This document shows positions 1 to 64,000 of a DNA stretch of 64,000 nt, in pieces. Positions within the stretch are counted from its first letter, which is position 1; each line of letters begins with the position of its first letter. A model generated the notes under the pieces. That model was given only the letters and a program-made list of their open reading frames with translations, was not told the origin of the DNA and ran no database searches. The DNA is from Klebsiella michiganensis (lineage in GTDB: Bacteria; Pseudomonadota; Gammaproteobacteria; Enterobacterales; Enterobacteriaceae): positions 310,001 through 374,000 of the forward strand of contig NZ_PRDB01000006.1 of NCBI RefSeq assembly GCF_002925905.1. Direction: 5' to 3'. The position numbers and the translations under genes are program-made.

Positions 1-937
1 CACCGAAGCGCCCCCAATCCTCTAACGTGGCGTTAAAGCCGTGCGCGCCCACATCGTGCTCACCTTTTGTGTAGGCATGCCACACGCCGTCGCTCGCCAT
101 ACCGTAGGGTTGCCAGATACTTTTTTCCAGATATGCCGCCAGCGTCATGCCGGTGGCGCGTTCCAGCACATCCCCCAGCAGCCATGCGCCGCCGGAGGAG
201 TAAGACCAGTTCTCGCCGGCAGGATGCGCGCGGCGCAGGCCGGACACCAACTGACGTACGCAGTCATAGGCGCCGGGTCTGGCTTCACACTCGGTAAGCC
301 GGGCGAAGTCCGATTGCGGATTAGTGTAGTCCTCATTCCACGCCACCCCGGAGGTGTGGCTAATCAGCTGCTTCAGGGTCACACCGTCCCAGGCGGTGCC
401 TTTCAGGTCGGGTTCATACTGGGTGATGAGATCGTCGAGCGAGTGAATTTTGCCCTGTTTAATCGCCACGCCCACCAGGGTGGCAACCACGGATTTGCCC
501 ACCGAGCGCGATGTCCAGAGAGTGGTGTCGGTATTGCCTTCTGCCAGATATTTCCAGGCCACTTTGCCATTTTTCAGCACCAGCATGCCGCTGACGTTCT
601 GGCGCCGCAGGTAATCCTGCAGATTCCAGGTTTGACCGTTCACCCGATAGCTTGCGTCGGTTAAGCGTTTCGCCGCGGCCTGCAACGGCACGGCATTACC
701 GTGATGAAACACATCGCCCGCGTAATTGCGGTAGTCGTTACGAAAGCCGATTACCCGGTCGGTCTGGCTCCAGGTGAGCATGTTGTGGGGATCCGGAAGC
801 GGCGCATCAAAGGGGGCGGGACAGACGCTGAGTTCGGTGCCGGTACAGGCGGCCTGCGCGGCGGGCGCCAGCAGGACGCTGCAGAGACTGATAACAACGC
901 CAGACAGCAGGCCAGGGTTAAACACTTTGCTTTTCAT
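1..937 (-). CDS. Serine hydrolase, beta-lactamase/class C-like family (3' end cut by window edge)
   Basis: This ORF is absent from the track because it runs off the left edge. I read it on the minus strand from ATG at 937 for 312 codons without a stop. It begins with a Lys-containing N-terminus and hydrophobic core ending in APAAQA, a good Sec signal peptide, so the enzyme is probably periplasmic. The mature part has an SVGK sequence that fits the catalytic SxxK of the beta-lactamase/transpeptidase-like superfamily, and a YSS sequence fitting the second motif (Tyr-x-Ser/Asn). A stretch LKQLISHTSG is typical of the esterase/6-aminohexanoate-dimer hydrolase branch. The C-terminal third motif lies outside the window. 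It is divergent from a LysR regulator with about 100 bp between, the usual layout for a regulated target. Substrate is unknown; a true AmpC beta-lactamase is less likely because of the motif context. Confidence 0.85.
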   Translation of the reverse strand, partial: MKSKVFNPGLLSGVVISLCSVLLAPAAQAACTGTELSVCPAPFDAPLPDPHNMLTWSQTDRVIGFRNDYRNYAGDVFHHGNAVPLQAAAKRLTDASYRVNGQTWNLQDYLRRQNVSGMLVLKNGKVAWKYLAEGNTDTTLWTSRSVGKSVVATLVGVAIKQGKIHSLDDLITQYEPDLKGTAWDGVTLKQLISHTSGVAWNEDYTNPQSDFARLTECEARPGAYDCVRQLVSGLRRAHPAGENWSYSSGGAWLLGDVLERATGMTLAAYLEKSIWQPYGMASDGVWHAYTKGEHDVGAHGFNATLEDWGRFG

Positions 938-1006
938 ATTTTTACTCGTTCAGCTCAGGAAGGTGTTCAGCTTAAAAAAACGCGGCCTATAATAAAAAAC
1001 GCATCA

Positions 1007-1023
1007 TGGGGGAAAATCCCCCA
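1007..1023. promoter_or_regulatory. Perfect G5/C5 inverted repeat upstream of the LysR gene
   Basis: TGGGGGAAAATCCCCCA is an inverted repeat with a five-base A/T centre, lying 22 bp before the preferred start of the LysR gene and inside the divergent intergenic region. It could fold as a hairpin in the leader or serve as a protein-binding site. No classical T-N11-A LysR box was confidently placed. Confidence 0.35.
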
Positions 1024-1045
1024 CAACAACTGAATGGAGGGCCGT

Positions 1046-1924
1046 ATGCCGAGCCTGATATATTCTTTTGCCCAGTTGGAGGCCTTCACCGCCGTGGTTG
1101 AGTGCAAAAGCCTGGCGAAAGCGGCGCGCCAGCTGGGCAAGGACCGGACGACGCTGCGCGATTTAATTGAGTTCCTCGAAGATGGCCTGGGGTATGCGCT
1201 GTTCCTGCGCGAAGGGCGAAGCCTGCGCCTGACGCCGGAAGGTGAGCAGCTGCAGCGGCAGGCGCACCTGCTGATGCGCCAGGTGAAAGCGTTTGAAGCG
1301 TTTGCCAGGGCGGTGCCGAACAGCGCCACGCAGGACATGACCCTGGTCTACGATCCCTTTACCCCCAGAACGCTGCTGCAGGGGCTGATTAGCGCTATGG
1401 CCCAGCGCAACGTTCGTCTGAGTCTGATAAACGCGTCGCGCGACGAGGCGGAAAAGCTGCTGGCGAGCGGGCAGGCCGACCTGGGGATCTGCCAGGCGCG
1501 CCATCGTAGCGTGGGAGACGCTATGGAGTGGCGCGCCTTAGGGGCAATCGAGATGGATTTTTACGCCGCCGAAGCGCTTTTTCCCGGCGCTAAACAACCG
1601 CTATCCCTGCTGGAACTTTCGCTGGCGCCGCAGGTGATTATGCACCCGGATACTGACGAGCCCGTGGCCCGCCGTCTGCAAATTTCAGGACATACCATCT
1701 TCACCAACGACCTGGAGATGCTGCGCGGCCTGCTTGAACAGGGCTGCGGTTGGGGATTCTTGCCGACGCACATGAATGCGGCGCGCTGGAAAAACGTCAC
1801 AACCTTGCGCACCGAAGTTGGCAATCAGGGGATCGGCCAAACGATGGTCACTATCTGGAAGCCGGGCAACGACAGGCGGGCGCTGGTAGCTGACACGCTG
1901 GACTTGTTGCCGGCATTGTGGTGA
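1046..1924 (+). CDS. LysR-family transcriptional regulator
   Basis: This is a DNA-binding regulator of the LysR family, 292 aa from the chosen start. The N-terminal winged helix-turn-helix is seen in AQLEAFTAVVECKSLAKAAR followed by the family-typical GRSLRLTPEGE. The rest is a periplasmic-binding-protein-like effector domain. The ORF track starts 12 bp earlier at 1034. I prefer ATG 1046 because GGAGGG sits 5-10 bases upstream and the protein then begins close to the HTH as usual. It is divergent from the serine hydrolase, which is its most likely target. The N-terminal variant KDRTTLRDLIEFLEDGLG differs from the commonest LysR recognition helix pattern but keeps the fold. The inducer is unknown. 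Confidence 0.85.
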   Translation: MPSLIYSFAQLEAFTAVVECKSLAKAARQLGKDRTTLRDLIEFLEDGLGYALFLREGRSLRLTPEGEQLQRQAHLLMRQVKAFEAFARAVPNSATQDMTLVYDPFTPRTLLQGLISAMAQRNVRLSLINASRDEAEKLLASGQADLGICQARHRSVGDAMEWRALGAIEMDFYAAEALFPGAKQPLSLLELSLAPQVIMHPDTDEPVARRLQISGHTIFTNDLEMLRGLLEQGCGWGFLPTHMNAARWKNVTTLRTEVGNQGIGQTMVTIWKPGNDRRALVADTLDLLPALW

Positions 1925-1996
1925 AAGCCGGGCCTCGCTGCTGGCATTTCGGCGACAGGGCGAGGCGTAAATGGAGAAATACGCGACCTTGCGGAG

Positions 1997-2227
1997 CTAT
2001 TGAGCAGACGAAAATTTTGCCGCGATCGCTTCAGCCGTGGGCTGTATGCCGCCCAGACTCCACTGTTCCGGCTCATGCTCATCAATGCGAACCCAGACTG
2101 AACGGCGGAACTCAGGATCGCCTTTCCCTTCAATTTCGACAATCAGATCGGTCATGCGGCGTAAAAGCTCTTTTTTTTGCTCCGGGTTCATTATTCCTTT
2201 AATGGTTTGTACATTGACGAAGGGCAT
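1997..2227 (-). CDS. 4-oxalocrotonate tautomerase-family protein
   Basis: This is a 76-aa protein of the tautomerase superfamily. Such proteins use the amino-terminal proline, exposed after Met removal, as general base to interconvert keto and enol forms. Pro follows Met directly (MPFVNVQTIKG), then the family signature of a helix rich in KKELLRRMTDLIVEI. Length fits the 60-80 aa subunits that form hexamers or dimers. AAGGAGAA lies just upstream of the ATG. The gene is divergent from an HxlR-type regulator 61 bp away, suggesting that the regulator controls it. The physiological substrate is not evident from sequence; the closest named relatives would be PptA/YdcE-like enzymes. Confidence 0.85.
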   Translation of the reverse strand: MPFVNVQTIKGIMNPEQKKELLRRMTDLIVEIEGKGDPEFRRSVWVRIDEHEPEQWSLGGIQPTAEAIAAKFSSAQ

Positions 2228-2288
2228 TGTATTCTCCTTGGTAATCTAGGTCTAATATTCATACTCAGGTTAAAGAGCGAAAGCGGAC

Positions 2289-2756
2289 ATGTCAAAAAAT
2301 AATTCAGTTGCCTACCTATTACCGGAGCTTTGCGGGCTTTCTGCGGCAGCGGAAATCCTGGGAGATCGGTGGGTTTTGTTGATTTTAAGAGAGGCTTTCT
2401 ACGGCGTGACCCGCTTTGAAACGATCCGCTCGCATACAAAAATGCCTAAGCAGACGCTGGCAAACCGGTTAAAGAAAATGACGGAACTGGGTTTATTGAG
2501 CAAAACGCCTTATCAGGAAGAAGGCGTGCGCGAACGTTATGAGTATATCCTTACGCCAAAAAGCCGCAGCCTGGCGCCGATCCTGTTTTCCCTGATGGCG
2601 TGGGGGCATAAAAATATCCTGCATGATGAACCGCATATTGCGCTGGTGGATAAAGAGAGCGGGGACGTCGTCCACAACGCATTTGTGACGACGAAAGGCA
2701 CCGTTGTTGAACCTCGGAACATCCAGATAGTGGCTCTGAACCTTAACCAGCCGTAG
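2289..2756 (+). CDS. HxlR-family winged-helix transcriptional regulator
   Basis: This is a 155-aa winged-helix DNA-binding protein. The HxlR hallmark GDRWVLLILREAFYGVTRFE occurs at about residues 25-45, followed by the recognition region MPKQTLANRLKKMTELGLL and the wing. The C-terminal 50 residues extend beyond the minimal domain. It is divergent from the tautomerase gene with a short shared intergenic region, so it is likely to control that gene and itself. HxlR regulators usually respond to reactive electrophiles, quinones or aldehydes, which would suit a tautomerase partner, but that is inference. No cysteine near the N-terminus of the HTH stands out as a redox sensor except one at about residue 17. 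Confidence 0.85.
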   Translation: MSKNNSVAYLLPELCGLSAAAEILGDRWVLLILREAFYGVTRFETIRSHTKMPKQTLANRLKKMTELGLLSKTPYQEEGVRERYEYILTPKSRSLAPILFSLMAWGHKNILHDEPHIALVDKESGDVVHNAFVTTKGTVVEPRNIQIVALNLNQP

Positions 2757-2869
2757 CGCGGGCGACATAAACCGCAACCCCATTTTCTGCTTTCTGACGG
2801 CAAACGTTGTCTGCTTGAGCGGGGAGGCGTAATATACGAAACATATATAAATTGTTACGGTACGTATAA

Positions 2870-3088
2870 ATGGGCATTGTAAAAATTTCCGACCTGCTGC
2901 ACGATGATATTCGTGACGCCAGCAAGGCGATGTCGCGTTCGGTCAACGCGCAGGCGGAGTACTGGATCCGTCTGGGTATGATGAGCGAGCTCTATCCCGA
3001 ACTTAACCATCAGCAAATTAAGCTGCTGATGCTCAAGTCCGGCTCTGACCGGTTGCTGGAGGTGATCAATGCTATCAATTCCCATTAA
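2870..3088 (+). CDS. ParD-like antitoxin-family protein
   Basis: This is a 72-aa protein resembling ParD/ribbon-helix-helix type antitoxins. The N-terminal half (KISDLLHDDIRDASKAMSRSV) fits a DNA-binding ribbon plus helix. The remainder is helical and could contact a partner. Its last 20 bases overlap the start of the methionine aminopeptidase gene, so the two are translationally coupled. No ParE or RelE toxin lies next to it; the downstream partner is an enzyme. This pairing of a ParD-like protein with a second Map copy is the main clue to function, and I do not claim that it is an active toxin-antitoxin system. The start ATG was accepted from the track although the ribosome binding site is weak. 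Confidence 0.7.
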   Translation: MGIVKISDLLHDDIRDASKAMSRSVNAQAEYWIRLGMMSELYPELNHQQIKLLMLKSGSDRLLEVINAINSH

Positions 3089-3848
3089 GACCGCGGACGA
3101 GCTGGCCAGACAGCGCCGCGCAGGTGAGCTGCTGGCCTCGGTTTTTGACATGCTGGATACCTTTATTCAGCCCGGTATCTCCACCATGGCCATCAACAAC
3201 CGGGTGGAGGATTTTATCGTCAACGATCTGCATTCCCGCCCGGCCAGCAAAGGGCAATATGATTTCCCCTACGTGCTGAATACGTCGATCAACGAAGTGG
3301 TTTGTCACGGTATGCCAAAGGAGAGCGAGCATCTGAAATCCGGCATGATCGTGAATGTGGATATTACGCTGGAAAAAGAGGGGCTGATTGCCGATTCCAG
3401 CAAAATGTATCTGATTGGCGAGGTTTCACCGCTGGCCCGTCGGCTGGTGCAGAAAACCTACGAAGCGATGTGGAAAGGGATCAAGGTCGTCAGGCCGGGT
3501 GCGACGCTGGGCGATATCGGCCATGCTATCCAGACTTATGTCGAAGGTAACGGTTACAGCGTGGTCAGGGAGTACTGCGGCCACGGCGTCGGCAGAGAGA
3601 TGCACGAAGATCCCCAGGTGCTGCATTACGGCATACCCGGCACCGGCGCCGTGCTCAAGGAGGGGATGGTGTTTACCATTGAACCGATGGTGAACCAGGG
3701 CGATAGCCGGATTAAAACCAAAAAAGATGGCTGGACGGTGGTCACCCGCGATAAAAAACTGTCCGCGCAGTGGGAGCACACCGTCGCCGTCACCGCGGAT
3801 GGATTCGAAGTCCTGACCCTGCGTAAAGATGAAGCGATCCCGGAGTAG
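3069..3848 (+). CDS. map: Type I methionine aminopeptidase (probable accessory copy)
   Basis: This 259-aa metalloenzyme removes N-terminal Met from nascent proteins in the cytoplasm. The conserved metal ligands can be located: VNVDITLE for the first Asp, a dinuclear-site region with GHGVGREMHEDP for the central His and the neighbouring His, and EPMVNQG plus QWEHTVAVT for the Glu ligands. Length matches E. coli Map (264 aa). It overlaps the ParD-like gene by 20 bases. The context, away from rpsB and tsf, suggests that it is a second copy and not the essential housekeeping gene; that cannot be proven here. Unlike classical Map, the region equivalent to GxICxS does not read as a clean second Asp motif (EGLIADSSKMY), and this deserves structural checking. 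Confidence 0.88.
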   Translation: MLSIPIKTADELARQRRAGELLASVFDMLDTFIQPGISTMAINNRVEDFIVNDLHSRPASKGQYDFPYVLNTSINEVVCHGMPKESEHLKSGMIVNVDITLEKEGLIADSSKMYLIGEVSPLARRLVQKTYEAMWKGIKVVRPGATLGDIGHAIQTYVEGNGYSVVREYCGHGVGREMHEDPQVLHYGIPGTGAVLKEGMVFTIEPMVNQGDSRIKTKKDGWTVVTRDKKLSAQWEHTVAVTADGFEVLTLRKDEAIPE

Positions 3849-3856
3849 CCCAAACA

Positions 3857-3886
3857 ACAGGTTTCACGCCCGGGCAGTGAAACCTG
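3857..3886. terminator. Bidirectional stem-loop between convergent genes
   Basis: ACAGGTTTCAC and GTGAAACCTGT form an 11-bp perfect stem with a nine-base loop. It lies between the ends of the converging aminopeptidase and FAD oxidoreductase genes. The T tract is weak on both strands, so this is probable but not certain as an intrinsic terminator. Confidence 0.6.
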
Positions 3887-3897
3887 TCAGACAGCGA

Positions 3898-5220
3898 TTA
3901 CGCGGGCATCTCTTTGCGCCCCACATAACGCTCTTTCCATAATGCGCCCGCCACCCCGATATCGAGGAATGGCGAAGGCGGCATAACGTTCGCCTGGCCG
4001 AGCGACTGCATCGCGGCGATCAGCGGGTTGTCCTGGCCCATCGCCAGATCGGCAAGCAGCGTCCCGGCGATAGTCTGTTTAGATACGCCGGCGCCGTTAC
4101 AGCCCCCGGCGGTCCAGATCTGCGGCGCAAGACGCCCCCAGACCGGCGCGCCGTTGCGGGTGACGCTGATGGTCCCGGACCAGGTTCGCTCCAGCGGCAC
4201 ATCCTGCAGCTGCGGATAGGCCGTATGGAACAGCGCCAGATGCTGGCGCGCGGCGCTGGCGGTCTGTCCGGCGGTAATCACTCCCCGCAATGCCGGATCG
4301 ACATGCTGGCGGACCAGAAAACGATGATCGTGGGTATAGCGTAGCGTGGCGCCGGCGATCGCGTTGACCGGCGTTAATCCCCAGCTTTCCATTGCCGGCA
4401 GACGCTGGCGCTGTTCAGGGGTGAGCGGGGCGGTAATGCTGGCGTAGGTCGCCATTGACGCCTGGCGGCTCACAGTGGGCGAGAGTTCGCGGGAGAGCGC
4501 GTTGGTCGCCAGCATCGCCTGGTCGGCGCGGATCGTGCCCTGCAGCGTCGTCACCCTGACGCCGCCGTTTTCCTGACGCATAGCCAGCGCCGGGGTTTGA
4601 TGGTAAACCGTGACGTTTTCCGGCAGATGACGCGCGAGGCCCGCAATCAGTTTCGCCGGGTTCACCAGAATACAGCCGGGGGTGTAAATTCCTTTGCTGT
4701 AGAGGCGGGTTCCCAGCTTCTGGTACAGCGCTTCGCCGTCCAGCAGGCTGTAAGGCTCCTGCATCAGCTGCAGGTTATCCACATACTCCTGCATAATGGC
4801 TTCGCTGGACGGATCTATCTGGCAGTGGTATTTCCCGACGTTTTCCCATTCGCAGGCAATCTGGTGCTCGGTCACCGTTTCATCGAGCAGGCGGATCCCC
4901 TCCTGGAGCAGGGCGCGGTAATCCTGCGCTTTTTTCAGCTCGGCGGTAGAGCTGCCGATATTGTGCGGCAGGCCGATGATAAAGCCGGAATTTCGCGCCG
5001 AGGAGCTGGTCGCGGCGCATTCGGCGTCGATGAGCACGATGTTCAGCTGCGGATTGAGGCTGGTCAGCCTGCGGGCAAAGCTTACGCCGGCATAGCCGGA
5101 GCCGATAATCACCCAGTCAGCTTTAATGTCTCCGCTCAGCGAGGGCTGTCGATAAAGATCTTCTTCATTAAGCGGCCATCCCACCTGATTTTGATTGAAA
5201 GGCACTGATGCAAATCTCAC
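3898..5220 (-). CDS. FAD-dependent oxidoreductase, PuuB/DAO-like
   Basis: This 440-aa flavoprotein belongs to the D-amino-acid-oxidase-like family, closest in style to gamma-glutamylputrescine oxidase PuuB. The dinucleotide-binding motif VIIGSGYAGVSFARRL is at about residues 36-51, followed by the second-strand Asp (NIVLIDAE). The SSSARNSGFIIG segment is typical of the PuuB/OrdL type. A C-terminal GGCNGAGVSKQT segment contacts FAD in relatives. It would oxidise a primary or secondary amine to aldehyde plus H2O2 in the cytoplasm. No other puu genes are adjacent, so the substrate is uncertain. Upstream is the long AT-rich region that serves the fimbrial locus in the opposite direction. Confidence 0.8.
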   Translation of the reverse strand: MRFASVPFNQNQVGWPLNEEDLYRQPSLSGDIKADWVIIGSGYAGVSFARRLTSLNPQLNIVLIDAECAATSSSARNSGFIIGLPHNIGSSTAELKKAQDYRALLQEGIRLLDETVTEHQIACEWENVGKYHCQIDPSSEAIMQEYVDNLQLMQEPYSLLDGEALYQKLGTRLYSKGIYTPGCILVNPAKLIAGLARHLPENVTVYHQTPALAMRQENGGVRVTTLQGTIRADQAMLATNALSRELSPTVSRQASMATYASITAPLTPEQRQRLPAMESWGLTPVNAIAGATLRYTHDHRFLVRQHVDPALRGVITAGQTASAARQHLALFHTAYPQLQDVPLERTWSGTISVTRNGAPVWGRLAPQIWTAGGCNGAGVSKQTIAGTLLADLAMGQDNPLIAAMQSLGQANVMPPSPFLDIGVAGALWKERYVGRKEMPA

Positions 5221-6112
5221 GGTTAATCTCCCTGTGGAAAAAACACCTGCAGGGCAGGTGTGAATGGTGTTGCCGCTCTCCGCGTTTTTGGTCTGGAGTG
5301 TGAGTCGGCAAGCGCCAGGGCAGCGTCTGAAAAATCACCACGCTGAATGATAATCACCTGGACAACAATTCAGCAGAATAACAAGGAACAGGCAAAATAA
5401 CACCTCTTGCTGTAGGGGTATGCGGTTTTCTCTGGCCTGCGATATCACCCTGACGGTTCACTACGGCAGCGAGTCGGCTACCTGGTTATTCCTTTCCTCT
5501 AACCCTGCAAGATACCGCATAAGATATTGCTGTGGATCATGATCGCATGACCAACATCCCTATAAGGTTATTTCTTCCGCAGAGGGAATTTTGACCAACT
5601 GGTAAAATATAGCCTCTCCGCGCTCCTCTCTATAAAGAAATCCTGCCCTTTCGTAGGATTTTTCAGCTTTTAAACTTCGCTTCCTACAATATGTATTAGG
5701 AATTTTCTTACGGATGAGTCCTAATATTCCACAAGCGCATCGAACTTTTGCAATTGCATGAAATACATGGTTTTTTTAATTGCGTGATGCTGTCGATGAA
5801 ATTTTTTTAGGTTGCGCATATATTTTTTTAAATTATTGGTAATATTTTTACATACATTGTCGTATTAAACTGCTTTTGCGAGATTTTATCCTGTAAATTA
5901 TTTTTTAATGAAATTATTAGCTCGTAATACCCCATGTAGTAGATGCATATGTTCAATTGTAAGCTTTTTCAAGTTAGTATGATTTCGCTGTCAGGAATGC
6001 ACATAACTCAAGAGGATATAGCGGTATTTTGTCAGCATAAATATGCGTTATTATCTTCTGATGTTATTTTCAGGATGGTTATCCAGTAACTTTTAATATA
6101 ACGGAATGTATT
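5221..6112. promoter_or_regulatory. 892-bp intergenic, AT-rich 3' half; fimbrial control region
   Basis: No convincing ORF occurs here on either strand. The half closest to the oxidoreductase is of mixed composition. From about 5,700 onward the sequence is strikingly T/A rich with several runs of six or seven T, as expected for H-NS-bound, horizontally acquired fimbrial promoters. A loose -35/-10 pair (TTGCGA, 17 bp, TATTTT) can be drawn near 5,876-5,904 but is not strong. Two GATC sites occur 2 bp apart at 5,535-5,544; they are not arranged like the pap Dam/Lrp switch. No long inverted repeat resembling the fim invertible switch was found. Confidence 0.5.
5638..5725. repeat. Cluster of short inverted repeats around a TCCTA/TAGGA motif
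   Basis: Within 88 bp there are several alternating copies of one motif: AAATCCT (5,638) with AGGATTT (5,655), TTCCTA (5,681) with TAGGAA (5,697), and ATTAGGA (5,695) with TCCTAAT (5,719). The pairs can form overlapping hairpins with 10-17 base loops. They may be operator repeats for a fimbrial regulator or a leaderless attenuator. The function is not known. Confidence 0.45.
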
Positions 6113-6658
6113 ATGAAAATTAGCAAAATTGCATCTGCTGTTGTTCTCACTATGGGTGTCGCCTCTTTCGCAGCTCAGGCCGATCAGGGAAGCGGCAAGG
6201 TGACTTTCTGGGGTTCCATTATTGATGCACCATGCTCAATCAAAAATGGTTACGGCGATCAGCGTATTGAACTGGGTCAGATTTCCAATACTCATTTAGA
6301 TAACGGCGGTATTTCCACTCCTCGTCCGTTCGACATCGAGCTGGAAAACTGCTCCTTCGAGAAGGATTCAAACGGCGACCCGATGTATAACACCGTTAAA
6401 GTGACCTTTGCTGGCGGTAATGTCCCAGGAGATATGACCATGTTGGCTATTTCCGGTCAGGCCGCTGGCGCCGGCGTGCGTATTGAAGATGGTTCTGGTC
6501 AACCCGTGACTTTATTGGTACCTACTAGCGGTCGCGGCCTGGGCATTGGCGACAATACCCTAAACTTCAGCGCTTACCTCGAAAAAATCTCTACCGTAAC
6601 CAACGTCACTCCGGGTGATTTTGAAGCAGTGACCAACTTTACCCTGGCTTATGAATAA
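6113..6658 (+). CDS. Major fimbrial subunit, PapA/MrpA-like
   Basis: This is a 181-aa pilin exported by Sec and assembled by the chaperone-usher pathway. The signal peptide ends at AAQA before DQGSG. Two cysteines (DAPCSI and LENCSF) are spaced as in pilins for the single disulphide. The C-terminal donor/acceptor strand ends in the typical FTLAYE with a penultimate Tyr. Being first in the locus, following the long regulatory region, and best fitting MrpA/PapA lengths marks it as the probable shaft subunit. A 67-bp gap containing a G/C stem (GGGCTGCA...TGCAGCCC) separates it from the next gene, which may reduce downstream transcription and give high shaft expression. Confidence 0.9.
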   Translation: MKISKIASAVVLTMGVASFAAQADQGSGKVTFWGSIIDAPCSIKNGYGDQRIELGQISNTHLDNGGISTPRPFDIELENCSFEKDSNGDPMYNTVKVTFAGGNVPGDMTMLAISGQAAGAGVRIEDGSGQPVTLLVPTSGRGLGIGDNTLNFSAYLEKISTVTNVTPGDFEAVTNFTLAYE

Positions 6659-6684
6659 GGTGAGTCCTGTTCTCATGTAGCTTT

Positions 6685-6708
6685 ATTCGGGCTGCATTTG
6701 CAGCCCGA
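6685..6708 (+). terminator. Stem-loop after the major pilin gene
   Basis: TTCGGGCTGCATTTGCAGCCCGA forms a stem CGGGCTGCA/TGCAGCCCG with almost no loop beyond TT, sitting between the first and second pilin genes. Such intercistronic hairpins often protect the shaft mRNA or attenuate downstream expression. A T tract is lacking. Confidence 0.5.
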
Positions 6709-6725
6709 TATTCAGGAGCACAGTC

Positions 6726-7259
6726 ATGGTAAATATATCGCGTTCTCTGATGTTGAGTTTGTTATTAGGCATATCACCGCTGTCTCAGGCATCCGACCAG
6801 GGGCGGGGCCTGGTTACAATGAATGGTCAAATTCAGGAGTCGGCCTGTTCTATTCATACCGACGATATCTGGCAGGAGATTCCATTCGGCGTGATCTCGT
6901 ATAGCGATCTTAATCAGGAAGGCAAAGCGGTCATCAAACCTTTTGCGGTTCGGCTGGTGAATTGCTCACTGGAACGGAGTCGCGGCGGTTTATGGCAAAG
7001 CGTAAATATTACCTTTAGTGGCGAAACGGAGATATTCCGCCCGGATATTTTTAAAGTCAATGGCGAGGCGCAGGGGCTTGGACTGCGTATCCACAATCAG
7101 GCTGGCGATGTGGCGCGTGATGGAATACCGATGCCTGCCGTCATGATCCAAAATGAAAATAATGAATTACGTTATTTATTATCGTTAGTGCGCGGTGGAA
7201 AAACGTTGTCAGAAGGCGACTGGTACGGAATTATTCGTTTCATGGTGACCTATCAGTAG
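6726..7259 (+). CDS. Fimbrial subunit, PapH/MrpB-like
   Basis: This 177-aa protein shares layout and sequence with the preceding pilin: signal peptide ending SQASDQGRG, paired cysteines in ESACSI and LVNCSL, and an end FMVTYQ. Position two, between the shaft pilin and usher, matches PapH and MrpB. In P and MR/P pili these terminate and anchor the fibre because they cannot accept a further donor strand. The assignment as anchor is from gene order and not from direct evidence. Confidence 0.82.
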   Translation: MVNISRSLMLSLLLGISPLSQASDQGRGLVTMNGQIQESACSIHTDDIWQEIPFGVISYSDLNQEGKAVIKPFAVRLVNCSLERSRGGLWQSVNITFSGETEIFRPDIFKVNGEAQGLGLRIHNQAGDVARDGIPMPAVMIQNENNELRYLLSLVRGGKTLSEGDWYGIIRFMVTYQ

Positions 7260-7365
7260 CGGGAAATATGAATGATAAAAACAGATGAGCCTCTCATCTA
7301 AATTATTTCCGGGATTGACGCTTCCCGCCGGTGAATTCTACCAGGCAATAAACGGATTTTAAAAA

Positions 7366-9867
7366 ATGAAAAAAAGCAGACCACCAGCTTTTTACCTGCG
7401 ACGTCTGGGTATTTACATTGCTATTGCCATTTTGGGTTCTACATCACCGGTAGTGGCGGTAGAATTTAATATTGATATTCTGGACTCGGAAGACCGGGAA
7501 AATATCGACTTATCGCGCTTTTCCCGGGCCGGCTATATTATGCCCGGAACCTATACGCTCAGCATGCGTTTAAATGAGCACGGTATTTCTGACCAGGAAA
7601 TTTCTTTTATTGAAAGAACCCGTGACGATGGGGTGGTTGTAGAAACCTGTCTGACGCCTGCGCAGGTCGAACTTCTCGGTCTGCGGGATGACGCGCTCAA
7701 CATGATTCAATGGCTCGACGAGGGGCGTTGCGCTGATTTTTCCGCTCTTGAAGGCGTCGTCCTGCGCGGCGATCTGTCAGAATCTTCCCTGCAAATTGCG
7801 GTCCCCCAGGCCTGGCTGGAATATCAGGATGCTTCGTGGCTGCCTGTTTCCCGCTGGGAAGAGGGCATCCCCGGGATGTTGGTTGACTATAACCTGAATA
7901 CCAACGTCACCTGGCCTCGTCAGGGCAATCAGAGCCAGAGTGCCAGTATCAGCGGTACAACAGGTGTTAACCTGGGTGCCTGGCGCCTGAGGGGGGATTA
8001 TCAGGGGAGCTATTACAATACGACCGGACGCGCGGATAAAAATTCACGTAATTTTGACTGGAGTCGTTTCTACGCCTATCGCGCGTTACCTGGAATGATG
8101 TCGAAACTCACCGTTGGTGAGGATTATCTCTCTTCCGATCTCTTTGACTCCTGGCGCTATACCGGTTTGTCGCTGGCGAGCGATGAAAGCCAGCTGCCGC
8201 CTAAACTTCGAGGCTACGCGCCTGAAGTCTCCGGCATTGCCCGTACCAACGCCAAAGTGACGGTCAGCCAACAGGGTCGAGTCATCTATGAAACGACGGT
8301 TGCCGCTGGCCCGTTTCGTATTCAGGAACTCAACAGCGCCCTGACCGGACGTCTGGATGTTCGCGTTGAAGAGCAGGATGGCTCCGTGCAGACATTCTCG
8401 GTTGAAACGGCTCAGGTTCCTTATCTGACGCGCCCCGGCCAGCTGCGTTATAAAATGACCACCGGTCGTCCGCGCGATTATAACCACAGCACTCAGGGAC
8501 CATACTTCGCCACAGGTGAGCTCTCGTGGGGGCTTACCAACGCGTGGTCGCTGTACGGAGGTGGCATTTTTTCCCAGGACTACAACAGCCTGGCGGTGGG
8601 GGCGGGTCGTGATATGAACGCCTTCGGGACACTTTCTGCTGACGTGACTCATGCCAGCGCGCGTTTCCCGGATGATAAAAAGAGGCAAGGGCGATCCTGG
8701 CGCCTGAGCTACTCCAAACGTTTTGATGAAATCAACAGTGAAGTGACGTTTGCCGGCTACCGTTTTTCTGAGCGCAACTATCTCACCATGGGTGAATATC
8801 TGGATATGCGCTATCGGGAAGGCTACGTCGGGAATAGCAAAGAGCTTTATACCCTCCAGGCGACCAAAAATTTCGCAGACCTGCGCCTGTCGACGCACAT
8901 CAACTGGTCGCATCAGACTTACTGGAACCGCCCGGCAACCGATCGCTACAGCGTGTCGCTGAATAAATATTTTGACCTCGGCGACTGGCGGCATCTGTCG
9001 TTGTCCCTCAACGCCGCCCGCAGTGAATTTAACGGGCGTAAGGATGACAGCGCCTATATCTCACTGACGATGCCGTTTGGATCGGGAACCGTTGGCTATA
9101 ACGGCAGCATGAGCCGCGACCGCTATACACAAAATGCCAGCTGGAGCCAAAGGCTGGATAACAACGACTATTACAGCATCAACGCCGGCAACAGCGTCGG
9201 CGGTGGGGAAGGCACTCGCAGCCAGATGAGCGGGTACTACTCGCACCTGGGCAATATGGCGGATGTCACCACCAACTTTAACTGGGCGCAAAGCCAGTAC
9301 TCCTCGTTTGGTATTTCCGCCAGCGGCGGTATGACCGCGACCGCTGAAGGCGTGGCGCTGCACCCTGGTGGGGTACAGGGTGGGACTCGTCTGATGGTCA
9401 GTACTGATGGGGTAAGCGATGTTCCGGTGGGCTTTCAGGGCCATACCAATGCTTTTGGCATCGCGGTAATCCCTGGGGTGCCAAATTACTATCGAACCCG
9501 CGCTGAGATTGACGTTAATCGTCTGCCAGACGATGTCGAGTCTGGCGGAACGCCGGTTGTTGAACTCGCCCTGACTGAAGGGGCCATCGGGTTCCGTCGT
9601 TTTGATGTGCTGAAAGGCTCTAAGGTCGTGGCCATCCTCAGCCAGGAAGATGGGCGCCATCCGCCATTCGGCGCCACGGTACATAACGCAAAAGATCGCG
9701 AACTGGGGATGGTCAGCGACAGCGGACTGGCCTGGTTGACCGGCGTGAATCCGGATGAACGCTTAACCGTGCACTGGAGTGGTTCCGCTCAGTGTGAAGT
9801 CGTACTGCCACGGGTTATCCCTGCACAGCAGCTATTGCTGCCGTGCAAACCGGTCACTCGCGGCTGA
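7366..9867 (+). CDS. Outer-membrane fimbrial usher, PapC-like
   Basis: This 833-aa protein is the outer-membrane assembly platform. After a signal peptide, the chaperone-binding N-domain starts with VEFNIDILDSEDRENIDLSRF. A long 24-strand beta-barrel region includes the plug domain, with sequences such as GRVIYETTVAAGPFRI. The two C-terminal domains end with a conserved-looking Cys pair (SAQCEVVLP and LLPCKP). Length matches PapC (about 836). A 106-bp non-coding gap lies upstream. It is the only usher in the locus and so must serve both halves. Confidence 0.95.
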   Translation: MKKSRPPAFYLRRLGIYIAIAILGSTSPVVAVEFNIDILDSEDRENIDLSRFSRAGYIMPGTYTLSMRLNEHGISDQEISFIERTRDDGVVVETCLTPAQVELLGLRDDALNMIQWLDEGRCADFSALEGVVLRGDLSESSLQIAVPQAWLEYQDASWLPVSRWEEGIPGMLVDYNLNTNVTWPRQGNQSQSASISGTTGVNLGAWRLRGDYQGSYYNTTGRADKNSRNFDWSRFYAYRALPGMMSKLTVGEDYLSSDLFDSWRYTGLSLASDESQLPPKLRGYAPEVSGIARTNAKVTVSQQGRVIYETTVAAGPFRIQELNSALTGRLDVRVEEQDGSVQTFSVETAQVPYLTRPGQLRYKMTTGRPRDYNHSTQGPYFATGELSWGLTNAWSLYGGGIFSQDYNSLAVGAGRDMNAFGTLSADVTHASARFPDDKKRQGRSWRLSYSKRFDEINSEVTFAGYRFSERNYLTMGEYLDMRYREGYVGNSKELYTLQATKNFADLRLSTHINWSHQTYWNRPATDRYSVSLNKYFDLGDWRHLSLSLNAARSEFNGRKDDSAYISLTMPFGSGTVGYNGSMSRDRYTQNASWSQRLDNNDYYSINAGNSVGGGEGTRSQMSGYYSHLGNMADVTTNFNWAQSQYSSFGISASGGMTATAEGVALHPGGVQGGTRLMVSTDGVSDVPVGFQGHTNAFGIAVIPGVPNYYRTRAEIDVNRLPDDVESGGTPVVELALTEGAIGFRRFDVLKGSKVVAILSQEDGRHPPFGATVHNAKDRELGMVSDSGLAWLTGVNPDERLTVHWSGSAQCEVVLPRVIPAQQLLLPCKPVTRG

Positions 9868-9886
9868 GAAAGTGAATGGTGATGTA

Positions 9887-10621
9887 ATGAAAAGCAAAAA
9901 GATAGCGATGACGATAGTGCTGGCAAGCCTGGCGGCAGGTCTGGTTAACGAAGCCGGGGCAGCGATTGCGCTGGACAGAACGCGGGCGATTTTCCCCGGT
10001 TCGGAAAAGAGCATTTCCCTGAGTATTACTAACGACAGCACGTCAATGCCGTACCTGGCGCAGGGATGGATTGAGGATGAACACGGGAAAAAAATCAGCG
10101 GTCCTCTGGTGGTTGTTCCGCCGCTGCAGCGTCTTGAAGCGAAAGGGAAGAGCATGATGCGTATCAACGCCATGCCGGATGCCGCGATGTTACCTCAGGA
10201 CAGAGAGAGCATTTTTTATTTCAACGTGCGCGAGGTGCCGCCAAAAAGCGAGCGACCCAACGTGATGCAGCTGGCGTTACACACCAAAATAAAATTGTTC
10301 TATCGCCCCAAAGCCATTCTGCCGGAGAAGTATAGCCGCTGGGATAACCAACTGGTGCTGCATAAAGTGAACGGCGGCTATCGGGTAGAAAACCCGACGC
10401 CCTATTACATGACGGTGATCGGGATTACCGCTGCGCCGAAAGTGGCGGTGGCCAGCGGATTTCAAACGGTGATGGTACCGCCGAAGTCCACCTCGATGGT
10501 CAATAGCGCGCACTATACCGTGCCGCATGTCACCACGATTAACGACTTCGGCGGTAAGCCAACCCTGCGGTTTAGCTGCAGCGGTAACATCTGCCAGGCT
10601 GCGGATACCCCGGCAAGCTGA
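9887..10621 (+). CDS. Periplasmic fimbrial chaperone 1, PapD-like
   Basis: This 244-aa chaperone binds pilins by donating its G1 strand. The track starts upstream inside the usher, but ATG 9,887 immediately precedes a proper signal peptide (MKSKKIAMTIVLASLAAGLVNEAGA). The mature start ALDRTRAIFPGSEKSISLSI carries the conserved Arg in strand A1. The G1 region RPNVMQLALHTKIKLFYRP has alternating hydrophobics and the conserved Lys. The FGS-type short F1-G1 loop is seen in REVPPKSERPNV. The gene begins 20 bp after the usher stop and its TGA overlaps the next ATG. Confidence 0.93.
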   Translation: MKSKKIAMTIVLASLAAGLVNEAGAAIALDRTRAIFPGSEKSISLSITNDSTSMPYLAQGWIEDEHGKKISGPLVVVPPLQRLEAKGKSMMRINAMPDAAMLPQDRESIFYFNVREVPPKSERPNVMQLALHTKIKLFYRPKAILPEKYSRWDNQLVLHKVNGGYRVENPTPYYMTVIGITAAPKVAVASGFQTVMVPPKSTSMVNSAHYTVPHVTTINDFGGKPTLRFSCSGNICQAADTPAS

Positions 10622-10653
10622 TGGACGCCGAAGCTGAACACAGGAGAAGCCTG

Positions 10654-11247
10654 ATGAAACAAGGATTTGGTCATACCACCCTCATGTTGTGGCTTTTGAT
10701 GGCTGGAGTCGTTTCCGCGTCGAGCGCCGCTAACTGGGATACCGATGGCCTGAATGGCGGCATTCGCGCAAGCGGAACGCTTGTTGCGTCACCGTGCGCG
10801 CTGCTGCCTGAGTCGGCAGAACAAGAGATCGATTTGGGCAGCACCGTTGCCTGGGGACTGGAACGGCCGGGTAGCGTTACGCCATCAGTACTGGTGTACA
10901 TCAAATTAGATCGTTGCCCGGGAGAATACTCGTTTATGCGCGATCGCCAAATGATGCGCGGCGCCACGATGTTAAACGGACAGTCTGCGGTAAGACTGAC
11001 TATCTATGGGGAAGCAGAACCGATGGATGACCGCTTTTTCCGGGTGCATGGTGGCGTAGAAGGGGTCGCGTTGCGCCTTAGCGACCGACAGGGAGAACTC
11101 CTACGACCCGCGATCCAGAGTCGACCGCAGATTCTCTATCCGGGACGCAACGATTTGGTGGTGCAGGCTCAGCTATGGCGTCTTCCCGCGCCGCTGATGG
11201 CTAATGAATGGCGCAGCGTGGTGAATATCGGCCTGGAGTACGAATAA
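10654..11247 (+). CDS. Minor fimbrial subunit
   Basis: This is a 197-aa secreted protein with a pilin-like pattern: signal peptide ending in SSAA, cysteines in ASPCAL and LDRCPG, and the terminal IGLEYE. An upstream start at 10,621 exists, but AGGAGAA before ATG 10,654 and the signal peptide favour the latter. It is longer and more divergent than the shaft pilin and has an insertion after the second cysteine. Order suggests a PapJ/MrpE-like or adaptor subunit. Its stop overlaps the start of the following gene (TAATG), which implies translational coupling. Confidence 0.8.
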   Translation: MKQGFGHTTLMLWLLMAGVVSASSAANWDTDGLNGGIRASGTLVASPCALLPESAEQEIDLGSTVAWGLERPGSVTPSVLVYIKLDRCPGEYSFMRDRQMMRGATMLNGQSAVRLTIYGEAEPMDDRFFRVHGGVEGVALRLSDRQGELLRPAIQSRPQILYPGRNDLVVQAQLWRLPAPLMANEWRSVVNIGLEYE

Positions 11248-11774
11248 TGAAAAAAAATATCGTGCGCGTACTCAGCCTGGCAAGCTTTCCTCTGCTGCTT
11301 GTGCTGACTGGTGTGTCGGTCACTCATGCCGATACTGACGTTCATTTCTCCGGGAATCTGATTGCCGACCCTTGTGAATTACACGTGGATTCAGAAGATC
11401 AGATTGTCGATTTTCGTAACGTGCCTTCTAAGACATTTATGAAATATCCCCGCAGCGAACGCGAGCGTTTTTCAATCTGGTTGACGGAGTGCGATCTCTC
11501 GCTGGGCGACACGGTGACCGTAACCTTTATGGGAACTGAGGATAGCGCTCAGCCAGGGCTATTCGCCGTCAGCGGAACGGCGAGTGGTATTGCCATTGCG
11601 CTGGAAGATGAGAACGGTACGCCGGTAAAACCCAATGTCCCTATGCGGCCGGCAGCATTGAAGGCGGGAGATACTTTTTTAAATTTTCAGGCCTTTATTT
11701 CCGCCCCGGTACACGGTCTGGTAAGAGAGGGGAATTTTGAGTGCATCACCACTTTTCTTCTGGAATATGATTAA
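11247..11774 (+). CDS. Minor fimbrial subunit, PapE/PapK-like
   Basis: This 175-aa pilin starts at ATG 11,247, overlapping the previous stop. The signal peptide ends at SVTHA. The mature region DTDVHFSGNLIADPCELHV contains the first Cys, with the partner Cys in LTECDLSL, and it ends in TFLLEYD. It is the last gene of the first fimbrial block; a 184-bp gap of low GC follows. Likely role is a tip-fibrillum or adaptor pilin. Confidence 0.82.
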   Translation: MKKNIVRVLSLASFPLLLVLTGVSVTHADTDVHFSGNLIADPCELHVDSEDQIVDFRNVPSKTFMKYPRSERERFSIWLTECDLSLGDTVTVTFMGTEDSAQPGLFAVSGTASGIAIALEDENGTPVKPNVPMRPAALKAGDTFLNFQAFISAPVHGLVREGNFECITTFLLEYD

Positions 11775-11958
11775 AACCCAGGCTGATGAGTTATTACTGC
11801 TTTACGCAAAATGTCAGTTGGTTAACTTTTCTGGGCTGCTATTTATTCATGGATCAAATAACCATTTGAATGTTCTTTATAAGAATCTGCTTGCTTCCTG
11901 TTGCTTTATTTTCAGGAAAGAAGGCATTAATAAATCATATACTGGAGTGCATTAAATA

Positions 11959-12348
11959 ATGTTTAAATCAGGATGTATAGCAGCGATCATCGCAGGTACA
12001 TTTTTAACGGGTTGCGTCGCAAAAAACATTCCGTCACAGGTTACCTCTTCCATGGAATCCGTGGATCCCCCCACGACTTCAGACGGGGAGTTGGATATGG
12101 TGCAGTGCGAAAAAGAACTCAGGGCGCTGGAGTCGATTAACCCTATTAAACATGTCGAGCTCAAGTCTCGCTTTGAGCGAGTGATGCTCGGCGCTTCCGG
12201 CTATACCAACGTACGAAGTTCCGTTAATCCTGAAACGCGTAATGCCATTGACGCTTTGTATAAGTTTCAGGCGGTAAAATTATGCTCGGAGGTCCGCGCC
12301 GAAATGCTCAATAGCCTCGCCGTGAAGCCAACGGGTGAGAATATTTAA
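11959..12348 (+). CDS. Small lipoprotein of the fimbrial locus
   Basis: This 129-aa protein has a lipoprotein signal peptide with lipobox LTGC (residues 15-18), so the mature protein is anchored in the outer or inner membrane. Residue +2 is Val, with no Asp retention signal, favouring the outer membrane. The mature region is helical and contains ESINPIKHVELKSRFERVMLGASGYTNVR. I recognise no named family. Its TAA overlaps the ATG of the coiled-coil/FKBP-like gene (TAATG), so the two are probably made together and may form one envelope complex for pilus assembly. Confidence 0.75.
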   Translation: MFKSGCIAAIIAGTFLTGCVAKNIPSQVTSSMESVDPPTTSDGELDMVQCEKELRALESINPIKHVELKSRFERVMLGASGYTNVRSSVNPETRNAIDALYKFQAVKLCSEVRAEMLNSLAVKPTGENI

Positions 12349-13703
12349 TGGATCGTAGAGCAGGGAACGTTTTGGTCCTGATGATGGGTATCGTTTTGAT
12401 TTCATCTTCACGGGCGGATGTGTTGAACTATGCTCGTGAATGGACGTCACGCAATGATGAAAATAAAGCCATTACATCCCCGTCTCAGCCACAAGCGGAG
12501 GAAGACAAATCTTCTGCGCCGCGTCAAAAATCTGCTGTACAGCGATCGCTGCCCGGTGAGAAATCTAAAGCTCCGCCTCCGGCGGCAACAAGAAAAAAAA
12601 GAGTACCACCGGCTGTTGCCGCCGATAAGCGAATGACATCACCTGCGATTACGCCTTCTAAACCGACGGATAAGCAGGCGCCAACGGTAGCGGAAGACCG
12701 GGACAAGTTAGTGGCTGGGGCCAGTAAGAATCCCTCTTTACCCGATCCCCAGATTTTGGGGCGCTGGTTTAAGGCGTTAAGGCAACATGCGTCACTGAGT
12801 CCCGCAGAGATTGATTTACGCGAAAATTTCCAGCTATCGCGCAATGAGGTAGAGAGATTGAAGGCTCAACTCGCTTTGCGACACCGTGAAGTACAGCAGC
12901 AGTTCGTTACCCTCCAGGCGGCTTCTGAACAGCTCGCCGCGGCAATGGAGAACAATGGCAAGCAACAACAGGAACTCCAGGCGCTCACCGTGCGTGCCAA
13001 TCAGCTGGAAGAGAAAAATGCGCAGTGGCAAGTAGTAACCAGAAAATTGCAATCGAGCCTTAAGCAAGCACAGCATCCCGCACTGCCGGCAACCGACGAT
13101 GAACTGGCCGATTTTGCCGCCGGGATGGCGATGGGGTTTGACATTTTGGGCGTACTCGAACAGCGGAATGAACAAGATGTTCATGTTGATAAGGCGGCCT
13201 TTCTGGCCGGTATTAGCGAAACGATACGCGGCGAACGCCGGCTATCTCAGGAGGAATTTGAGCGCCATCTTAACCGCGCCAATCAGCGAGTCGAGGATGC
13301 GATGCACAAGATCAAGCAGCAAAAGGAAGCGCGGGATAACGCATGGCTGGAGAAATTTCGCCAGGAGGAGGGCATACAAACTGCGGGTGAGCAGGCCTGG
13401 TATAAAGTCATCCATGCGGGAGAGCCGCTGTTCGAGGATGAGCACTCTGAAGCGGCGCTAACCATTTCGGTCAATCGCCGTCTGTCAGATGGTACCGTGA
13501 TTGCGGACACCGATCTGACGGGCCTGGTATTACAGGAAAAATTGTCCGATCTTCCTGGATGGCTTCAGATTGTGGTGAAGGATATTCGTCTTCATGGTGA
13601 AGCAGAGTTAGCCGTTAAGGTTGATGAGTATGGCGATCCTCGAAAACACGGGAATTATATTGAACATTGGCGCATTCGGGTAATTGAATCGCATGCAATG
13701 TAA
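12348..13703 (+). CDS. Exported coiled-coil protein with degenerate FKBP-type PPIase domains
   Basis: This 451-aa protein has a signal peptide or anchor (residues 1-23), a Pro/Lys/Ala-rich linker (about 45-120) and a coiled coil (about 160-242). The C-terminal part resembles the Mip/FkpA architecture. Residues about 251-345 match the helical FKBP dimerisation domain (FAAGMAMGFDILG, AFLAGISETIRGERRLSQEE, KFRQEEGIQT). Residues 346-450 resemble the FKBP barrel (AWYKVIHAGE, RRLSDGTVIADT, LPGWLQIV). Several active-site aromatics of FKBP are not obvious, so catalytic isomerase activity is doubtful. A chaperone or scaffold role in the periplasm for pilins is plausible. Such a gene is not part of the textbook pap, mrp or fim operons. 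Confidence 0.75.
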   Translation: MDRRAGNVLVLMMGIVLISSSRADVLNYAREWTSRNDENKAITSPSQPQAEEDKSSAPRQKSAVQRSLPGEKSKAPPPAATRKKRVPPAVAADKRMTSPAITPSKPTDKQAPTVAEDRDKLVAGASKNPSLPDPQILGRWFKALRQHASLSPAEIDLRENFQLSRNEVERLKAQLALRHREVQQQFVTLQAASEQLAAAMENNGKQQQELQALTVRANQLEEKNAQWQVVTRKLQSSLKQAQHPALPATDDELADFAAGMAMGFDILGVLEQRNEQDVHVDKAAFLAGISETIRGERRLSQEEFERHLNRANQRVEDAMHKIKQQKEARDNAWLEKFRQEEGIQTAGEQAWYKVIHAGEPLFEDEHSEAALTISVNRRLSDGTVIADTDLTGLVLQEKLSDLPGWLQIVVKDIRLHGEAELAVKVDEYGDPRKHGNYIEHWRIRVIESHAM

Positions 13704-13839
13704 ATAATTTCAGGCAAAATTTACGTTACTTTTAAAATATAGCTCGCATGGCCGAGAGAGTGAGTGGGGCATCAATTGTATAATTATTTTAGTGTTTATT
13801 TATGTAGAGATATTAATTGTTCGGGAAAGAGGAGAAAAT

Positions 13840-14814
13840 ATGATGGATGACACCAGAGGTACCTATTTGCCGGTTTATGTGGCAACTGAGAATAATTATT
13901 TTTCTCAGGGGGTGGTCTTTCTCCTTGAGGAGTTATTTGAGGATGAGTTTAGCGGCAATATTACCGTATCCTTAGTCAAAAAATCGCAGGAAGCCGATCT
14001 CATTGTGCAAGTGCAATCTCCTGGGGAAAAAGCCTTTGACTGGGTCGATTGTCAACGATTTCGCGCCCACAATGACTATAAATTTAAGCTCCTCAAGAAA
14101 AAGTGGTTAAGCGTTTATCCACGTAGTGAACACTATGATAAAAACTTTCATTGCCCGGTTGTTAGTTCAGTTCTCGCGATGAGGAACTCAGTGGCGACCA
14201 TCCGGCGCAAACTGTTCATGCTGTTTTTCGCCGATCTCATGTGCGGGCCTCCGGACTTACGTAAACCAAATTGTAATAAATGTCCTGGTCCCTACCAGTT
14301 GACTTGGCGTGAACAGCTAATGCTAGGCTATTTGAGCCAGGGTTTAGGCCACGATGAAATTTCTCGCAAAATGGGCTGTAGTATTAAGGCGCTCAGTGGC
14401 TATCGACGCTCGATTATGCGGAAAGTCAATATCACCAGATACAGTGATTTCGTTTCGTGGCTGGGTACCAAATCGGTTTCTGATAAATATGCTGAGGTTG
14501 TTAATAATCACGAACGTGATGCGGATGAAGATCAGCTAATATGGAAAACCACGTTGTCTGGTGATATGGAGAGACAGCTCGATGATAAAGAGCGAGCTTT
14601 ACAAAGTATAAAACGCTTGACCAAAAAACGGTTACGAAAAAGCGAACTGGATGATGAGGTATGGCTGACAACGCGAGAAATAGCCAATGAGATGGATATC
14701 AGTATCTACAGCATGCGTTATTTATTATGCCAGATGGAATCAAACGGTAAAGTGATCAGTATCAAAACCGGAAAAGGGAGAAGTCATACTCTCCGCTGGA
14801 AGCTGGCAAGTTAA
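13840..14814 (+). CDS. Hybrid regulator: LuxR-type HTH plus PapI/FaeA-like winged helix
   Basis: This is a 324-aa cytoplasmic protein. ATG 13,840 is preferred over the track start (13,792) because AGAGGAG lies 5-11 bases before it. Residues about 153-208 (QLTWREQLMLGYLSQGLGHD then a recognition helix) form a LuxR/GerE HTH. Residues about 276-322 (WLTTREIANEMDISIYSMRY and a basic wing GKGRSHTLRW) resemble the PapI/FaeA winged helix that works with Lrp in phase variation. Four cysteines in or near residues 135-149 (CGPPDLRKPNCNKCPG) could bind metal or sense redox. The N-terminus is not a receiver domain. It probably controls this fimbrial locus or motility. Confidence 0.75.
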   Translation: MMDDTRGTYLPVYVATENNYFSQGVVFLLEELFEDEFSGNITVSLVKKSQEADLIVQVQSPGEKAFDWVDCQRFRAHNDYKFKLLKKKWLSVYPRSEHYDKNFHCPVVSSVLAMRNSVATIRRKLFMLFFADLMCGPPDLRKPNCNKCPGPYQLTWREQLMLGYLSQGLGHDEISRKMGCSIKALSGYRRSIMRKVNITRYSDFVSWLGTKSVSDKYAEVVNNHERDADEDQLIWKTTLSGDMERQLDDKERALQSIKRLTKKRLRKSELDDEVWLTTREIANEMDISIYSMRYLLCQMESNGKVISIKTGKGRSHTLRWKLAS

Positions 14815-15023
14815 TTCTTGTCCAGGACAACTGTCTCGGCTAATAAGCAGGGACGAAAATGAATATTAATAATGGGTGGGGTGCAAATTTAGGAATGTTC
14901 ATCATGCCATTTCTGAAAATGGATCTCCCCCTTAAAAACGCATATGTACAGATAGACATAAAATGTAAATTATCTGCTAGATGAAATAACTCTGGTCCTG
15001 TAAGTGATACGACAGGTGAAAGT

Positions 15024-15779
15024 ATGAAACTTAAATTAACGTCTTTTCTGGGTATTCTACTGTTTACCGGAAGCCAGCATTCAGCTCAGGCTGCATTATC
15101 TGTGGAACGCTCCCGGGTTATTTTCAATGAAGGGGAGAAATCTGTCGGATTGAGCGTGAAAAATAATAATACGCAGGATCCCTATCTCGCCCAGGGGTGG
15201 ATGGAAAATGAGAAAGAAGAAAAAATAAACGGCCCTCTGATGATTTTACCGCCCGTACAGCGTATTGAGCCCGACGGTAGAACGATGATCAGGGTACAGC
15301 AGGTTGCGGATGCCTCTTCACTGCCCAACGACAGAGAAAGCGTATTCTGGCTTAACTTACGCGAGATCCCGCCAAAATCCGACAAGCCTAACGTTCTGAT
15401 GCTGGCTATGCAGACGCGAATGAAAGTGTTCTGGCGACCAAAGGGGATTAAGGTGGATCCCTTGCTTGATGCGGTGCCCGGCGTAGAAACGCTGACCCTC
15501 GCTCTTAAGGGGGACCGCTATGAGGTTAATAATCCGACACCGTACCATTTTTCATTTGTTGAAGCGCGTGACAGCCTGAACGGAAAAGCGCTGGACGATT
15601 TCGAGCCCGTGATGGTTTCTCCAAAAGATAAAGCGGCGCTGACGCTACCCACCTTGCGGTTGGGAAATAATCCGACGCTGATGTTTATTAATGATTATGG
15701 CAGCGCGCGATTATTACCGTTTACCTGCACCGGGACGCTGTGCCGGGCGGGAAAAGTGGCACTACCAAAGGAAGGCTGA
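15024..15779 (+). CDS. Periplasmic fimbrial chaperone 2, PapD-like
   Basis: This 251-aa chaperone is clearly related to chaperone 1 (shared PYLAQGW, NGPL/SGPL, REIPPKS/REVPPKS) but much diverged. The signal peptide ends in SAQA before ALSVERSRVIF, which has the conserved Arg. The G1 strand is NVLMLAMQTRMKVFWRP with the conserved Lys or Arg contacts. It starts a second block of structural genes after the regulator, and its TGA lies one base before the next ATG. It probably serves the three related minor pilins and adhesin encoded downstream. Confidence 0.92.
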   Translation: MKLKLTSFLGILLFTGSQHSAQAALSVERSRVIFNEGEKSVGLSVKNNNTQDPYLAQGWMENEKEEKINGPLMILPPVQRIEPDGRTMIRVQQVADASSLPNDRESVFWLNLREIPPKSDKPNVLMLAMQTRMKVFWRPKGIKVDPLLDAVPGVETLTLALKGDRYEVNNPTPYHFSFVEARDSLNGKALDDFEPVMVSPKDKAALTLPTLRLGNNPTLMFINDYGSARLLPFTCTGTLCRAGKVALPKEG

Positions 15780-15780
15780 T

Positions 15781-16308
15781 ATGACGCGCCAACACTCAAT
15801 AACATCCCGAGCGTATCTGATGATGGCTGGAGCCTTACTGCTTTTTTCCGGCGGACAGGCGAAGGCCGCTGAAGGAGATACCACCACTATCACCGTCAAC
15901 GGCACCCTGATCGATGGGCCGCAGTGCGTTATTGACGGTAACAACACCGTAGACGTGAAGTTTGGTGATGATCTGATTACTCGTCTGGTAGACGGAGTGA
16001 ATTATAAGAAAGAGATTCAATATGGCCTCACCTGTACTGGCCTGAACAGTAATGCCCTCAAACTGACGATTCGAGGGTCTCTGGCGAGTTTTGGCAGCGG
16101 TCTTTTGTTGACCAGTAAAGGGGGCCTGGGCATACGGCTGTACAGTGGAAGTGCCGGCACCACGCTCATGACTCCCGGCAATTATGTCAACTTCAATGGC
16201 ACAGCCAATAAACCCAGGCTGTGGGCCGTACCCGTGGCTCAGAATAACGCCACGCTTACCGCAGGTCCGTTTTTCGGCACAGGCACCATGGTCATTGACT
16301 ACCAGTGA
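15781..16308 (+). CDS. Minor fimbrial subunit (tip block, first paralogue)
   Basis: This is a 175-aa pilin. The track start lies inside the chaperone gene; ATG 15,781 gives a good signal peptide ending in GGQAKAAEG. Conserved pieces are GPQCVIDGNNTVDVKFGDDL and YGLTCTG with the disulphide cysteines, and the end GTMVIDYQ. It is paralogous to the two following genes: all contain a pattern C-x(n)-V-x-FG-(D/N)-x-(I/V/L)-x-T/K-R/K then G-x-x-Y. It resembles MrpF/MrpG/PapF-type adaptors. Confidence 0.85.
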   Translation: MTRQHSITSRAYLMMAGALLLFSGGQAKAAEGDTTTITVNGTLIDGPQCVIDGNNTVDVKFGDDLITRLVDGVNYKKEIQYGLTCTGLNSNALKLTIRGSLASFGSGLLLTSKGGLGIRLYSGSAGTTLMTPGNYVNFNGTANKPRLWAVPVAQNNATLTAGPFFGTGTMVIDYQ

Positions 16309-16328
16309 CGCGAGAGGAGAGAGACATA

Positions 16329-16814
16329 GTGACCCCCATAAATCTGCGTGGCCTGGTGCTTCCCCTTACGTTGTGCTTTGGCACCAGCGCGCTGGCCGAC
16401 GCAACGGTTAACTTTAGCGGCACCTTAATAGAAGCGCCTCCGTGCGTGGTACATAACAATAACGTTATCACCGTCAACTTTGGCAACGAGGTGATGACCA
16501 CCCGTATCGACGGGACGCAATACCGGAAGCTGATTGATTTCGATTTAGATTGCTCCATGGCGGTATCGTCAAAACAGAAAGTGCGCATAACGGGGACAGC
16601 GGCAAGCTTTGACAGCACGGCGCTGGCGGGAGGTCAAAGCGGGCTGGGCATCGCCCTGTACAATGGTGATACCCGCCTTAACGTTGGCACCTGGCTAAAT
16701 TTCACCGACCCCAATATCCCCAAGCTTTACGCCGCCCCCATCAAACAAAGCGGAGTGACTCTGAGCGGTGGGCCGTTCAGGGTCATGGCTTCGCTTGTCG
16801 TGGAGTATCAGTAA
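16329..16814 (+). CDS. Minor fimbrial subunit (tip block, second paralogue)
   Basis: This 161-aa pilin is best read from GTG 16,329, which has GAGAGGAGAG upstream and yields a normal signal peptide ending SALADA. The track start (GTG 16,305) would overlap the previous gene and add charged residues before it. The mature part has APPCVVHNNNVITVNFGNEV and FDLDCSM, ending SLVVEYQ. It follows its paralogue by 20 bp. Confidence 0.82.
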   Translation: MTPINLRGLVLPLTLCFGTSALADATVNFSGTLIEAPPCVVHNNNVITVNFGNEVMTTRIDGTQYRKLIDFDLDCSMAVSSKQKVRITGTAASFDSTALAGGQSGLGIALYNGDTRLNVGTWLNFTDPNIPKLYAAPIKQSGVTLSGGPFRVMASLVVEYQ

Positions 16815-16832
16815 ATGGCGCAGGGAAACAAC

Positions 16833-17333
16833 ATGATGAAATTGAGCGGATATGCCCCCTTGCTGTTGGTCGGCCTGATGATGACGTCATCTCTTCAGGC
16901 GGCAGACCCGGAAAACCTCGAGTTTATCGGCACTCTGGTGACGCCACCGGCTTGCTCAATAAGCGAAGGCGGCCCTGTGTATGTGGATTTCGGTGATGTC
17001 CGAATAAAAAAAATCGTGGAGGGAAAATACCGTGAAACCGTTCCACTAACCCTGAAATGTGAAGACAGCACCCTTGCATGGCAGCTGCGGCTTAGCGTAC
17101 GCGGTAACGCGGCCGGGTTTGATGCCGACAATGCCACCGTGGTGACCCCTGAGCAGGCCAATCTTGGCGTGAAAATCTACCAGAACGGCCAGCCGTTTAA
17201 GCTGGGCGAGGCCATCAACATCAATAGCGTGACGCTGCCGAGTATTGAAGCTCTCCTTGTTCAGCGCAACGGGGTGGAGTTGGTGGAAGGATTATTTAGC
17301 GCCACCGCAACCCTGCGGGCCGAATACCAGTAA
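16833..17333 (+). CDS. Minor fimbrial subunit (tip block, third paralogue)
   Basis: This 166-aa pilin is read from ATG 16,833, with the signal peptide MMKLSGYAPLLLVGLMMTSS ending LQAADP. An in-frame ATG at 16,815 immediately follows the previous stop and cannot be excluded. Motifs are PPACSISEGGPVYVDFGDVR and LTLKCED, ending ATLRAEYQ. With its two neighbours it forms a tandem family likely to build a tip fibrillum. Confidence 0.82.
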   Translation: MMKLSGYAPLLLVGLMMTSSLQAADPENLEFIGTLVTPPACSISEGGPVYVDFGDVRIKKIVEGKYRETVPLTLKCEDSTLAWQLRLSVRGNAAGFDADNATVVTPEQANLGVKIYQNGQPFKLGEAININSVTLPSIEALLVQRNGVELVEGLFSATATLRAEYQ

Positions 17334-17360
17334 CGCTATTTTATGCACAGGAGAGTGCAG

Positions 17361-18215
17361 GTGAAGAAAAAGCTATTTCAGGCAGCCTTAGCGGCAGCCA
17401 TGATCGTGCCGGTTTCTGTACCCGTGTACGGTGAAAACTATCGGTGGAAAACGGTCACCGCAGTAAGGTTGGTCCCTTTCGGTACGGGTACTGAGTGGAT
17501 TATCACCACAGGTGATATTACCGTGAGTTCAGGTAGCGTCAGCCTGGATACACCAGCGAACTTAGGCAGTAATGGCGGGCTTTTGGTTGCAAACGCGCTG
17601 ACTGCGAATGGCGACTTTTGGGGGACATCGGATGTTGCCACGAGTTATCCTCCGCCCGGCGTCCCGTATAAGGGAACCTGGCGAGAAGTGCTTAACGCGA
17701 GCGTCGATAGCGTCAGAAATCAAATTTCCATCCGAAATTATAGTGTCGTGGGAGGCTCTTCCACCGTCTGCTTTGGATACACGCTTCGTGAAGCTAATGG
17801 TAACTTTAATTTTTCCGACCTTGTTTATCCGCCGGGAGCCGGTAGCGGTATAAACTGCATGACGGCGCCACCGCTAAACGAGTGGTGCGCCATGTCTGTG
17901 CCTCAGGTAACGCTAAGTTTCGGTACGCTAATGCTTGACCAGGCGGCGGGCAAAACGGCTGATAGTACGGTGGGCGTTTCCTGCACGTCTTCCTCGGTGA
18001 GCTATGTGTTAAAGCTACAAACAGGCAATACCTATATCCCGCTCAGCAACGGCATGCGTGCCAATCTGGGACTTGGGGCAGCTAACTCAGCGCCGGGTAA
18101 TACCACCTACTCCGGCTCTCAGTCCTCGCTACGGTTAAGAGGAACGCTGGCTGGGACGCCAACCTCGACCGGCGCCTTCAACGGAACCGGCGTGATGATG
18201 GTGGTTTATAACTAA
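17361..18215 (+). CDS. Two-domain tip adhesin, MrpH/PapG-like organisation
   Basis: This is a 284-aa secreted protein, roughly one pilin longer than its neighbours. GTG 17,361 follows GGAGAG at a good distance and starts the signal peptide (VKKKLFQAALAAAMIVPVSV). The N-terminal about 170 residues form a unique domain with no pilin motif, the expected receptor-binding domain. From EWCAMSVPQVTLSFGTL onward the protein reads as a pilin domain with cysteines in WCAM and VSCTS and the end GVMMVVYN. Being last in the locus fits a tip adhesin. The ligand is unknown. Confidence 0.8.
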   Translation: MKKKLFQAALAAAMIVPVSVPVYGENYRWKTVTAVRLVPFGTGTEWIITTGDITVSSGSVSLDTPANLGSNGGLLVANALTANGDFWGTSDVATSYPPPGVPYKGTWREVLNASVDSVRNQISIRNYSVVGGSSTVCFGYTLREANGNFNFSDLVYPPGAGSGINCMTAPPLNEWCAMSVPQVTLSFGTLMLDQAAGKTADSTVGVSCTSSSVSYVLKLQTGNTYIPLSNGMRANLGLGAANSAPGNTTYSGSQSSLRLRGTLAGTPTSTGAFNGTGVMMVVYN

Positions 18216-18274
18216 TCATGGCCGCCTCGATACCGGTACGCTAAGGAGCACAACCCTGTACGTACCGAAGCGGT

Positions 18275-21200
18275 CTACACCCTCTCAATCCTTGCCGGCA
18301 GCCCCTGACGCACCGCCGCGCCGGAGACCCAGTCCAGCCAGGTATTGCTGACCTCGCGGGTTGGGTCGGCAAATCCCAAATCGTTAAGGTTAATGCCGGC
18401 TTTAATCTGCGCCGCGAACGGCATGGGCTCACCGTCGAGGGTGTGCCGCGCCGCGCCCATTTCGCGATGCCCGTAGCCGTGTTCAATCGCGATGACGCCG
18501 GGCATCACGCCACTTAACAGGCTAATGACGACTTCAGCCTGGCCGCCGGGGGTGGAAATTCGTACGCGGTCTCCGTGCGCCAGGCCGTAGCGCTGGCCGT
18601 CCAGCGGATTCAGCGCCACCAGATTGCTCGGCTTAAGGTGATGCAGGCGCGGGATCACCGTCGAGGCGCTGGCCATGGTATTGGATTTAAACGAGATCAG
18701 CTTCAGCGGCCACTGCTGTCGCGGGAAAAGCGCTTCGACAGCGCGTCCGTCGGACAATCTGGCCGGATACCATGCCGGGCAGCCGCTGTAGCGCTCGCCG
18801 GTGATGGCGTGGCGGTGGGCGGCAACCTCCGCGTTCCATATTTGCAGCGGTTTTTCCCACAATTGACCGACGCGATTCTCCGCGCGACCGCTTGTGTCCG
18901 GCGCGAAGCGCCCGCCGCGGGAGTAGACAAAGGCTACCCGGCTCACTTCGTCCGCTTTCAGGGTCTGGCTAATAACCGGCAGAATACGCTGCACGCCGGT
19001 CAGCGTCAGATCCTCGCTAATGGCTTCGGCAACCGGCGCGTTACCCATAAATGCAATGTTCGCGGCCATGCGCAGGTAATAGTCCTCAGCCCGGTGGAGT
19101 GGATAGCGGTTACCCTGAGCATCGGTAATGGCGTTTTCGCCAAATCCGGGCAGATTAAGACGCTTCGCCACCGCAATGCAAAATGCCTCCATTGACGCTG
19201 GCTCACCGTCAGCGGTTTTTGCGGTGGCGGCAGGGACGACCGGCCAGCGGGCGGTGGTGGCCTTACTGGCGACGCCGGCCCACGGCGCGCTGAATCCCCA
19301 GCTTTCGAAATTATGCGTATCCGGAACGATATAGTCGGCCAGGGCGGTAGTTTCATTCATAAAGGCGTCAATGGCGATAAACAGCGGCAGCCGCTGCGGA
19401 TCCTTTAGCTTTTCTTCCGCAACCGCGCGTAGCCCGGGCACGCCGTACAGCGGGTTGGTCATATTGGAAATCCACGCTTTCAGCGGATAGGGGTAGCCTT
19501 CGAGCGCCGAGGTCAGCAGCTCGGTCAGCTGTCCGGCGACGAACGGATACCACGGGGCTCTGGCCGGGTAGGGGGAGACGCCCGCCGCCGCCTTGCTGCG
19601 ATACTCTTCGGAGGATTCATACGCGGTTTTGCTGCGCGCGATGCTGAGCCCTTTCGGCTTCACTTTACCGGCAAAGCTCTCCAGGTTGTAACGCGGGCCG
19701 TCTGTCGCGCCGTTGAATTTGCCGCCGCCGACAAACACGCCGCCTTCCAGGCTGAGATTACCGATTAGCGTATTAAGCATCATGACCGCCCAGGCGCTGT
19801 AAAATCCGTTGCCGGCCATCATGCCGCCGTGGGTAATGACCGCGGCTTTACGACCATGACGGGTAAAGGCATCCGCCAGCGCCGCGATCTTATCTTCCGC
19901 GACGCCGCACTGCTGGCTGTACTGTGTCAGGGTGAGCTTTTCAGCGGACTCTTTCAGCAGCTGGAAGCCGCTTTTGACCGTCACGCTGCGCCCGTCCGGC
20001 AGGGTTAGCTGGCGCGTTACAAAGAGCGCGCCGCGCGGGCAGCCGCTGGCGGCGACAACGTCACCGCTTTCGTTAACCACCACCGGTTCGCTGGCTCCCT
20101 CCGCATTCAGGTGAGCAAGGGTTAAATGCTGTCCGGCCAGCTCCGGCTGGTCATCGGTGATGACCAGGTGTGTCGCATTGGTCCAGCTCTTTTCAGCGGC
20201 CTGCCGCATCGCCTGCGCGCCCGGTAGCGCCAGGTAATCGGCGTTGTAGCGCCGGTTTTCGATAATCCAGCGAATCATCGCCATTGCCAGCGCCGAATCG
20301 CTCCCGGGGATCACCGGCAGCCAGTGCCCGCGATCGTCTGCCATCACCGTGGTGAGCGGCAGCGCCGGCGCGACCACCACATACTGAAAGTCATTGCGCA
20401 GGCGGGCGCTGGCGAGCTGCCTGGCCTGGCGTTTAAAGGGGTTGCCTGACTGGGCGGGCGACGTTCCCATAAACAGGGCGAACTCAACGTTATCCCAGTC
20501 GGGCTTCACGTGCGGGTTTTTATCCAGATCGCCCATTAAGGCGCCGGAGCCCGCGCGATAGGCCAGCCCGCAGTAGGAACCATGTGCGCCGAAGTTTTTA
20601 CTGCCGAAGCTGTTCAGCGCAAAACGGCGTAAAAAGGTATCGCGCCCATCGTCGCTGGTGTTGGTGACCAGTAGCTGGTTGGTTTTTGGGCCGAATCCCG
20701 GATGCCGGGGGTCAACGGGGGCGATCGGATCGTGAATCGCGCGCAGACCATCAACGTGCCCCTCGCCAAACAGATCGCCGCCTTCAACCACCTCTTTCAC
20801 CAGTTGTTCAAAGCTGATGCGCTGCCATTTCCCTTCGCCGCGTTTACCCGCGCGCTTCATCGGCTCAAGGAGCCGCAGCGGGCTATAGAGTCCCTCGAGC
20901 TGCGTGGCGCCGCGCGCGCAGGCGGTAGAGCGGGCATCAAGTCCGCTTTCACCCGCCAGCTGCGCCATGGCGGTTGAAAAAGGAATGGAAGAGTCGAGGT
21001 GGTGCTCATGAGAAAGCGGGTGGTAAGGGTTGCCGGCAATGCGCAGTACCTCGCCTTTCTCGCTATCCACCCGCACCCGAACGCCGCACTGCGTCCAGCA
21101 GCCAAAACATTGGGTCATCGAGATAACCTGCCGGGGATTTTGTTGCCAGCCGGTATTTGCATTGGCTTCCGGGATCAGAGCATTAGCGAAAATACGATCG

Positions 21201-21340
21201 CGGGTCACTTTACCGGATGTACCGCTGAGCAGGCCGTCAAGGGCGCGCTTTGCCACCTCGCGATAGCTCAGGGCGAAAGACGCCAGACCGCCTGCGGCGA
21301 GGCCGACTTTGAGCCACTGACGACGGGTTAAATTAGCCAT
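18275..21340 (-). CDS. ttrA: Tetrathionate reductase subunit A (molybdopterin catalytic subunit)
   Basis: This 1021-aa periplasmic catalytic subunit reduces tetrathionate to thiosulfate. The twin-arginine signal TRRQWLKVG is at residues 5-13. The [4Fe-4S]-binding N-domain includes CFGCWTQCGVRV, followed by bis-MGD-binding DMSO-reductase-family domains (for example GTPPAQSGNP-like SPAQSGNPFKRQ). Length is as in Salmonella TtrA (1020). It overlaps the end of ttrC by 8 bp and is last of ttrBCA. It converges with the adhesin gene; a weak CGGTACG/CGTACCG stem lies between them. Confidence 0.96.
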   Translation of the reverse strand: MANLTRRQWLKVGLAAGGLASFALSYREVAKRALDGLLSGTSGKVTRDRIFANALIPEANANTGWQQNPRQVISMTQCFGCWTQCGVRVRVDSEKGEVLRIAGNPYHPLSHEHHLDSSIPFSTAMAQLAGESGLDARSTACARGATQLEGLYSPLRLLEPMKRAGKRGEGKWQRISFEQLVKEVVEGGDLFGEGHVDGLRAIHDPIAPVDPRHPGFGPKTNQLLVTNTSDDGRDTFLRRFALNSFGSKNFGAHGSYCGLAYRAGSGALMGDLDKNPHVKPDWDNVEFALFMGTSPAQSGNPFKRQARQLASARLRNDFQYVVVAPALPLTTVMADDRGHWLPVIPGSDSALAMAMIRWIIENRRYNADYLALPGAQAMRQAAEKSWTNATHLVITDDQPELAGQHLTLAHLNAEGASEPVVVNESGDVVAASGCPRGALFVTRQLTLPDGRSVTVKSGFQLLKESAEKLTLTQYSQQCGVAEDKIAALADAFTRHGRKAAVITHGGMMAGNGFYSAWAVMMLNTLIGNLSLEGGVFVGGGKFNGATDGPRYNLESFAGKVKPKGLSIARSKTAYESSEEYRSKAAAGVSPYPARAPWYPFVAGQLTELLTSALEGYPYPLKAWISNMTNPLYGVPGLRAVAEEKLKDPQRLPLFIAIDAFMNETTALADYIVPDTHNFESWGFSAPWAGVASKATTARWPVVPAATAKTADGEPASMEAFCIAVAKRLNLPGFGENAITDAQGNRYPLHRAEDYYLRMAANIAFMGNAPVAEAISEDLTLTGVQRILPVISQTLKADEVSRVAFVYSRGGRFAPDTSGRAENRVGQLWEKPLQIWNAEVAAHRHAITGERYSGCPAWYPARLSDGRAVEALFPRQQWPLKLISFKSNTMASASTVIPRLHHLKPSNLVALNPLDGQRYGLAHGDRVRISTPGGQAEVVISLLSGVMPGVIAIEHGYGHREMGAARHTLDGEPMPFAAQIKAGINLNDLGFADPTREVSNTWLDWVSGAAVRQGLPARIERV

Positions 21341-22354
21341 GTTGCCTTCTCCTTGCGAGTCCGTTTACGGTTTCACGGACAATAATGAGCAGCGCAATCC
21401 ACAGGCCGAATGTGCCAAGGATAGCGAGCCAGCCGTCGGTACCGACCGGCAGGGTATAGGGATTAAACTGGGCATTAAATTTGGGGATGGTTTGCCCCTG
21501 AATCAGCAGCGTCCAGCGCATCAGCCAGCTCAGCGCCATGGCGCTGACGGTCAGCAGGGCGCGAACGGGCAGCGTCAGTGGATAACGCAGGGCAAGCGCG
21601 CAAAAGATCAATGAAATAAGCCAGCATGCCAGCCAGCCGATCGCGTAATGACGAGCTGAAGGCGAAATGACCAGCCACTGACGAATAGCCGAGCCGGAAA
21701 GGGTATCACCGCTGACCCAGATCGCCACGATGACGGCCAGCAGCATAAGCGCTGAGAGCTGCCATATCGCCAACTGCCTTTGGCATTGAAAATCATTGCG
21801 TACCGCGACAATCAGCAGGGCGAAAAAGGTTTGCAGCGCGCTAAAGAACATCGCCAGCACAAAGGCGTAGCTGAACCAGACCGGGCGGGCCTGAACCACG
21901 GAGACTTCGCGTCCGGTGTAAAGCAGCAGCCCCGTCGCGGTAAGCGCGCTGGCCAGCGCCAGCCATTTTGTGACGCTGTCACTTTTATTGCGCAGCAGAC
22001 CTGACTGCCGTACCGCAAACCACAGGCCCAGAAAGAGGGTGAATAGCGGCAGAAACAGCGCCCCCAGGGCATCCACGACCAGGGCGTGGGATAGGCGTAA
22101 AAGTGCCAGAAGCGGGCGGTTTGATGCAGGTCCGCCGTCAGCGCCAGCGGCGCGGTAATCGCGCAGGTCAGAGCAATCAGCAGCGTCAGCCGTTCCAGCT
22201 TCGCATCGTGTCTTTTGCGCCAGTGAAGCAGGCAGCCAAACAGCGCCGCGCAGGCGGCAATGCCGATGAAAAAGAAATACTGCACCGCCCACGGTAGCCA
22301 GCTCACCTCCTGCGGACGGGCCAGCACTTCCTCAATGATCATGGTTTGGCTCAT
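21333..22354 (-). pseudogene. ttrC: Tetrathionate reductase subunit C (membrane quinol oxidase), frameshifted
   Basis: TtrC is the integral membrane subunit, of the NrfD/PsrC type, that passes quinol electrons to TtrB. Two track ORFs make up one protein: the N-terminus MSQTMIIEEVLARPQEVSWL begins at 22,354, one base after the ttrB stop. It shifts frame after MPWG and continues as ALFLPLFTLFLGLWF to 21,333. The break falls at a run of five C on the plus strand (22,061-22,065); one extra base restores a 340-aa protein, the length of Salmonella TtrC. Multiple transmembrane helices are visible in both pieces. Loss of TtrC would uncouple tetrathionate reduction from the quinol pool. All neighbouring ttr genes are intact, so either the mutation is recent or the base was lost in sequencing. 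Confidence 0.9.
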
Positions 22355-23083
22355 TCATACCTCCTGCCAGAGCGCGGGTTGGGCATGTCCCATCAGCGGA
22401 GTAACAAACGCCTCGTCCAGTCCGAGATAGAAAACGTGGGGGACGGTACCGTTTTCCGGCTTCAGCACCTTGATGGCGTCATGGTGCAGGGCGAGCGTCT
22501 GCGAGATACGGCTTTGACGGTCCTGGATATCGCCGACGATCCGCGCGCCGCCGACGCAGGACTCGACGCAGGCGGGGAGCAGCCCGGCTTCCAGGCGATG
22601 AACGCAGAAGGTGCACTTATCGGCGGTTTGTGTCTCATGGTTGATAAAACGCGCGTCATAGGGGCAGGCCTGGACGCAGTAGGCGCAGCCGACGCAGCGG
22701 GTGTTATCCGCCACCACAATGCCATCCTGGCGCTGAAAGGTGGCCTGCACCGGGCAGACCGGCACGCAGGGCGGGTTATCACAATGGTTGCACAGCCGCG
22801 GTAGCAGGACGTTGGTGACCCGATCGCCCAACTGCACCTGATACTGATTGACGTGAGTACGAAACGCCCCCTGCGGCGTCTGATTTTCGATTGCGCAACT
22901 GACGGTGCAGGCCTGGCAGCCGATGCAGCGTCGCAGGTCAACCAGCATGGCATAGCGATGACCGGAGGCGCCTTCGCGGCGGGCCGGCGAAAAGGGAAAT
23001 TTCGCCTCCGCCAGCGGCACCAGAGACGCGCCGGCGGTGAGAACGCCCAGCTGCGCCAGAAACTGTCGTTTACTGCTGTCCAT
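22355..23083 (-). CDS. ttrB: Tetrathionate reductase subunit B (iron-sulfur electron carrier)
   Basis: This 242-aa periplasmic ferredoxin-like subunit passes electrons from TtrC to TtrA. Sixteen cysteines fall into four clusters, for example CIGCQACTVSC, CNHCDNPPCVPVCP, CVGCAYCVQACP and CTFCVHR...CVESC, giving four [4Fe-4S] sites. The Tat signal has Lys-Arg (SSKRQFLAQLG) in place of Arg-Arg, a natural exception already described for Salmonella TtrB. GAGGGAAA precedes the start. It is first in ttrBCA and divergent from ttrS. Confidence 0.95.
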   Translation of the reverse strand: MDSSKRQFLAQLGVLTAGASLVPLAEAKFPFSPARREGASGHRYAMLVDLRRCIGCQACTVSCAIENQTPQGAFRTHVNQYQVQLGDRVTNVLLPRLCNHCDNPPCVPVCPVQATFQRQDGIVVADNTRCVGCAYCVQACPYDARFINHETQTADKCTFCVHRLEAGLLPACVESCVGGARIVGDIQDRQSRISQTLALHHDAIKVLKPENGTVPHVFYLGLDEAFVTPLMGHAQPALWQEV

Positions 23084-23242
23084 ATTTTTCCCTCGCGCAG
23101 CAATAACGAAACATTTGTCACGTCATTGTTTTGCATGTGATGAATAAACAATGTTGATGATTTACAGTGTAAAAATCGCGGCGGGGTCAGCTCTATTGTG
23201 GTTAACCACATACCCGGCGGGTTGTTGATCTAAAACAACATA
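23084..23242. promoter_or_regulatory. Divergent ttrBCA / ttrSR promoter region
   Basis: This 159-bp non-coding segment separates ttrB from ttrS and must hold both promoters and the TtrR-binding site. AT-rich patches around 23,100-23,170 are candidates. Besides the FNR-type box no site could be assigned. Confidence 0.6.
23225..23238. promoter_or_regulatory. FNR-type box in the ttrB-ttrS intergenic region
   Basis: TTGATCTAAAACAA matches the FNR consensus TTGAT-N4-ATCAA at nine of ten defined positions. It lies about 140 bp before ttrB and only 4 bp before the annotated ttrS start. Salmonella ttrBCA is known to need FNR. The location suggests either upstream activation of ttrBCA or steric control of ttrS. 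Confidence 0.55.
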
Positions 23243-25033
23243 ATGAACAGGGATAATCGGGTGAGAGCGAAAAATGTGCAGCGTCTGGCGCTGCTGGTGA
23301 CGGCGTTCCTGCTGAACAGCAGCGGGTGGGCGGCGTCGTGGAATATCGGCGTTCTGGCCATGCGCGGCGAGGTCTTAACCCGCAGCCACTGGCAGCCGCT
23401 GGAGGTGATGCTCAATCAGCAGCTAACGGATCAGCAGTTCCATATTCAGCCGCTCGATCTGCAGCAGATACAGGAGGCGGTCAATAACGGCTCGGTGCAG
23501 TTTGTGGTGACCAATCCGGCGCAGTTTGTCCAGCTGAATAGTCATTCTTCGCTGCGCTGGCTGGCCTCTTTGCGCTCTTCACTCGGGATAAGCAACGTTA
23601 TCGGCAGCGTCATTTTGACTCGTCGCGACAGCGGTATTTCGTCGCCGGCCGACCTGATCGGCAAAACGGTAGGGGCCATCGATCCTCAGGCCTTCGGCGG
23701 CTATTTATTGGGATACAAGGCGCTGAGCGATGCCGGGCTGCGGCCGGAACGCGATCTGCATCTGCGTTTTAGCGGATTCCCCGCGGATGCGCAGATCTAT
23801 CTGCTGCGTGAACGGGCAGTGCAGGCGGCGATTGTTCCGGTGTGCCTGCTGGAAAAAATGGCTGATGAGGGACTGGTAAATAAAGCCGATTTTACCGCGG
23901 TCATCGAGGGGCCGGCGGCGATACCTTGTTTAACCAGTACACCGCTGTATCCCGACTGGTCGTTTGCCGCGCTGCCGGCGGTGAGCGACGCGCTGGCGGA
24001 TCGCGTGACCCGCGCCTTGCTCAATGCCCCGGATAACGCCGTCTTTCACTGGGGCGCGCCCGCTTCGACCCGTCAGGTGGAAGCGTTGCTGAGCGAAGTT
24101 CAACAGCACCCTCAGCAGCGACGGCTGTGGCTGGAGGTGAAAAACTGGCTTATCCAGCACCGGTTAATCATGGGCGGCATCGGGCTGGCGCTGCTGTTGC
24201 TGACGCTGAATTATATCTGGGTGATGCTGCTGGTGCGGCGGCGCGGCAGGCAGCTTGAACGCAACGCTATCCGGCTGCGCGAGCAGGAGCTGGCGCTGCA
24301 AACGGCAAGACAGATGAGCGTATTGGGTGAGATGACCTCAGGCTTTGCCCACGAGTTAAATCAGCCGCTGTCGGCCATCCGCCACTATGCGCAGGGTTGT
24401 ACGATCCGTTTGCAGAAACAGGATCCGCAGCATCCCTTACTGCCCGCGCTGGGCCACATCGATCAACAGGCTCAGCGCGGGGCGGAAACGCTGCGCAATC
24501 TGCGCCATTGGGTCAGCCAGGCGCACGGGGAGCCAGGACGAGCGGAGAACTGGGAACGTATCAGCGTTCGTCAGGCTATTGACCATGTCTGGCAGTGGCT
24601 GCGAATGCCGCAGCAGTTTCCCGGGCTGTTGCTCAACAGCGATGTCGATCGCCCGTTAACGCTCGTCTTACCGCCGGTTCTGCTTGAACAGGTGCTGGCG
24701 AATCTGATCCTCAATGCGGCGCAGGCCGGGGCGAAGATGCTGTGGATTGATGCCGTTCGCGATGCCGGAGGCGTGAAGATCGTCCTGCAGGATAACGGCG
24801 GTGGTATCGCCGGGGAGCAGCTTGCTCAGGCATTCCAGCCGTTTGTGACCAGTCGACAAGAGGGGATGGGGCTTGGGCTGGTTATCTGTCAGCGGCTGGT
24901 CCGCTATGTCCGGGGGGAAATAAGCCTGGCAAATCAAACGGCGCCCGATGGACGACCCGGTGTCACCGTGGAACTGACATTCATGCAACAAGGAGCGCGG
25001 AGCGGCAATGGCGATAATTCATCTACTGGATGA
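23243..25033 (+). CDS. ttrS: Tetrathionate sensor histidine kinase
   Basis: This 596-aa membrane sensor has a signal segment (residues about 10-30) and a periplasmic PhnD-type substrate-binding domain (about 30-300, starting SWNIGVLAMRGE). One transmembrane helix follows (about 308-332, GGIGLALLLLTLNYIWVMLL), then the kinase core. The phosphorylated His is residue 370 in GFAHELNQPLSAIRHYAQG. The N box is NLILNAAQAG and the G boxes are DNGGGIAGE and GMGLGLVIC. It senses tetrathionate and phosphorylates TtrR. It overlaps ttrR by 26 bp. A later start near VRAKNVQRL cannot be excluded because the FNR-type box crowds the ATG. Confidence 0.95.
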   Translation: MNRDNRVRAKNVQRLALLVTAFLLNSSGWAASWNIGVLAMRGEVLTRSHWQPLEVMLNQQLTDQQFHIQPLDLQQIQEAVNNGSVQFVVTNPAQFVQLNSHSSLRWLASLRSSLGISNVIGSVILTRRDSGISSPADLIGKTVGAIDPQAFGGYLLGYKALSDAGLRPERDLHLRFSGFPADAQIYLLRERAVQAAIVPVCLLEKMADEGLVNKADFTAVIEGPAAIPCLTSTPLYPDWSFAALPAVSDALADRVTRALLNAPDNAVFHWGAPASTRQVEALLSEVQQHPQQRRLWLEVKNWLIQHRLIMGGIGLALLLLTLNYIWVMLLVRRRGRQLERNAIRLREQELALQTARQMSVLGEMTSGFAHELNQPLSAIRHYAQGCTIRLQKQDPQHPLLPALGHIDQQAQRGAETLRNLRHWVSQAHGEPGRAENWERISVRQAIDHVWQWLRMPQQFPGLLLNSDVDRPLTLVLPPVLLEQVLANLILNAAQAGAKMLWIDAVRDAGGVKIVLQDNGGGIAGEQLAQAFQPFVTSRQEGMGLGLVICQRLVRYVRGEISLANQTAPDGRPGVTVELTFMQQGARSGNGDNSSTG

Positions 25034-25595
25034 CGACCTGGCGGTGACCCAGGCATGTGCTTTTTTACTGGAAAGCCTGGGTTACGAGGTAATGTGCTGG
25101 GCAGAGGGGGACGTCTTCCTCGCACAGGCCGATCTCTTCCGGACCGGCGTTGTCCTGCTGGATATGCGGATGCCGGCGCTGGACGGTCAGGCAGTACATG
25201 AGGCGCTGCGTCAGCGCGGCAGCACCCTGGCGGTGGTTTTTCTGACCGGACATGGCGACGTACCTATGGCGGTAGAACAGATGAAACGCGGCGCGGTGGA
25301 TTTTCTGCAAAAGCCGGTGTCGGTGAAGCCGCTACAAACGGCGCTGGAACACGGCCTGGCGGCCTCAGGCGAGCGGTTTGCGCGGCAAAAGAACGTGGAC
25401 TGCTATCAGCAGCTAACGCCCAAAGAGCGGGAGCTTGCGCTGCTGGTGGTGAAAGGGCTGATGAATCGGGAGATTGCGGAGATAATGAACATTGCCGTAC
25501 GCACGGTGGAGGTCCATCGGGCGAGGGTGATGGAAAAGATGCAGGCGGGGAGTCTGGCGGAGTTAGTCAGCATCTTACAGCCGATTATCGCGTGA
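25008..25595 (+). CDS. ttrR: Tetrathionate response regulator, FixJ/NarL type
   Basis: This is a 195-aa response regulator. The receiver domain has the acidic pocket (LLDDD at 6-10), phospho-acceptor Asp52 in VVLLDMRMP, Thr in FLTGHGD, and Lys in FLQKPVS. The C-terminal LuxR-type HTH is LTPKERELALLVVKGLMNRE with the recognition segment RTVEVHRARVMEKM. It activates ttrBCA once phosphorylated by TtrS. It is translationally coupled to ttrS. Confidence 0.95.
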   Translation: MAIIHLLDDDLAVTQACAFLLESLGYEVMCWAEGDVFLAQADLFRTGVVLLDMRMPALDGQAVHEALRQRGSTLAVVFLTGHGDVPMAVEQMKRGAVDFLQKPVSVKPLQTALEHGLAASGERFARQKNVDCYQQLTPKERELALLVVKGLMNREIAEIMNIAVRTVEVHRARVMEKMQAGSLAELVSILQPIIA

Positions 25596-25707
25596 TTTTA
25601 ATGATTCCGATGAATGAAGCGTGGCGAACTCCCGGCGGGAACAAAAAACGGCGGTTAATATCAGAACACAAAAATTGGTAGGGAAGATGGAGATGAATGC
25701 AATTGCA

Positions 25708-25726
25708 AATGATATTTATTTTCATT
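25708..25726 (+). promoter_or_regulatory. Putative Fur box before the yncE-like/TonB receptor genes
   Basis: AATGATATTTATTTTCATT is a 19-bp near-palindrome with AATGA and TCATT arms, similar to the Fur consensus. It lies 39 bp before the start of the beta-propeller gene, where it would cover a promoter. Iron-dependent repression is inferred. Confidence 0.6.
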
Positions 25727-25765
25727 AGTGTTTGCATTCCGTAAACTACTGTAAAGAAAAATTAC

Positions 25766-26824
25766 ATGTCTACCGCATCCCTGAAGCAGGCCGCGCGCCT
25801 CGCGCTGGTCATTTCGTTTTCCCTGCATGCTCTCTCCGCCTCGGCTAAGGATTTCACCGAGCGGGACTTCCGCGCTCAGGCTCTCGGCCACGGCGTTTAC
25901 GAGCTGGCCTATGATAACGGCCAGAAGACGCTCTACGCTGCCTCCGCGCCCTCGTTTGATAAAGATAAAACCGCGGGACTGGTCTTTCGACTGGCGGCGG
26001 ATTCTCTGCGGATTGATGAGAAAATCGTTACCGAACGCCGCGCCTTCGCGCTCTCCCTGGATGAAGAAAATCACATCCTGTATTTGGGTAACGCGCTGGA
26101 TGGCTCGCTAACGCTTCTGGATACGCTGACCAATAAGGTGATTAACACTATTCAGCTCAGCGATGATTCAGATCCTGCGAAACAGGCCCACGTCCGCGAA
26201 GTGGTGCTGGATAAGCTAAACCAGCGTTTGTATGTGTCAGGGATCGGGCGCAAAGGCCAGGGCCTGCTCTGGGTGGTCGATACCCGCAAGCAGCAGCTGA
26301 TTGACACGCTGAAGAACATCGACCCCGTAGGGTTTGCCGTTGATGCATCGGGCGAAAAAGTCTATGCGGTCACCGGCAACGGGGAGTTGGCTACCCTTGA
26401 CGGCAAAACGTCGACGTTAATTTCCCGCGTGAAGGTCGATCCGGCTGACGCTGAGCACTATTTCCTCAATATCGCCCTGAACAGCGCCGCCGGAGTCGGA
26501 TATATCGCCGATACCAACACCCGCGATGTGCTGGTGGTGCGGCTGGACTCCGGCAAGCTGGTCGATCGTATCGCTTCGCCAAACTCGGTCGCTGTGCTTT
26601 ATAACGCCATGCGCGATGAAATCTACGTGACCCATCGCAACGATCGCTCGATTAGCGTCATCGATGCGCGAACCCATCGTCTCAAGCACACCCTCAAAAC
26701 GGCGGCTATGCCCAACAGCCTGGTCCTTTCTGCGGATGGCGGAACGCTTTACGCCAGCGTCAAACAGGACGAAAAAAGCGATCGGCCTGACTACGTTCTC
26801 AAGATCGATCTCACTCAATTCTAA
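25766..26824 (+). CDS. YncE-like periplasmic beta-propeller protein
   Basis: This 352-aa exported protein has a signal peptide ending in LSASA. The rest consists of YVTN-type beta-propeller repeats: recurring blocks such as LYLGNALDGSLTLLDTLTNK, RLYVSGIGRKG, VYAVTGNGE and EIYVTHRNDRSISVIDART occur about every 40-45 residues, giving seven blades. It resembles E. coli YncE, an iron-regulated protein of unclear function. A Fur-type box precedes it. It is followed after 9 bp by a TonB-dependent receptor, so it probably works with that receptor in the periplasm. Confidence 0.85.
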   Translation: MSTASLKQAARLALVISFSLHALSASAKDFTERDFRAQALGHGVYELAYDNGQKTLYAASAPSFDKDKTAGLVFRLAADSLRIDEKIVTERRAFALSLDEENHILYLGNALDGSLTLLDTLTNKVINTIQLSDDSDPAKQAHVREVVLDKLNQRLYVSGIGRKGQGLLWVVDTRKQQLIDTLKNIDPVGFAVDASGEKVYAVTGNGELATLDGKTSTLISRVKVDPADAEHYFLNIALNSAAGVGYIADTNTRDVLVVRLDSGKLVDRIASPNSVAVLYNAMRDEIYVTHRNDRSISVIDARTHRLKHTLKTAAMPNSLVLSADGGTLYASVKQDEKSDRPDYVLKIDLTQF

Positions 26825-26833
26825 GGACTTTTT

Positions 26834-28831
26834 GTGGCGATGAAGACACGCATAGACGTGGCGATGGCGCTCGCCTTCGTCAATCTGCCCGCGGCAGCCT
26901 ACGCCGCTGATGGCGCAGGGATAAATGAAGAACAGATGGTAGTGACCGCCACGGGATTCAGCCAGGAGAGGCGCGAGGCGCCGGCGACGATCTCGGTGCT
27001 CGATGAGAAGGCGCTGAATACCCGTTCCAATCAGAACGTCACGGAAGCGTTGCGCGAGATGCCGGGCGTGCTGGTGGGCAACGGCCACGGCAGCCTGGCG
27101 ACCGGCGATGTACAGATGCGCGGTATGGATTCGACCTATACTTCGTTTATGGTGAACGGTATCAAGCAGTCTACCCGCGAATCGCGACCTTATGGGCATC
27201 ACATTGGGTCTGAAGCCGCTTTTATGCCGCCGCTGGCCGCCATTGAGCGCGTGGAGGTGATTCGCGGGCCTATGTCATCGCTGTACGGCTCTGACTCTAT
27301 CGGCGGTGTGGTCAACGTCATCACCAAAAAGGCGTATAACCTCGAAAAATGGACGGGGGTGCTGGAGGATAATTACTTCCTGCAGGAGAAAAGCGAATAC
27401 GGCAATACTAACCAGACAAACGCCTTCTTTATGGGGCCCGTCGTACCGGGCAAACTCGGCGTCAGCGTGGGGGCTGACTATCTTGACCGTCGCGATGATG
27501 ACAGCCCGACCCAAGAACGTTTTGTTAAGCATCAGGCGGGGAATCTGGACGCCACAATTTCTCTTTCGCCAACCGATACCCAGCTCTGGGATCTGAACGC
27601 CTCCAAAGGCAATCAGGAGAAAACCCATAACGATAAAGCGTGGTACTGGGGCTTTGACCGCGATGCGGTCTCGCTGTCACAGCATGCCTGGTACGGTGAT
27701 GACCTGGTGGAGGTGAAGAACTTTATCAGCTACGAAAAGGCCCGTACGGAGTACCGCGTGCCCGGCATGGACTCGCAGTTTATCAAGCAGAATAATTTTG
27801 AGGCCAATAGCGCAAACACCTTTACGCTCGCCGATCACAAGTTGACGCTAGGCGTAAACTTCACGCGCAATGAGCTGAATGACACCTTTGGTATTGCGGA
27901 CAAGCAGGCGCCCGGCGTCACCCCGGTGAGTAAAATCACCCGTCACGGCTGGGCGGTTTTTGCTGAAGACGCGTGGATGATTGTACCGGACTTCACGTTG
28001 ACCACTTCTGCGCGCCTGGATCATGACAGCTATTTTGGCTATCACGTTACGCCTAAGCTCTACGGCAACTGGACCATTGACGAAAGCTGGGCGCTGAAAG
28101 GTGGCGTATCCGCCGGCTATAAAAAACCGGACCTGCGCCAGAACAACGCCGGCTTTACCAGCGTCTACGGCGCTTATCCCTATTCTGAGATTGGTATCGG
28201 CAACGACGATCTCAAACCGGAGCAGAGCATCAACACCGAGCTGGGCGTGTACTGGCAGCAGGATGCGCTGGCGCTCGACGCCACGCTTTTTCATACCAAA
28301 TTTAAAGACAAAATCAGCGACCATACCATCTGTACCGCCTCGGCTACCCGGCAATGCCAATACAACGGCTATACCGCGGATAGCGTGTCGCAATACATTA
28401 ACGTCGGGGATGCGGAGATCTACGGACTGGAGCTGAACGGCGACTGGCAGGTGACCGCAGCGCTGAAAGCGAACGCCAACTATACCTATACCCACAGTGA
28501 ACAAAAAAGCGGTGAGTATAAGGGTTATGCGCTAAGCGATTTCCCCAGCAGTATGGCCAACGTTTCGCTGACGTGGAACACCGCTTCCGATCTTGAACTG
28601 TGGACCAAGGCGAGCTGGCGCAGCAGATCGCCGGATATCGGCAAGTCCAGCTCAACGGATGCCTATGCGCTGGTAGATCTAGGCGTGCGTTATCGCCTGA
28701 GTAAGCACGTCACGCTGATGAGCGGTATCTACAATCTGTTTGATGTGAACCCGGTTTACACTACCGCTTACCGGCAGAAGGCGATGCTGGAAGGGCGACG
28801 CTATAATTTCGGCGGCCGCGTGGAGTTCTGA
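26834..28831 (+). CDS. TonB-dependent outer-membrane receptor, CirA-like
   Basis: This is a 665-aa outer-membrane transporter. The signal peptide ends AAYAAD and the TonB box is probably EQMVVTATG. The plug domain contains RRDAPATISVL-like REAPATISVL, VTEALREMPGVLV, IERVEVIRGPMSSLYGSDSI and GGVVNVITKK. A 22-strand barrel ends at NFGGRVEF with terminal Phe. GTG 26,834 has AAGGA six bases upstream, while ATG 26,840 is an alternative. It resembles CirA, the catecholate/colicin I receptor. It follows the YncE-like gene in an apparent Fur-controlled operon and so probably imports a ferric catecholate or related iron chelate. Confidence 0.9.
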   Translation: MAMKTRIDVAMALAFVNLPAAAYAADGAGINEEQMVVTATGFSQERREAPATISVLDEKALNTRSNQNVTEALREMPGVLVGNGHGSLATGDVQMRGMDSTYTSFMVNGIKQSTRESRPYGHHIGSEAAFMPPLAAIERVEVIRGPMSSLYGSDSIGGVVNVITKKAYNLEKWTGVLEDNYFLQEKSEYGNTNQTNAFFMGPVVPGKLGVSVGADYLDRRDDDSPTQERFVKHQAGNLDATISLSPTDTQLWDLNASKGNQEKTHNDKAWYWGFDRDAVSLSQHAWYGDDLVEVKNFISYEKARTEYRVPGMDSQFIKQNNFEANSANTFTLADHKLTLGVNFTRNELNDTFGIADKQAPGVTPVSKITRHGWAVFAEDAWMIVPDFTLTTSARLDHDSYFGYHVTPKLYGNWTIDESWALKGGVSAGYKKPDLRQNNAGFTSVYGAYPYSEIGIGNDDLKPEQSINTELGVYWQQDALALDATLFHTKFKDKISDHTICTASATRQCQYNGYTADSVSQYINVGDAEIYGLELNGDWQVTAALKANANYTYTHSEQKSGEYKGYALSDFPSSMANVSLTWNTASDLELWTKASWRSRSPDIGKSSSTDAYALVDLGVRYRLSKHVTLMSGIYNLFDVNPVYTTAYRQKAMLEGRRYNFGGRVEF

Positions 28832-28838
28832 AAATCGT

Positions 28839-28860
28839 GCAGGGGCCGAATAGCCCCTGC
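28839..28860. terminator. Stem-loop between convergent receptor and lipoprotein genes
   Basis: GCAGGGGC and GCCCCTGC form a perfect 8-bp stem with a six-base loop, 8 bp after the receptor stop. No T run follows directly on the plus strand. It likely terminates the receptor operon. Confidence 0.55.
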
Positions 28861-28881
28861 GATAACATGCAAAAAAAGCTC

Positions 28882-29310
28882 TCAGGGCCTGAAGTCCAGA
28901 ACCACATGACTGAATGTCTGATAGGTTTTTTCATCCGGCGCGGGCGGAATTTTGGCTTCTTTCAGCGCGGACATTACCGCCGCGCATAACGCCGGATCGC
29001 CGCTCTCGACCGCTGGATTATGCACCGTCCCGTCACGCTGTAGCGTTAAGCGCACCGAGCATTTTTGCCCCTGCCAGGACGCCGGCTGGTCTATTTTCGC
29101 GAAGATAGCCCTCTGGACCTGCGTCAGATAGCGTGAGACGTTGGCCTGCGGTGATTGATCTGAACCCGTTTGATAATCGCGAAACATCTTATCCACTTCT
29201 GCCGATACCTTCGCGTCTTCGGCGCTATCCGGCGCAGAAGCACTACCCGAGCAGGCGGAAAGAAGTAAAGAGAGAGTGCAAATGAGCACCGGGCGGATTT
29301 TCACGGACAT
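28882..29310 (-). CDS. Lipoprotein with TolA C-terminal-like domain
   Basis: This 142-aa protein has a lipobox LLSAC (Cys20) after a hydrophobic signal. The region from about residue 55 (NVSRYLTQVQRAIFAKIDQPASW) followed by CSVRLTLQRDGTV and LCAAVMSALKEAKIPPAPDE matches the fold-defining pattern of the TolA C-terminal domain, with its cysteine pair. TolA itself is an inner-membrane protein with a long helical stalk; here the domain is attached directly to a lipid anchor. It is convergent with the TonB-dependent receptor. It may contact TolB or Pal, or act as a colicin-related modifier; no function is established here. Confidence 0.75.
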   Translation of the reverse strand: MSVKIRPVLICTLSLLLSACSGSASAPDSAEDAKVSAEVDKMFRDYQTGSDQSPQANVSRYLTQVQRAIFAKIDQPASWQGQKCSVRLTLQRDGTVHNPAVESGDPALCAAVMSALKEAKIPPAPDEKTYQTFSHVVLDFRP

Positions 29311-29454
29311 GGTAATGCCTCCTTGCTGGTGATGATGCGTTTCTGACGCGAGACGGTTATCCTCTGTTATTGCGCGATATTATTCAAACGCCGATCGCCT
29401 GGTATGCGCTTTAAAGTGACACTGTCACTCATTCTTTGCCTTCGCCGCGGGCGG

Positions 29455-30567
29455 CTACGCCATCCAGTCGCGGATAATGTCTCCGTATAGCTGCTCAGCC
29501 TCCTCCAGCCGGCTGAGCAGGCAGTACTCGTCGGTCTGATGGGCCATAGACGGCTCGCCGGGACCGAGAATAATACAGGGTGGATCGGCCAACGCAGGCA
29601 GCAGCAGCGAGGCGTCGGTAAAGTAGGGCACCACGCGCGGTTCAATCGGCTTAGCGTGCAGCGGCTGGCAGCGCTGATAAACCTGCTTAATCCACGCATG
29701 ATCCTCCCGGCTCAGTACGGCGGGCAGGTCGACCAGCGTGGATACCGTGACGCTTTCGCCAAGCAGCGTGGTCAAGCGCTGCCGGATAGTGGCGTGCTGT
29801 AAATTGGGCGCGCTGCGGATATCGACATCAAAAAGCGTGCGGTCCGGCACGGAATTAATATTGAGTCCGCCTTCGATGCGTCCGACGTTGAGGGTGGGCT
29901 GCTTCATCAGCGGGTGCGCCGCGCCAGGGGAAAAATGCTGAATCTTACCCAGCGCATCCGCCGCAAGATAGATAGCATTTATCCCCAGCTCCGGCATCGC
30001 GCCGTGGGCGGTTTTTCCCCGCGTTTCGCAGCGTAGCCAGAGCGCGCCTTTATGGCCGATCGCCGGATAGTTGGCGGTGGGCTCACCGACGATCAGCGCG
30101 CCCACGTCCGGCAACGTCGCGGAGGCGATCAACGCCCTTGCGCCGTCGCAGCCGGTCTCTTCTCCGCCGGTAATCAGCAATACCGCGCCGCGTCCGGCGA
30201 GGATCGTTTCCCGCTGATGAACGCAGGCGACGGCAAACGCCGCTATCGCCGCTTTCATATCGCTGGACCCGCGGCCATAAAGACGCCCGTCTTCTATCTG
30301 CGAGCCGAAAGGATCGTACTGCCACAGGGCATTTCCCAGCGGCACGGTATCCAGATGACCGGTAAAGGCCAGCGGTTTACCGGTCTTCGCCCCGGGCAGC
30401 CTGGCGATAAGATTGCAGCGTCCCTCGCCAAACGACGACAGCGAAACCGCAAAACCGCGATCGTTGAGCCAGTCGGCGAAGAACCGCATGCAGTCTGCTT
30501 CGCTGCCCGGCGGGTTGATGGTGTTAAAGCCCAGCAGCTGCCGGGCGAGCTCAAGGGTGGCGGCCAT
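29455..30567 (-). CDS. M20-family deacetylase/peptidase, ArgE/DapE-like
   Basis: This 370-aa zinc hydrolase of the ArgE/DapE/ACY1 family would cleave an amide from an acylated amine or amino acid in the cytoplasm. Metal ligands are His71 in FTGHLDTVP, the bridging Asp103 in GRGSSDMK, and the catalytic Glu136 with Glu137 in GGEETG. A lid domain spans about 175-285 (starting GHKGALWLRCETRGKTAHGA). A His near the C-terminus (MAHQTDEY) is a ligand. It is last of six minus-strand genes; its ATG overlaps the stop of the amidotransferase-like gene. Substrate is unknown; N-acetylornithine is unlikely given the catabolic context. Confidence 0.88.
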   Translation of the reverse strand: MAATLELARQLLGFNTINPPGSEADCMRFFADWLNDRGFAVSLSSFGEGRCNLIARLPGAKTGKPLAFTGHLDTVPLGNALWQYDPFGSQIEDGRLYGRGSSDMKAAIAAFAVACVHQRETILAGRGAVLLITGGEETGCDGARALIASATLPDVGALIVGEPTANYPAIGHKGALWLRCETRGKTAHGAMPELGINAIYLAADALGKIQHFSPGAAHPLMKQPTLNVGRIEGGLNINSVPDRTLFDVDIRSAPNLQHATIRQRLTTLLGESVTVSTLVDLPAVLSREDHAWIKQVYQRCQPLHAKPIEPRVVPYFTDASLLLPALADPPCIILGPGEPSMAHQTDEYCLLSRLEEAEQLYGDIIRDWMA

Positions 30568-31322
30568 CAGCGACGTTCCGTCAGCCAGTCAAGGCAGTTA
30601 ATCCACAGCTGGCGATAGCCGGGCCATTGAGCAAACTCTTCCGGCAGCCAGTGTGCCGACATATCGCTGGTCCACACCAGCGAGCGACCCTGCTGATATT
30701 CGCGAAGAGCCAGCAGCGGATGACCGGTACCGGCCACGGTCGCCAGCAGTTTGCCTTCCGGATGCATTTCTACTTCGTTATAGCCCAGCAGCCACGGCCA
30801 TTCGCCCGGAATATCGTTGAACAGGGCGTGGGATTCCGTCACTTCGGCATAGCAACCCTCCGGGGTTTCAATGCGATCGTCCCACGCCAGACAGCGGACC
30901 GGCAGAACTTTCTCCACCGCGGTATGGCGATAGCGCGCGCCGCCGTTAATCCCCTGGAAGCTGTAATAGCCGCCAATCATCATCAGCGAGCCGCCGCCGG
31001 CCACGTAGTCATGCAGCAGCGTCAGACGGTTGGCGGTTCGGCGGCTTTTCAGCCAGGTGTCCGGATGCAGCAGCAGCGTATTGGCGCCAATATCCGAAAG
31101 AATAATCGCATCCCACTGCTGCAGCGCTTCCAGCGTCAGCGGAAAGTCTGTCGCCGCCGCGTGGGCGGGCATATAGGTAATGGCGTAGGCACTGTCCGCG
31201 AGCGCGGCCAGAAAATCCGTTGCGCCGGTGTGCCAGGTGGCGGTGGCAAACTGGTCGAAGCCTTTAACGTGCGTTGAGGTGCTGGTCCAGGATTCACCGA
31301 CCAGTAAGATTTTTTTCTGCAT
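30567..31322 (-). CDS. Class I glutamine-amidotransferase-like protein, ThuA-like fold
   Basis: This is a 251-aa cytoplasmic protein. The track start is 45 bp upstream; ATG 31,322 has AGGAAAG in front and gives a protein beginning MQKKILLVGESWTSTSTHVKG. Recognisable fold elements are an N-terminal Rossmann-like strand, DAIILSDIGANTLLLHP, GGSLMMIGGYYSFQG and LVWTSDMSAHW. These are typical of uncharacterised GATase1-like proteins in the ThuA/YgbL range. A nucleophilic Cys in the usual elbow is not seen; the corresponding position reads GGYYS, so it is probably not a true glutaminase. It lies between the phosphotriesterase-like and M20 genes. Confidence 0.75.
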   Translation of the reverse strand: MQKKILLVGESWTSTSTHVKGFDQFATATWHTGATDFLAALADSAYAITYMPAHAAATDFPLTLEALQQWDAIILSDIGANTLLLHPDTWLKSRRTANRLTLLHDYVAGGGSLMMIGGYYSFQGINGGARYRHTAVEKVLPVRCLAWDDRIETPEGCYAEVTESHALFNDIPGEWPWLLGYNEVEMHPEGKLLATVAGTGHPLLALREYQQGRSLVWTSDMSAHWLPEEFAQWPGYRQLWINCLDWLTERR

Positions 31323-31335
31323 TATGACTTTCCTT

Positions 31336-32415
31336 TTATCCGCCAAAAACCCGTTGGGGATTTCCAATCATCAAGGTTTCAAGCTGTTCGCCGCTGACGC
31401 CGTGGCGCCGCAGGCGGGGAACAAAATGCTTGAGTATGTAGCCGTAACCGTGGCCGCCGTAGCGGGTGAGCATGGTTTTCAGGAAGACGTCCTGCGACAG
31501 CAGTATTTGCTGGATATAGCCGTCGTCAATCAGTTCGCGAATCGCGCGGGCGTTCTCCTCGTCGGAGGGCGACTGCGCCGACTCGTCGGCGTAGTAATAG
31601 CTCATGCCGATCATGTCGTATTCGAGAAACGCCCCGCGCTGCGCCAGCTCCCGCTGGTAGCGCTTATCGGCAAAGCTGGGATTCATATGGCACAGGACGG
31701 TATGGCGTAAATCGGCGCCTTCCTGTTCGAGAATATCCAGCACCCGATGACCCAGCCGCTCCCAGCCGGGCAGATGGACCTCGATCGGCACGCCGGTCGC
31801 GGCGCTGGCCCGGCCCGCAGCGCGCAGCGATTTCTCCTCATCCGGGGTAAAGCGGCTCGAGATCCCGATTTCGCCGATGAGCCCGGCGAGCACCTCCGGT
31901 TTCTCCTCCGCGCCGCCCAGATCGTAAATCAGCCGTTCGGTCAGCTGTTCGACGCTGCTGGTTCTTACCCACTCGGGGTGCGAAGGTTCCAGATAGAGGC
32001 CGGTGCCCATAATAACGTTCAGACCGGTCAGGCGCGCGATGCGCGCCAGCGCGTTGGGATCGCGGCCGATACCGATATTGGTCGGGTCGACCACCGTTTC
32101 TCCGCCAAGGGCGCGATATTTCGTCAGCTCTTCAATCGCGACGTCGACGTCAAACAGCTGGCAGTTATCGCGGCTCATCAGCGGATTCAGCGACAGTTCG
32201 CCGAGGTTTTCCATTTTCACCGGCATTTCGGCAAGATGGCGATCGCTACAGCAGCAGGGCGGTACCCATTTGCCGGAGGCATCCAGCAGTATATGCTCAT
32301 GCATCAGGGTAACCCCCATTTCGCTAATCGGCAGCGGGCCAAGCACCGTCATCACGTAACCGCTGCTGACGCCAAGCGGCAGCGGGGTGGGGTGGCGAAA
32401 AATTGATCCTTTCAT
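31336..32415 (-). CDS. Phosphotriesterase-homology protein (PTE/Php amidohydrolase family)
   Basis: This 359-aa TIM-barrel metallohydrolase belongs to the amidohydrolase superfamily. The strand-1 HxH motif is His39/His41 in LMHEHILLD. Other expected ligands are in GETVVDPTNIGIGRD, LIGEIGIS, EVHLPGW (His on strand 5), LCHMN (strand 6) and LLSQDVFLK (strand-8 Asp). This is the Php/lactonase-like branch, whose members hydrolyse phosphate esters, lactones or carboxyl esters. It is placed after the permease gene with 3 bp between. It is the likely hydrolytic step of the island. Confidence 0.88.
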   Translation of the reverse strand: MKGSIFRHPTPLPLGVSSGYVMTVLGPLPISEMGVTLMHEHILLDASGKWVPPCCCSDRHLAEMPVKMENLGELSLNPLMSRDNCQLFDVDVAIEELTKYRALGGETVVDPTNIGIGRDPNALARIARLTGLNVIMGTGLYLEPSHPEWVRTSSVEQLTERLIYDLGGAEEKPEVLAGLIGEIGISSRFTPDEEKSLRAAGRASAATGVPIEVHLPGWERLGHRVLDILEQEGADLRHTVLCHMNPSFADKRYQRELAQRGAFLEYDMIGMSYYYADESAQSPSDEENARAIRELIDDGYIQQILLSQDVFLKTMLTRYGGHGYGYILKHFVPRLRRHGVSGEQLETLMIGNPQRVFGG

Positions 32416-32418
32416 CAG

Positions 32419-33429
32419 CTATCCTTTTGCCGCGGAGCGCGTGGGGTTGAGAATGCGGGTGTTCAGCCAGATCGCCAGCAGGATAATGGTGCCGGTGGCT
32501 ATCTGGGTGTAAAACGGCGAAATATGCGACAGGATCAGCCCGTTCTGAATGACCGCAATCGACAGCGCGCCCAGCAGCGTACCGATAATGGTACCGAAGC
32601 CGCCAAACAGGCTGGTACTGCCAAGCACAACGGCAGCAATAACCTGCAGTTCAAAGCCTTCGCCCTGGTTGGAGGAGCCGCTGCCGAGGCGCGCGGTAAT
32701 GATCATCCCCGCCAGCGCGGCGGCCATCCCGCTGATGATATAGACCTTCATGGTGACCGCTTTGGTATTAATGCCGCTGCGTCGCGCGCCTTCGGCGTTA
32801 GCGCCGATAGCGGTCACGTAGCGGCCAAAGCGCATATGATTGAGAACAATATGCCCGATAACCAGAATCATAATGCCGATCAGCGCGGGCATGGGGATAC
32901 CGACTACCCACGCGCGTCCTATAAAGGTAAACAGGCTGTCAGCCGGAACCGGAATCGAGTAGCCCTGGGTGACCAGCAGCGCGATGCCGCGAACCACGGC
33001 CAGGGTGGCGAGCGTGACGATAAACGCCGGAATGCCTTCATAGGCGATAAAGAAGCCGTTGATGGCGCCTACCAATCCGCCGAGCAGCAGGCCGCCAAGC
33101 AGAACCACCGGCCACGGCAGCCCCCAGTTATTCAGGGCGATAGCGGAAAGCGCGCCGACCAGCGCGAGGGTGGAGCCCACCGACAGATCGATACCGCCGG
33201 TGGTAATGACCAGGGTCATCGCCGTCGCGACAATCAGCAGCGGGGCGCTCTGACGGATGATGTTGAGCCAGTTGGTACCGGTGAGAAAGTTGCTGGTGAT
33301 CAGCGAAAACACCACGCAGCAGAAGACGAAAAAGAGCGCGATGCTGACCACGCCGGAGTGGTTATGCAGCAGGCGGCGCGGCAGCGAATGCTGGATCATG
33401 CGGGAGCTGCTTAAGTTCATGATACTCAT
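32419..33429 (-). CDS. Sugar-type ABC transporter permease, RbsC-like
   Basis: This is a 336-aa inner-membrane permease with about ten hydrophobic segments. Family motifs include VITTGGIDLSVGSTLALVGA in the first third, AINGFFIAYEGIPAFIVTLATL, and the EAA-like loop ATAIGANAEGARRSGINTK-type sequence VTAIGANAEGARRSGI. Start is 33,429, with 33,420 (MNLSSS) an alternative having AGGA eight bases upstream. It works with the ATPase encoded just upstream and the binding protein at 35.9 kb to import a ribose- or nucleoside-like solute. Confidence 0.92.
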   Translation of the reverse strand: MSIMNLSSSRMIQHSLPRRLLHNHSGVVSIALFFVFCCVVFSLITSNFLTGTNWLNIIRQSAPLLIVATAMTLVITTGGIDLSVGSTLALVGALSAIALNNWGLPWPVVLLGGLLLGGLVGAINGFFIAYEGIPAFIVTLATLAVVRGIALLVTQGYSIPVPADSLFTFIGRAWVVGIPMPALIGIMILVIGHIVLNHMRFGRYVTAIGANAEGARRSGINTKAVTMKVYIISGMAAALAGMIITARLGSGSSNQGEGFELQVIAAVVLGSTSLFGGFGTIIGTLLGALSIAVIQNGLILSHISPFYTQIATGTIILLAIWLNTRILNPTRSAAKG

Positions 33430-33438
33430 CCTGTTACC

Positions 33439-34221
<783 letters not shown>

Positions 34222-34301
34222 CTGATAACTCCCATCGCTGTTGCCGGGAAAATGTTCGCCATCCTGCGGGAGAGATGCTATCCGACACGGTTTACATGCT
34301 A

Positions 34302-34315
34302 GTAAACCGGTTTAC
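34302..34315. promoter_or_regulatory. LacI-family operator O1
   Basis: GTAAACCGGTTTAC is a perfect 14-bp palindrome with the central CG typical of LacI/PurR-family operators. It lies 81 bp before the ATPase start codon. A related half site, CGGTTTAC, is at 34,288-34,295. The regulator gene is adjacent, so this is its probable operator. Confidence 0.75.
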
Positions 34316-34474
34316 CTGCGGAATAGAGCACTCGCCAGCACAGTCAGGACAAACGCTATGTAAGATATTTGTTCGCCAGTAAGAACATTGCAGCATCCGT
34401 GCCAGGGCAGGAACAACACAGCAGCCCTGTGATTTAACCTTATGTAATAAATAGAGTTTATTCATTACGCTCCG

Positions 34475-34488
34475 GTAAACCGGTTTAC
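34475..34488. promoter_or_regulatory. LacI-family operator O2
   Basis: A second identical copy of GTAAACCGGTTTAC, 173 bp from O1 and about 77 bp downstream of the LacI-type gene stop. Two identical operators on either side of a promoter region fit repression with DNA looping. Confidence 0.75.
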
Positions 34489-34565
34489 TGATTATAGTGA
34501 ATAAAATGTTAATTGATCGTTTTTTGCGCCAAAAGTGGGCACATTTGCGCCATTTTGGGATGTGC

Positions 34566-35588
34566 TTAACAGATCTTGATCGAGTCGCGGCCAATCCACT
34601 CTACCGGCAGGCGGGTTTCCGCCGGGATGTCCCGATCGTCGTTCAGCAGACGCATCATGATGTTCACCGCGGTGCGGCCCAGTTCCCGGGCGGGCTGGCG
34701 GATAGTGGAAATCCGCGGCTGGGTAAAATCGGCATAGTTGGCGTCATCGAAGCCGACTAACGATAGCGCCTCCGGCGCCTGGAGCCCGCTGGCGCGCAGA
34801 CCGTCGAGCAGGCCGAGCACCAGATAGTCGCTGGCGGCGAAGACGGCGGTCGGGCGAACCGGCTGGCTGAACAGGGTCCGCAGCGCCTGCTGGCCAAACT
34901 CGCGCTGGTAGTCACCGTACATCACCCATTCGGGCGGCCAGCTCAGGCCGGCCTGCTCCATCGCGGTGCAGAAGCCCTGATAGCGCTCGCGTACGCTCAT
35001 CAGCTTGTCCGGGCCGCCGACGAAAGCGATATGGCGATGCCCGGCGGCGATCAGCTTTTCGGTGGCGATCCGCCCGCCCTGGACGTTATCGGCAAACACT
35101 TTCGGCACCTTACTGCCGGGAATATCTTCATCCAGCAGGACAATGCGTTCGTGACGCTGGACTTCTTTGCGCAGCAGGCCGTTATCGGGGCGGTTGGTGG
35201 TGAACAGCAGGCCGTCGACCTGGCAGGTATCCAGCCAGCGGATAAACTGGCACTCTTTTTCCGGGTTGTTGCGGGTGATACACAGCACCAGGCTGTAACC
35301 GCTGGCAGAAGCGGCCTCTTCGGCGGCATCGGCCAGTTCGGCAAAGAAGGGGTTGGTAATATCGGGGAGCACCAGGCCGAGCGTTTCGCTGCCGCCTTTG
35401 CTAAGACGGCGTGCCAGGCTATTGCCGCGATAGTCCAGTTCGCGAATGGCGGTTTCGATGCGATCGATGGTGTCCTGCGGTAGCACAATACTGTTGTTCA
35501 TATAGCGCGACAGGGTTGCCTTCGACAGCCCCGCCAGCTTTGCCACATCGGATAACAATACGCGTTTTATACTCATTTCCTGCGCCAT
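34566..35588 (-). CDS. LacI-family repressor of the catabolic island
   Basis: This is a 340-aa repressor. The N-terminal HTH LLSDVAKLAGLSKATLSRYMN (residues about 12-32) is followed by the hinge helix and RRLSKGGSETLGLVLPDITNPFF, the start of the periplasmic-binding-like effector core. The C-terminus carries the expected dimer interface. A start at MSIKRV (35,576) is an alternative, but its spacing to AGGA is too short. The protein should bind the GTAAACCGGTTTAC palindromes downstream and perhaps a variant at 35,737. The inducer is probably the imported sugar-like compound or its phosphate. Confidence 0.93.
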   Translation of the reverse strand: MAQEMSIKRVLLSDVAKLAGLSKATLSRYMNNSIVLPQDTIDRIETAIRELDYRGNSLARRLSKGGSETLGLVLPDITNPFFAELADAAEEAASASGYSLVLCITRNNPEKECQFIRWLDTCQVDGLLFTTNRPDNGLLRKEVQRHERIVLLDEDIPGSKVPKVFADNVQGGRIATEKLIAAGHRHIAFVGGPDKLMSVRERYQGFCTAMEQAGLSWPPEWVMYGDYQREFGQQALRTLFSQPVRPTAVFAASDYLVLGLLDGLRASGLQAPEALSLVGFDDANYADFTQPRISTIRQPARELGRTAVNIMMRLLNDDRDIPAETRLPVEWIGRDSIKIC

Positions 35589-35932
35589 TTCTGCCAGAAT
35601 CGGCTATCTGTAACATAGTTAAGCGCGGTGGATACAGCAATTTCTCTGCTAACAATAACCGGAAATAAATGCTTGACAAAATTTAATCTGCGGAGAATTG
35701 TATAGGCAGTTTACCGCATCATCCGGGAATTCATTCCCAAACCCGTTTAACTCATTCCAGTCGCGCACCGACACGGACCGGTTGCCGGAATGAAATTAAG
35801 CAGGTATCCGCCGAACGGTCGATGATTGTTCTGGCCATATAGACGATATTTGCCCGCCAAAAAATAATCCTTCTGCGTTCGCATGCGGCGCGGAACTCTG
35901 CTGGCTATCAACTATTCCCGACGAGGATACTG
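35589..35932. promoter_or_regulatory. 344-bp divergent control region, LacI-type gene and binding protein gene
   Basis: A TTGACA at 35,673-35,678 pointing toward the binding-protein gene is the best -35 candidate, with an imperfect -10 about 18-19 bp further (TTGTAT). At 35,737-35,750 CCAAACCCGTTTAA matches 10 of 14 positions of the island operator, and CAGTTTACC at 35,708 looks like a half site. No ORF is supported. Confidence 0.55.
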
Positions 35933-36886
35933 ATGATGTTATTTCACACCGGAAAACTGCGTTTACTTGCTGTTGCCACCACGATGCTGGCATCAATGAG
36001 TTTTATTTCTGCCGCCGGCGCCGCCGGTCCGACTTATGCGCTGGTACAAATCAATCAGCAGGCCCTGTTCTTTAATCTGATGAATAAAGGCGCGCAGGAT
36101 GCGGCCAAAGCCAGCGGCAAGGATCTAGTTATTTTTAACTCTAACGATAATCCCGTGGCGCAAAACGACGCGATAGAAAACTATATTCAGCAAGGTGTTA
36201 AAGGCATTCTGGTTGCCGCTATCGACGTTAACGGAATTATGCCCGCGGTAAAAGAAGCGGCCGCCGCTAACATTCCAGTGATTGCGATTGATGCCGTATT
36301 ACCGGCCGGGCCGCAGGCGGCTCAGGTTGGCGTTGATAATATCGAAGGTGGCAGAATTATTGGTCAATACTTCGTGGACTACGTGCAGAAAGAGATGGGC
36401 GGCCAGGCGCGGCTGGGTATTGTCGGCGCGCTGAACTCGGCCATTCAGAACCAGCGGCAGAAAGGGTTTGAAGAGACGCTGAAAAGCAATCCGAAAATTA
36501 CCATCGCTAACGTCGTCGACGGCCAGAACGTACAGGATAAAGCAATGACCGCAGCGGAGAACCTGATTACCGGCAACCCCGATCTGACGGCGATCTATGC
36601 CACTGGCGAACCCGCTCTGCTGGGCGCTATCGCCGCCGTGGAAAACCAGGGGCGCCAGAAAGATATTAAAGTCTTTGGCTGGGATCTGACGGCGAAGGCG
36701 ATTTCCGGTATTGACGGCGGCTACGTCACCGCCGTTCTGCAGCAGGACCCGGAAAAGATGGGGGCCGAAGCCCTGAATGCGCTGAACGCTATCACCTCAG
36801 GTAAAACCGTGCCGAAAACCATTCTGGTTCCGGCCACGGTGGTAACCAAAGCGAACGTCGATACCTATCGTTCGCTGTTCAAGTAG
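35933..36886 (+). CDS. Periplasmic sugar-binding protein, RbsB-like
   Basis: This 317-aa periplasmic receptor for the ABC transporter has a signal peptide with cleavage near SAAGAAG. The mature protein follows the pentose/hexose-binding type 1 fold: QINQQALFFNLMNKGAQDAA, NSNDNPVAQNDAIENYIQQG, VDNIEGGRIIGQYF and IYATGEPALLGAIAA. It is the only plus-strand transporter gene and is separated from the ATPase and permease by the regulator. It ends one base before the convergent kinase gene. The ligand is presumably a ribose-like or nucleoside-like molecule; this is inferred. Confidence 0.92.
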   Translation: MMLFHTGKLRLLAVATTMLASMSFISAAGAAGPTYALVQINQQALFFNLMNKGAQDAAKASGKDLVIFNSNDNPVAQNDAIENYIQQGVKGILVAAIDVNGIMPAVKEAAAANIPVIAIDAVLPAGPQAAQVGVDNIEGGRIIGQYFVDYVQKEMGGQARLGIVGALNSAIQNQRQKGFEETLKSNPKITIANVVDGQNVQDKAMTAAENLITGNPDLTAIYATGEPALLGAIAAVENQGRQKDIKVFGWDLTAKAISGIDGGYVTAVLQQDPEKMGAEALNALNAITSGKTVPKTILVPATVVTKANVDTYRSLFK

Positions 36887-36887
36887 G

Positions 36888-37760
36888 TCAGCGCGCGCCG
36901 TTCACGGCTAACAGAGCGGTGAGTTCGTGGCCGTCGGGAAACGCGCTGAGCGTCCCCCGACGGCTAACGGTAATGGCGGCAGCGCGGCTGGCGTGCGCCA
37001 GCGACAGCCTATCCGGCGCGACGCCGCGCAGGATCGAGGACGCCAGCATCACCGCGAGGAACGTGTCGCCAGCGCCGGTGGTGTCTAGCGCCTCGGCGGG
37101 GACGGCGGGGCAAAACTGGCGCTGACCCGCCTGAACCAGCCAGGCGCCAGCCGCGCCCTGGGTTACCACTAAGGTTTTCACGCCGTAAGGATTAAGCTGC
37201 TCGGCCTCGGATTCATTGACCACCGCGATGTCGATGAGCGGCCACAGATGGCAAAAGTCAGGATTGACAGGCGAGGGGTTGAATACCGTTGTCATACCGC
37301 GGGCTTTGGCGTACTGGAACAGCGCCCGGGTTTTATCCAGGGAGAAATTGCCCTGCTGTAGCAGAATATCGCCCGCGGCGGCCTCCGCCATATGCGGAAT
37401 AATATCATCAAGGCTGAACGTATCGGCTGCGGCCGTCGTGGTAATGATGGCATTGTCGCCATCAGCGCTATTTAAAATAATCGAGGTGTCGCTATGTTGA
37501 TTGAAATGGCCGTCGGGTAGTAGCGTCAGTGGTTCATTTTTTATCTGCTGACGGATCCACTCGCCGTTGCTGTCATTTCCCGTGGCGGCAATTAATCGCG
37601 TGTCGATTCCGCAGCGGGATAATATAATCGCCTGATTCGCGCCTTTACCGCCGATATCCTGCGAAACTTTAATGCCGTGAATGGATGAGCCTTTTTTCGG
37701 TATATCCGGAATGGACCAGGTTTCATCTACGGTAATATTACCAGTAACGTAAACACGCAT
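36888..37760 (-). CDS. PfkB-family carbohydrate kinase, ribokinase-like
   Basis: This is a 290-aa cytoplasmic kinase. Ribokinase motifs are VTGNITVDETWSIP at the N-terminus, GGKGANQAIILSRCG (first PfkB signature region) and the C-terminal anion hole and base in DTTGAGDTFLAVML. It would phosphorylate the imported sugar at a hydroxymethyl group. Its start lies only 17 bp from the divergent BtpA-like gene, so the promoters must lie within coding sequence or be shared. It is slightly shorter than RbsK (309 aa). Confidence 0.9.
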   Translation of the reverse strand: MRVYVTGNITVDETWSIPDIPKKGSSIHGIKVSQDIGGKGANQAIILSRCGIDTRLIAATGNDSNGEWIRQQIKNEPLTLLPDGHFNQHSDTSIILNSADGDNAIITTTAAADTFSLDDIIPHMAEAAAGDILLQQGNFSLDKTRALFQYAKARGMTTVFNPSPVNPDFCHLWPLIDIAVVNESEAEQLNPYGVKTLVVTQGAAGAWLVQAGQRQFCPAVPAEALDTTGAGDTFLAVMLASSILRGVAPDRLSLAHASRAAAITVSRRGTLSAFPDGHELTALLAVNGAR

Positions 37761-37777
37761 AGTGTTCCCTTAACAGG

Positions 37778-38632
37778 ATGGATAAGATGGTTGCTATCTC
37801 AGCAGAAAAAACGAATGCAATACAAGCTATTTTTTCACGTAATAAAGTTGTTATTGGTGTTATTCATTGCGATCCTTTTCCCGGTGCGCCGAAATATCGA
37901 GGGAAATCAGTCCCCGGTATTGTTGAGCGTGCACTTCGCGATGCCGAAAATTATATTTCGGGCGGCGTTCACGGCCTGATTATTGAAAACCATGGTGATA
38001 TTCCTTTTTCCAAACCTGAGGATATCGGTCATGAAACCTCTGCGCTGATGGCGGTGATTACCGAGAAAGTTCGCGAGCGTTTTGGTGTGCCGCTGGGCAT
38101 TAATGTCCTGGCGAACGCGGCGATCCCGGCGATGGCGATCGCCCTGGCGGGCGGGGCCGATTTCGTCCGCGTAAACCAGTGGGCCAACGCCTATATCGCC
38201 AACGAAGGATTTATTGAAGGAGCGGCCGCTAAGGCGCTGCGCTATCGCAGCATGCTGCGCGCTGAACATATTCGCGTCTTTGCCGATAGCCACGTCAAGC
38301 ACGGTAGCCACGCCATCGTTGCCGATCGTTCGATTCAGGAGCTCACGCGCGACGTGGATTTCTTCGAGGCCGACGCGGTGATTGCGACCGGCCAGCGCAC
38401 GGGCGATAGCGCAACGATGGAGGAAATTGACGAGATCCGCGCGGCGACGGAGCTACCGCTGCTGGTGGGCTCCGGGGTGACGCCCGCCAACGTGAGTCAG
38501 ATCCTCGGGCGGACCCAGGGGGTCATTGTGGCCAGTACGATGAAGGTCGATGGCGTCTGGTGGAACGATGTTGAGCTGGCCCGGGTGAGGCATTTTATGT
38601 CGGTCGCTCAGGCTGCGCTGGAGGAAGCATAA
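37778..38632 (+). CDS. BtpA/SgcQ-family protein
   Basis: This 284-aa protein of the BtpA family has a predicted TIM barrel. The family pattern appears in VIGVIHCDPFPGAPKYRG, GGVHGLIIENHGDIPF, GINVLANAAIPAMAIALAGG and FVRVNQWANAYIANEGFIEG, ending with VGSGVTPANV. E. coli SgcQ in the sgc sugar cluster is a relative, and cyanobacterial BtpA affects photosystem I. The enzymatic reaction is unresolved in the family. ATG 37,778 is from the track; ATG 37,787 with AGGA eight bases upstream is equally possible. It overlaps the TenA-like gene (TAATG). Confidence 0.88.
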   Translation: MDKMVAISAEKTNAIQAIFSRNKVVIGVIHCDPFPGAPKYRGKSVPGIVERALRDAENYISGGVHGLIIENHGDIPFSKPEDIGHETSALMAVITEKVRERFGVPLGINVLANAAIPAMAIALAGGADFVRVNQWANAYIANEGFIEGAAAKALRYRSMLRAEHIRVFADSHVKHGSHAIVADRSIQELTRDVDFFEADAVIATGQRTGDSATMEEIDEIRAATELPLLVGSGVTPANVSQILGRTQGVIVASTMKVDGVWWNDVELARVRHFMSVAQAALEEA

Positions 38633-39276
38633 TGGAAGCGTTTAGCGAACGCCTGCTGCGCGAACATCAACCGGCGTGGCAGGCGATGCAGCAGCACCGT
38701 TTTGTGACTGATATCGAACAGGATCGTCTGCCGACAGCCGTCTTTAACCGCTATCTGGTGTTTGAGGGCAACTTTGTCGCGACGGCAATCGCGATTTTTG
38801 CTCTCGGGGTTAGCAAGGCGCCGGGTATTCATCAGCAGCGCTGGCTTATTGGCGTCCTGAATGCCCTGGTTGACACGCAGATTGCATGGTTTGAACAGGT
38901 GTTATCAGAACGGCGGATAGCTCCCGCTGATTATCCGGACGATCTGCCCGGCGTGCAGCGCTTTCGCGACGGCATGCTGCGGACGGCCCGGCAGGGAAGC
39001 TATGAGCAGATCGTTACCCTGATGTTCGGTGCGGAGTGGATGTATTATTTCTGGTGCCGACGGGCGAGCGAACATCGCCAGAGCGATGCTGACGTGCGTC
39101 GCTGGGTGGAAATGCACGCGGAGGACGAATTTTATCAGCAGGCGCTCTGGCTGAAGAACGAACTCGACCGCTGCGCCATGGCGCTGAGTGAAAGCGAAAA
39201 GCAGGCGCTGTCGGCGCTTTACGGTGATGTGCTGCAGTGGGAAATTGATTTCCATCACGCTGCGTACGAGGAGTAG
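38632..39276 (+). CDS. TenA-like protein (thiaminase II superfamily)
   Basis: This 214-aa, all-helical protein fits the TenA/PqqC-like fold: [42 protein letters not shown] and [15 protein letters not shown]. TenA proteins hydrolyse aminopyrimidines or thiamine. Here the usual catalytic Cys motif is not clearly placed, although a Cys follows YYFW. No thiamine genes are nearby, so this may be a TenA-like enzyme acting on an amine released in the island's pathway. The start overlaps the BtpA-like stop. Immediately after it lies transposon debris. Confidence 0.8.
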
Positions 39277-39298
39277 TCGCGAGGTGAATAAGGAGTCA

Positions 39299-39959
39299 TT
39301 TCGTGGTACAGCAAGCCATCTAGCACATGGGTTGAATCCCTGACCCGACTGATTATACAGGTGTAAAACGGGCTGTATTGATCCGATATATGGGTATAAA
39401 ACTGACGTCCAGGCTCCTGCCCATATTTCGGGTTAACCTGCCCTGCGTAGCTGCCTGAGCTGCTTGTTCTGAAATTCTGTCCATCTGATGATGACGTTGT
39501 CCCGTCTCCCCGGAATGCCGCCAGTGGTCTTTACCCCTGCGCGTTTACCAGCTCTGCAAGGGCGGCTGAATAGGTTTCGTCGCGGATGTACCATGGCTGG
39601 ATATCTTCCAGTGATGATTTGGTGCTTCCGGGGCTTTTGGTCAGACCAATATTGACGCCATTCGCAAGGATGGTGGTGAGGAGCAGGCGGGTATCGGGAT
39701 GGGTAATGTCATTTTTTATATGCGAAAAATGTCGGGTAAACGTCGTCCAGCTGTTTACCTCATCGAGAATTTCCGTGATTTTAGGGTGCGGTAGCATGCT
39801 GTAAACCAGCTCTGGCAGCTGTGAAACCTGCACCGGGACGCAGTTATCCAGCGGGGAGACTTTTACCCCCCCTTGTCAGATATTTCCATATCGGGCAGCT
39901 CACCAAGGGCAGCCATGGCATTGACCTCTTCAAGTCTGGACTGAAGCAGGGGCATACGG
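39299..39959 (-). pseudogene. tnpA: Tn3-family transposase fragment, internally frameshifted and truncated
   Basis: Minus-strand pieces in different frames reproduce the middle and late part of a Tn3-family TnpA. They are LQSRLEEVNAMAALGELPDM, then KVSPLD, then [73 protein letters not shown] and [14 protein letters not shown]. The breaks occur at a G7 run (39,866-39,872) and around 39,531. The N-terminal two thirds and the last about 80 residues are missing. The track ORF at 39,531-39,833 is only a piece of this. It is a relic and not active. Confidence 0.85.
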
Positions 39960-39968
39960 CTGGTAATG

Positions 39969-40381
39969 TACTGGATGAGGCTGAAAAAGCAGATCGAGCA
40001 ACACGTGCTGCGGATTGTCAGCCTGGATGTGCCCACCTCATAGCAGGCTCTGTCAGATAAGGAGCCTTCGCAGGCTGACCCAATAACCCGCGCCGTGATA
40101 ACCGACATCAATGACATACTTATCGACCTGATGGCCGCGATGTCGCATAAGGACTGGCTGGGCCGCCGCCAGCGACAAAAGCAGGGTATTGAACGGGCGC
40201 ATACACTGGGTAAATACCGGTGAAAACAGGCCGATCAGGACGGCATCATAAAGTCCTGTACTACCGGCAGGTCAAGAAACTGAGCATCCGTGAAACGGCA
40301 GATGCGACAGGGTACTGCCCCTCCCAGATATGCCGCATTCAGGCACTGTACCGGCAACCAGAAGCCGAAGATTTTGGTTAA
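39969..40381 (+). pseudogene. tnpR: Serine resolvase/recombinase C-terminal remnant
   Basis: Plus-strand frames give MRLKKQIEQHVLRIVSLDVP, a TAG where Trp is usual, then TRAVITDINDILIDLMAAMS, RRQRQKQGIERAHTLGKYR, a TGA, and after a frame change VKKLSIRETADATGYCPSQI ending in EAEDFG. This is the C-terminal part of a Tn3-type resolvase including the HTH. It abuts the tnpA fragment on the opposite strand, so the two are a scar of one Tn3-family element. It lies directly before the PAAR gene. Confidence 0.8.
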
Positions 40382-40439
40382 GTTGTGATTGTTGTATGAT
40401 GCCGGTGAGTATAACCGCTTATATATTGAGGGATTAATA

Positions 40440-40961
40440 ATGGCAAGAGCACTGGCCTGTTTGGGTGATAAAACGAGTTACGGAGAAATCATTTCAGCGA
40501 CTGCGTCCTGGTTTGAAGGAAGTAAAGCAATAGCCCGGACCGGCGACAAGGCATCATGCAGCAAATGTAACGGGTATTTTGAAATTCTGGCCTCCGCGCA
40601 GGACTGGGCAGAAGAAGGCAAAGCGTATGCGGCCACAGGTGACAGAGTGCTGTGCCATTGCCCAGATCACTACGTGTACGGTTCAGCCACGCAGTATACC
40701 AGCACAGACACCGGCTCTCTGACCTCCCGCAATACCAGTCAGTCCCCTGTCCCGGCGCAACAGGCACAGGATTCCGGTGCCCGGAACTGTATTCGCTTTC
40801 AGTGCGCCGGTGACGATGGCCAGCTAATGGCTGGTTGCCGCTACACTCTGATGTTCCCGGACGGACGTTCTGAAGCTGGTGTTACCGATGAACACGGGGT
40901 TACCGGATGGCATTATGCTGAATCTGCTGAAAATATTAACCTGCATATATTAATGGATTAA
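40440..40961 (+). CDS. PAAR-domain protein, type VI secretion spike
   Basis: This 173-aa protein caps the VgrG spike of a type VI secretion apparatus and can carry an effector. ATG 40,440 begins the PAAR core MARALACLGDKTSYGEIISA, with the expected glycine-rich repeats (IARTGDKASCSKC, YAATGDRVLCHCPDH). Cys and His residues suit the zinc site. A C-terminal extension from about residue 115 (CIRFQCAGDDGQLMAGCRYT) resembles small carbohydrate-binding-like or adaptor segments found after PAAR. GAGGG is upstream. No vgrG, tss or hcp gene is in the window, so this is an orphan cassette. It is next to transposon debris and of lower GC than its flanks. Confidence 0.85.
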   Translation: MARALACLGDKTSYGEIISATASWFEGSKAIARTGDKASCSKCNGYFEILASAQDWAEEGKAYAATGDRVLCHCPDHYVYGSATQYTSTDTGSLTSRNTSQSPVPAQQAQDSGARNCIRFQCAGDDGQLMAGCRYTLMFPDGRSEAGVTDEHGVTGWHYAESAENINLHILMD

Positions 40962-40963
40962 TT

Positions 40964-42141
40964 ATGGCTGTTTACTATCTCAGTACCCGTATTAACTCTA
41001 ATGTCCCGGCTGATGCTTTGTTATATGACCTGTGCATTTATCGCATGGACTCCAGCAGGAATAAATCGCCCCTTGTGGATGTGAAGCAACAGCCGTTTCT
41101 GGGAAATTATGAAACACAAAGTCACATGACCGGAAATATAAATGAGTCACTCTCGACAATTTATATTATGGAAATGAATCTTTACCGAAAAACCATGTTG
41201 CATACGCACTGCGTAACGCCTGTTCCGTTCACTAAGATGTACACGCTGGAAGAATTTGCGTCGGGCAAAGCCTGGTCTCCGGTGAAGCGGGAGAACCCCT
41301 GTTATTTTGAGTCAAAAGGGACAATGAAACCTGAGAGTCAGGGGGCGAAACAAAGCAGATTAAAATCACCATCCCGGAACGTCCATTTATTGCAAAGGAA
41401 TACCCCATTGGCAATCCCAGAGACCCTTTTGATAAAAATTTAATAGAACGTCAAATAGATGAAAGATTTAACGGATTTGATTTCCCTAATCAAATAGCAG
41501 CAAGTGTATGTGGGCCTGCTGCATTTTTTTACTGTTTGCAAAAGGATCGCCCCGATGTGTATGCGCAAGCTGCCCGTGAACTTTGGCGGTACGGGAAAAC
41601 TAAAATAGGTGACTTAATCATCTCACCTGGTGAAGGCTGTCGTCACCCTACAGGTGCATTTTACTATGATGATGGCAGGCCAAAGATAGCCGGTACTGAC
41701 TGGATGACACTAGCTGGGCTCAGGGATTCAGAGAATACCATGCTGAGCTTTGATGCTCTTGATTCGCCAGTGGCTGGCATCACAATGTGGCAAACACTGA
41801 CGGAATGGTTTGAAAAGGCCGGTTATGAAAAAGTCTTTAGTAATGTAGGGATCACTCAGGCGGGTGTCCAGGGAATCAGAGATTTAAATCAATATATTGA
41901 GCGAGGCTATAAAGTCGTTACGTTAATAAACGATGGAGTTCTTGTAAATAGTACAAATAAAACAATTTTACCTACACACTGGGTTGTCTGGAATGGTTCA
42001 GTCACACAAGATCCCAACGGATATATTAGTTTGGAATTGTTTTCTTGGGGAAAACAAAGAAATTGGATAAAACCTAAAAAAGATTTGCAATTTTTTATCA
42101 AGAGATTTTTTGGAGGGATGGTTTTTAAACCATTAAAATAA
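40964..42141 (+). pseudogene. Probable type VI effector, cysteine-peptidase-like, broken by one frameshift
   Basis: Two track ORFs (40,964-41,443 and 41,536-42,141) join into one protein of about 392 aa if one base is added at the G5 run at 41,341-41,345. Between them the second frame reads without stop (ITIPERPFIAKEYPIGNPRD). The C-terminal part has VCGPAAFFYCL (Cys codon at 41,509) and PTHWVVWNG (His codon at 41,977), a Cys...His arrangement like papain-fold or C39/NlpC-type peptidases. The N-terminal 120 residues are unknown and may dock on PAAR. It starts 2 bp after the PAAR stop and ends 2 bp before a lipoprotein. Periplasmic peptidoglycan or protein cleavage is an inference. Confidence 0.65.
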
Positions 42142-42143
42142 AC

Positions 42144-42539
42144 ATGGGGAAGATATTTTTTGTTTTATCTTTACTTTTACTTTCCGCCTGTTCGTTACAG
42201 GCAGAATTTACTCCAGAAGGGGAGATTCTTAATGATGCAATTGTTGGCACTCCCTACTATAACCAAATAAATATATTTGGCGGAATAGTTCTTTCTTATG
42301 ATATTTATGGTAAGCAGGTCATTGCAGGAGATATTCATCCAGATAATTTAGGTCTCCACCTACAGTATTGTGATGATGATGAATTCAATAATTGCATCCA
42401 GATTAGAGGGATACCAACAAAAGCAGGTATAGTTAAAGTACGAGTACATGGCGGCTTAGGTGGCGGAATGCTTTCAAAATCAGGCGATTTCGACAAAACC
42501 TACACTATCACGATCAAAGATTCAGAAGGATCTTCTTAA
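42144..42539 (+). CDS. Small lipoprotein, probable immunity protein
   Basis: This 131-aa protein has a lipobox LLSAC (Cys16). The mature part is a beta-rich domain with a VGTPYYNQINIFGG start and a CDDDEFNNC cysteine pair. The shape GTPYYNQI is reminiscent of cadherin/Ig-like putative-binding domains. It directly follows the effector gene and shares its low GC. An outer-membrane or periplasmic immunity protein fits an effector acting in the periplasm. No homologous immunity family is named here. Confidence 0.65.
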   Translation: MGKIFFVLSLLLLSACSLQAEFTPEGEILNDAIVGTPYYNQINIFGGIVLSYDIYGKQVIAGDIHPDNLGLHLQYCDDDEFNNCIQIRGIPTKAGIVKVRVHGGLGGGMLSKSGDFDKTYTITIKDSEGSS

Positions 42540-42737
42540 GATCGTTTGAGAGGAGCTATCAGCATCGCTCATCGGGATACGAAAATCCGCTCAGAGAGCG
42601 GTTTTCTCACATCTAAGTGGTTAAAACGTAAAATAATTTTCGATATCCAAACTGACCCCAATAATAGGGGGCGCCTGAAGCGGCGCCTCCTGAACGCTGA
42701 TACACTTAGCGGACCGATCGCCGTTTACAGGGAAACC

Positions 42738-43298
42738 ATGAAATATCAGGACCTCTTACAAAGCGTGTTGTTAAACGACCCGATAAGAATGAACGCGCTG
42801 TACGCCGTTCAGGCGCTGGAACTCAGCGATGGCTGGATTGGCGCCGGCTTTGTCAGAGATGCGGTCTGGGATCATCTGCACGGCTACGGGCAAAGGCCAG
42901 TTTCGGGTGATGTGGATGTTGTCTGGTTCGACGCGAAAAGCGGCAGCGCCGCCGACGATAGGGCGCTGGAAGAGAGGCTGAGCCAGCAATCATCCGCCTT
43001 TAACTGGTCGGTGAAGAATCAGGCCAGAATGCATCAACGTAACGGTAATAAACCTTATCACTCCACGGAGAATGCGTTGCTGTACTGGCCTGAAACGGCG
43101 ACGGCTATCGCGGTCAGAATGGGACGTTCAGGGCTTATTGAGGTTATTGCGCCCTACGGGCTGGACGATCTGTTTGCACTCCGTCTGCGGCCCACGCCGG
43201 TATTTGCGCAGCATAAGCTGGCTATTTTCAGCCAGCGCGTCGCGGAAAAACGCTGGCTGCAGCGCTATCCAGGCCTGCAGCTGATTGTCCCGACCTGA
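42738..43298 (+). CDS. Nucleotidyltransferase-family protein (PF06042-like)
   Basis: This is a 186-aa protein. The track starts 192 bp upstream, but ATG 42,738 begins a natural N-terminus (MKYQDLLQSVLLNDPIRMNA). The motif GAGFVRDAVWDHLHG with VSGDVDVVWFD resembles the GG/GS...DxD active-site pattern of the nucleotidyltransferase fold. Further family blocks are WSVKNQARMHQRN and YHSTENALLYWPETATAIAV. It is a common uncharacterised enteric protein. The 198 bp upstream hold no other gene. Confidence 0.8.
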   Translation: MKYQDLLQSVLLNDPIRMNALYAVQALELSDGWIGAGFVRDAVWDHLHGYGQRPVSGDVDVVWFDAKSGSAADDRALEERLSQQSSAFNWSVKNQARMHQRNGNKPYHSTENALLYWPETATAIAVRMGRSGLIEVIAPYGLDDLFALRLRPTPVFAQHKLAIFSQRVAEKRWLQRYPGLQLIVPT

Positions 43299-43543
43299 GC
43301 CGTTTTCGCCATCACTGCGGGTTAACGCCTGATTTTATGTCATGCCCACTGGGCAGAGTACCGATTTTCCTGCCGTATCCGGGCAAATATCCTGCACGTT
43401 GACGCTTATTGATTATACTTTGATGGCAGGTTGTGCTGCTTCAGGCGGTTGCCGCTCTTGGGTAGCAGAACCGACATCCTGGAAATGGGCTTAACCGGTC
43501 TGATGAATATTTGATCGTGAAACAGTAATGGAGGTATGGAACG

Positions 43544-43993
43544 ATGGGATTATTAAATTTTGTCAAAGAAGCGGGCGAGAAAATATGGGACGCCGTCTCC
43601 GGCGGCAGCAAGGAAGATAAGGCCGACAAGCTGAAAAAACATATTGATGGTCTTAATCTGCCTGGTGCCGAAAAGGTCAATATTGATGTTGCGGACGACG
43701 GCACCGCGACGGTTACCGGCGATGTCGGTTCGCAAGAAGATAAGGAAAAAATTCTGGTGGCGGTAGGTAACGTCACCGGCGTTGGTCAGGTTAATGACAG
43801 CGTGAAGGTGACGCAAAGCGGGGCGGAAAGTCGTTATTATACGGTGAAATCCGGCGACACCCTGAGCGCCATCTCTAAAGCGATGTATGGCTCTGCTAAT
43901 GACTACCAACGTATTTTTGAAGCCAACAAACCGATGCTGACGCATCCCGATAAAATCTATCCGGGCCAGGTGCTGATTATTCCGGCGAAGTAA
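43544..43993 (+). CDS. kbp: BON and LysM domain potassium-binding protein
   Basis: This 149-aa protein closely matches E. coli Kbp (YgaU). The N-terminus [18 protein letters not shown] is followed by a BON domain (about 25-88, [20 protein letters not shown]) and a LysM domain (about 98-147, [19 protein letters not shown]). It has no signal peptide; Kbp is a cytoplasmic K+ sensor induced under salt stress and by RpoS. GGAGG is upstream. A TATACT at 43,414-43,419 is a candidate -10. Downstream lies the IS903-group insertion and then the yersiniabactin locus. Confidence 0.92.
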
Positions 43994-44002
43994 GCGCTGA
44001 AT

Positions 44003-44032
44003 TCCTTCGGCAGCAGCAGGCCGATGGAATTA
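44003..44032 (+). terminator. Imperfect stem-loop after kbp
   Basis: AATTCCTTCGGC pairs with GCCGATGGAATT (one two-base mismatch) around an eight-base loop. It lies 10 bp after the kbp stop and could terminate that transcript. The T tract is short. Confidence 0.45.
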
Positions 44033-44100
44033 TCTTCAAGGCCGGCCAGTGACAATATAGGTTTTGTTGCTGGCTGGGGTTGTCCCGGGCGTTCTCCTGA

Positions 44101-44109
44101 CGTCAACGA
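44101..44109. repeat. Left copy of IS target duplication
   Basis: CGTCAACGA immediately left of the IS. It differs at its second base from the right copy. Confidence 0.75.
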
Positions 44110-45166
44110 GGCTTTGTTGAATAAATCAGATTTCGGGTAAGTCTCCCCCGTAGCGGGTTGTGTTTTCAGGCAATACGCACGCTTTCAGGCATACCTGCTT
44201 TCGTCATTTTGTTCAGCGCTCGTACCAGGGCCATAGCCTCCGCAACCTGACCATCGTAGTCACGCAGCGTCAGTGAACCCCCGAACAGCTGTTTTACCCG
44301 GTACATCGCCGTTTCCGCTATCGAGCGACGGTTGTAATCTGTTGTCCATTTCCACCGCGCATTACTCCCGGTCATTCGCTGATTAGCCACTGCACGGTTA
44401 CGGTCTGCATATTCACCGGGCCAGTAACCCGCGCCTTTTCGGGGTGGGATAAGCGCGCTGATTTTCTTACGCCGCAGTTCATCATGACAGAGCCGGGTGT
44501 CGTAAGCGCCGTCTGCCGATGCTGCCCTGATTTTTCTGTGAGTCTGCCGGATAAGACCCGGGAAGGCTTCTGAGTCCGTCACATTGTTCAGCGACAGGTC
44601 TGCACAGATGATTTCATGTGTGTTGCTGTCAACTGCCAGATGCAACTTTCGCCATATACGACGGCGTTCTTTGCCGTGTTTTTTGACTTTCCATTCGCCT
44701 TCACCAAAGACCTTCAGCCCGGTGGAATCAATCACCAGATGCGCGATTTCACCCCGGGTGAACGTTTTGAAACTGACATTAACCGACTTTGCGCGCTTGC
44801 TGACACTGGTGTAATCCGGGCAGCGCAACGGAACATTCATCAGTGTAAAAATGGAATCAATAAAACCCTGTGCAGCCCGCAGGGTCAACCTGAACACGCG
44901 TTTAATGACCAGAACGGTGGTGATGGCGAGATCAGAATAGCGCTGAGGTCTTCCCCGTGATGAAGGCGTTGCCGACTCATACCAGGCCTGAATAGCTTCA
45001 TCATCCAGCCAGAAAGTTATGGAGCCACGGTTGATGAGGGCTTTATTGTAGGTGGGCCAGTTGGTGATTTTGAACTTTTGCTTTGCCACGGAACGGTCTG
45101 CGTTGTCGGGAAGATGCGTGATCTGATCCTTCAACTCAGCAAAAGTTCGATTTATTCAACAAAGCC
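44110..45166 (-). mobile_element. IS903-group insertion sequence (IS5 family), 1057 bp
   Basis: The element is bounded by perfect 18-bp inverted repeats: GGCTTTGTTGAATAAATC at 44,110-44,127 and its complement at 45,149-45,166. The length of 1057 bp equals that of IS903. A full-length transposase ORF reads on the minus strand. Flanks are CGTCAACGA (left) and CATCAACGA (right), a 9-bp target duplication with one mismatch. It stands between kbp and fyuA. Confidence 0.95.
44166..45134 (-). CDS. tnp: IS903-group transposase
   Basis: This 322-aa DDE transposase of the IS5/IS903 group has the catalytic motifs in VIDSTGLKVFG (D), ASADGAYDTR (D) and RRSIAETAMYRVKQLFG (E with the YREK-like signature). 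The N-terminus ITNWPTYNKALINRGSITFW is standard for the group, while the first 15 residues (MKDQITHLPDNADRSVAKQK) are a variant of that in Tn903's IS. The length is intact, so transposition competence is likely. Confidence 0.96.
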   Translation of the reverse strand: MKDQITHLPDNADRSVAKQKFKITNWPTYNKALINRGSITFWLDDEAIQAWYESATPSSRGRPQRYSDLAITTVLVIKRVFRLTLRAAQGFIDSIFTLMNVPLRCPDYTSVSKRAKSVNVSFKTFTRGEIAHLVIDSTGLKVFGEGEWKVKKHGKERRRIWRKLHLAVDSNTHEIICADLSLNNVTDSEAFPGLIRQTHRKIRAASADGAYDTRLCHDELRRKKISALIPPRKGAGYWPGEYADRNRAVANQRMTGSNARWKWTTDYNRRSIAETAMYRVKQLFGGSLTLRDYDGQVAEAMALVRALNKMTKAGMPESVRIA

Positions 45167-45175
45167 CATCAACGA
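45167..45175. repeat. Right copy of IS target duplication
   Basis: CATCAACGA immediately right of the IS; eight of nine bases match the left copy. Confidence 0.75.
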
Positions 45176-45191
45176 GTTAAATTCGGTGATG

Positions 45192-45218
45192 ACAGGGATG
45201 CGATTATTACATCCCTGT
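45192..45218 (-). terminator. Stem-loop after fyuA
   Basis: ACAGGGATG and CATCCCTGT form a perfect 9-bp stem with a nine-base loop, 9 bp beyond the fyuA stop on the minus strand. It probably ends the fyuA transcript. There is no strong U run. Confidence 0.6.
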
Positions 45219-45227
45219 ATCGTTGGA

Positions 45228-47249
45228 TCAGAAGAAATCAATTCGCGTATTGATACCGACGGTGCGGCCCATATTAACCTGCGCGACGGCGCTGCTGCCG
45301 TTCATATATCCATAGGTACGGTAACGACGGTCGAACAGATTATCGACATAGACGGAAATATTCATCCGTTCCGTGGCCTGCCAGCCCAGGCTGCTGTCAA
45401 GGGTGGCGTAAGTGCCTTGGCGCAGCTGGTTGTCGCCATCGAAATAGTGCGGCCCCACCAGATTAACCGCCAGCCGGGGCATCAGTGCGCCATAGCGCGT
45501 ATCAATCACGCCATTCACGCTGCTTCCCGCGCCGTAACGCGGTACGAACGGCACCCGGTTGCCGTGGTACAGCTCGCTGTCGTTGGTGAATTCGGAACGG
45601 ATCATGTTACCATTGATATCCCATGACCAGCCGGGGGCAAACCGCCATTTCGCTTCCAGCTCAACGCCGGTGGCGTCGGCTCTCCCCGCGTTGCTTAAGG
45701 TCTGCATTCCGACCGGGCCAGAGTAGAGCTGCATATCTTTGGTGTGGGTATAGAAGGTGGCGGCTTGCAGCGTGACGTCGGCGGTTTCGTATCGGGTACC
45801 AATTTCATAGTTGATGGATTTTTCCGCGTTGAACGGTTTGGCATCAAGACCTGCGGTAGGCACGATATTGTATCCGGAAGGTTTATATCCCTGGGCGACG
45901 CGGGTATATACTCGCCAGTCGCCGGTCAGCAGATAGCCTGCGGAGATCTGTCCGAGTACCCGGTCGTCATTGCTTTTACCCTGGTCGCCAAATGGGTTTC
46001 CCAGCATGCTGCCGTGATACTGCGTGCTGGCTTTATCATGCGAGAAACGCACGCCGCCGCCGATGTCAAAACGTTCGGTTAAATGCCAGGTCAGATCGCT
46101 GTAGGCGGCAAGGGTTTCAGCGGTGGTATAGCCGGTGCTGCTTAAATAGGGCATCGTCGGCATATCGTAGGCGGAATTTAGCTTTTCGCGGGTGTTCTGC
46201 CGGTACAACCCAAATACCATATCCACGGTACGCGTATCGCCGAGGGTGGCGGCGCGTAGCTCCTGCACATCCTGGTTCCAGCGCTGGGGCATATTGACGA
46301 TCAACGAGCCGGAAGGGAAGGTCCGGGAATAATTCTGCTGCTGCCAGGCGCCGATCAGATTGAAAACCCAGTCATCGGTAGCGTATTTACCGCTCAGCGT
46401 CTGGCTGTCAGTACAGCGCCGTAGGTACGGGTCCGGTGAACCCTCGCCGAGAGACAGCGTACGGCTCTTGAGATCATTCCATGCCACGTAGGCATCTTGT
46501 GTAGCGCGAGTGCATTCGCGCGAGGCGGAAAACCCCATTTCCCAGGGCTGGTCGTCCGGCGCCAGACGCAGTTTCACATTCCCGATACTGGCGCGGGTAC
46601 CGCCTAAATCATCGCTACCGGTCGAGGGGTTAATCATCTCGCCGTCATCAACCTGGCGTAAAAGGGTCACGCTGCCGTATAACAGGCCATCCTGAATCGG
46701 GCCGCTCAGGTTGAGTTTGCTTCGATAACTGTCACGACTGCTGACGCCGCCTTCAATATAGCCGCGCGGCGTGCTGTCCGGCTGCTGGGTGACGATGTTA
46801 ATGATCCCGCCCTGGGCGCTTTTGCCATATAAGGTGCCCTGCGGTCCTCGCAGCAGCTCCACGCTCTGCACATCGGTCAGCGCCTGGATGGTGTTGGTCG
46901 AAAGCTGCGGGACGCCATCGACATACAGGGTAACGGCGGGGTTATAAAAGTCCTGGGCCGAAGAGATGCCGCGTAGGGAGATCGTTGAAAAAAGCATGTT
47001 GCCGCTATTTTCAATATTCAGCCCAGGCAACACTCTGGGGAGTTTGTCACTGGCGGTAACGCCCGCGTCGCTTAACTCCGTCGCGCTGATAACGGTAGAA
47101 GAGACATTATTGGCTGATGCCGAGCGGGAAGACTGTTTGCTGGCGGTGACCACCAACGTGCTTTCGTCTTGCTGTGAGGTTTGGCTATGAGCAGCGGCCG
47201 GGAGTAAAAATCCCCCCAGAACCAGAGGATAAAACCGTGTCATTTTCAT
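45228..47249 (-). CDS. fyuA: Yersiniabactin/pesticin outer-membrane receptor FyuA (Psn)
   Basis: This TonB-dependent receptor for ferric yersiniabactin is 673 aa from ATG 47,249. The track start adds 36 unsupported residues; MKMTRFYPLVLGGFLLPAAA is the known signal peptide form and gives the family length. The TonB box is in ESTLVVTASKQ. The plug contains VLPGLNIENSGN, VQSVELLRGPQGTLYGKSAQ and GGIINIVTQQP. The barrel ends in VGINTRIDFF with terminal Phe. By recollection it is highly similar to Yersinia FyuA with scattered substitutions. A Fur-like box lies upstream. Gene order is that of the high-pathogenicity island. Confidence 0.97.
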   Translation of the reverse strand: MKMTRFYPLVLGGFLLPAAAHSQTSQQDESTLVVTASKQSSRSASANNVSSTVISATELSDAGVTASDKLPRVLPGLNIENSGNMLFSTISLRGISSAQDFYNPAVTLYVDGVPQLSTNTIQALTDVQSVELLRGPQGTLYGKSAQGGIINIVTQQPDSTPRGYIEGGVSSRDSYRSKLNLSGPIQDGLLYGSVTLLRQVDDGEMINPSTGSDDLGGTRASIGNVKLRLAPDDQPWEMGFSASRECTRATQDAYVAWNDLKSRTLSLGEGSPDPYLRRCTDSQTLSGKYATDDWVFNLIGAWQQQNYSRTFPSGSLIVNMPQRWNQDVQELRAATLGDTRTVDMVFGLYRQNTREKLNSAYDMPTMPYLSSTGYTTAETLAAYSDLTWHLTERFDIGGGVRFSHDKASTQYHGSMLGNPFGDQGKSNDDRVLGQISAGYLLTGDWRVYTRVAQGYKPSGYNIVPTAGLDAKPFNAEKSINYEIGTRYETADVTLQAATFYTHTKDMQLYSGPVGMQTLSNAGRADATGVELEAKWRFAPGWSWDINGNMIRSEFTNDSELYHGNRVPFVPRYGAGSSVNGVIDTRYGALMPRLAVNLVGPHYFDGDNQLRQGTYATLDSSLGWQATERMNISVYVDNLFDRRYRTYGYMNGSSAVAQVNMGRTVGINTRIDFF

Positions 47250-47303
47250 TGTTATGAATCCCTGAAAAACGGCGAGACGCCAAAATACCGATAATGGTGA
47301 ATT

Positions 47304-47322
47304 GAAAATGATAACTATTTCT
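47304..47322 (-). promoter_or_regulatory. Fur-like box upstream of fyuA
   Basis: GAAAATGATAACTATTTCT on the plus strand matches 13 of 19 positions of the Fur consensus and lies 55 bp before the fyuA start within the ybtE-fyuA gap. fyuA is known to be Fur-controlled in Yersinia. Confidence 0.6.
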
Positions 47323-47378
47323 AATTGCACTGCTACCCGAAACGGGTTTATTTCCACCTGTTTCGGGTAGCGGGGCGC

Positions 47379-48956
47379 TTATTGGGCTGAATGGCGATAA
47401 CGCTCAATGGCGAGCGCCGTCAGGCGCTTTTTATCTACCTTGCCGACGGCGGTGAGCGGCCAGTGGGTCAGATACTCAATTTGATCGGGAATCTTCCACG
47501 CGCTGATCCCCATTCGGACCAGCTTTTGACGCAGCTGTTGATAGTCAGAGGGAGTGCGTTGCGCGATGATAAACGCGCATATCCGCTCGCCAAGCAGCTT
47601 GTCCGGCGCGGCGACCACGGCGCAATCCTTTACGTCTTCCAGACGCATCAGCACCGATTCCACTTCCGCAGCGGCTATTTTCTCTCCGGCGCGGTTGATC
47701 TGCTCTTTTATACGCCCCTCAACGTACAGATTTCCCGCCTCATCGAGCCTGACATTGTCGCCCGTACGGTAAAATCCTTGCGCGGTAAAGGCCCGCGCAT
47801 TGTGCTCGGGAGCGCGATAATAGCCCGTAATAGTATAAGGACCGCGCGTTAATAACTGTCCTGTTTCGCCGGGCGCAACGTCGTTCTCCTCTTCGTCAAC
47901 GACGTGAATTTCATCCAGGGGAGACATAGGGCGCCCCTGGCTGTGGAGAACGGTGGCCATAGGATCGTCCAACCGGGTAAAGCAGAGCAAGCCTTCCGCC
48001 ATACCGAATACCTGTTGCAGGGGGCAATCAAACGTCGAGATAACCTGCTCAGCAAGCGTTGGGTCAAGCCGGGCGCCGCCCACCTGAATGACGCGTAGCG
48101 AAGAGAGATCGCTGTCTTCCCACTCTCTGGCCTGCACCCAGAGCTGCGCCAGCGCCGGTACCAGGGCGACGTGGGTCACGCCTTGTTCAGCGATTAAAGG
48201 CATCACCTCATCGCAGCTGGCGCTGTCGGTCAATACCACTTTTCCGCCGCAGGCAAGGGTTCCCAGAATACCGGGGCAGGCCAGCGGAAAGTTATGCGCC
48301 ACGGGGAGGACAGCGAGATACACGCTCTGTGGCTTAAGGCCGCACAGTTCGGCGGAGGCGCTGAAGTTATAGCTATAGTCAGCGTGCCGTCGCGGGATAA
48401 GCTTTGGCGTCCCGGTGGTGCCGCCTGAGAGCAGCAGCAGCGCGGTGCCGGCAGCATCGGGCTGCGGCCACGCCTGCCGTTCGCCGCGCAGCGAGAAGAG
48501 CGGCGTAAAATCGTCGCCTTCGGTCTCACCTGCGACCAGAACTTGCCGCAGGCAGGCGTGTTTGCGCGCCATCTGGCGGGCCAGGTCTGCGTGGCTTTCT
48601 CCGTGAATCACATAAGCGGCCGGTTGCGCCAGCGCCATCAGCGCGTCAATATCCAGCGCCCGCTGCGAGGGCATCGCCAGAACAGGGATAACGCCCAGTC
48701 TTAACAGCGCGAACAGCAGGATCACAAATGCGTTGCCGTTGGGGAGTTGGATAAGCACATGTTCTCCCGGACGCAAACCCAGCGAGTATAACCCTGCAGC
48801 AAGCTCATCGACCCGAAGATCGAGCGCGCTGTAGGTCAGCAAGCCTTTGGCATCAACGACAGCAATTCGCGAGGGATAGCGAGCCGCCCAGTGGCGCAGC
48901 TGTTCAGCAATGGGGAAGGGATACTGTTTTATCAGAGAATCAAAGGAAGAGTGCAT
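47379..48956 (-). CDS. ybtE: Salicyl-AMP ligase YbtE
   Basis: This is a 525-aa adenylating enzyme, the same length as in Yersinia. It activates salicylate and loads the aryl carrier domain of HMWP2. Motifs are the P-loop LLLSGGTTGTPKLIPR, the mid-domain VFGMAEGLLCFTRLDDP, YRTGDNVRLDEAGNLYVEGR and the C-terminal catalytic Lys in LTAVGKVDKKRL. It starts 3 bp after ybtT. It is cytoplasmic and probably in one transcript with irp2-irp1-ybtU-ybtT. Confidence 0.96.
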   Translation of the reverse strand: MHSSFDSLIKQYPFPIAEQLRHWAARYPSRIAVVDAKGLLTYSALDLRVDELAAGLYSLGLRPGEHVLIQLPNGNAFVILLFALLRLGVIPVLAMPSQRALDIDALMALAQPAAYVIHGESHADLARQMARKHACLRQVLVAGETEGDDFTPLFSLRGERQAWPQPDAAGTALLLLSGGTTGTPKLIPRRHADYSYNFSASAELCGLKPQSVYLAVLPVAHNFPLACPGILGTLACGGKVVLTDSASCDEVMPLIAEQGVTHVALVPALAQLWVQAREWEDSDLSSLRVIQVGGARLDPTLAEQVISTFDCPLQQVFGMAEGLLCFTRLDDPMATVLHSQGRPMSPLDEIHVVDEEENDVAPGETGQLLTRGPYTITGYYRAPEHNARAFTAQGFYRTGDNVRLDEAGNLYVEGRIKEQINRAGEKIAAAEVESVLMRLEDVKDCAVVAAPDKLLGERICAFIIAQRTPSDYQQLRQKLVRMGISAWKIPDQIEYLTHWPLTAVGKVDKKRLTALAIERYRHSAQ

Positions 48957-48959
48957 GCG

Positions 48960-49763
48960 TCACCTTTCTGAAGTGCAGGACCGATTTTGCAAAGCGGTCG
49001 TCGCAGAAAATACGTAGGGAAAATGGTGAATAATCTGCGTAAAAAAGGCCCTGGATTGTTGCAGCAGATAAAAATGGTCGCCGTCAATCACCACCTCGCC
49101 TGCGATATGGTTCAGCCACGGACGCCAGGCCTCCATCTCCGGCCGGGAGGCTTCACGATCGCGGCTGCCGCACACGAGCAGCGCAGGCGTGTACAGCGGC
49201 GGAAAATCGTCGAGCGAGTCGTAGTGATAGTGCTCAGTAGCGTAAAAATCAGCGCGCAGAAGAGGAAGAAATAGCGACAGTAGTTCCTTGTTTTCCTGTA
49301 GTTCAGGCGAACATCCGCCGATATCGATCAGTTCAGCGATAAAGTCGGCATCTTCGCGGTCGCTGAGCCTGCGCCGGGAATGCAGATGAGGGGCATGGCA
49401 GCCGGAAATAATCAGCCCTTGTGGGGGAAGCCCCCGTTGTTCCAGAAGCCGGCAGGTTTCAAACGCCACCTGCGCGCCCATGCTGTGCCCGGCAAGTAAA
49501 AGCGGGGCGTCAGGCGATACGCTCTCTTCCAGTTCGTCCGCCAGCAGCGACGCCAGTTGCGTAATGCTGCTGAGCGGCGCCAGATGGCGCAGGCGATCGC
49601 GCCCCGGCCAGGTCACCAGGGAAAGCGCGATCTCCGCCATGGGGTGGTCTCGCCAGCGGCGAAACGCGCTACTGCTGCCGCCCGCGAAGGGGCACATCAC
49701 CAGATGCGCCGTACTGGCGTTGCGGGCGGGCCATAACGGTATACACATGGCAGATTGCATCAC
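48960..49763 (-). CDS. ybtT: Type II thioesterase YbtT
   Basis: This 267-aa alpha/beta hydrolase removes wrong or stalled acyl groups from the HMWP carrier domains. The nucleophile is Ser in LLAGHSMGAQVAF, the Asp is in LVCGSRDREA and the His is in VIDGDHFYLLQ. It overlaps ybtU by 4 bp (ATGA). The length equals that of the Yersinia protein. Confidence 0.95.
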   Translation of the reverse strand: MMQSAMCIPLWPARNASTAHLVMCPFAGGSSSAFRRWRDHPMAEIALSLVTWPGRDRLRHLAPLSSITQLASLLADELEESVSPDAPLLLAGHSMGAQVAFETCRLLEQRGLPPQGLIISGCHAPHLHSRRRLSDREDADFIAELIDIGGCSPELQENKELLSLFLPLLRADFYATEHYHYDSLDDFPPLYTPALLVCGSRDREASRPEMEAWRPWLNHIAGEVVIDGDHFYLLQQSRAFFTQIIHHFPYVFSATTALQNRSCTSER

Positions 49764-50857
49764 CGGGACTCCTCATCGTGGCGGTAGAAAGCCGGTAACC
49801 GGTCGTGACGCGGCGGCGTCAGATGTCGGATCTCCGCATGGCCGGTCTCACGTAAAATCTGCTGCCATAAATGTGATAACGCGAGCTGATGAGCGGAGTG
49901 GCAGGCCGCCGGCAGATTTCCACCCCCCAGATGGCAGCGCAGCTGCTGTAGCAACCTGCCGACCCCCTCCGGTCCGGCGGTTTCACAGCAATCACGCCAG
50001 CTCAGGGGAGCCGCGCTGCGCGTCTGACCCGGCGGGTCGCGCAGGATCTCCGGCCTGCGGTAGAGACTACGAACATTCGCCTGATGTTCTGCGACAAACA
50101 GGCTGGATGACCAGACCACGGGGCCGTAGCTTGCCTCCAGCGAAAGATGACCTTCCGGCCAGCCCAGCAGCAAACGGTGCATAATCAGGCTGTGCATATC
50201 AGGATCGTCAGGATCGAGATAGCGCTGAAGTAGCAGACAGGCTTCTCCCGCCGGCCAGAAAAGTCTCAGACAGTGAAAGTCGCTAAAGCTACCGACCACT
50301 TCGCACGCCACGCTGGCGGCATCAACCTCTAGCGCCAGCAACAACAAATCCAGCGTGGAGTAGAGCAACTGTCGGCTGGTGGTAGCGTGAGCAACCGACG
50401 GCGCCTGATCCAGGCTGCGACGTAACCGCTGCGCATCCCCGAGCCAGGCGCGACCCGCACGCGCGTGCGGATAAAACGTGTTGACCCAATAGCAGCGGCC
50501 CCGTTCCTGCGCCAGCGCTTGTAAAGAACGGACGTCATCCGGGTGGAGGGGATGCTCCTGAATCACGTGCACGCCGCGGGTCAAAAAGTGCCGGGCAAGC
50601 TGGGTTCCGCTCCCGCCGGCGACGGTTGAGCGCACGACGATACAGGCGATATCCGGCATCTCGGCGATCTGTTCCGGCGAGGTATACAGCGGGATTCCAA
50701 ACGCATAGGCCAGCTCTCTCGATCGCGCGCTTCCCTGGGACAGAAGACCAACCAGTTCCAGCCCCTCCTGGGGCTGCATAAAGGCGTTGAGGTACATTTC
50801 GCCAAATTTAGCGCCCACAATCAGTACGCGTTGCTTAGGGGCGGCGGACGGCATCAT
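49760..50857 (-). CDS. ybtU: Thiazolinyl imide reductase YbtU (Irp3)
   Basis: This 365-aa NADPH-dependent reductase converts the middle thiazoline to thiazolidine during synthesis. The N-terminal Rossmann motif is VLIVGAKFGEMYLNAF, and EHPLHPDDV is in the active-site region of the Gfo/Idh/MocA-like fold. The track start (50,953) lies within irp1. ATG 50,857 overlaps the irp1 TGA and gives the Yersinia length and N-terminus MMPSAAPKQRV. Confidence 0.96.
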   Translation of the reverse strand: MMPSAAPKQRVLIVGAKFGEMYLNAFMQPQEGLELVGLLSQGSARSRELAYAFGIPLYTSPEQIAEMPDIACIVVRSTVAGGSGTQLARHFLTRGVHVIQEHPLHPDDVRSLQALAQERGRCYWVNTFYPHARAGRAWLGDAQRLRRSLDQAPSVAHATTSRQLLYSTLDLLLLALEVDAASVACEVVGSFSDFHCLRLFWPAGEACLLLQRYLDPDDPDMHSLIMHRLLLGWPEGHLSLEASYGPVVWSSSLFVAEHQANVRSLYRRPEILRDPPGQTRSAAPLSWRDCCETAGPEGVGRLLQQLRCHLGGGNLPAACHSAHQLALSHLWQQILRETGHAEIRHLTPPRHDRLPAFYRHDEESR

Positions 50858-53800
50858 AACGTGTTCTCCGGTTGCGTTGAGGTTGCGCCGAGCCAGCGCT
50901 TTATATGCTGCGCACAGGTCTGAACGTGGGGGGGCTCCAGCATGATTTGCCAATGGCTGGCTTTAATCGCATAGCTGTCGGCGCGGTCTATCCAGGTTTG
51001 CCATTCGGTTTCCGCTGGCGTCCAGCGCGCGTGTCTCATCGCGGCATGCACGATGAGACAGGGGAGCGGAACGGTTTCGTCCGGCGTATGCTCGGTCAGT
51101 AAGCGCAGCAGATGCGCGATGTTGTCGATCCACGCTTCCGCCGCCTGCAGCGTCAGGTTTTGCGCCATTATTCCCGCCGTTCTGGCAAGGTCGATAAAAT
51201 CGGCAAGCTGGCGGTCGGGCGTCAGCCGATCGAAATGTTCCGGCAGCGCCAGCGGCGTATCTCCTTCGGCTAACAGCCGCAGCAGGGCCGTCCGGTTTGC
51301 GCAACGAAAATCCTGTCGACACACGGGATCGATTAACGCCAGCCGTACCTGCTCGCCTTTGGCATCCAGTCGCTGCGCGGCGCCCGCCGCAAGAAAAGCG
51401 CCATACGACCAACCCGCCAGAACATAAGGGCCGTGCGGCTGCTGGCGGCGGATACTCGCGACATACTCATCGATCATCCGATCAAGCGTGGCAAAACGCT
51501 GCGGCGATTTTGCCTGCAGGCCGAAAACGGGCATATTCAGCGCGCTGGCGAGCGGCAGCCAGGCGCTGATATCGCCGTCTGAAGCATGGAAAACAAACAA
51601 CGTTTCGTCGCCACCGCCCTGGCAAATGGGCACAGGATTCTCCTCTCCCGACGAACAGGACTGCAGATGGGCGCAGAAGTCGCTGAGCGTTGAATGGGTG
51701 AACAGATCCTGAAGGCTGGCGCTGGCAATCCCTCTGCGGTTCAACTGCGCGACCATCCTTGTCGCCATCAGGCTGTCGCCGCCCAGCGCGAAAAAGTCGT
51801 GATGTCTGGCCACGGCGCGAGACAGCAGCGTTTGCCAGAGTTCAGCGACCTGTTTTTCCAGCGCCGGATCTCCCCCGGAGCTCGGTGTCGATTCGGCTGG
51901 CGCAATCTGTGCGTCAGGTGGGGCCGATAGCGGAGTAAATAACGTTTCTCGCTGCCGGATCTGCAACGCGGGCAGGGTGGCGCCAAAACGCTGCTGCAGA
52001 TAGCGGCTCACGGCTGCTTTATCCGGGCGATTCACCCCAGGCGAACGTGCGACCAGCAGATGCTGGCGCAGCGGCGACGATTCCTGCGGCGGCCAGGCCA
52101 GTTCGTTGGCAAAACCGGCCTGCACAAGCACTTCCTGCCACGCCGAACGGGTGAGCATAGGTTTTTCATCCCGGAGGCGGAAATCGCGGTATCCGCTTAA
52201 CCCTTCGATAAAGCCGACGCTCGCCAGCTGGAATATGCTGTTTCGTTCCGTCGCTTCCACGATCAGCAGACGTCCGCCGGCTTTCAGCAACCGCTTTAAT
52301 CGGCGCAACGACTGTACGACATGGCTGGCGTCGTGAAGCACGTTGACGGCAATAATCAGGTCGTAACCCGCCTCGGGGTGGGCGGTAAAATCCAGCGGCT
52401 GGTTGATATCGAATAAGGCGTAAGACACCCGCGATTCATCGTGGAAACGGGTTCGGGCGTCGTTGAGGAACTGCGCGGAGACATCCGTGAAGTGGTATGA
52501 CAGCCGCGTGTTTCGCGTGGCCTTCAGCACCGGTTCCGCGGTGGCTGCGGTTCCGGCGCCCACCTCGAGGATCCGTTCTGCGCCGCAAAGGGCGGCAATC
52601 TGCGCGGTATAGCGATTCAGACAAGCGCTGGCGGGGTTTTCGCGATACAGCGCGTCGGTTACGCGCAACGACTCGTTGAACAGCAGTTCCAGCGGCGAAC
52701 ACTGCCCGGAGAAGAGGTCGTCGTGCCGGGCGATGCAGGCGACAAGATACTGCGCCAGCGCCTGGCTCCAGTGGGTTTGCGGGCAAGCTTCGTGAGGTTC
52801 GGGAATTTCGCTGAGCGGAATGCGGCAGCGCCAGCTATCCCCCTCGCGCACTAACCATTCTCTTTCCGCCAGACACTGCAGCCACTGGCGTAGCAGGCGC
52901 CGGTGTGACGCTTGCGCGCCCAACGCCTGTACTATTTTGCCAAATGGGTGGGCAACCTCCGGGGTGGTGAACAGACGGTGGCGATATAGCGTTGCGGCAA
53001 TCCCCTGCAGCGCACGCGCCTCCAGCCAGCGCCAGGTCGCTTCCAGCTCGTCAAGTTGCGTCTGTTCAGGCAACGGCAGCGCCAGTGAGGCGAGATCGTG
53101 CTCATCATGTAACGGCGCTGAGGGCGGTGGATCCTCGGTCATAACGATATCCAGGGTTAACGCGCCATTTTCGCTTAATTCCGCTCTGGCCTGTTGGATG
53201 CAGGGGTATTCCTGCGCCGCTTGCTCAATATCCCGCAGATCGTAGTCTGTCTGCGCGTTCAGCGGCCAGCGGCGGCGGGGAATGTGTTCGGCAATCCCGC
53301 TGTCCATGGTCTCCAGGACTTCAGGGGTGGCAATGGCGGCCTGCAGGATGGCGCAGTAGTCATTAAACATCGCTTCAGCCGCGCCCGGTTCCAGCACGTT
53401 ATCCATGCAGTACCAGCTAAACGTCAACGCGCCATCGCTCTCCATCACCTGATGATCCAGCCAGACCTGCGGCGTTTGCGTAAAGACATAGCAGGGTTCG
53501 CCGAACAGATGACTCATTGCCCGGTCGATAGCCATTCCTTCCAGCGTCATCCCCAGCATGCTGGTAAACACCACCGGCATCAGCGGTTGACGCTGGGATC
53601 CGCGCTGGCGCCCCAGCTCGCGGATCGCCTCAACGCCGTTCACTTCGCTGTGCGCCATGTTTTGCCAGAGACGCTGCTGGGTCCGTTGCATCTGCTCCTG
53701 CAGCGTTAGCGGCGTTGAGAAGTTAAAATCAACCAGCGTGACGGAGGTAAAATCCCCGATCAACTGATTGATTTGCGGGTGGATCGGCTGGCGATTGAAG

Positions 53801-56800
53801 AACGTCAGGTTCAGCGTAAATGCCGTGGTACGGCTCCAGCGCTCAAGGGTGGCGGCAAACAGCGTGAGCAGCGCGGCGGAGGGGGTGACGCCCTGCTGCT
53901 GCCAGCGTTGTTTCGCCGCCTGCCACTCTTGTCTATCAAGCGTCGAAGTGAACGTGGTGAAGTGCGGGGTTTCCGGCGGAGTCTCCACCACCGGCAGTTC
54001 CGGAGCTGAAGGCAGTTGCGGCAGTTTTTCCTGCCAGTAATCCCAGGCATCGTGCCATGCTGTTGTTTGTCGGCGCGCCTGTTCAGCCATCACGTAATCG
54101 CGGAAGGTGATATCGAGCGGCGGCAGCGTTTCTCCGCGCCATACCTGGGCCAAATCGTCCATCATGACTTTAAAGCTCTGCACATCGAACTGCAGAAGAT
54201 CGAGGTTCATGTGCAGGCGGTAGCGGCAATCGTCGATTTCGCTGACCACCAGCTCAAAGAGCGGCCACTGGTCGGCAGGTAAAACGCGATAGCTCAGTTC
54301 ATGGCGCCGTTTTTCCAGCGCCTGGCACTGCTCTTGCGGGGAAAGCGCGCGCAGATCGTCGCGCGGGATACGATACGTCGGGGTTGTCGCCAGAACGCGC
54401 TGTTGTCCATCTGCATCCACCACCATCCGCAGCATATCGTGGCGGGCAATGAGCTGGTTCCATGCTTTCTCCAGTACGGCGAGATCGAACTCATCGTGGC
54501 GTTTATCCCATTCAAACAGCACGTGACAGGCAACGCCGCCATAGCCAATAAGATGGGTTCTGCCCAACCAGTAGGCATGCTGAATCGGCGTCAACGGGAA
54601 GGGCGCGTAACGCTCAGCGGCATCGTGCTGCAACGCTTCCGGCGGCGATACGGCAGGCGCCGTCTCTGCCTGAGAACAGATAAGCTGTGTGAGCCCGTGC
54701 GGCGAGAGATCCTGCCACGCCCGTTCCGCGTTGATGCGTACACCCAGGTCATGTTGAATATCGCTGCTGAGTTCAAGAAAGAGCAGCGAGTCCATTCCCA
54801 GCTGTAACAGATCCTGATCTGCGTTCAGCGAAGCAGGATCGTTCAGTCTTAGCTGCACCGCAATGCGATTTTTCAGCCATGTCATCACCGCCGCTTTATC
54901 GCTGATGCTACCGTGAAAAGCATGGTTATCAGCGGGAGTCGCGGCCGGAATCGCGGCGTGTTCTGTTGCTGCGGCGTTAAACAGAGCCTGCTGCAGCGGG
55001 GGCATTTTGTCGGTGAAAACGCGCATGGCCAGTCGCCAGGCGGCGCCGCGCATCACCGCTTGTTCAAGGTGCCAGCGCCCCTCGGCATCGCTTAACGCGC
55101 CCATGCCACGATCGGCAAGGGTCGTCAGCATCTCTGTCGTAGCCGCCCGGCCGCTTTCTCCCCATGCGCCCCAGGCGATGGAGAGCACTTTCGGCGTATC
55201 AAGGGAGGAGAACTGCCGGGCGAGCCCGTCAAGATAACCGCAGGCCAGCGCATGGGCGCTCTGGCCTGGCGCGCCGAGGGCGGCGGCAGCGGACGAATAG
55301 AGAATCAGATAACGGGCGTCGTGGTTGCCCAGCGTTTGTAATAGCTGGCTTGCCGCCTGCGCTTTGACCGCGAAAACGGCGGCCAGCTGGTGGTCATCGA
55401 GTTCCTGCAAGGGCCCATCAGCCAATACGCCAGCGGTATGAATCGCTCCGGCAATGCCGCCGCTGGTCACCAGTTCATCAAGAACACGGGCCAGCTCTCC
55501 GGCATCACCCACATCACAACGGCAGACGCGAATCTCCACGTCCGCTGTGTCGCCTGGCCATGACGCATCCACGCGCGGCGCCAGTAGCGCGATGCGGCGC
55601 GCCCCTTTTTCTCTGAGCCAGTTCACGGCAAGGCGGCCCAGTCCGCCAAACGCCCCGGTCACCAGATGCCAGCGGTTATCGCCGGCAAACACCTTCGCCG
55701 GTAATTCGGCGGCGCATCCCGCATTGGGCGCCAGCGAAGGGAGCCAGAAGCCATTATCCCGGGCTGCAAGCCAGCGTTGTGACAATGAAACAGCGCTTAA
55801 TCCTTGACGCAGCGTTTCCCACGAGGCGTTTTCAGCCATATCGATAGCGGCGATTAACCGTTCCGGCTGTTCGTTGGCCGCGACGCGAAGCATAGCCCAC
55901 AGCGCGTGATGGGCCGCTGATAGCGCCTCGTTTTCCTCGATTCGCCACGCGCGGCGGGTGACGACAATCAAGCCGCCTGGGCTGGCGGTGAGCGCCTCTT
56001 TCACCTGTGTCGCTAACGCCAGCGTCTCCTCGCTCTCGTCGACAATCATCAGGACAGAAGGGGCCTGCGGATCGTGAAGAATGCCGTATTGCGCCAGCGC
56101 CTCTTCGTAGGCAAGGGTACCGGCGCTGAGGCGGAATACCAGCGGGCGGCTATTACTGTCGATGCTGAGGGGCCTCCAGCGCCAATGATAATGCGTCTGC
56201 GGCGCAGGAAGAGGCGCGTCGGGCGCCAGCGGCAGCCACTTGCCGTCTGGATGACGGGCTTCCACGCGCATCTCGCCGCGGGAAAAGGCTGCGTTTCGCC
56301 AGCTTAAGCGCACCTCCCCCAGCCATTGCGGGGCGGTAACGAGGGGCGGTTTCACGGGGGAATCGTCGCCGTGCCGCGCGGAGAGGCGCCGCCAGGCCTC
56401 CTGCCAGCGGGCGGTAAACCGTTCCGGCTGACCTGCGCAATCGGACCAGTCGGCGAGATAATCAGGGTTATCCGGCAACGTCTGTTCCAGCGCGGATTCT
56501 GATGACGTGGACATCTCCTGGCCGGGCAGGGTGGCGAGAATGATATGTTCGCTCATACCGGCGGTCGGGCTGTCGTCCTGCGGAAGCCACGCTATTTTGC
56601 AGAATCCGGCGCGGCGGCACTGCTGCTGCCACTGATGGGGGGTGAGGAAGAGCTCGCCTTCGCGGGCGTCGATATCCTGTAGCGGGAGGACCAGCGGGCC
56701 GAAAACGAAATCAAACAGACGCATTGGCTGGGTGATTTCGCGCATCAGCAGGCGCCCACCCGGCTTGAGCAAGGGACGCAGATTATCGAGGGTTTGACCG

Positions 56801-59800
56801 ATATGGCGCGTGGCATGGATCACGTTAGCCGCGACGATAAGATCGTAAGACTGCGCCGCAAAGCCCTGAGACTGCGCCTCTTGTTCGAGATCCAGCTCGT
56901 CGTAATGCACAAAGTCATAGTCGGCGAATTTCTGCTGCGCGCGGCGGGTGAACAGTGCGGAGATATCGGTGAAGTGGTACTCCAGCGCCGGTACGTCTTT
57001 GAGTTCAGGCAGCAGCCATGCGGTGGTGCCGCCGGTTCCGCCTCCGACTTCAAGAATGCGCAGCGGCTGATGGGGCTGACGCGCCTGGACGATACCCCGT
57101 AGTACCCCGGCGGCAATCTGGTTGAAATAGCGGCCAAAGCTGAATTCCTGATATAGCACCTCTACGCCGTCGGAAGCGCCTTGCGGGAAGATAATCGCCA
57201 CCGGCTCTTCCGCGCCGCTCATCATGTCGTATAACCGATCGCCGGCACGGGCGATGGTATCGGGGATAGCCTGATAACCTTCACAATAATCGGCGAGTTC
57301 CGTCAGCAGAATTTCCCGCTGCTGATGTTCAATGGGGCGGGCGCGGTAGTAGCGCCCCTCAGCACAGCGGTAGTCGCCGTCGACCACGCAGTTATTTAGC
57401 AGGCGCTGAAGCAGCTGCTGGTAGCGGGGCATCAGTCGTCCATGGCGCATAATGGTGATGGCATCCACGCCGTTATCTATCGCATCGCCCGTACAGCGTT
57501 GTACCAGCCGATCGACATAGATGGCGTGCAGTCGCGTGGCGCACTGTTTAAGCGCCTCCAGACGGGGGAGTTCGAGCGCTGTCGCGGCGCTGTTGGCCAC
57601 CTCTAATCCAGCGGCAAGCACAGCATCGGCAGGCTCGCAGGCGGAGGTGGCGCGTTCTTTCCAGTAACGCTCGGTCGCAAACGGATAGCATGGCGCGGAG
57701 ATACGTTGCCCATCGCCTGCCAGAAGATCGGCCCACGGTAAGGTGACGCCGGCCGCGTATAGCTGGAGAAGCGCCTGATTCAGGACAGCGCTCGCCTCCT
57801 GTTTACGCCGGGCGCTGGCTATCCAGTAAGCGTCATCGCGGTATTCGCGCTGTCCGGAGGCAATCAGCTGGGCGTCGGGCCCCATTTCAACAAAAACGCG
57901 GGCACCGAGCTTGCGCGCCGCCTGAATACTCTGAATAAAACGTACCGGCTGGCGCATATGGCGGCGCCAGTAATCCGCCTGGTTGAGCGTCGCCTCGTCA
58001 ATGAGTTCGGCGGTAAGCGTGGAAATCAGCGGTATTTGCCCCGGCTCGGCGAGCAGACCCGCGCAGGCCTCCTGGAAGCGATCGAGTATTGGTTCAAGTA
58101 AAGCGGAGTGCGCCGCGCCGGTTACGCTCAGGCGACGATAGTCGATCTCGTGTTGCGAAAGCGCGGCGCAAAACTCCGCGATACGGGCTTCCGGCCCGGA
58201 AAAGACCGTATGCCGGGTGCCATTGTTGGCGGCGAGATCCAGCTCGAACTGACGGGCCAACGGCATCAGCGCCTCTTCTTGCGCAAATACCGCCACCATC
58301 GCGCCGCTTGCGCACAGCTGCATCAGCGCGCCGCGCCGACATACCAGCGGCATGACCTGCTCAATGGTATAGTGTCCGCAGACAACGGCAGCGGCAAATT
58401 CGCCGACGGAGTGACCCATGGCGAAGTCGGCCTTCAGTCCTTCAGCGCGCCAGTGGGCCGCCATCGCGATTTCGAACGCGACAATCGCCGGCTGGGCCCA
58501 GGCCATATTGTCAAGCTGCGCTGAATCGGGATTAAACATCGCTTCCCGTAGCGAAGGCGTGAGCATGTCGCGACAGGCGGCAAAACAGCGCTCCAGCGTA
58601 TCGGCAAACGCCGTTGAGTGCTGGTACAGAGACTGGCCCATAGTGCGCCAGTGCGAACCCTGCCCGGTAAACAGCCACACCTGTTTGCCGCTGGCGCCGT
58701 GGCCGCTATAGACCGGCGAAGTCGATTTCGCGCCAGCCCAGGCGCTGAGCGCGGCGGCGGTGTCATGATTTAATGGCGCCGCCAGGCGGAAGGGAAGATC
58801 GAGACGGCGCGCGCGTAACGCCGTGAAGGCCAGATTGTTGGCATCCGCGTTCTCCCTAAGCGCCGCGGCATAGTCCGCTGCCAGCTGCCGCAACGCGGTG
58901 TCGCTGGCGGCGCTGAGCAACAGCGCGGAACTCTTGCTGCCGTCATCCGCGGCGGGGTAGCTTATGTTGAGTTCGTCGGGCAGCGAAGCGACGATCATAT
59001 GGCAGTTGGTGCCGCCAATACCGAAGGAGGAGACGCCCGCGTAGCGCACTTCGTCCTGCCACTCCTGCGCCGTCACCGGCACGGTAAAGGGGCTTTCCTC
59101 GAGCTTAAGCGCCGGGTTTGGCGTGTGAAAATTCAGCATTGGCGGAATTTTTCCGCGACTGACCGCCAGAACGGTTTTCAGCAGTCCGGCAATGCCCGCC
59201 GCGGTATCCAGGTGACCAACGTTGCTCTTCACGGAACCCAGCGCGCAGCGCTGTTGCGGCGGGCGGGGAGCGTAGACGTTGCGCAGGGCTTCTATTTCAA
59301 TCGCGTCTCCCAGCGGCGTGCCGGTACCGTGGGTTTCAATGTAGCCGATCTGCCTGTCGTCGATGGCCGCCAGCATTAACGCCTCTTCGATGACCGCTTG
59401 CTGTCCTGCCACCGACGGCGCGGTATAACCCACTTTTCTGTTTCCGTCGTTGTTGACCGCGCTGGAGAGGATCACCGCGATAATCGGATCGCCTGACAGC
59501 AGCGCGTCCTTCAGGCGACGCAGCACCACGCAGCCGAGACCGTTGCCGGCCCAGGTGCCCTCTGCCGAGGCGTCAAAAGGGCGACAGTGGCCGTCGGGAG
59601 AGAAAATCATCCCGGGCTGGTAACGGTAACCCGCCTGCTGGGGGAAGGAAAGCGCCACTCCGCCGGCTACCGCCATATCGGATTCGCCTGCGCGCAGGCT
59701 TTCGCAGGCCAGATGGACCGCAACCAGCGAACTGGAGCAGGCGGTCTGTACCGATAACGCCGGGCCGTGCAGATTGAGTTTGTAGGCCGCGCGGGTGGCT

Positions 59801-60330
59801 ATATAGTCCTTGTCATTGCCCATCAGAGACTGCAGGCCCTTGACCTGTGCGACCTCTGTCACGTTCAGGGCTTCGCGGCCGGGATAGGTGCTCATCCGCG
59901 AAGAGGCGAAAACGCCGGTCTTATGGGGGACGGCGCCCGGGGCGTAACCTGCATGCTCCAGCGCATGCCAGACCGCCTGTAAAAACAGGCGCTGCTGGGG
60001 ATCTATCGACTCCGCTTCCTGCCGCGAATAGCCAAACAGGGTGGCATCGAAGCAGTCAGCGTTGTCTAAAACCGTTCCAATATTGACGTAACAAGGATCG
60101 TCAATAATGGCGGTATCCAGCCCGGCGGCCAGAAGCGCTTCGCGCGTAAAGCGTCGGCTGCATTCGCGGCCTTCCAGCAGATTTCGCCAGAAGGTTTCGC
60201 CATCCGGCGCTTCAGGAAAATGGCAGGCGTAGCCGATGACTGCGACAGGTTCGCAGTCCGGGTAGCGTTGAGCGATCGATGCATCAATGGAATCTGCTGT
60301 TGGCGCAGAAGAGAAGCGCAAGTTATCCAT
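50854..60330 (-). CDS. irp1: Yersiniabactin polyketide/non-ribosomal peptide synthetase HMWP1
   Basis: This is a 3158-aa megasynthase, close to the Yersinia length. Domains in order: ketosynthase (active Cys198 in VQTACSSSL, then HGTGTPLGD and VGHLDTAAG), acyltransferase (GHSVGEFAAAV), C-methyltransferase 1 (LEVGGGTGGTTAW), ketoreductase (GAFGGLGRLAVNW), ACP (LLQLGMDSLLFL), cyclisation domain Cy3 (PFPLTPIQHAYWLGR), methyltransferase 2 inserted next (LEVGAGTAATAEP), PCP3 (FFALGGDSLMATR) and terminal thioesterase (LAGWSYGAFLA). It adds the malonyl unit and third cysteine and releases the siderophore. Against remembered Yersinia HMWP1 there is roughly one substitution per ten residues, clearly more than among usual HPI copies. 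Confidence 0.96.
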   Translation of the reverse strand: MDNLRFSSAPTADSIDASIAQRYPDCEPVAVIGYACHFPEAPDGETFWRNLLEGRECSRRFTREALLAAGLDTAIIDDPCYVNIGTVLDNADCFDATLFGYSRQEAESIDPQQRLFLQAVWHALEHAGYAPGAVPHKTGVFASSRMSTYPGREALNVTEVAQVKGLQSLMGNDKDYIATRAAYKLNLHGPALSVQTACSSSLVAVHLACESLRAGESDMAVAGGVALSFPQQAGYRYQPGMIFSPDGHCRPFDASAEGTWAGNGLGCVVLRRLKDALLSGDPIIAVILSSAVNNDGNRKVGYTAPSVAGQQAVIEEALMLAAIDDRQIGYIETHGTGTPLGDAIEIEALRNVYAPRPPQQRCALGSVKSNVGHLDTAAGIAGLLKTVLAVSRGKIPPMLNFHTPNPALKLEESPFTVPVTAQEWQDEVRYAGVSSFGIGGTNCHMIVASLPDELNISYPAADDGSKSSALLLSAASDTALRQLAADYAAALRENADANNLAFTALRARRLDLPFRLAAPLNHDTAAALSAWAGAKSTSPVYSGHGASGKQVWLFTGQGSHWRTMGQSLYQHSTAFADTLERCFAACRDMLTPSLREAMFNPDSAQLDNMAWAQPAIVAFEIAMAAHWRAEGLKADFAMGHSVGEFAAAVVCGHYTIEQVMPLVCRRGALMQLCASGAMVAVFAQEEALMPLARQFELDLAANNGTRHTVFSGPEARIAEFCAALSQHEIDYRRLSVTGAAHSALLEPILDRFQEACAGLLAEPGQIPLISTLTAELIDEATLNQADYWRRHMRQPVRFIQSIQAARKLGARVFVEMGPDAQLIASGQREYRDDAYWIASARRKQEASAVLNQALLQLYAAGVTLPWADLLAGDGQRISAPCYPFATERYWKERATSACEPADAVLAAGLEVANSAATALELPRLEALKQCATRLHAIYVDRLVQRCTGDAIDNGVDAITIMRHGRLMPRYQQLLQRLLNNCVVDGDYRCAEGRYYRARPIEHQQREILLTELADYCEGYQAIPDTIARAGDRLYDMMSGAEEPVAIIFPQGASDGVEVLYQEFSFGRYFNQIAAGVLRGIVQARQPHQPLRILEVGGGTGGTTAWLLPELKDVPALEYHFTDISALFTRRAQQKFADYDFVHYDELDLEQEAQSQGFAAQSYDLIVAANVIHATRHIGQTLDNLRPLLKPGGRLLMREITQPMRLFDFVFGPLVLPLQDIDAREGELFLTPHQWQQQCRRAGFCKIAWLPQDDSPTAGMSEHIILATLPGQEMSTSSESALEQTLPDNPDYLADWSDCAGQPERFTARWQEAWRRLSARHGDDSPVKPPLVTAPQWLGEVRLSWRNAAFSRGEMRVEARHPDGKWLPLAPDAPLPAPQTHYHWRWRPLSIDSNSRPLVFRLSAGTLAYEEALAQYGILHDPQAPSVLMIVDESEETLALATQVKEALTASPGGLIVVTRRAWRIEENEALSAAHHALWAMLRVAANEQPERLIAAIDMAENASWETLRQGLSAVSLSQRWLAARDNGFWLPSLAPNAGCAAELPAKVFAGDNRWHLVTGAFGGLGRLAVNWLREKGARRIALLAPRVDASWPGDTADVEIRVCRCDVGDAGELARVLDELVTSGGIAGAIHTAGVLADGPLQELDDHQLAAVFAVKAQAASQLLQTLGNHDARYLILYSSAAAALGAPGQSAHALACGYLDGLARQFSSLDTPKVLSIAWGAWGESGRAATTEMLTTLADRGMGALSDAEGRWHLEQAVMRGAAWRLAMRVFTDKMPPLQQALFNAAATEHAAIPAATPADNHAFHGSISDKAAVMTWLKNRIAVQLRLNDPASLNADQDLLQLGMDSLLFLELSSDIQHDLGVRINAERAWQDLSPHGLTQLICSQAETAPAVSPPEALQHDAAERYAPFPLTPIQHAYWLGRTHLIGYGGVACHVLFEWDKRHDEFDLAVLEKAWNQLIARHDMLRMVVDADGQQRVLATTPTYRIPRDDLRALSPQEQCQALEKRRHELSYRVLPADQWPLFELVVSEIDDCRYRLHMNLDLLQFDVQSFKVMMDDLAQVWRGETLPPLDITFRDYVMAEQARRQTTAWHDAWDYWQEKLPQLPSAPELPVVETPPETPHFTTFTSTLDRQEWQAAKQRWQQQGVTPSAALLTLFAATLERWSRTTAFTLNLTFFNRQPIHPQINQLIGDFTSVTLVDFNFSTPLTLQEQMQRTQQRLWQNMAHSEVNGVEAIRELGRQRGSQRQPLMPVVFTSMLGMTLEGMAIDRAMSHLFGEPCYVFTQTPQVWLDHQVMESDGALTFSWYCMDNVLEPGAAEAMFNDYCAILQAAIATPEVLETMDSGIAEHIPRRRWPLNAQTDYDLRDIEQAAQEYPCIQQARAELSENGALTLDIVMTEDPPPSAPLHDEHDLASLALPLPEQTQLDELEATWRWLEARALQGIAATLYRHRLFTTPEVAHPFGKIVQALGAQASHRRLLRQWLQCLAEREWLVREGDSWRCRIPLSEIPEPHEACPQTHWSQALAQYLVACIARHDDLFSGQCSPLELLFNESLRVTDALYRENPASACLNRYTAQIAALCGAERILEVGAGTAATAEPVLKATRNTRLSYHFTDVSAQFLNDARTRFHDESRVSYALFDINQPLDFTAHPEAGYDLIIAVNVLHDASHVVQSLRRLKRLLKAGGRLLIVEATERNSIFQLASVGFIEGLSGYRDFRLRDEKPMLTRSAWQEVLVQAGFANELAWPPQESSPLRQHLLVARSPGVNRPDKAAVSRYLQQRFGATLPALQIRQRETLFTPLSAPPDAQIAPAESTPSSGGDPALEKQVAELWQTLLSRAVARHHDFFALGGDSLMATRMVAQLNRRGIASASLQDLFTHSTLSDFCAHLQSCSSGEENPVPICQGGGDETLFVFHASDGDISAWLPLASALNMPVFGLQAKSPQRFATLDRMIDEYVASIRRQQPHGPYVLAGWSYGAFLAAGAAQRLDAKGEQVRLALIDPVCRQDFRCANRTALLRLLAEGDTPLALPEHFDRLTPDRQLADFIDLARTAGIMAQNLTLQAAEAWIDNIAHLLRLLTEHTPDETVPLPCLIVHAAMRHARWTPAETEWQTWIDRADSYAIKASHWQIMLEPPHVQTCAQHIKRWLGATSTQPENTL

Positions 60331-60416
60331 AATCGGTCCCGTTTCCTAAAATTGACAAAGTCAGTGGCGCGCCATGCGTTGGCGATGGCGTCCGGGAAAA
60401 GTCAGTTTGTTTCGCG
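60331..60416 (-). promoter_or_regulatory. irp2-irp1 intergenic segment
   Basis: This 86-bp gap carries AGGAAACGG ahead of the irp1 ATG as its ribosome binding site. It has a GGCGATGGCG-rich stretch capable of pairing with TGGCGCGCCA (60,364-60,373 region), perhaps a processing hairpin. No promoter is evident. Confidence 0.45.
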
Positions 60417-63400
60417 TCAAATGCGCCGCTGACGCCGGCGAACCGGCCGCACGCGTTTGGTTTTCTCCTCCAGGGCTACGCCAGCCAGATAATTGGCCAG
60501 CGCGACAGGAGAAGGGTGAGTGAACAGGTCAAGCAGCGTCAGGGCGGCGAATTCGTGACGTTGTAACAAGACGTGCAGCTGTACCAGATTCAGCGACGTG
60601 GCGCCCGCCTCAAAAAAGTTCTCTGCGGGTGCGACAGGCTCGCCAACCACCTCGCGAAAGGCGTCGCAAATCAGGCTGACGCTGCTCTCGTTCGCCGCGA
60701 TCCGCGGCTGAGCGCGCTCAGGGCGCAGCCGGCGGGCGCGTCGCTCCGTGACCTTAAGCGGGGGAATCAGGTCGGCGAGCGGCAGCTGCCAGCTGCTGTC
60801 ATCCTCCGCCATTCGGTTAAGCAACGCGCAATACTGTACAAACTGGCGCTCCACCTGCCCGTCAGGAAACAGGGCGGCGACAAAATCCCAGTTAAAGCGC
60901 AGTTCCCCTTCGGATTCATAAACCTGGTGATCGAGCCAGACCTGCGGCGTCTGGGATATACCCCACACCGGTTTGAGCAGATTGCGCCGGGCAAGGAAGT
61001 TGTCCTGCTCAAAGCCCAGCGCGCTGGTAAAGACGACGGGCATTGGGACAGCCGGTACGTTTTGCCGCCGCGCCAGTTGCCGCATCACGCGTATTGCCGA
61101 CACATCGCGGTGGTTGAGGCTCTCGCTTAGTCGCTGCTGTAATAACCGCGCGCTTTGCAGCCAGCTCTCGCCGGGATGCCAGCTCAGCAGCATCAGCGAA
61201 GTAAAGTCGCCCAGGATCTGGTTGATTTGCGGGTGCAGCGGTCGTCTGTCGAAAAGCGTAAGGTTAAGCGTGAAATCGGGCTGTGCGCTCCATGCAGCAA
61301 GAACCGTTGACCACACGGATAACAGTACGGCCGACGGGGTGAGATGAGCGTCAGCCGCCCGCTGTTTCAGGCGACGCCAGCTCGCGCTGTCCATTGCCCC
61401 ATTGAGCCGTGCGAAGCGCGGCGTCTCAACGTCCTGAGGCAAGCAGCGTAGCGGTAACGCAGGTGCCGGAGGAATATCATCAAGCTGCGTTTGCCACCAT
61501 GCCAGAGAGTCGGGATTGGGCGTCCGCAGCGCGGGTTGCTGCAGATAATCCCTGAAGGTAACGGGAAGCGGCGGCGGCAGCTGCTGCGGATAGCGATAGC
61601 CGTGTTCCAGCTCTGACAACAGGATCTGCATGCTCAACCCGTCAAGCAACAGGTTATCCAGACACAGCCACAGGCGGGCGGGCATCCCGTCGACGAACCC
61701 GACCTGGAGATCGAATACCGGCCAGACTTCAGGGTTGAGAACCTGATGCGCCAGTCTGTCGCGTACCTGCAGCGCCTCTTCGGGGCTGTGCAGGATGTGC
61801 GCGGGTATCACCCACGGGGGAGTCTGTTCGAGAACCCGCTGTTGTCCATCCCGCACTACGGCGCGCAGCATATCGTGGCGGGCGATTAACCGGTTCCAGA
61901 CCTTCTCCAGCCGGTGAATATCCAGATCGGCAATTTCAAATTCAACAAAGAAGTGTGAGCCTACGCCGCCAAGGGCAAAGCCCGGCTGACGCCCGACCAG
62001 GTAAGCCTGCTGCACATCAGTCAGCGCGAAAGGCCGGTAGCGTTCTTCAGGGGAGTGGACAAAGGGTTGTTCAACAGGGAGGTCGGTTTTACGCAGCGTG
62101 GCGGCAAAATCAGCCAGCCGGGGGTGATTAAACAGGTCGCTTAATCGTGCTTCATAACCCGCCTGGTGGAGCTGTCCGATCAGCCTGGTGGCTAGCAGGC
62201 TATCACCGCCATGCTGGAAGAAGTCGGTTTCTCTGCTGACGGCGCCCATTGACAAGAGCGGCTGCCAGATGACGGCAACCTGCTTCTCAATATCGCCCAG
62301 GGGTAAATCCGCTTCAGTCCGGTTTTCAGCTTCCGGGGTATGACAGCGCTTTAGCGTCTGATAGTCAATTTTGCCGTTCGCCGTCAGCGGTAAGGCGTCA
62401 AGTAAGAAGATCCGTTTCGGTACCATCCACCCCGGCAGACGTTCGGCGAGAGCGGACTGCAGCTGACGAGGATCGCGGCGTACCTGGCTAACGGGGCATT
62501 GTACGAGAAAGCGCTGCAATCCCTCGACTTCATCGCCGTGCTGGCAGTTGAAAGCGGCGGCGGTAAATATCGCCCCCCAGTCAGCGCTATTGTGAAGTAA
62601 GGCTTCGGGCTGACCATCGGTTAACAGAAGCGTGCTGAGCAGGGCGGAGGGCGTTAACTGACGAAACTCCAACACATAGAGCAGCGCGCCTGGAACGGCC
62701 AGCTGCTGTAATGCCGCGAGGAGCCCGGGCTCTTCCGGCAGCAGACGATGCAGGGCGTTATTCAGCCAGATAATGTCCGCCGAATGAGCATGCGCCGCCA
62801 GCGTGTCTGCACTCCAGAGGGCCAGACGGGCGTCAGACCACGGTGCAAGCCGCTGTCGGGCGCTCAGCAGCAGCTCCTGGCTGTGCTCAAGCCCGACATA
62901 CTCAATCTCGTCAGCGCTGAGCCGGGTTAGCAGGCACTCTGCGGCGCGGGCGGTGCGGACACCCACCTCTAGCAGGCGTACCGGGCGCTGTAAACGCCGG
63001 GAAAGCTGTTGACAGATTGTCGCCAGTTCCTCGATATACAGGGCGCTGGCCGGATGGTCGAAAGCCAGACTTTCCGGCGACCACCGCGCATCGTTCAGTA
63101 ATGACAGTTCGTGGCGAGCGCCGCGAAGGATCTGCGTTAAGGTGAGGTCATGCCCGCTGAAAGAAGGAGGGTCATTCTCCGGCGCTTCCCCCGCACAAAC
63201 CTGATAACCCTCAGCGGCGGGCTGCAGTCGCTGTTGGGTCACGAGAAAGGCTAACCAGCGTTCCACCACGGCCCGCCAGCGAGGCTGGATAGCGAGAGCA
63301 TTCATCAGGGGAAGAGGATCGGCGCCAGGAGTTTGACCCGGTTTCAGTTTTAACAGGCGATGCTGAAGAAAATCAGCGACCTGGCCGGCGGAGATTTCTG

Positions 63401-64000
63401 GGGGGCAGACACAGCAGGGCAGCGTTCCGGCAAGCCCGCGCCACTCCTGGGGCAGCGCCAGGTCCTGATGATGGGTAACGCAGAAAGCCGAACCCTGAGG
63501 CACAACCCAGGCCGCCAGGGTCTTTTCTTTTTCGCCGATCGCCACAACGGTTGACTGTTTCACTCCCGCCAGCTGGCTGAGCGCGCTTTCGATTTCACCC
63601 AGCTCGATGCGATATCCCCCGACTTTGACCTGCTTATCGCGACGACCGAGGAACTCTAACGTACCGTCTGGCCAGTAGCACCCGAGATCGCCGGTGCGAT
63701 ACCAGCGCGCGTTCGATTGCGTTACAAACTGCTGCTCGCTGCGTACAGGATCGTTAAAGTAGCCTTCCGCGACCCCGATACCGCCAATCCACAATTCGCC
63801 CGGTACCCAGTCCGGGCACTCCCGGCCCAGTTCATCCACCACCCGGTAACGTTGGTTGGCCAGCGGAAAGCCATAAGGGATGGCGCGCCAGTGGTCAGGG
63901 ACCCGGTTAATTTCACAGGCGTTAGACCAGATAGACGCCTCGGTGGCGCCGCCCATGGCGATAAACTGTCCCTGGGGGCGGAAGGCGTGATAGCGGGCAG
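60417..64000 (-). CDS. irp2: Yersiniabactin synthetase HMWP2, C-terminal about 1,190 residues (5' end beyond window)
   Basis: The frame stays open to position 64,000, so the track ATG at 63,956 is internal. Present in order: the second half of the cysteine adenylation domain ([44 protein letters not shown]), an inserted methyltransferase/epimerase-like domain ([16 protein letters not shown]), the A10 Lys (LTANGKIDY), PCP1 ([13 protein letters not shown]), cyclisation domain Cy2 ([15 protein letters not shown]) and PCP2 ([13 protein letters not shown], the known GATSL variant). Missing to the right are the aryl carrier, Cy1 and the first half of A. An 86-bp gap precedes irp1. The gene condenses salicylate with two cysteines. 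Confidence 0.97.

Follow-up and report, generated by a model that had tools for sequence, protein, structure and literature searches.

Overlapping genes for a lipoprotein and an FkpA-like coiled-coil protein within and away from pilus operons

In Klebsiella michiganensis we identified a pair of adjacent genes, encoding a small lipoprotein (LIPO) and a secreted FkpA-like coiled-coil protein (FKCC), that lies inside a chaperone-usher pilus operon in the window (the 64,000-nucleotide stretch analysed here, on contig C29 of a 6.19-Mb genome) and that occurs widely elsewhere without pilus genes. FKCC has the fold of FkpA, and its prolyl isomerase pocket is gone. As a tentative explanation, the best we can offer, the pair would anchor an isomerase-dead, FkpA-like holdase or tether at the outer membrane and would be a general module that some pilus operons have taken up. 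We found no published description of the pair in the literature. The pair and its surroundings comprise the following features.

6113 to 11774, plus strand: upstream half of the fimbrial operon, with two pilins, the usher (7366-9867), a chaperone and two minor subunits (ORFs, Pfam)
11959 to 12348, plus strand: LIPO gene, 129-aa lipoprotein (ORF confirmed), with a disordered tether (about aa 20-46), a three-helix domain (aa 47-122) and a cysteine pair (C50/C109)
12346 to 12350, plus strand: TAATG stop/start overlap of LIPO and FKCC (from the sequence)
12348 to 13703, plus strand: FKCC gene, 451-aa secreted FkpA-like coiled-coil protein (ORF confirmed)
12420 to 12449, plus strand: N-terminal motif of mature FKCC, VLNYAREWTS, a candidate docking helix
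12465 to 12752, plus strand: linker of FKCC, aa 40-135, of low complexity, rich in Pro, Ala and Lys (composition) and predicted to be disordered
12804 to 13067, plus strand: coiled coil of FKCC, aa 153-240, a single helix (pLDDT about 84) with heptads over aa 155-243
13095 to 13364, plus strand: FKBP_N domain of FKCC, aa 250-339, the chaperone-type dimerisation domain of FkpA/Mip (Pfam PF01346, AF2, Foldseek)
13374 to 13694, plus strand: degenerate FKBP barrel of FKCC, aa 343-449, with the pocket residues and 80s loop gone (AF2, Foldseek)
13840 to 14814, plus strand: regulator with LuxR-type (GerE) and FaeA/PapI-type domains in one protein (Pfam)
15024 to 18215, plus strand: downstream half of the fimbrial operon, with a second chaperone, three pilins and an MrpH_C-like adhesin (17343-18215) whose MrpH_C match lies below the Pfam curated cut-off (ORFs, Pfam)

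The LIPO stop codon (TAA, 12346-12348) and the FKCC start codon (ATG, 12348-12350) have one base in common, and this overlap is kept in 64 of the 79 relatives with FKCC immediately downstream, as a gap of -4 in 56 and of -1 in 8. Across 73 loci, the distance matrices of the two proteins were correlated (r 0.79), with none of 2000 permutations reaching as high a value. Together, adjacency, coupling and co-divergence provide good genetic support for LIPO and FKCC being partners, as a preliminary description of this DNA had proposed in treating the two genes as a unit that interrupts the pilus locus. The interruption is equally clear: pilus genes flank the pair on both sides, and in a related operon (G112; usher 83% identical) the PilF ORF ends at 7313 and the CHAP2 ORF starts at 7317, a 3-bp junction with neither LIPO nor FKCC. 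A GerE plus FaeA regulator, which the preliminary description had not listed, follows the pair in mid-operon in the window and at locus L046 and at the operon end at L047 and L048; in G010 and G015 the LIPO-FKCC-regulator cassette is found at the end of the operon rather than in the middle; this difference in position indicates that LIPO, FKCC and the regulator move together. At L043, for example, the GerE and FaeA/PapI-type domains are encoded by separate neighbouring genes.

The lipobox of LIPO reads L-T-G-C19, with Val at the +2 position in the window protein (LTGC-V), and Asp never occupies this (Lol) position in the 59 sequences scored. LIPO thus has what marks an outer-membrane lipoprotein at the sequence level, a lipobox Cys and a non-Asp +2 residue, and by the +2 rule would be sorted to the outer membrane. 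Besides the lipid-bearing Cys, mature LIPO contains exactly two cysteines in 59/59 scored proteins, and C50, C109, Y82, R86 and D98 are present in 65/65 relatives; C50 and C109 probably form a disulfide. The AF2 model shows a three-helix domain with pLDDT >90 across aa 50-119. LIPO matched no family in Pfam and NCBIfam, and a Foldseek search of the model against the PDB returned nothing below an E value of 1. PulS/OutS pilotins are small helical outer-membrane lipoproteins with a disulfide, to which LIPO is comparable, and a pilotin identity was suggested to us by YacC, which adjoins a second copy of the pair. We rejected it: YacC matches PulS_OutS (PF09691), whereas LIPO has no PF09691 match, and Foldseek returned no pilotin fold for it. 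In the LIPO copy of K. oxytoca NBRC 105695 (L120, about 10060-10075), a poly-A run right after the lipobox carries a frame change, which may reflect phase variation, decay or a sequencing error. More distant LIPO-like lipoproteins are encoded without an FKCC neighbour at L102:9329, L103:9892, L105:9300 and L118:9789, the first of these adjoining a gene for a Sel1-repeat lipoprotein.

FKCC begins with a signal peptide and a Pro/Ala/Lys-rich linker; a coiled coil follows, then the FKBP_N domain and, last, the degenerate FKBP barrel. Pfam FKBP_N (PF01346) matched aa 255-354 (E 1.7e-10; 42 bits against a cut-off of 22), and phmmer aligned aa 245-424 with E. coli FkpA 1q6h (E 1.2e-12). In the AF2 model, a helix (153-240), the FKBP_N helices (250-339) and the barrel (343-449) follow a linker with pLDDT <50 (aa 39-132), and the top Foldseek match was FkpA 1q6u (E 2e-14); the barrel comes after a long helix, as in the FkpA/Mip-like fold. 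These results, together with the pocket residues considered below, bear out the preliminary description, which had read a coiled coil, a Mip/FkpA-like dimerisation domain and an eroded FKBP barrel from the sequence and had named structure prediction of the 451-aa protein as a check. Pfam FKBP_C matched an FKCC paralog and gave no match in the window FKCC. FKCC is no FkpA equivalog, scoring 41.9 bits against the NCBIfam PRK10902 cut-off of 215, and FkpA itself is encoded elsewhere in the genome, on contig C27. At the mature N terminus, the motif has counterparts such as PALLQFAEQYQ and PAFLNYAKEQQ in relatives, with L26 and A29 nearly invariant (alignment A4).

Aligning FKCC proteins to FkpA, we found that Y26, F36 and D37 of the pocket are each kept in 0/73 and W59 in 1/73, that Y82 and G83 are kept in 68/73 and 67/73, respectively, and that the clade of the window FKCC additionally lacks the 80s loop. 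Loss of the PPIase pocket throughout the family is well supported by this alignment. If FKCC were an active prolyl isomerase accelerating the folding of pilins, its FKBP fold and the retention of Y82/G83 in most relatives would fit, but such a role can hardly be reconciled with Phe36, Asp37 and Tyr26 missing in 73/73, Trp59 missing in 72/73 and the absent 80s loop of the window clade; on the pocket residues we rejected FKCC as a catalytic FKBP-type PPIase. FkpA does not depend on its PPIase domain to act as a chaperone: this activity resides in the N-domain, through which it dimerises (PMC8469651, PMC3179164), which is why we read FKCC as a holdase. An N-domain of this type is the domain that FKCC has retained best, although holdase activity and its clients are a guess by analogy with FkpA.

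FKCC varies from 320 to 1429 aa among relatives, mainly through repeats in the coiled coil and linker. Long relatives of 819-1429 aa are found at L053:6417-10307, where DNA tandem repeats of 96/192 bases lie within the coiled coil, and at L163, L179 and L049. The longest (1296-1429 aa in total, with coiled coils of several hundred residues) go beyond the length that chaperone work calls for, which suggests that they serve as spacers or scaffolds. They favour the main rival to our explanation, a structural tether in which LIPO fixes the outer-membrane end, the FKCC coiled coil bridges the periplasm or acts as a scaffold in it, the FKBP_N/barrel head only dimerises and binds, and length tunes reach. 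We consider this rival possible but rather doubtful. The length range, linker repeats such as PEKAEPVKPAAQQ at L049 and the lost pocket all agree with it, but almost every member retains the FkpA-like head, a barrel would be superfluous for dimerisation alone, and the searched libraries revealed no peptidoglycan- or inner-membrane-binding domain. The holdase explanation has difficulties of its own: a barrel kept despite the lost pocket must do something outside that explanation, and the family-wide N-terminal motif PALLxFA, which has no known partner, counts against it.

The window genome has three LIPO-FKCC pairs, and both extra copies lie away from pilus loci: one between speE and yacC, with a LIPO 32% identical to that of the window over 104 aa (E 2e-20), and one on contig C28 (L100:10363-12485) that is strongly diverged, with no pilus genes recognised nearby. 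LIPO profile matches occur in 68/295 family genomes (about a quarter), and an order-level sample of 395 genomes added only one match outside the family. Of the 73 distinct pairs, 28 have a window-type usher close by and 6 an usher of another type, 12 occupy the speE-yacC slot, and 27 lack any usher within 10.5 kb. These labels are approximate, since some ushers are concealed by contig ends or ORF masking, as at L149, where the usher was found separately. The 12 speE-yacC loci form a single clade (support 100/100), and the fimbrial label requires 8 changes on the FKCC tree. PADLOC gave no match, and we dropped an anti-phage defence role. A Pix-like operon on an E. coli plasmid (L040:3125-14127) has FKCC, LIPO and a DsbA-family gene downstream; this FKCC-LIPO stretch is near-complete in only 2/5426 complete E. 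coli genomes, and E. coli genomes gave no match at the DNA level to the pair of the window. EAL-domain genes lie beside related pilus or LIPO-FKCC loci at L039:7735-9066 (annotated) and at L186:10416-11150 and L187:10343-11065 (both judged by eye from sequence).

The preliminary description had proposed that the pair is an accessory secretion or folding device for pilins, and the association with pilus loci is real. When the family was sampled evenly (295 genomes, with 61 strong LIPO genes and 106 window-type ushers), 14/61 LIPO genes were within 15 kb of such an usher, against 0.6 expected under uniform placement. Among 14 collapsed loci, Mantel correlations were 0.64 for usher-FKCC and 0.82 for usher-LIPO, with 0.92 for the usher-chaperone control, supporting co-divergence of the pair with the ushers of the pilus loci where it sits. 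This co-divergence, the enrichment and the shared LuxR/FaeA-type regulators all point to a dedicated factor for folding, secretion or usher gating, serving the pilins or adhesin of the window fimbrial type. By contrast, with at most three usher candidates scored per genome, only 14/106 window-type ushers had the pair nearby, and it is absent from the G112 operon, so that it is not found in most operons of this usher type, as a core chaperone-usher component would be. Several conserved chromosomal slots also contain the module with no pilus genes beside it. In Erwinia aphidicola (L127), the order is mtlR-yibL-GerE-LIPO-FKCC-FaeA (mtlR, yibL and so on are presumptive names, read from the protein sequences rather than from a database result), and pilus genes are absent; its closest FKCC relatives, L128 and L129 (support 100/99), share its downstream flank and are preceded by pilus genes. 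Absence of pilus genes from a site orthologous to these two indicates that the module persists without a pilus. Absence of the pair from most related operons, in turn, indicates that the pair is dispensable for the window pilus type. A dedicated pilin device is improbable as an account of the pair, though it may apply to the fimbrial copies. Of what the preliminary description had anticipated, occurrence in further fimbrial loci was found, as was the wide occurrence outside them that it had set against its own proposal; the other known role that it had coupled with the latter was not, none being known.

In a further alternative, a PglL-like ligase that in some lineages lies next to LIPO glycosylates the Pro/Ala/Ser-rich linker of FKCC, or the pilins, and the pair presents the substrate. 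A gene with Wzy_C and Wzy_C_2 (and PglL_A) domains lies close upstream of LIPO in 9/73 distinct pairs, L180 is a tenth case with the gene in the vicinity, and L113 is a stand-alone PglL-LIPO-FKCC-LuxR locus. We nevertheless think this alternative very unlikely: the window genome gave no ligase match (in a search run without a positive control), and the ligase tracks the usher rather than the pair, with 23/92 pair-less ushers having a ligase (Fisher p 0.06). We therefore set aside the ligase as a partner of the pair, since the association is largely explained by the usher. Independently of LIPO-FKCC, genes resembling PglL/Wzy_C-type O-oligosaccharyltransferases (L112:10394-12184 and relatives) lie within 15 kb of 30/106 window-type ushers, and 30/46 PglL-like matches in the sample, a few of them fragments of one gene, are near such an usher. 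The PglL-like gene is possibly a dedicated glycan ligase of this chaperone-usher pilus family; we found no literature report of the association.

In the holdase explanation, LIPO and FKCC would be subunits of one envelope complex, co-produced through coupled translation. LIPO, lipid-anchored in the outer membrane, would face the periplasm with a small helical domain that a disulfide probably braces, and secreted FKCC would dock on the membrane side, most likely onto LIPO via the conserved N-terminal motif. The flexible linker and coiled coil would carry FKCC into the periplasm, where it may dimerise via its FkpA-type N-domain, the V-shaped dimer head acting as an isomerase-independent holdase for unfolded or exported proteins and thereby keeping FkpA-like chaperone capacity at the outer membrane. 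Some pilus operons would have taken up this module with a LuxR/FaeA-type regulator, and there it might aid subunits or adhesin without being required. Periplasmic chaperones are usually pictured as freely diffusing; if the explanation is true, a pseudo-FKBP module coupled to a lipoprotein fixes chaperone capacity at the outer membrane without isomerase activity. A bolder proposal, which we regard as unlikely, makes the pair a widespread, undescribed enterobacterial envelope machine, in which the outer-membrane lipoprotein tethers an FkpA-like, isomerase-dead dimer by an adjustable arm of coiled coil. This machine would hold exported surface proteins at the outer membrane or deliver them there, and pilus operons and O-glycosylation ligases would have recruited it repeatedly.

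Comparison with known systems sets the pair apart from each of them. The window operon is of the same general kind as Pap/Pix/Mrp-type chaperone-usher operons, with its usher, two chaperones and MrpH_C-like adhesin, but LIPO-FKCC is no regular part of these (near 14/106 related ushers). Myxococcus MasABK, considered as an analogue, proved unrelated. The FKBP-type proteins GldI and BamJ and the PPIase-like chain of the type 9 translocon (6h3i), all from Bacteroidota, link the FKBP fold to envelope machines and gave weak matches to FKCC, its relatives scoring 23.3-23.6 bits where the cut-offs are 100 and 157.6; we know of no LIPO partner for any of the three. Legionella Mip and Pseudomonas FkbA have the same two-domain fold and dimer type as FKCC (Foldseek), but they are catalytic and are not known to have an FKCC-like coiled-coil extension or a coupled lipoprotein. 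Closest in both sequence and structure is periplasmic FkpA of E. coli (1q6h/1q6u), in which FKBP_N, a long linker helix and the FKBP barrel follow in the order common to FKCC. FkpA, however, is a protein of about 270 aa whose pocket is intact and whose gene has no lipoprotein gene as a partner, whereas FKCC lacks the catalytic pocket and adds a conserved N-terminal motif, a low-complexity linker and a coiled coil that varies in length.
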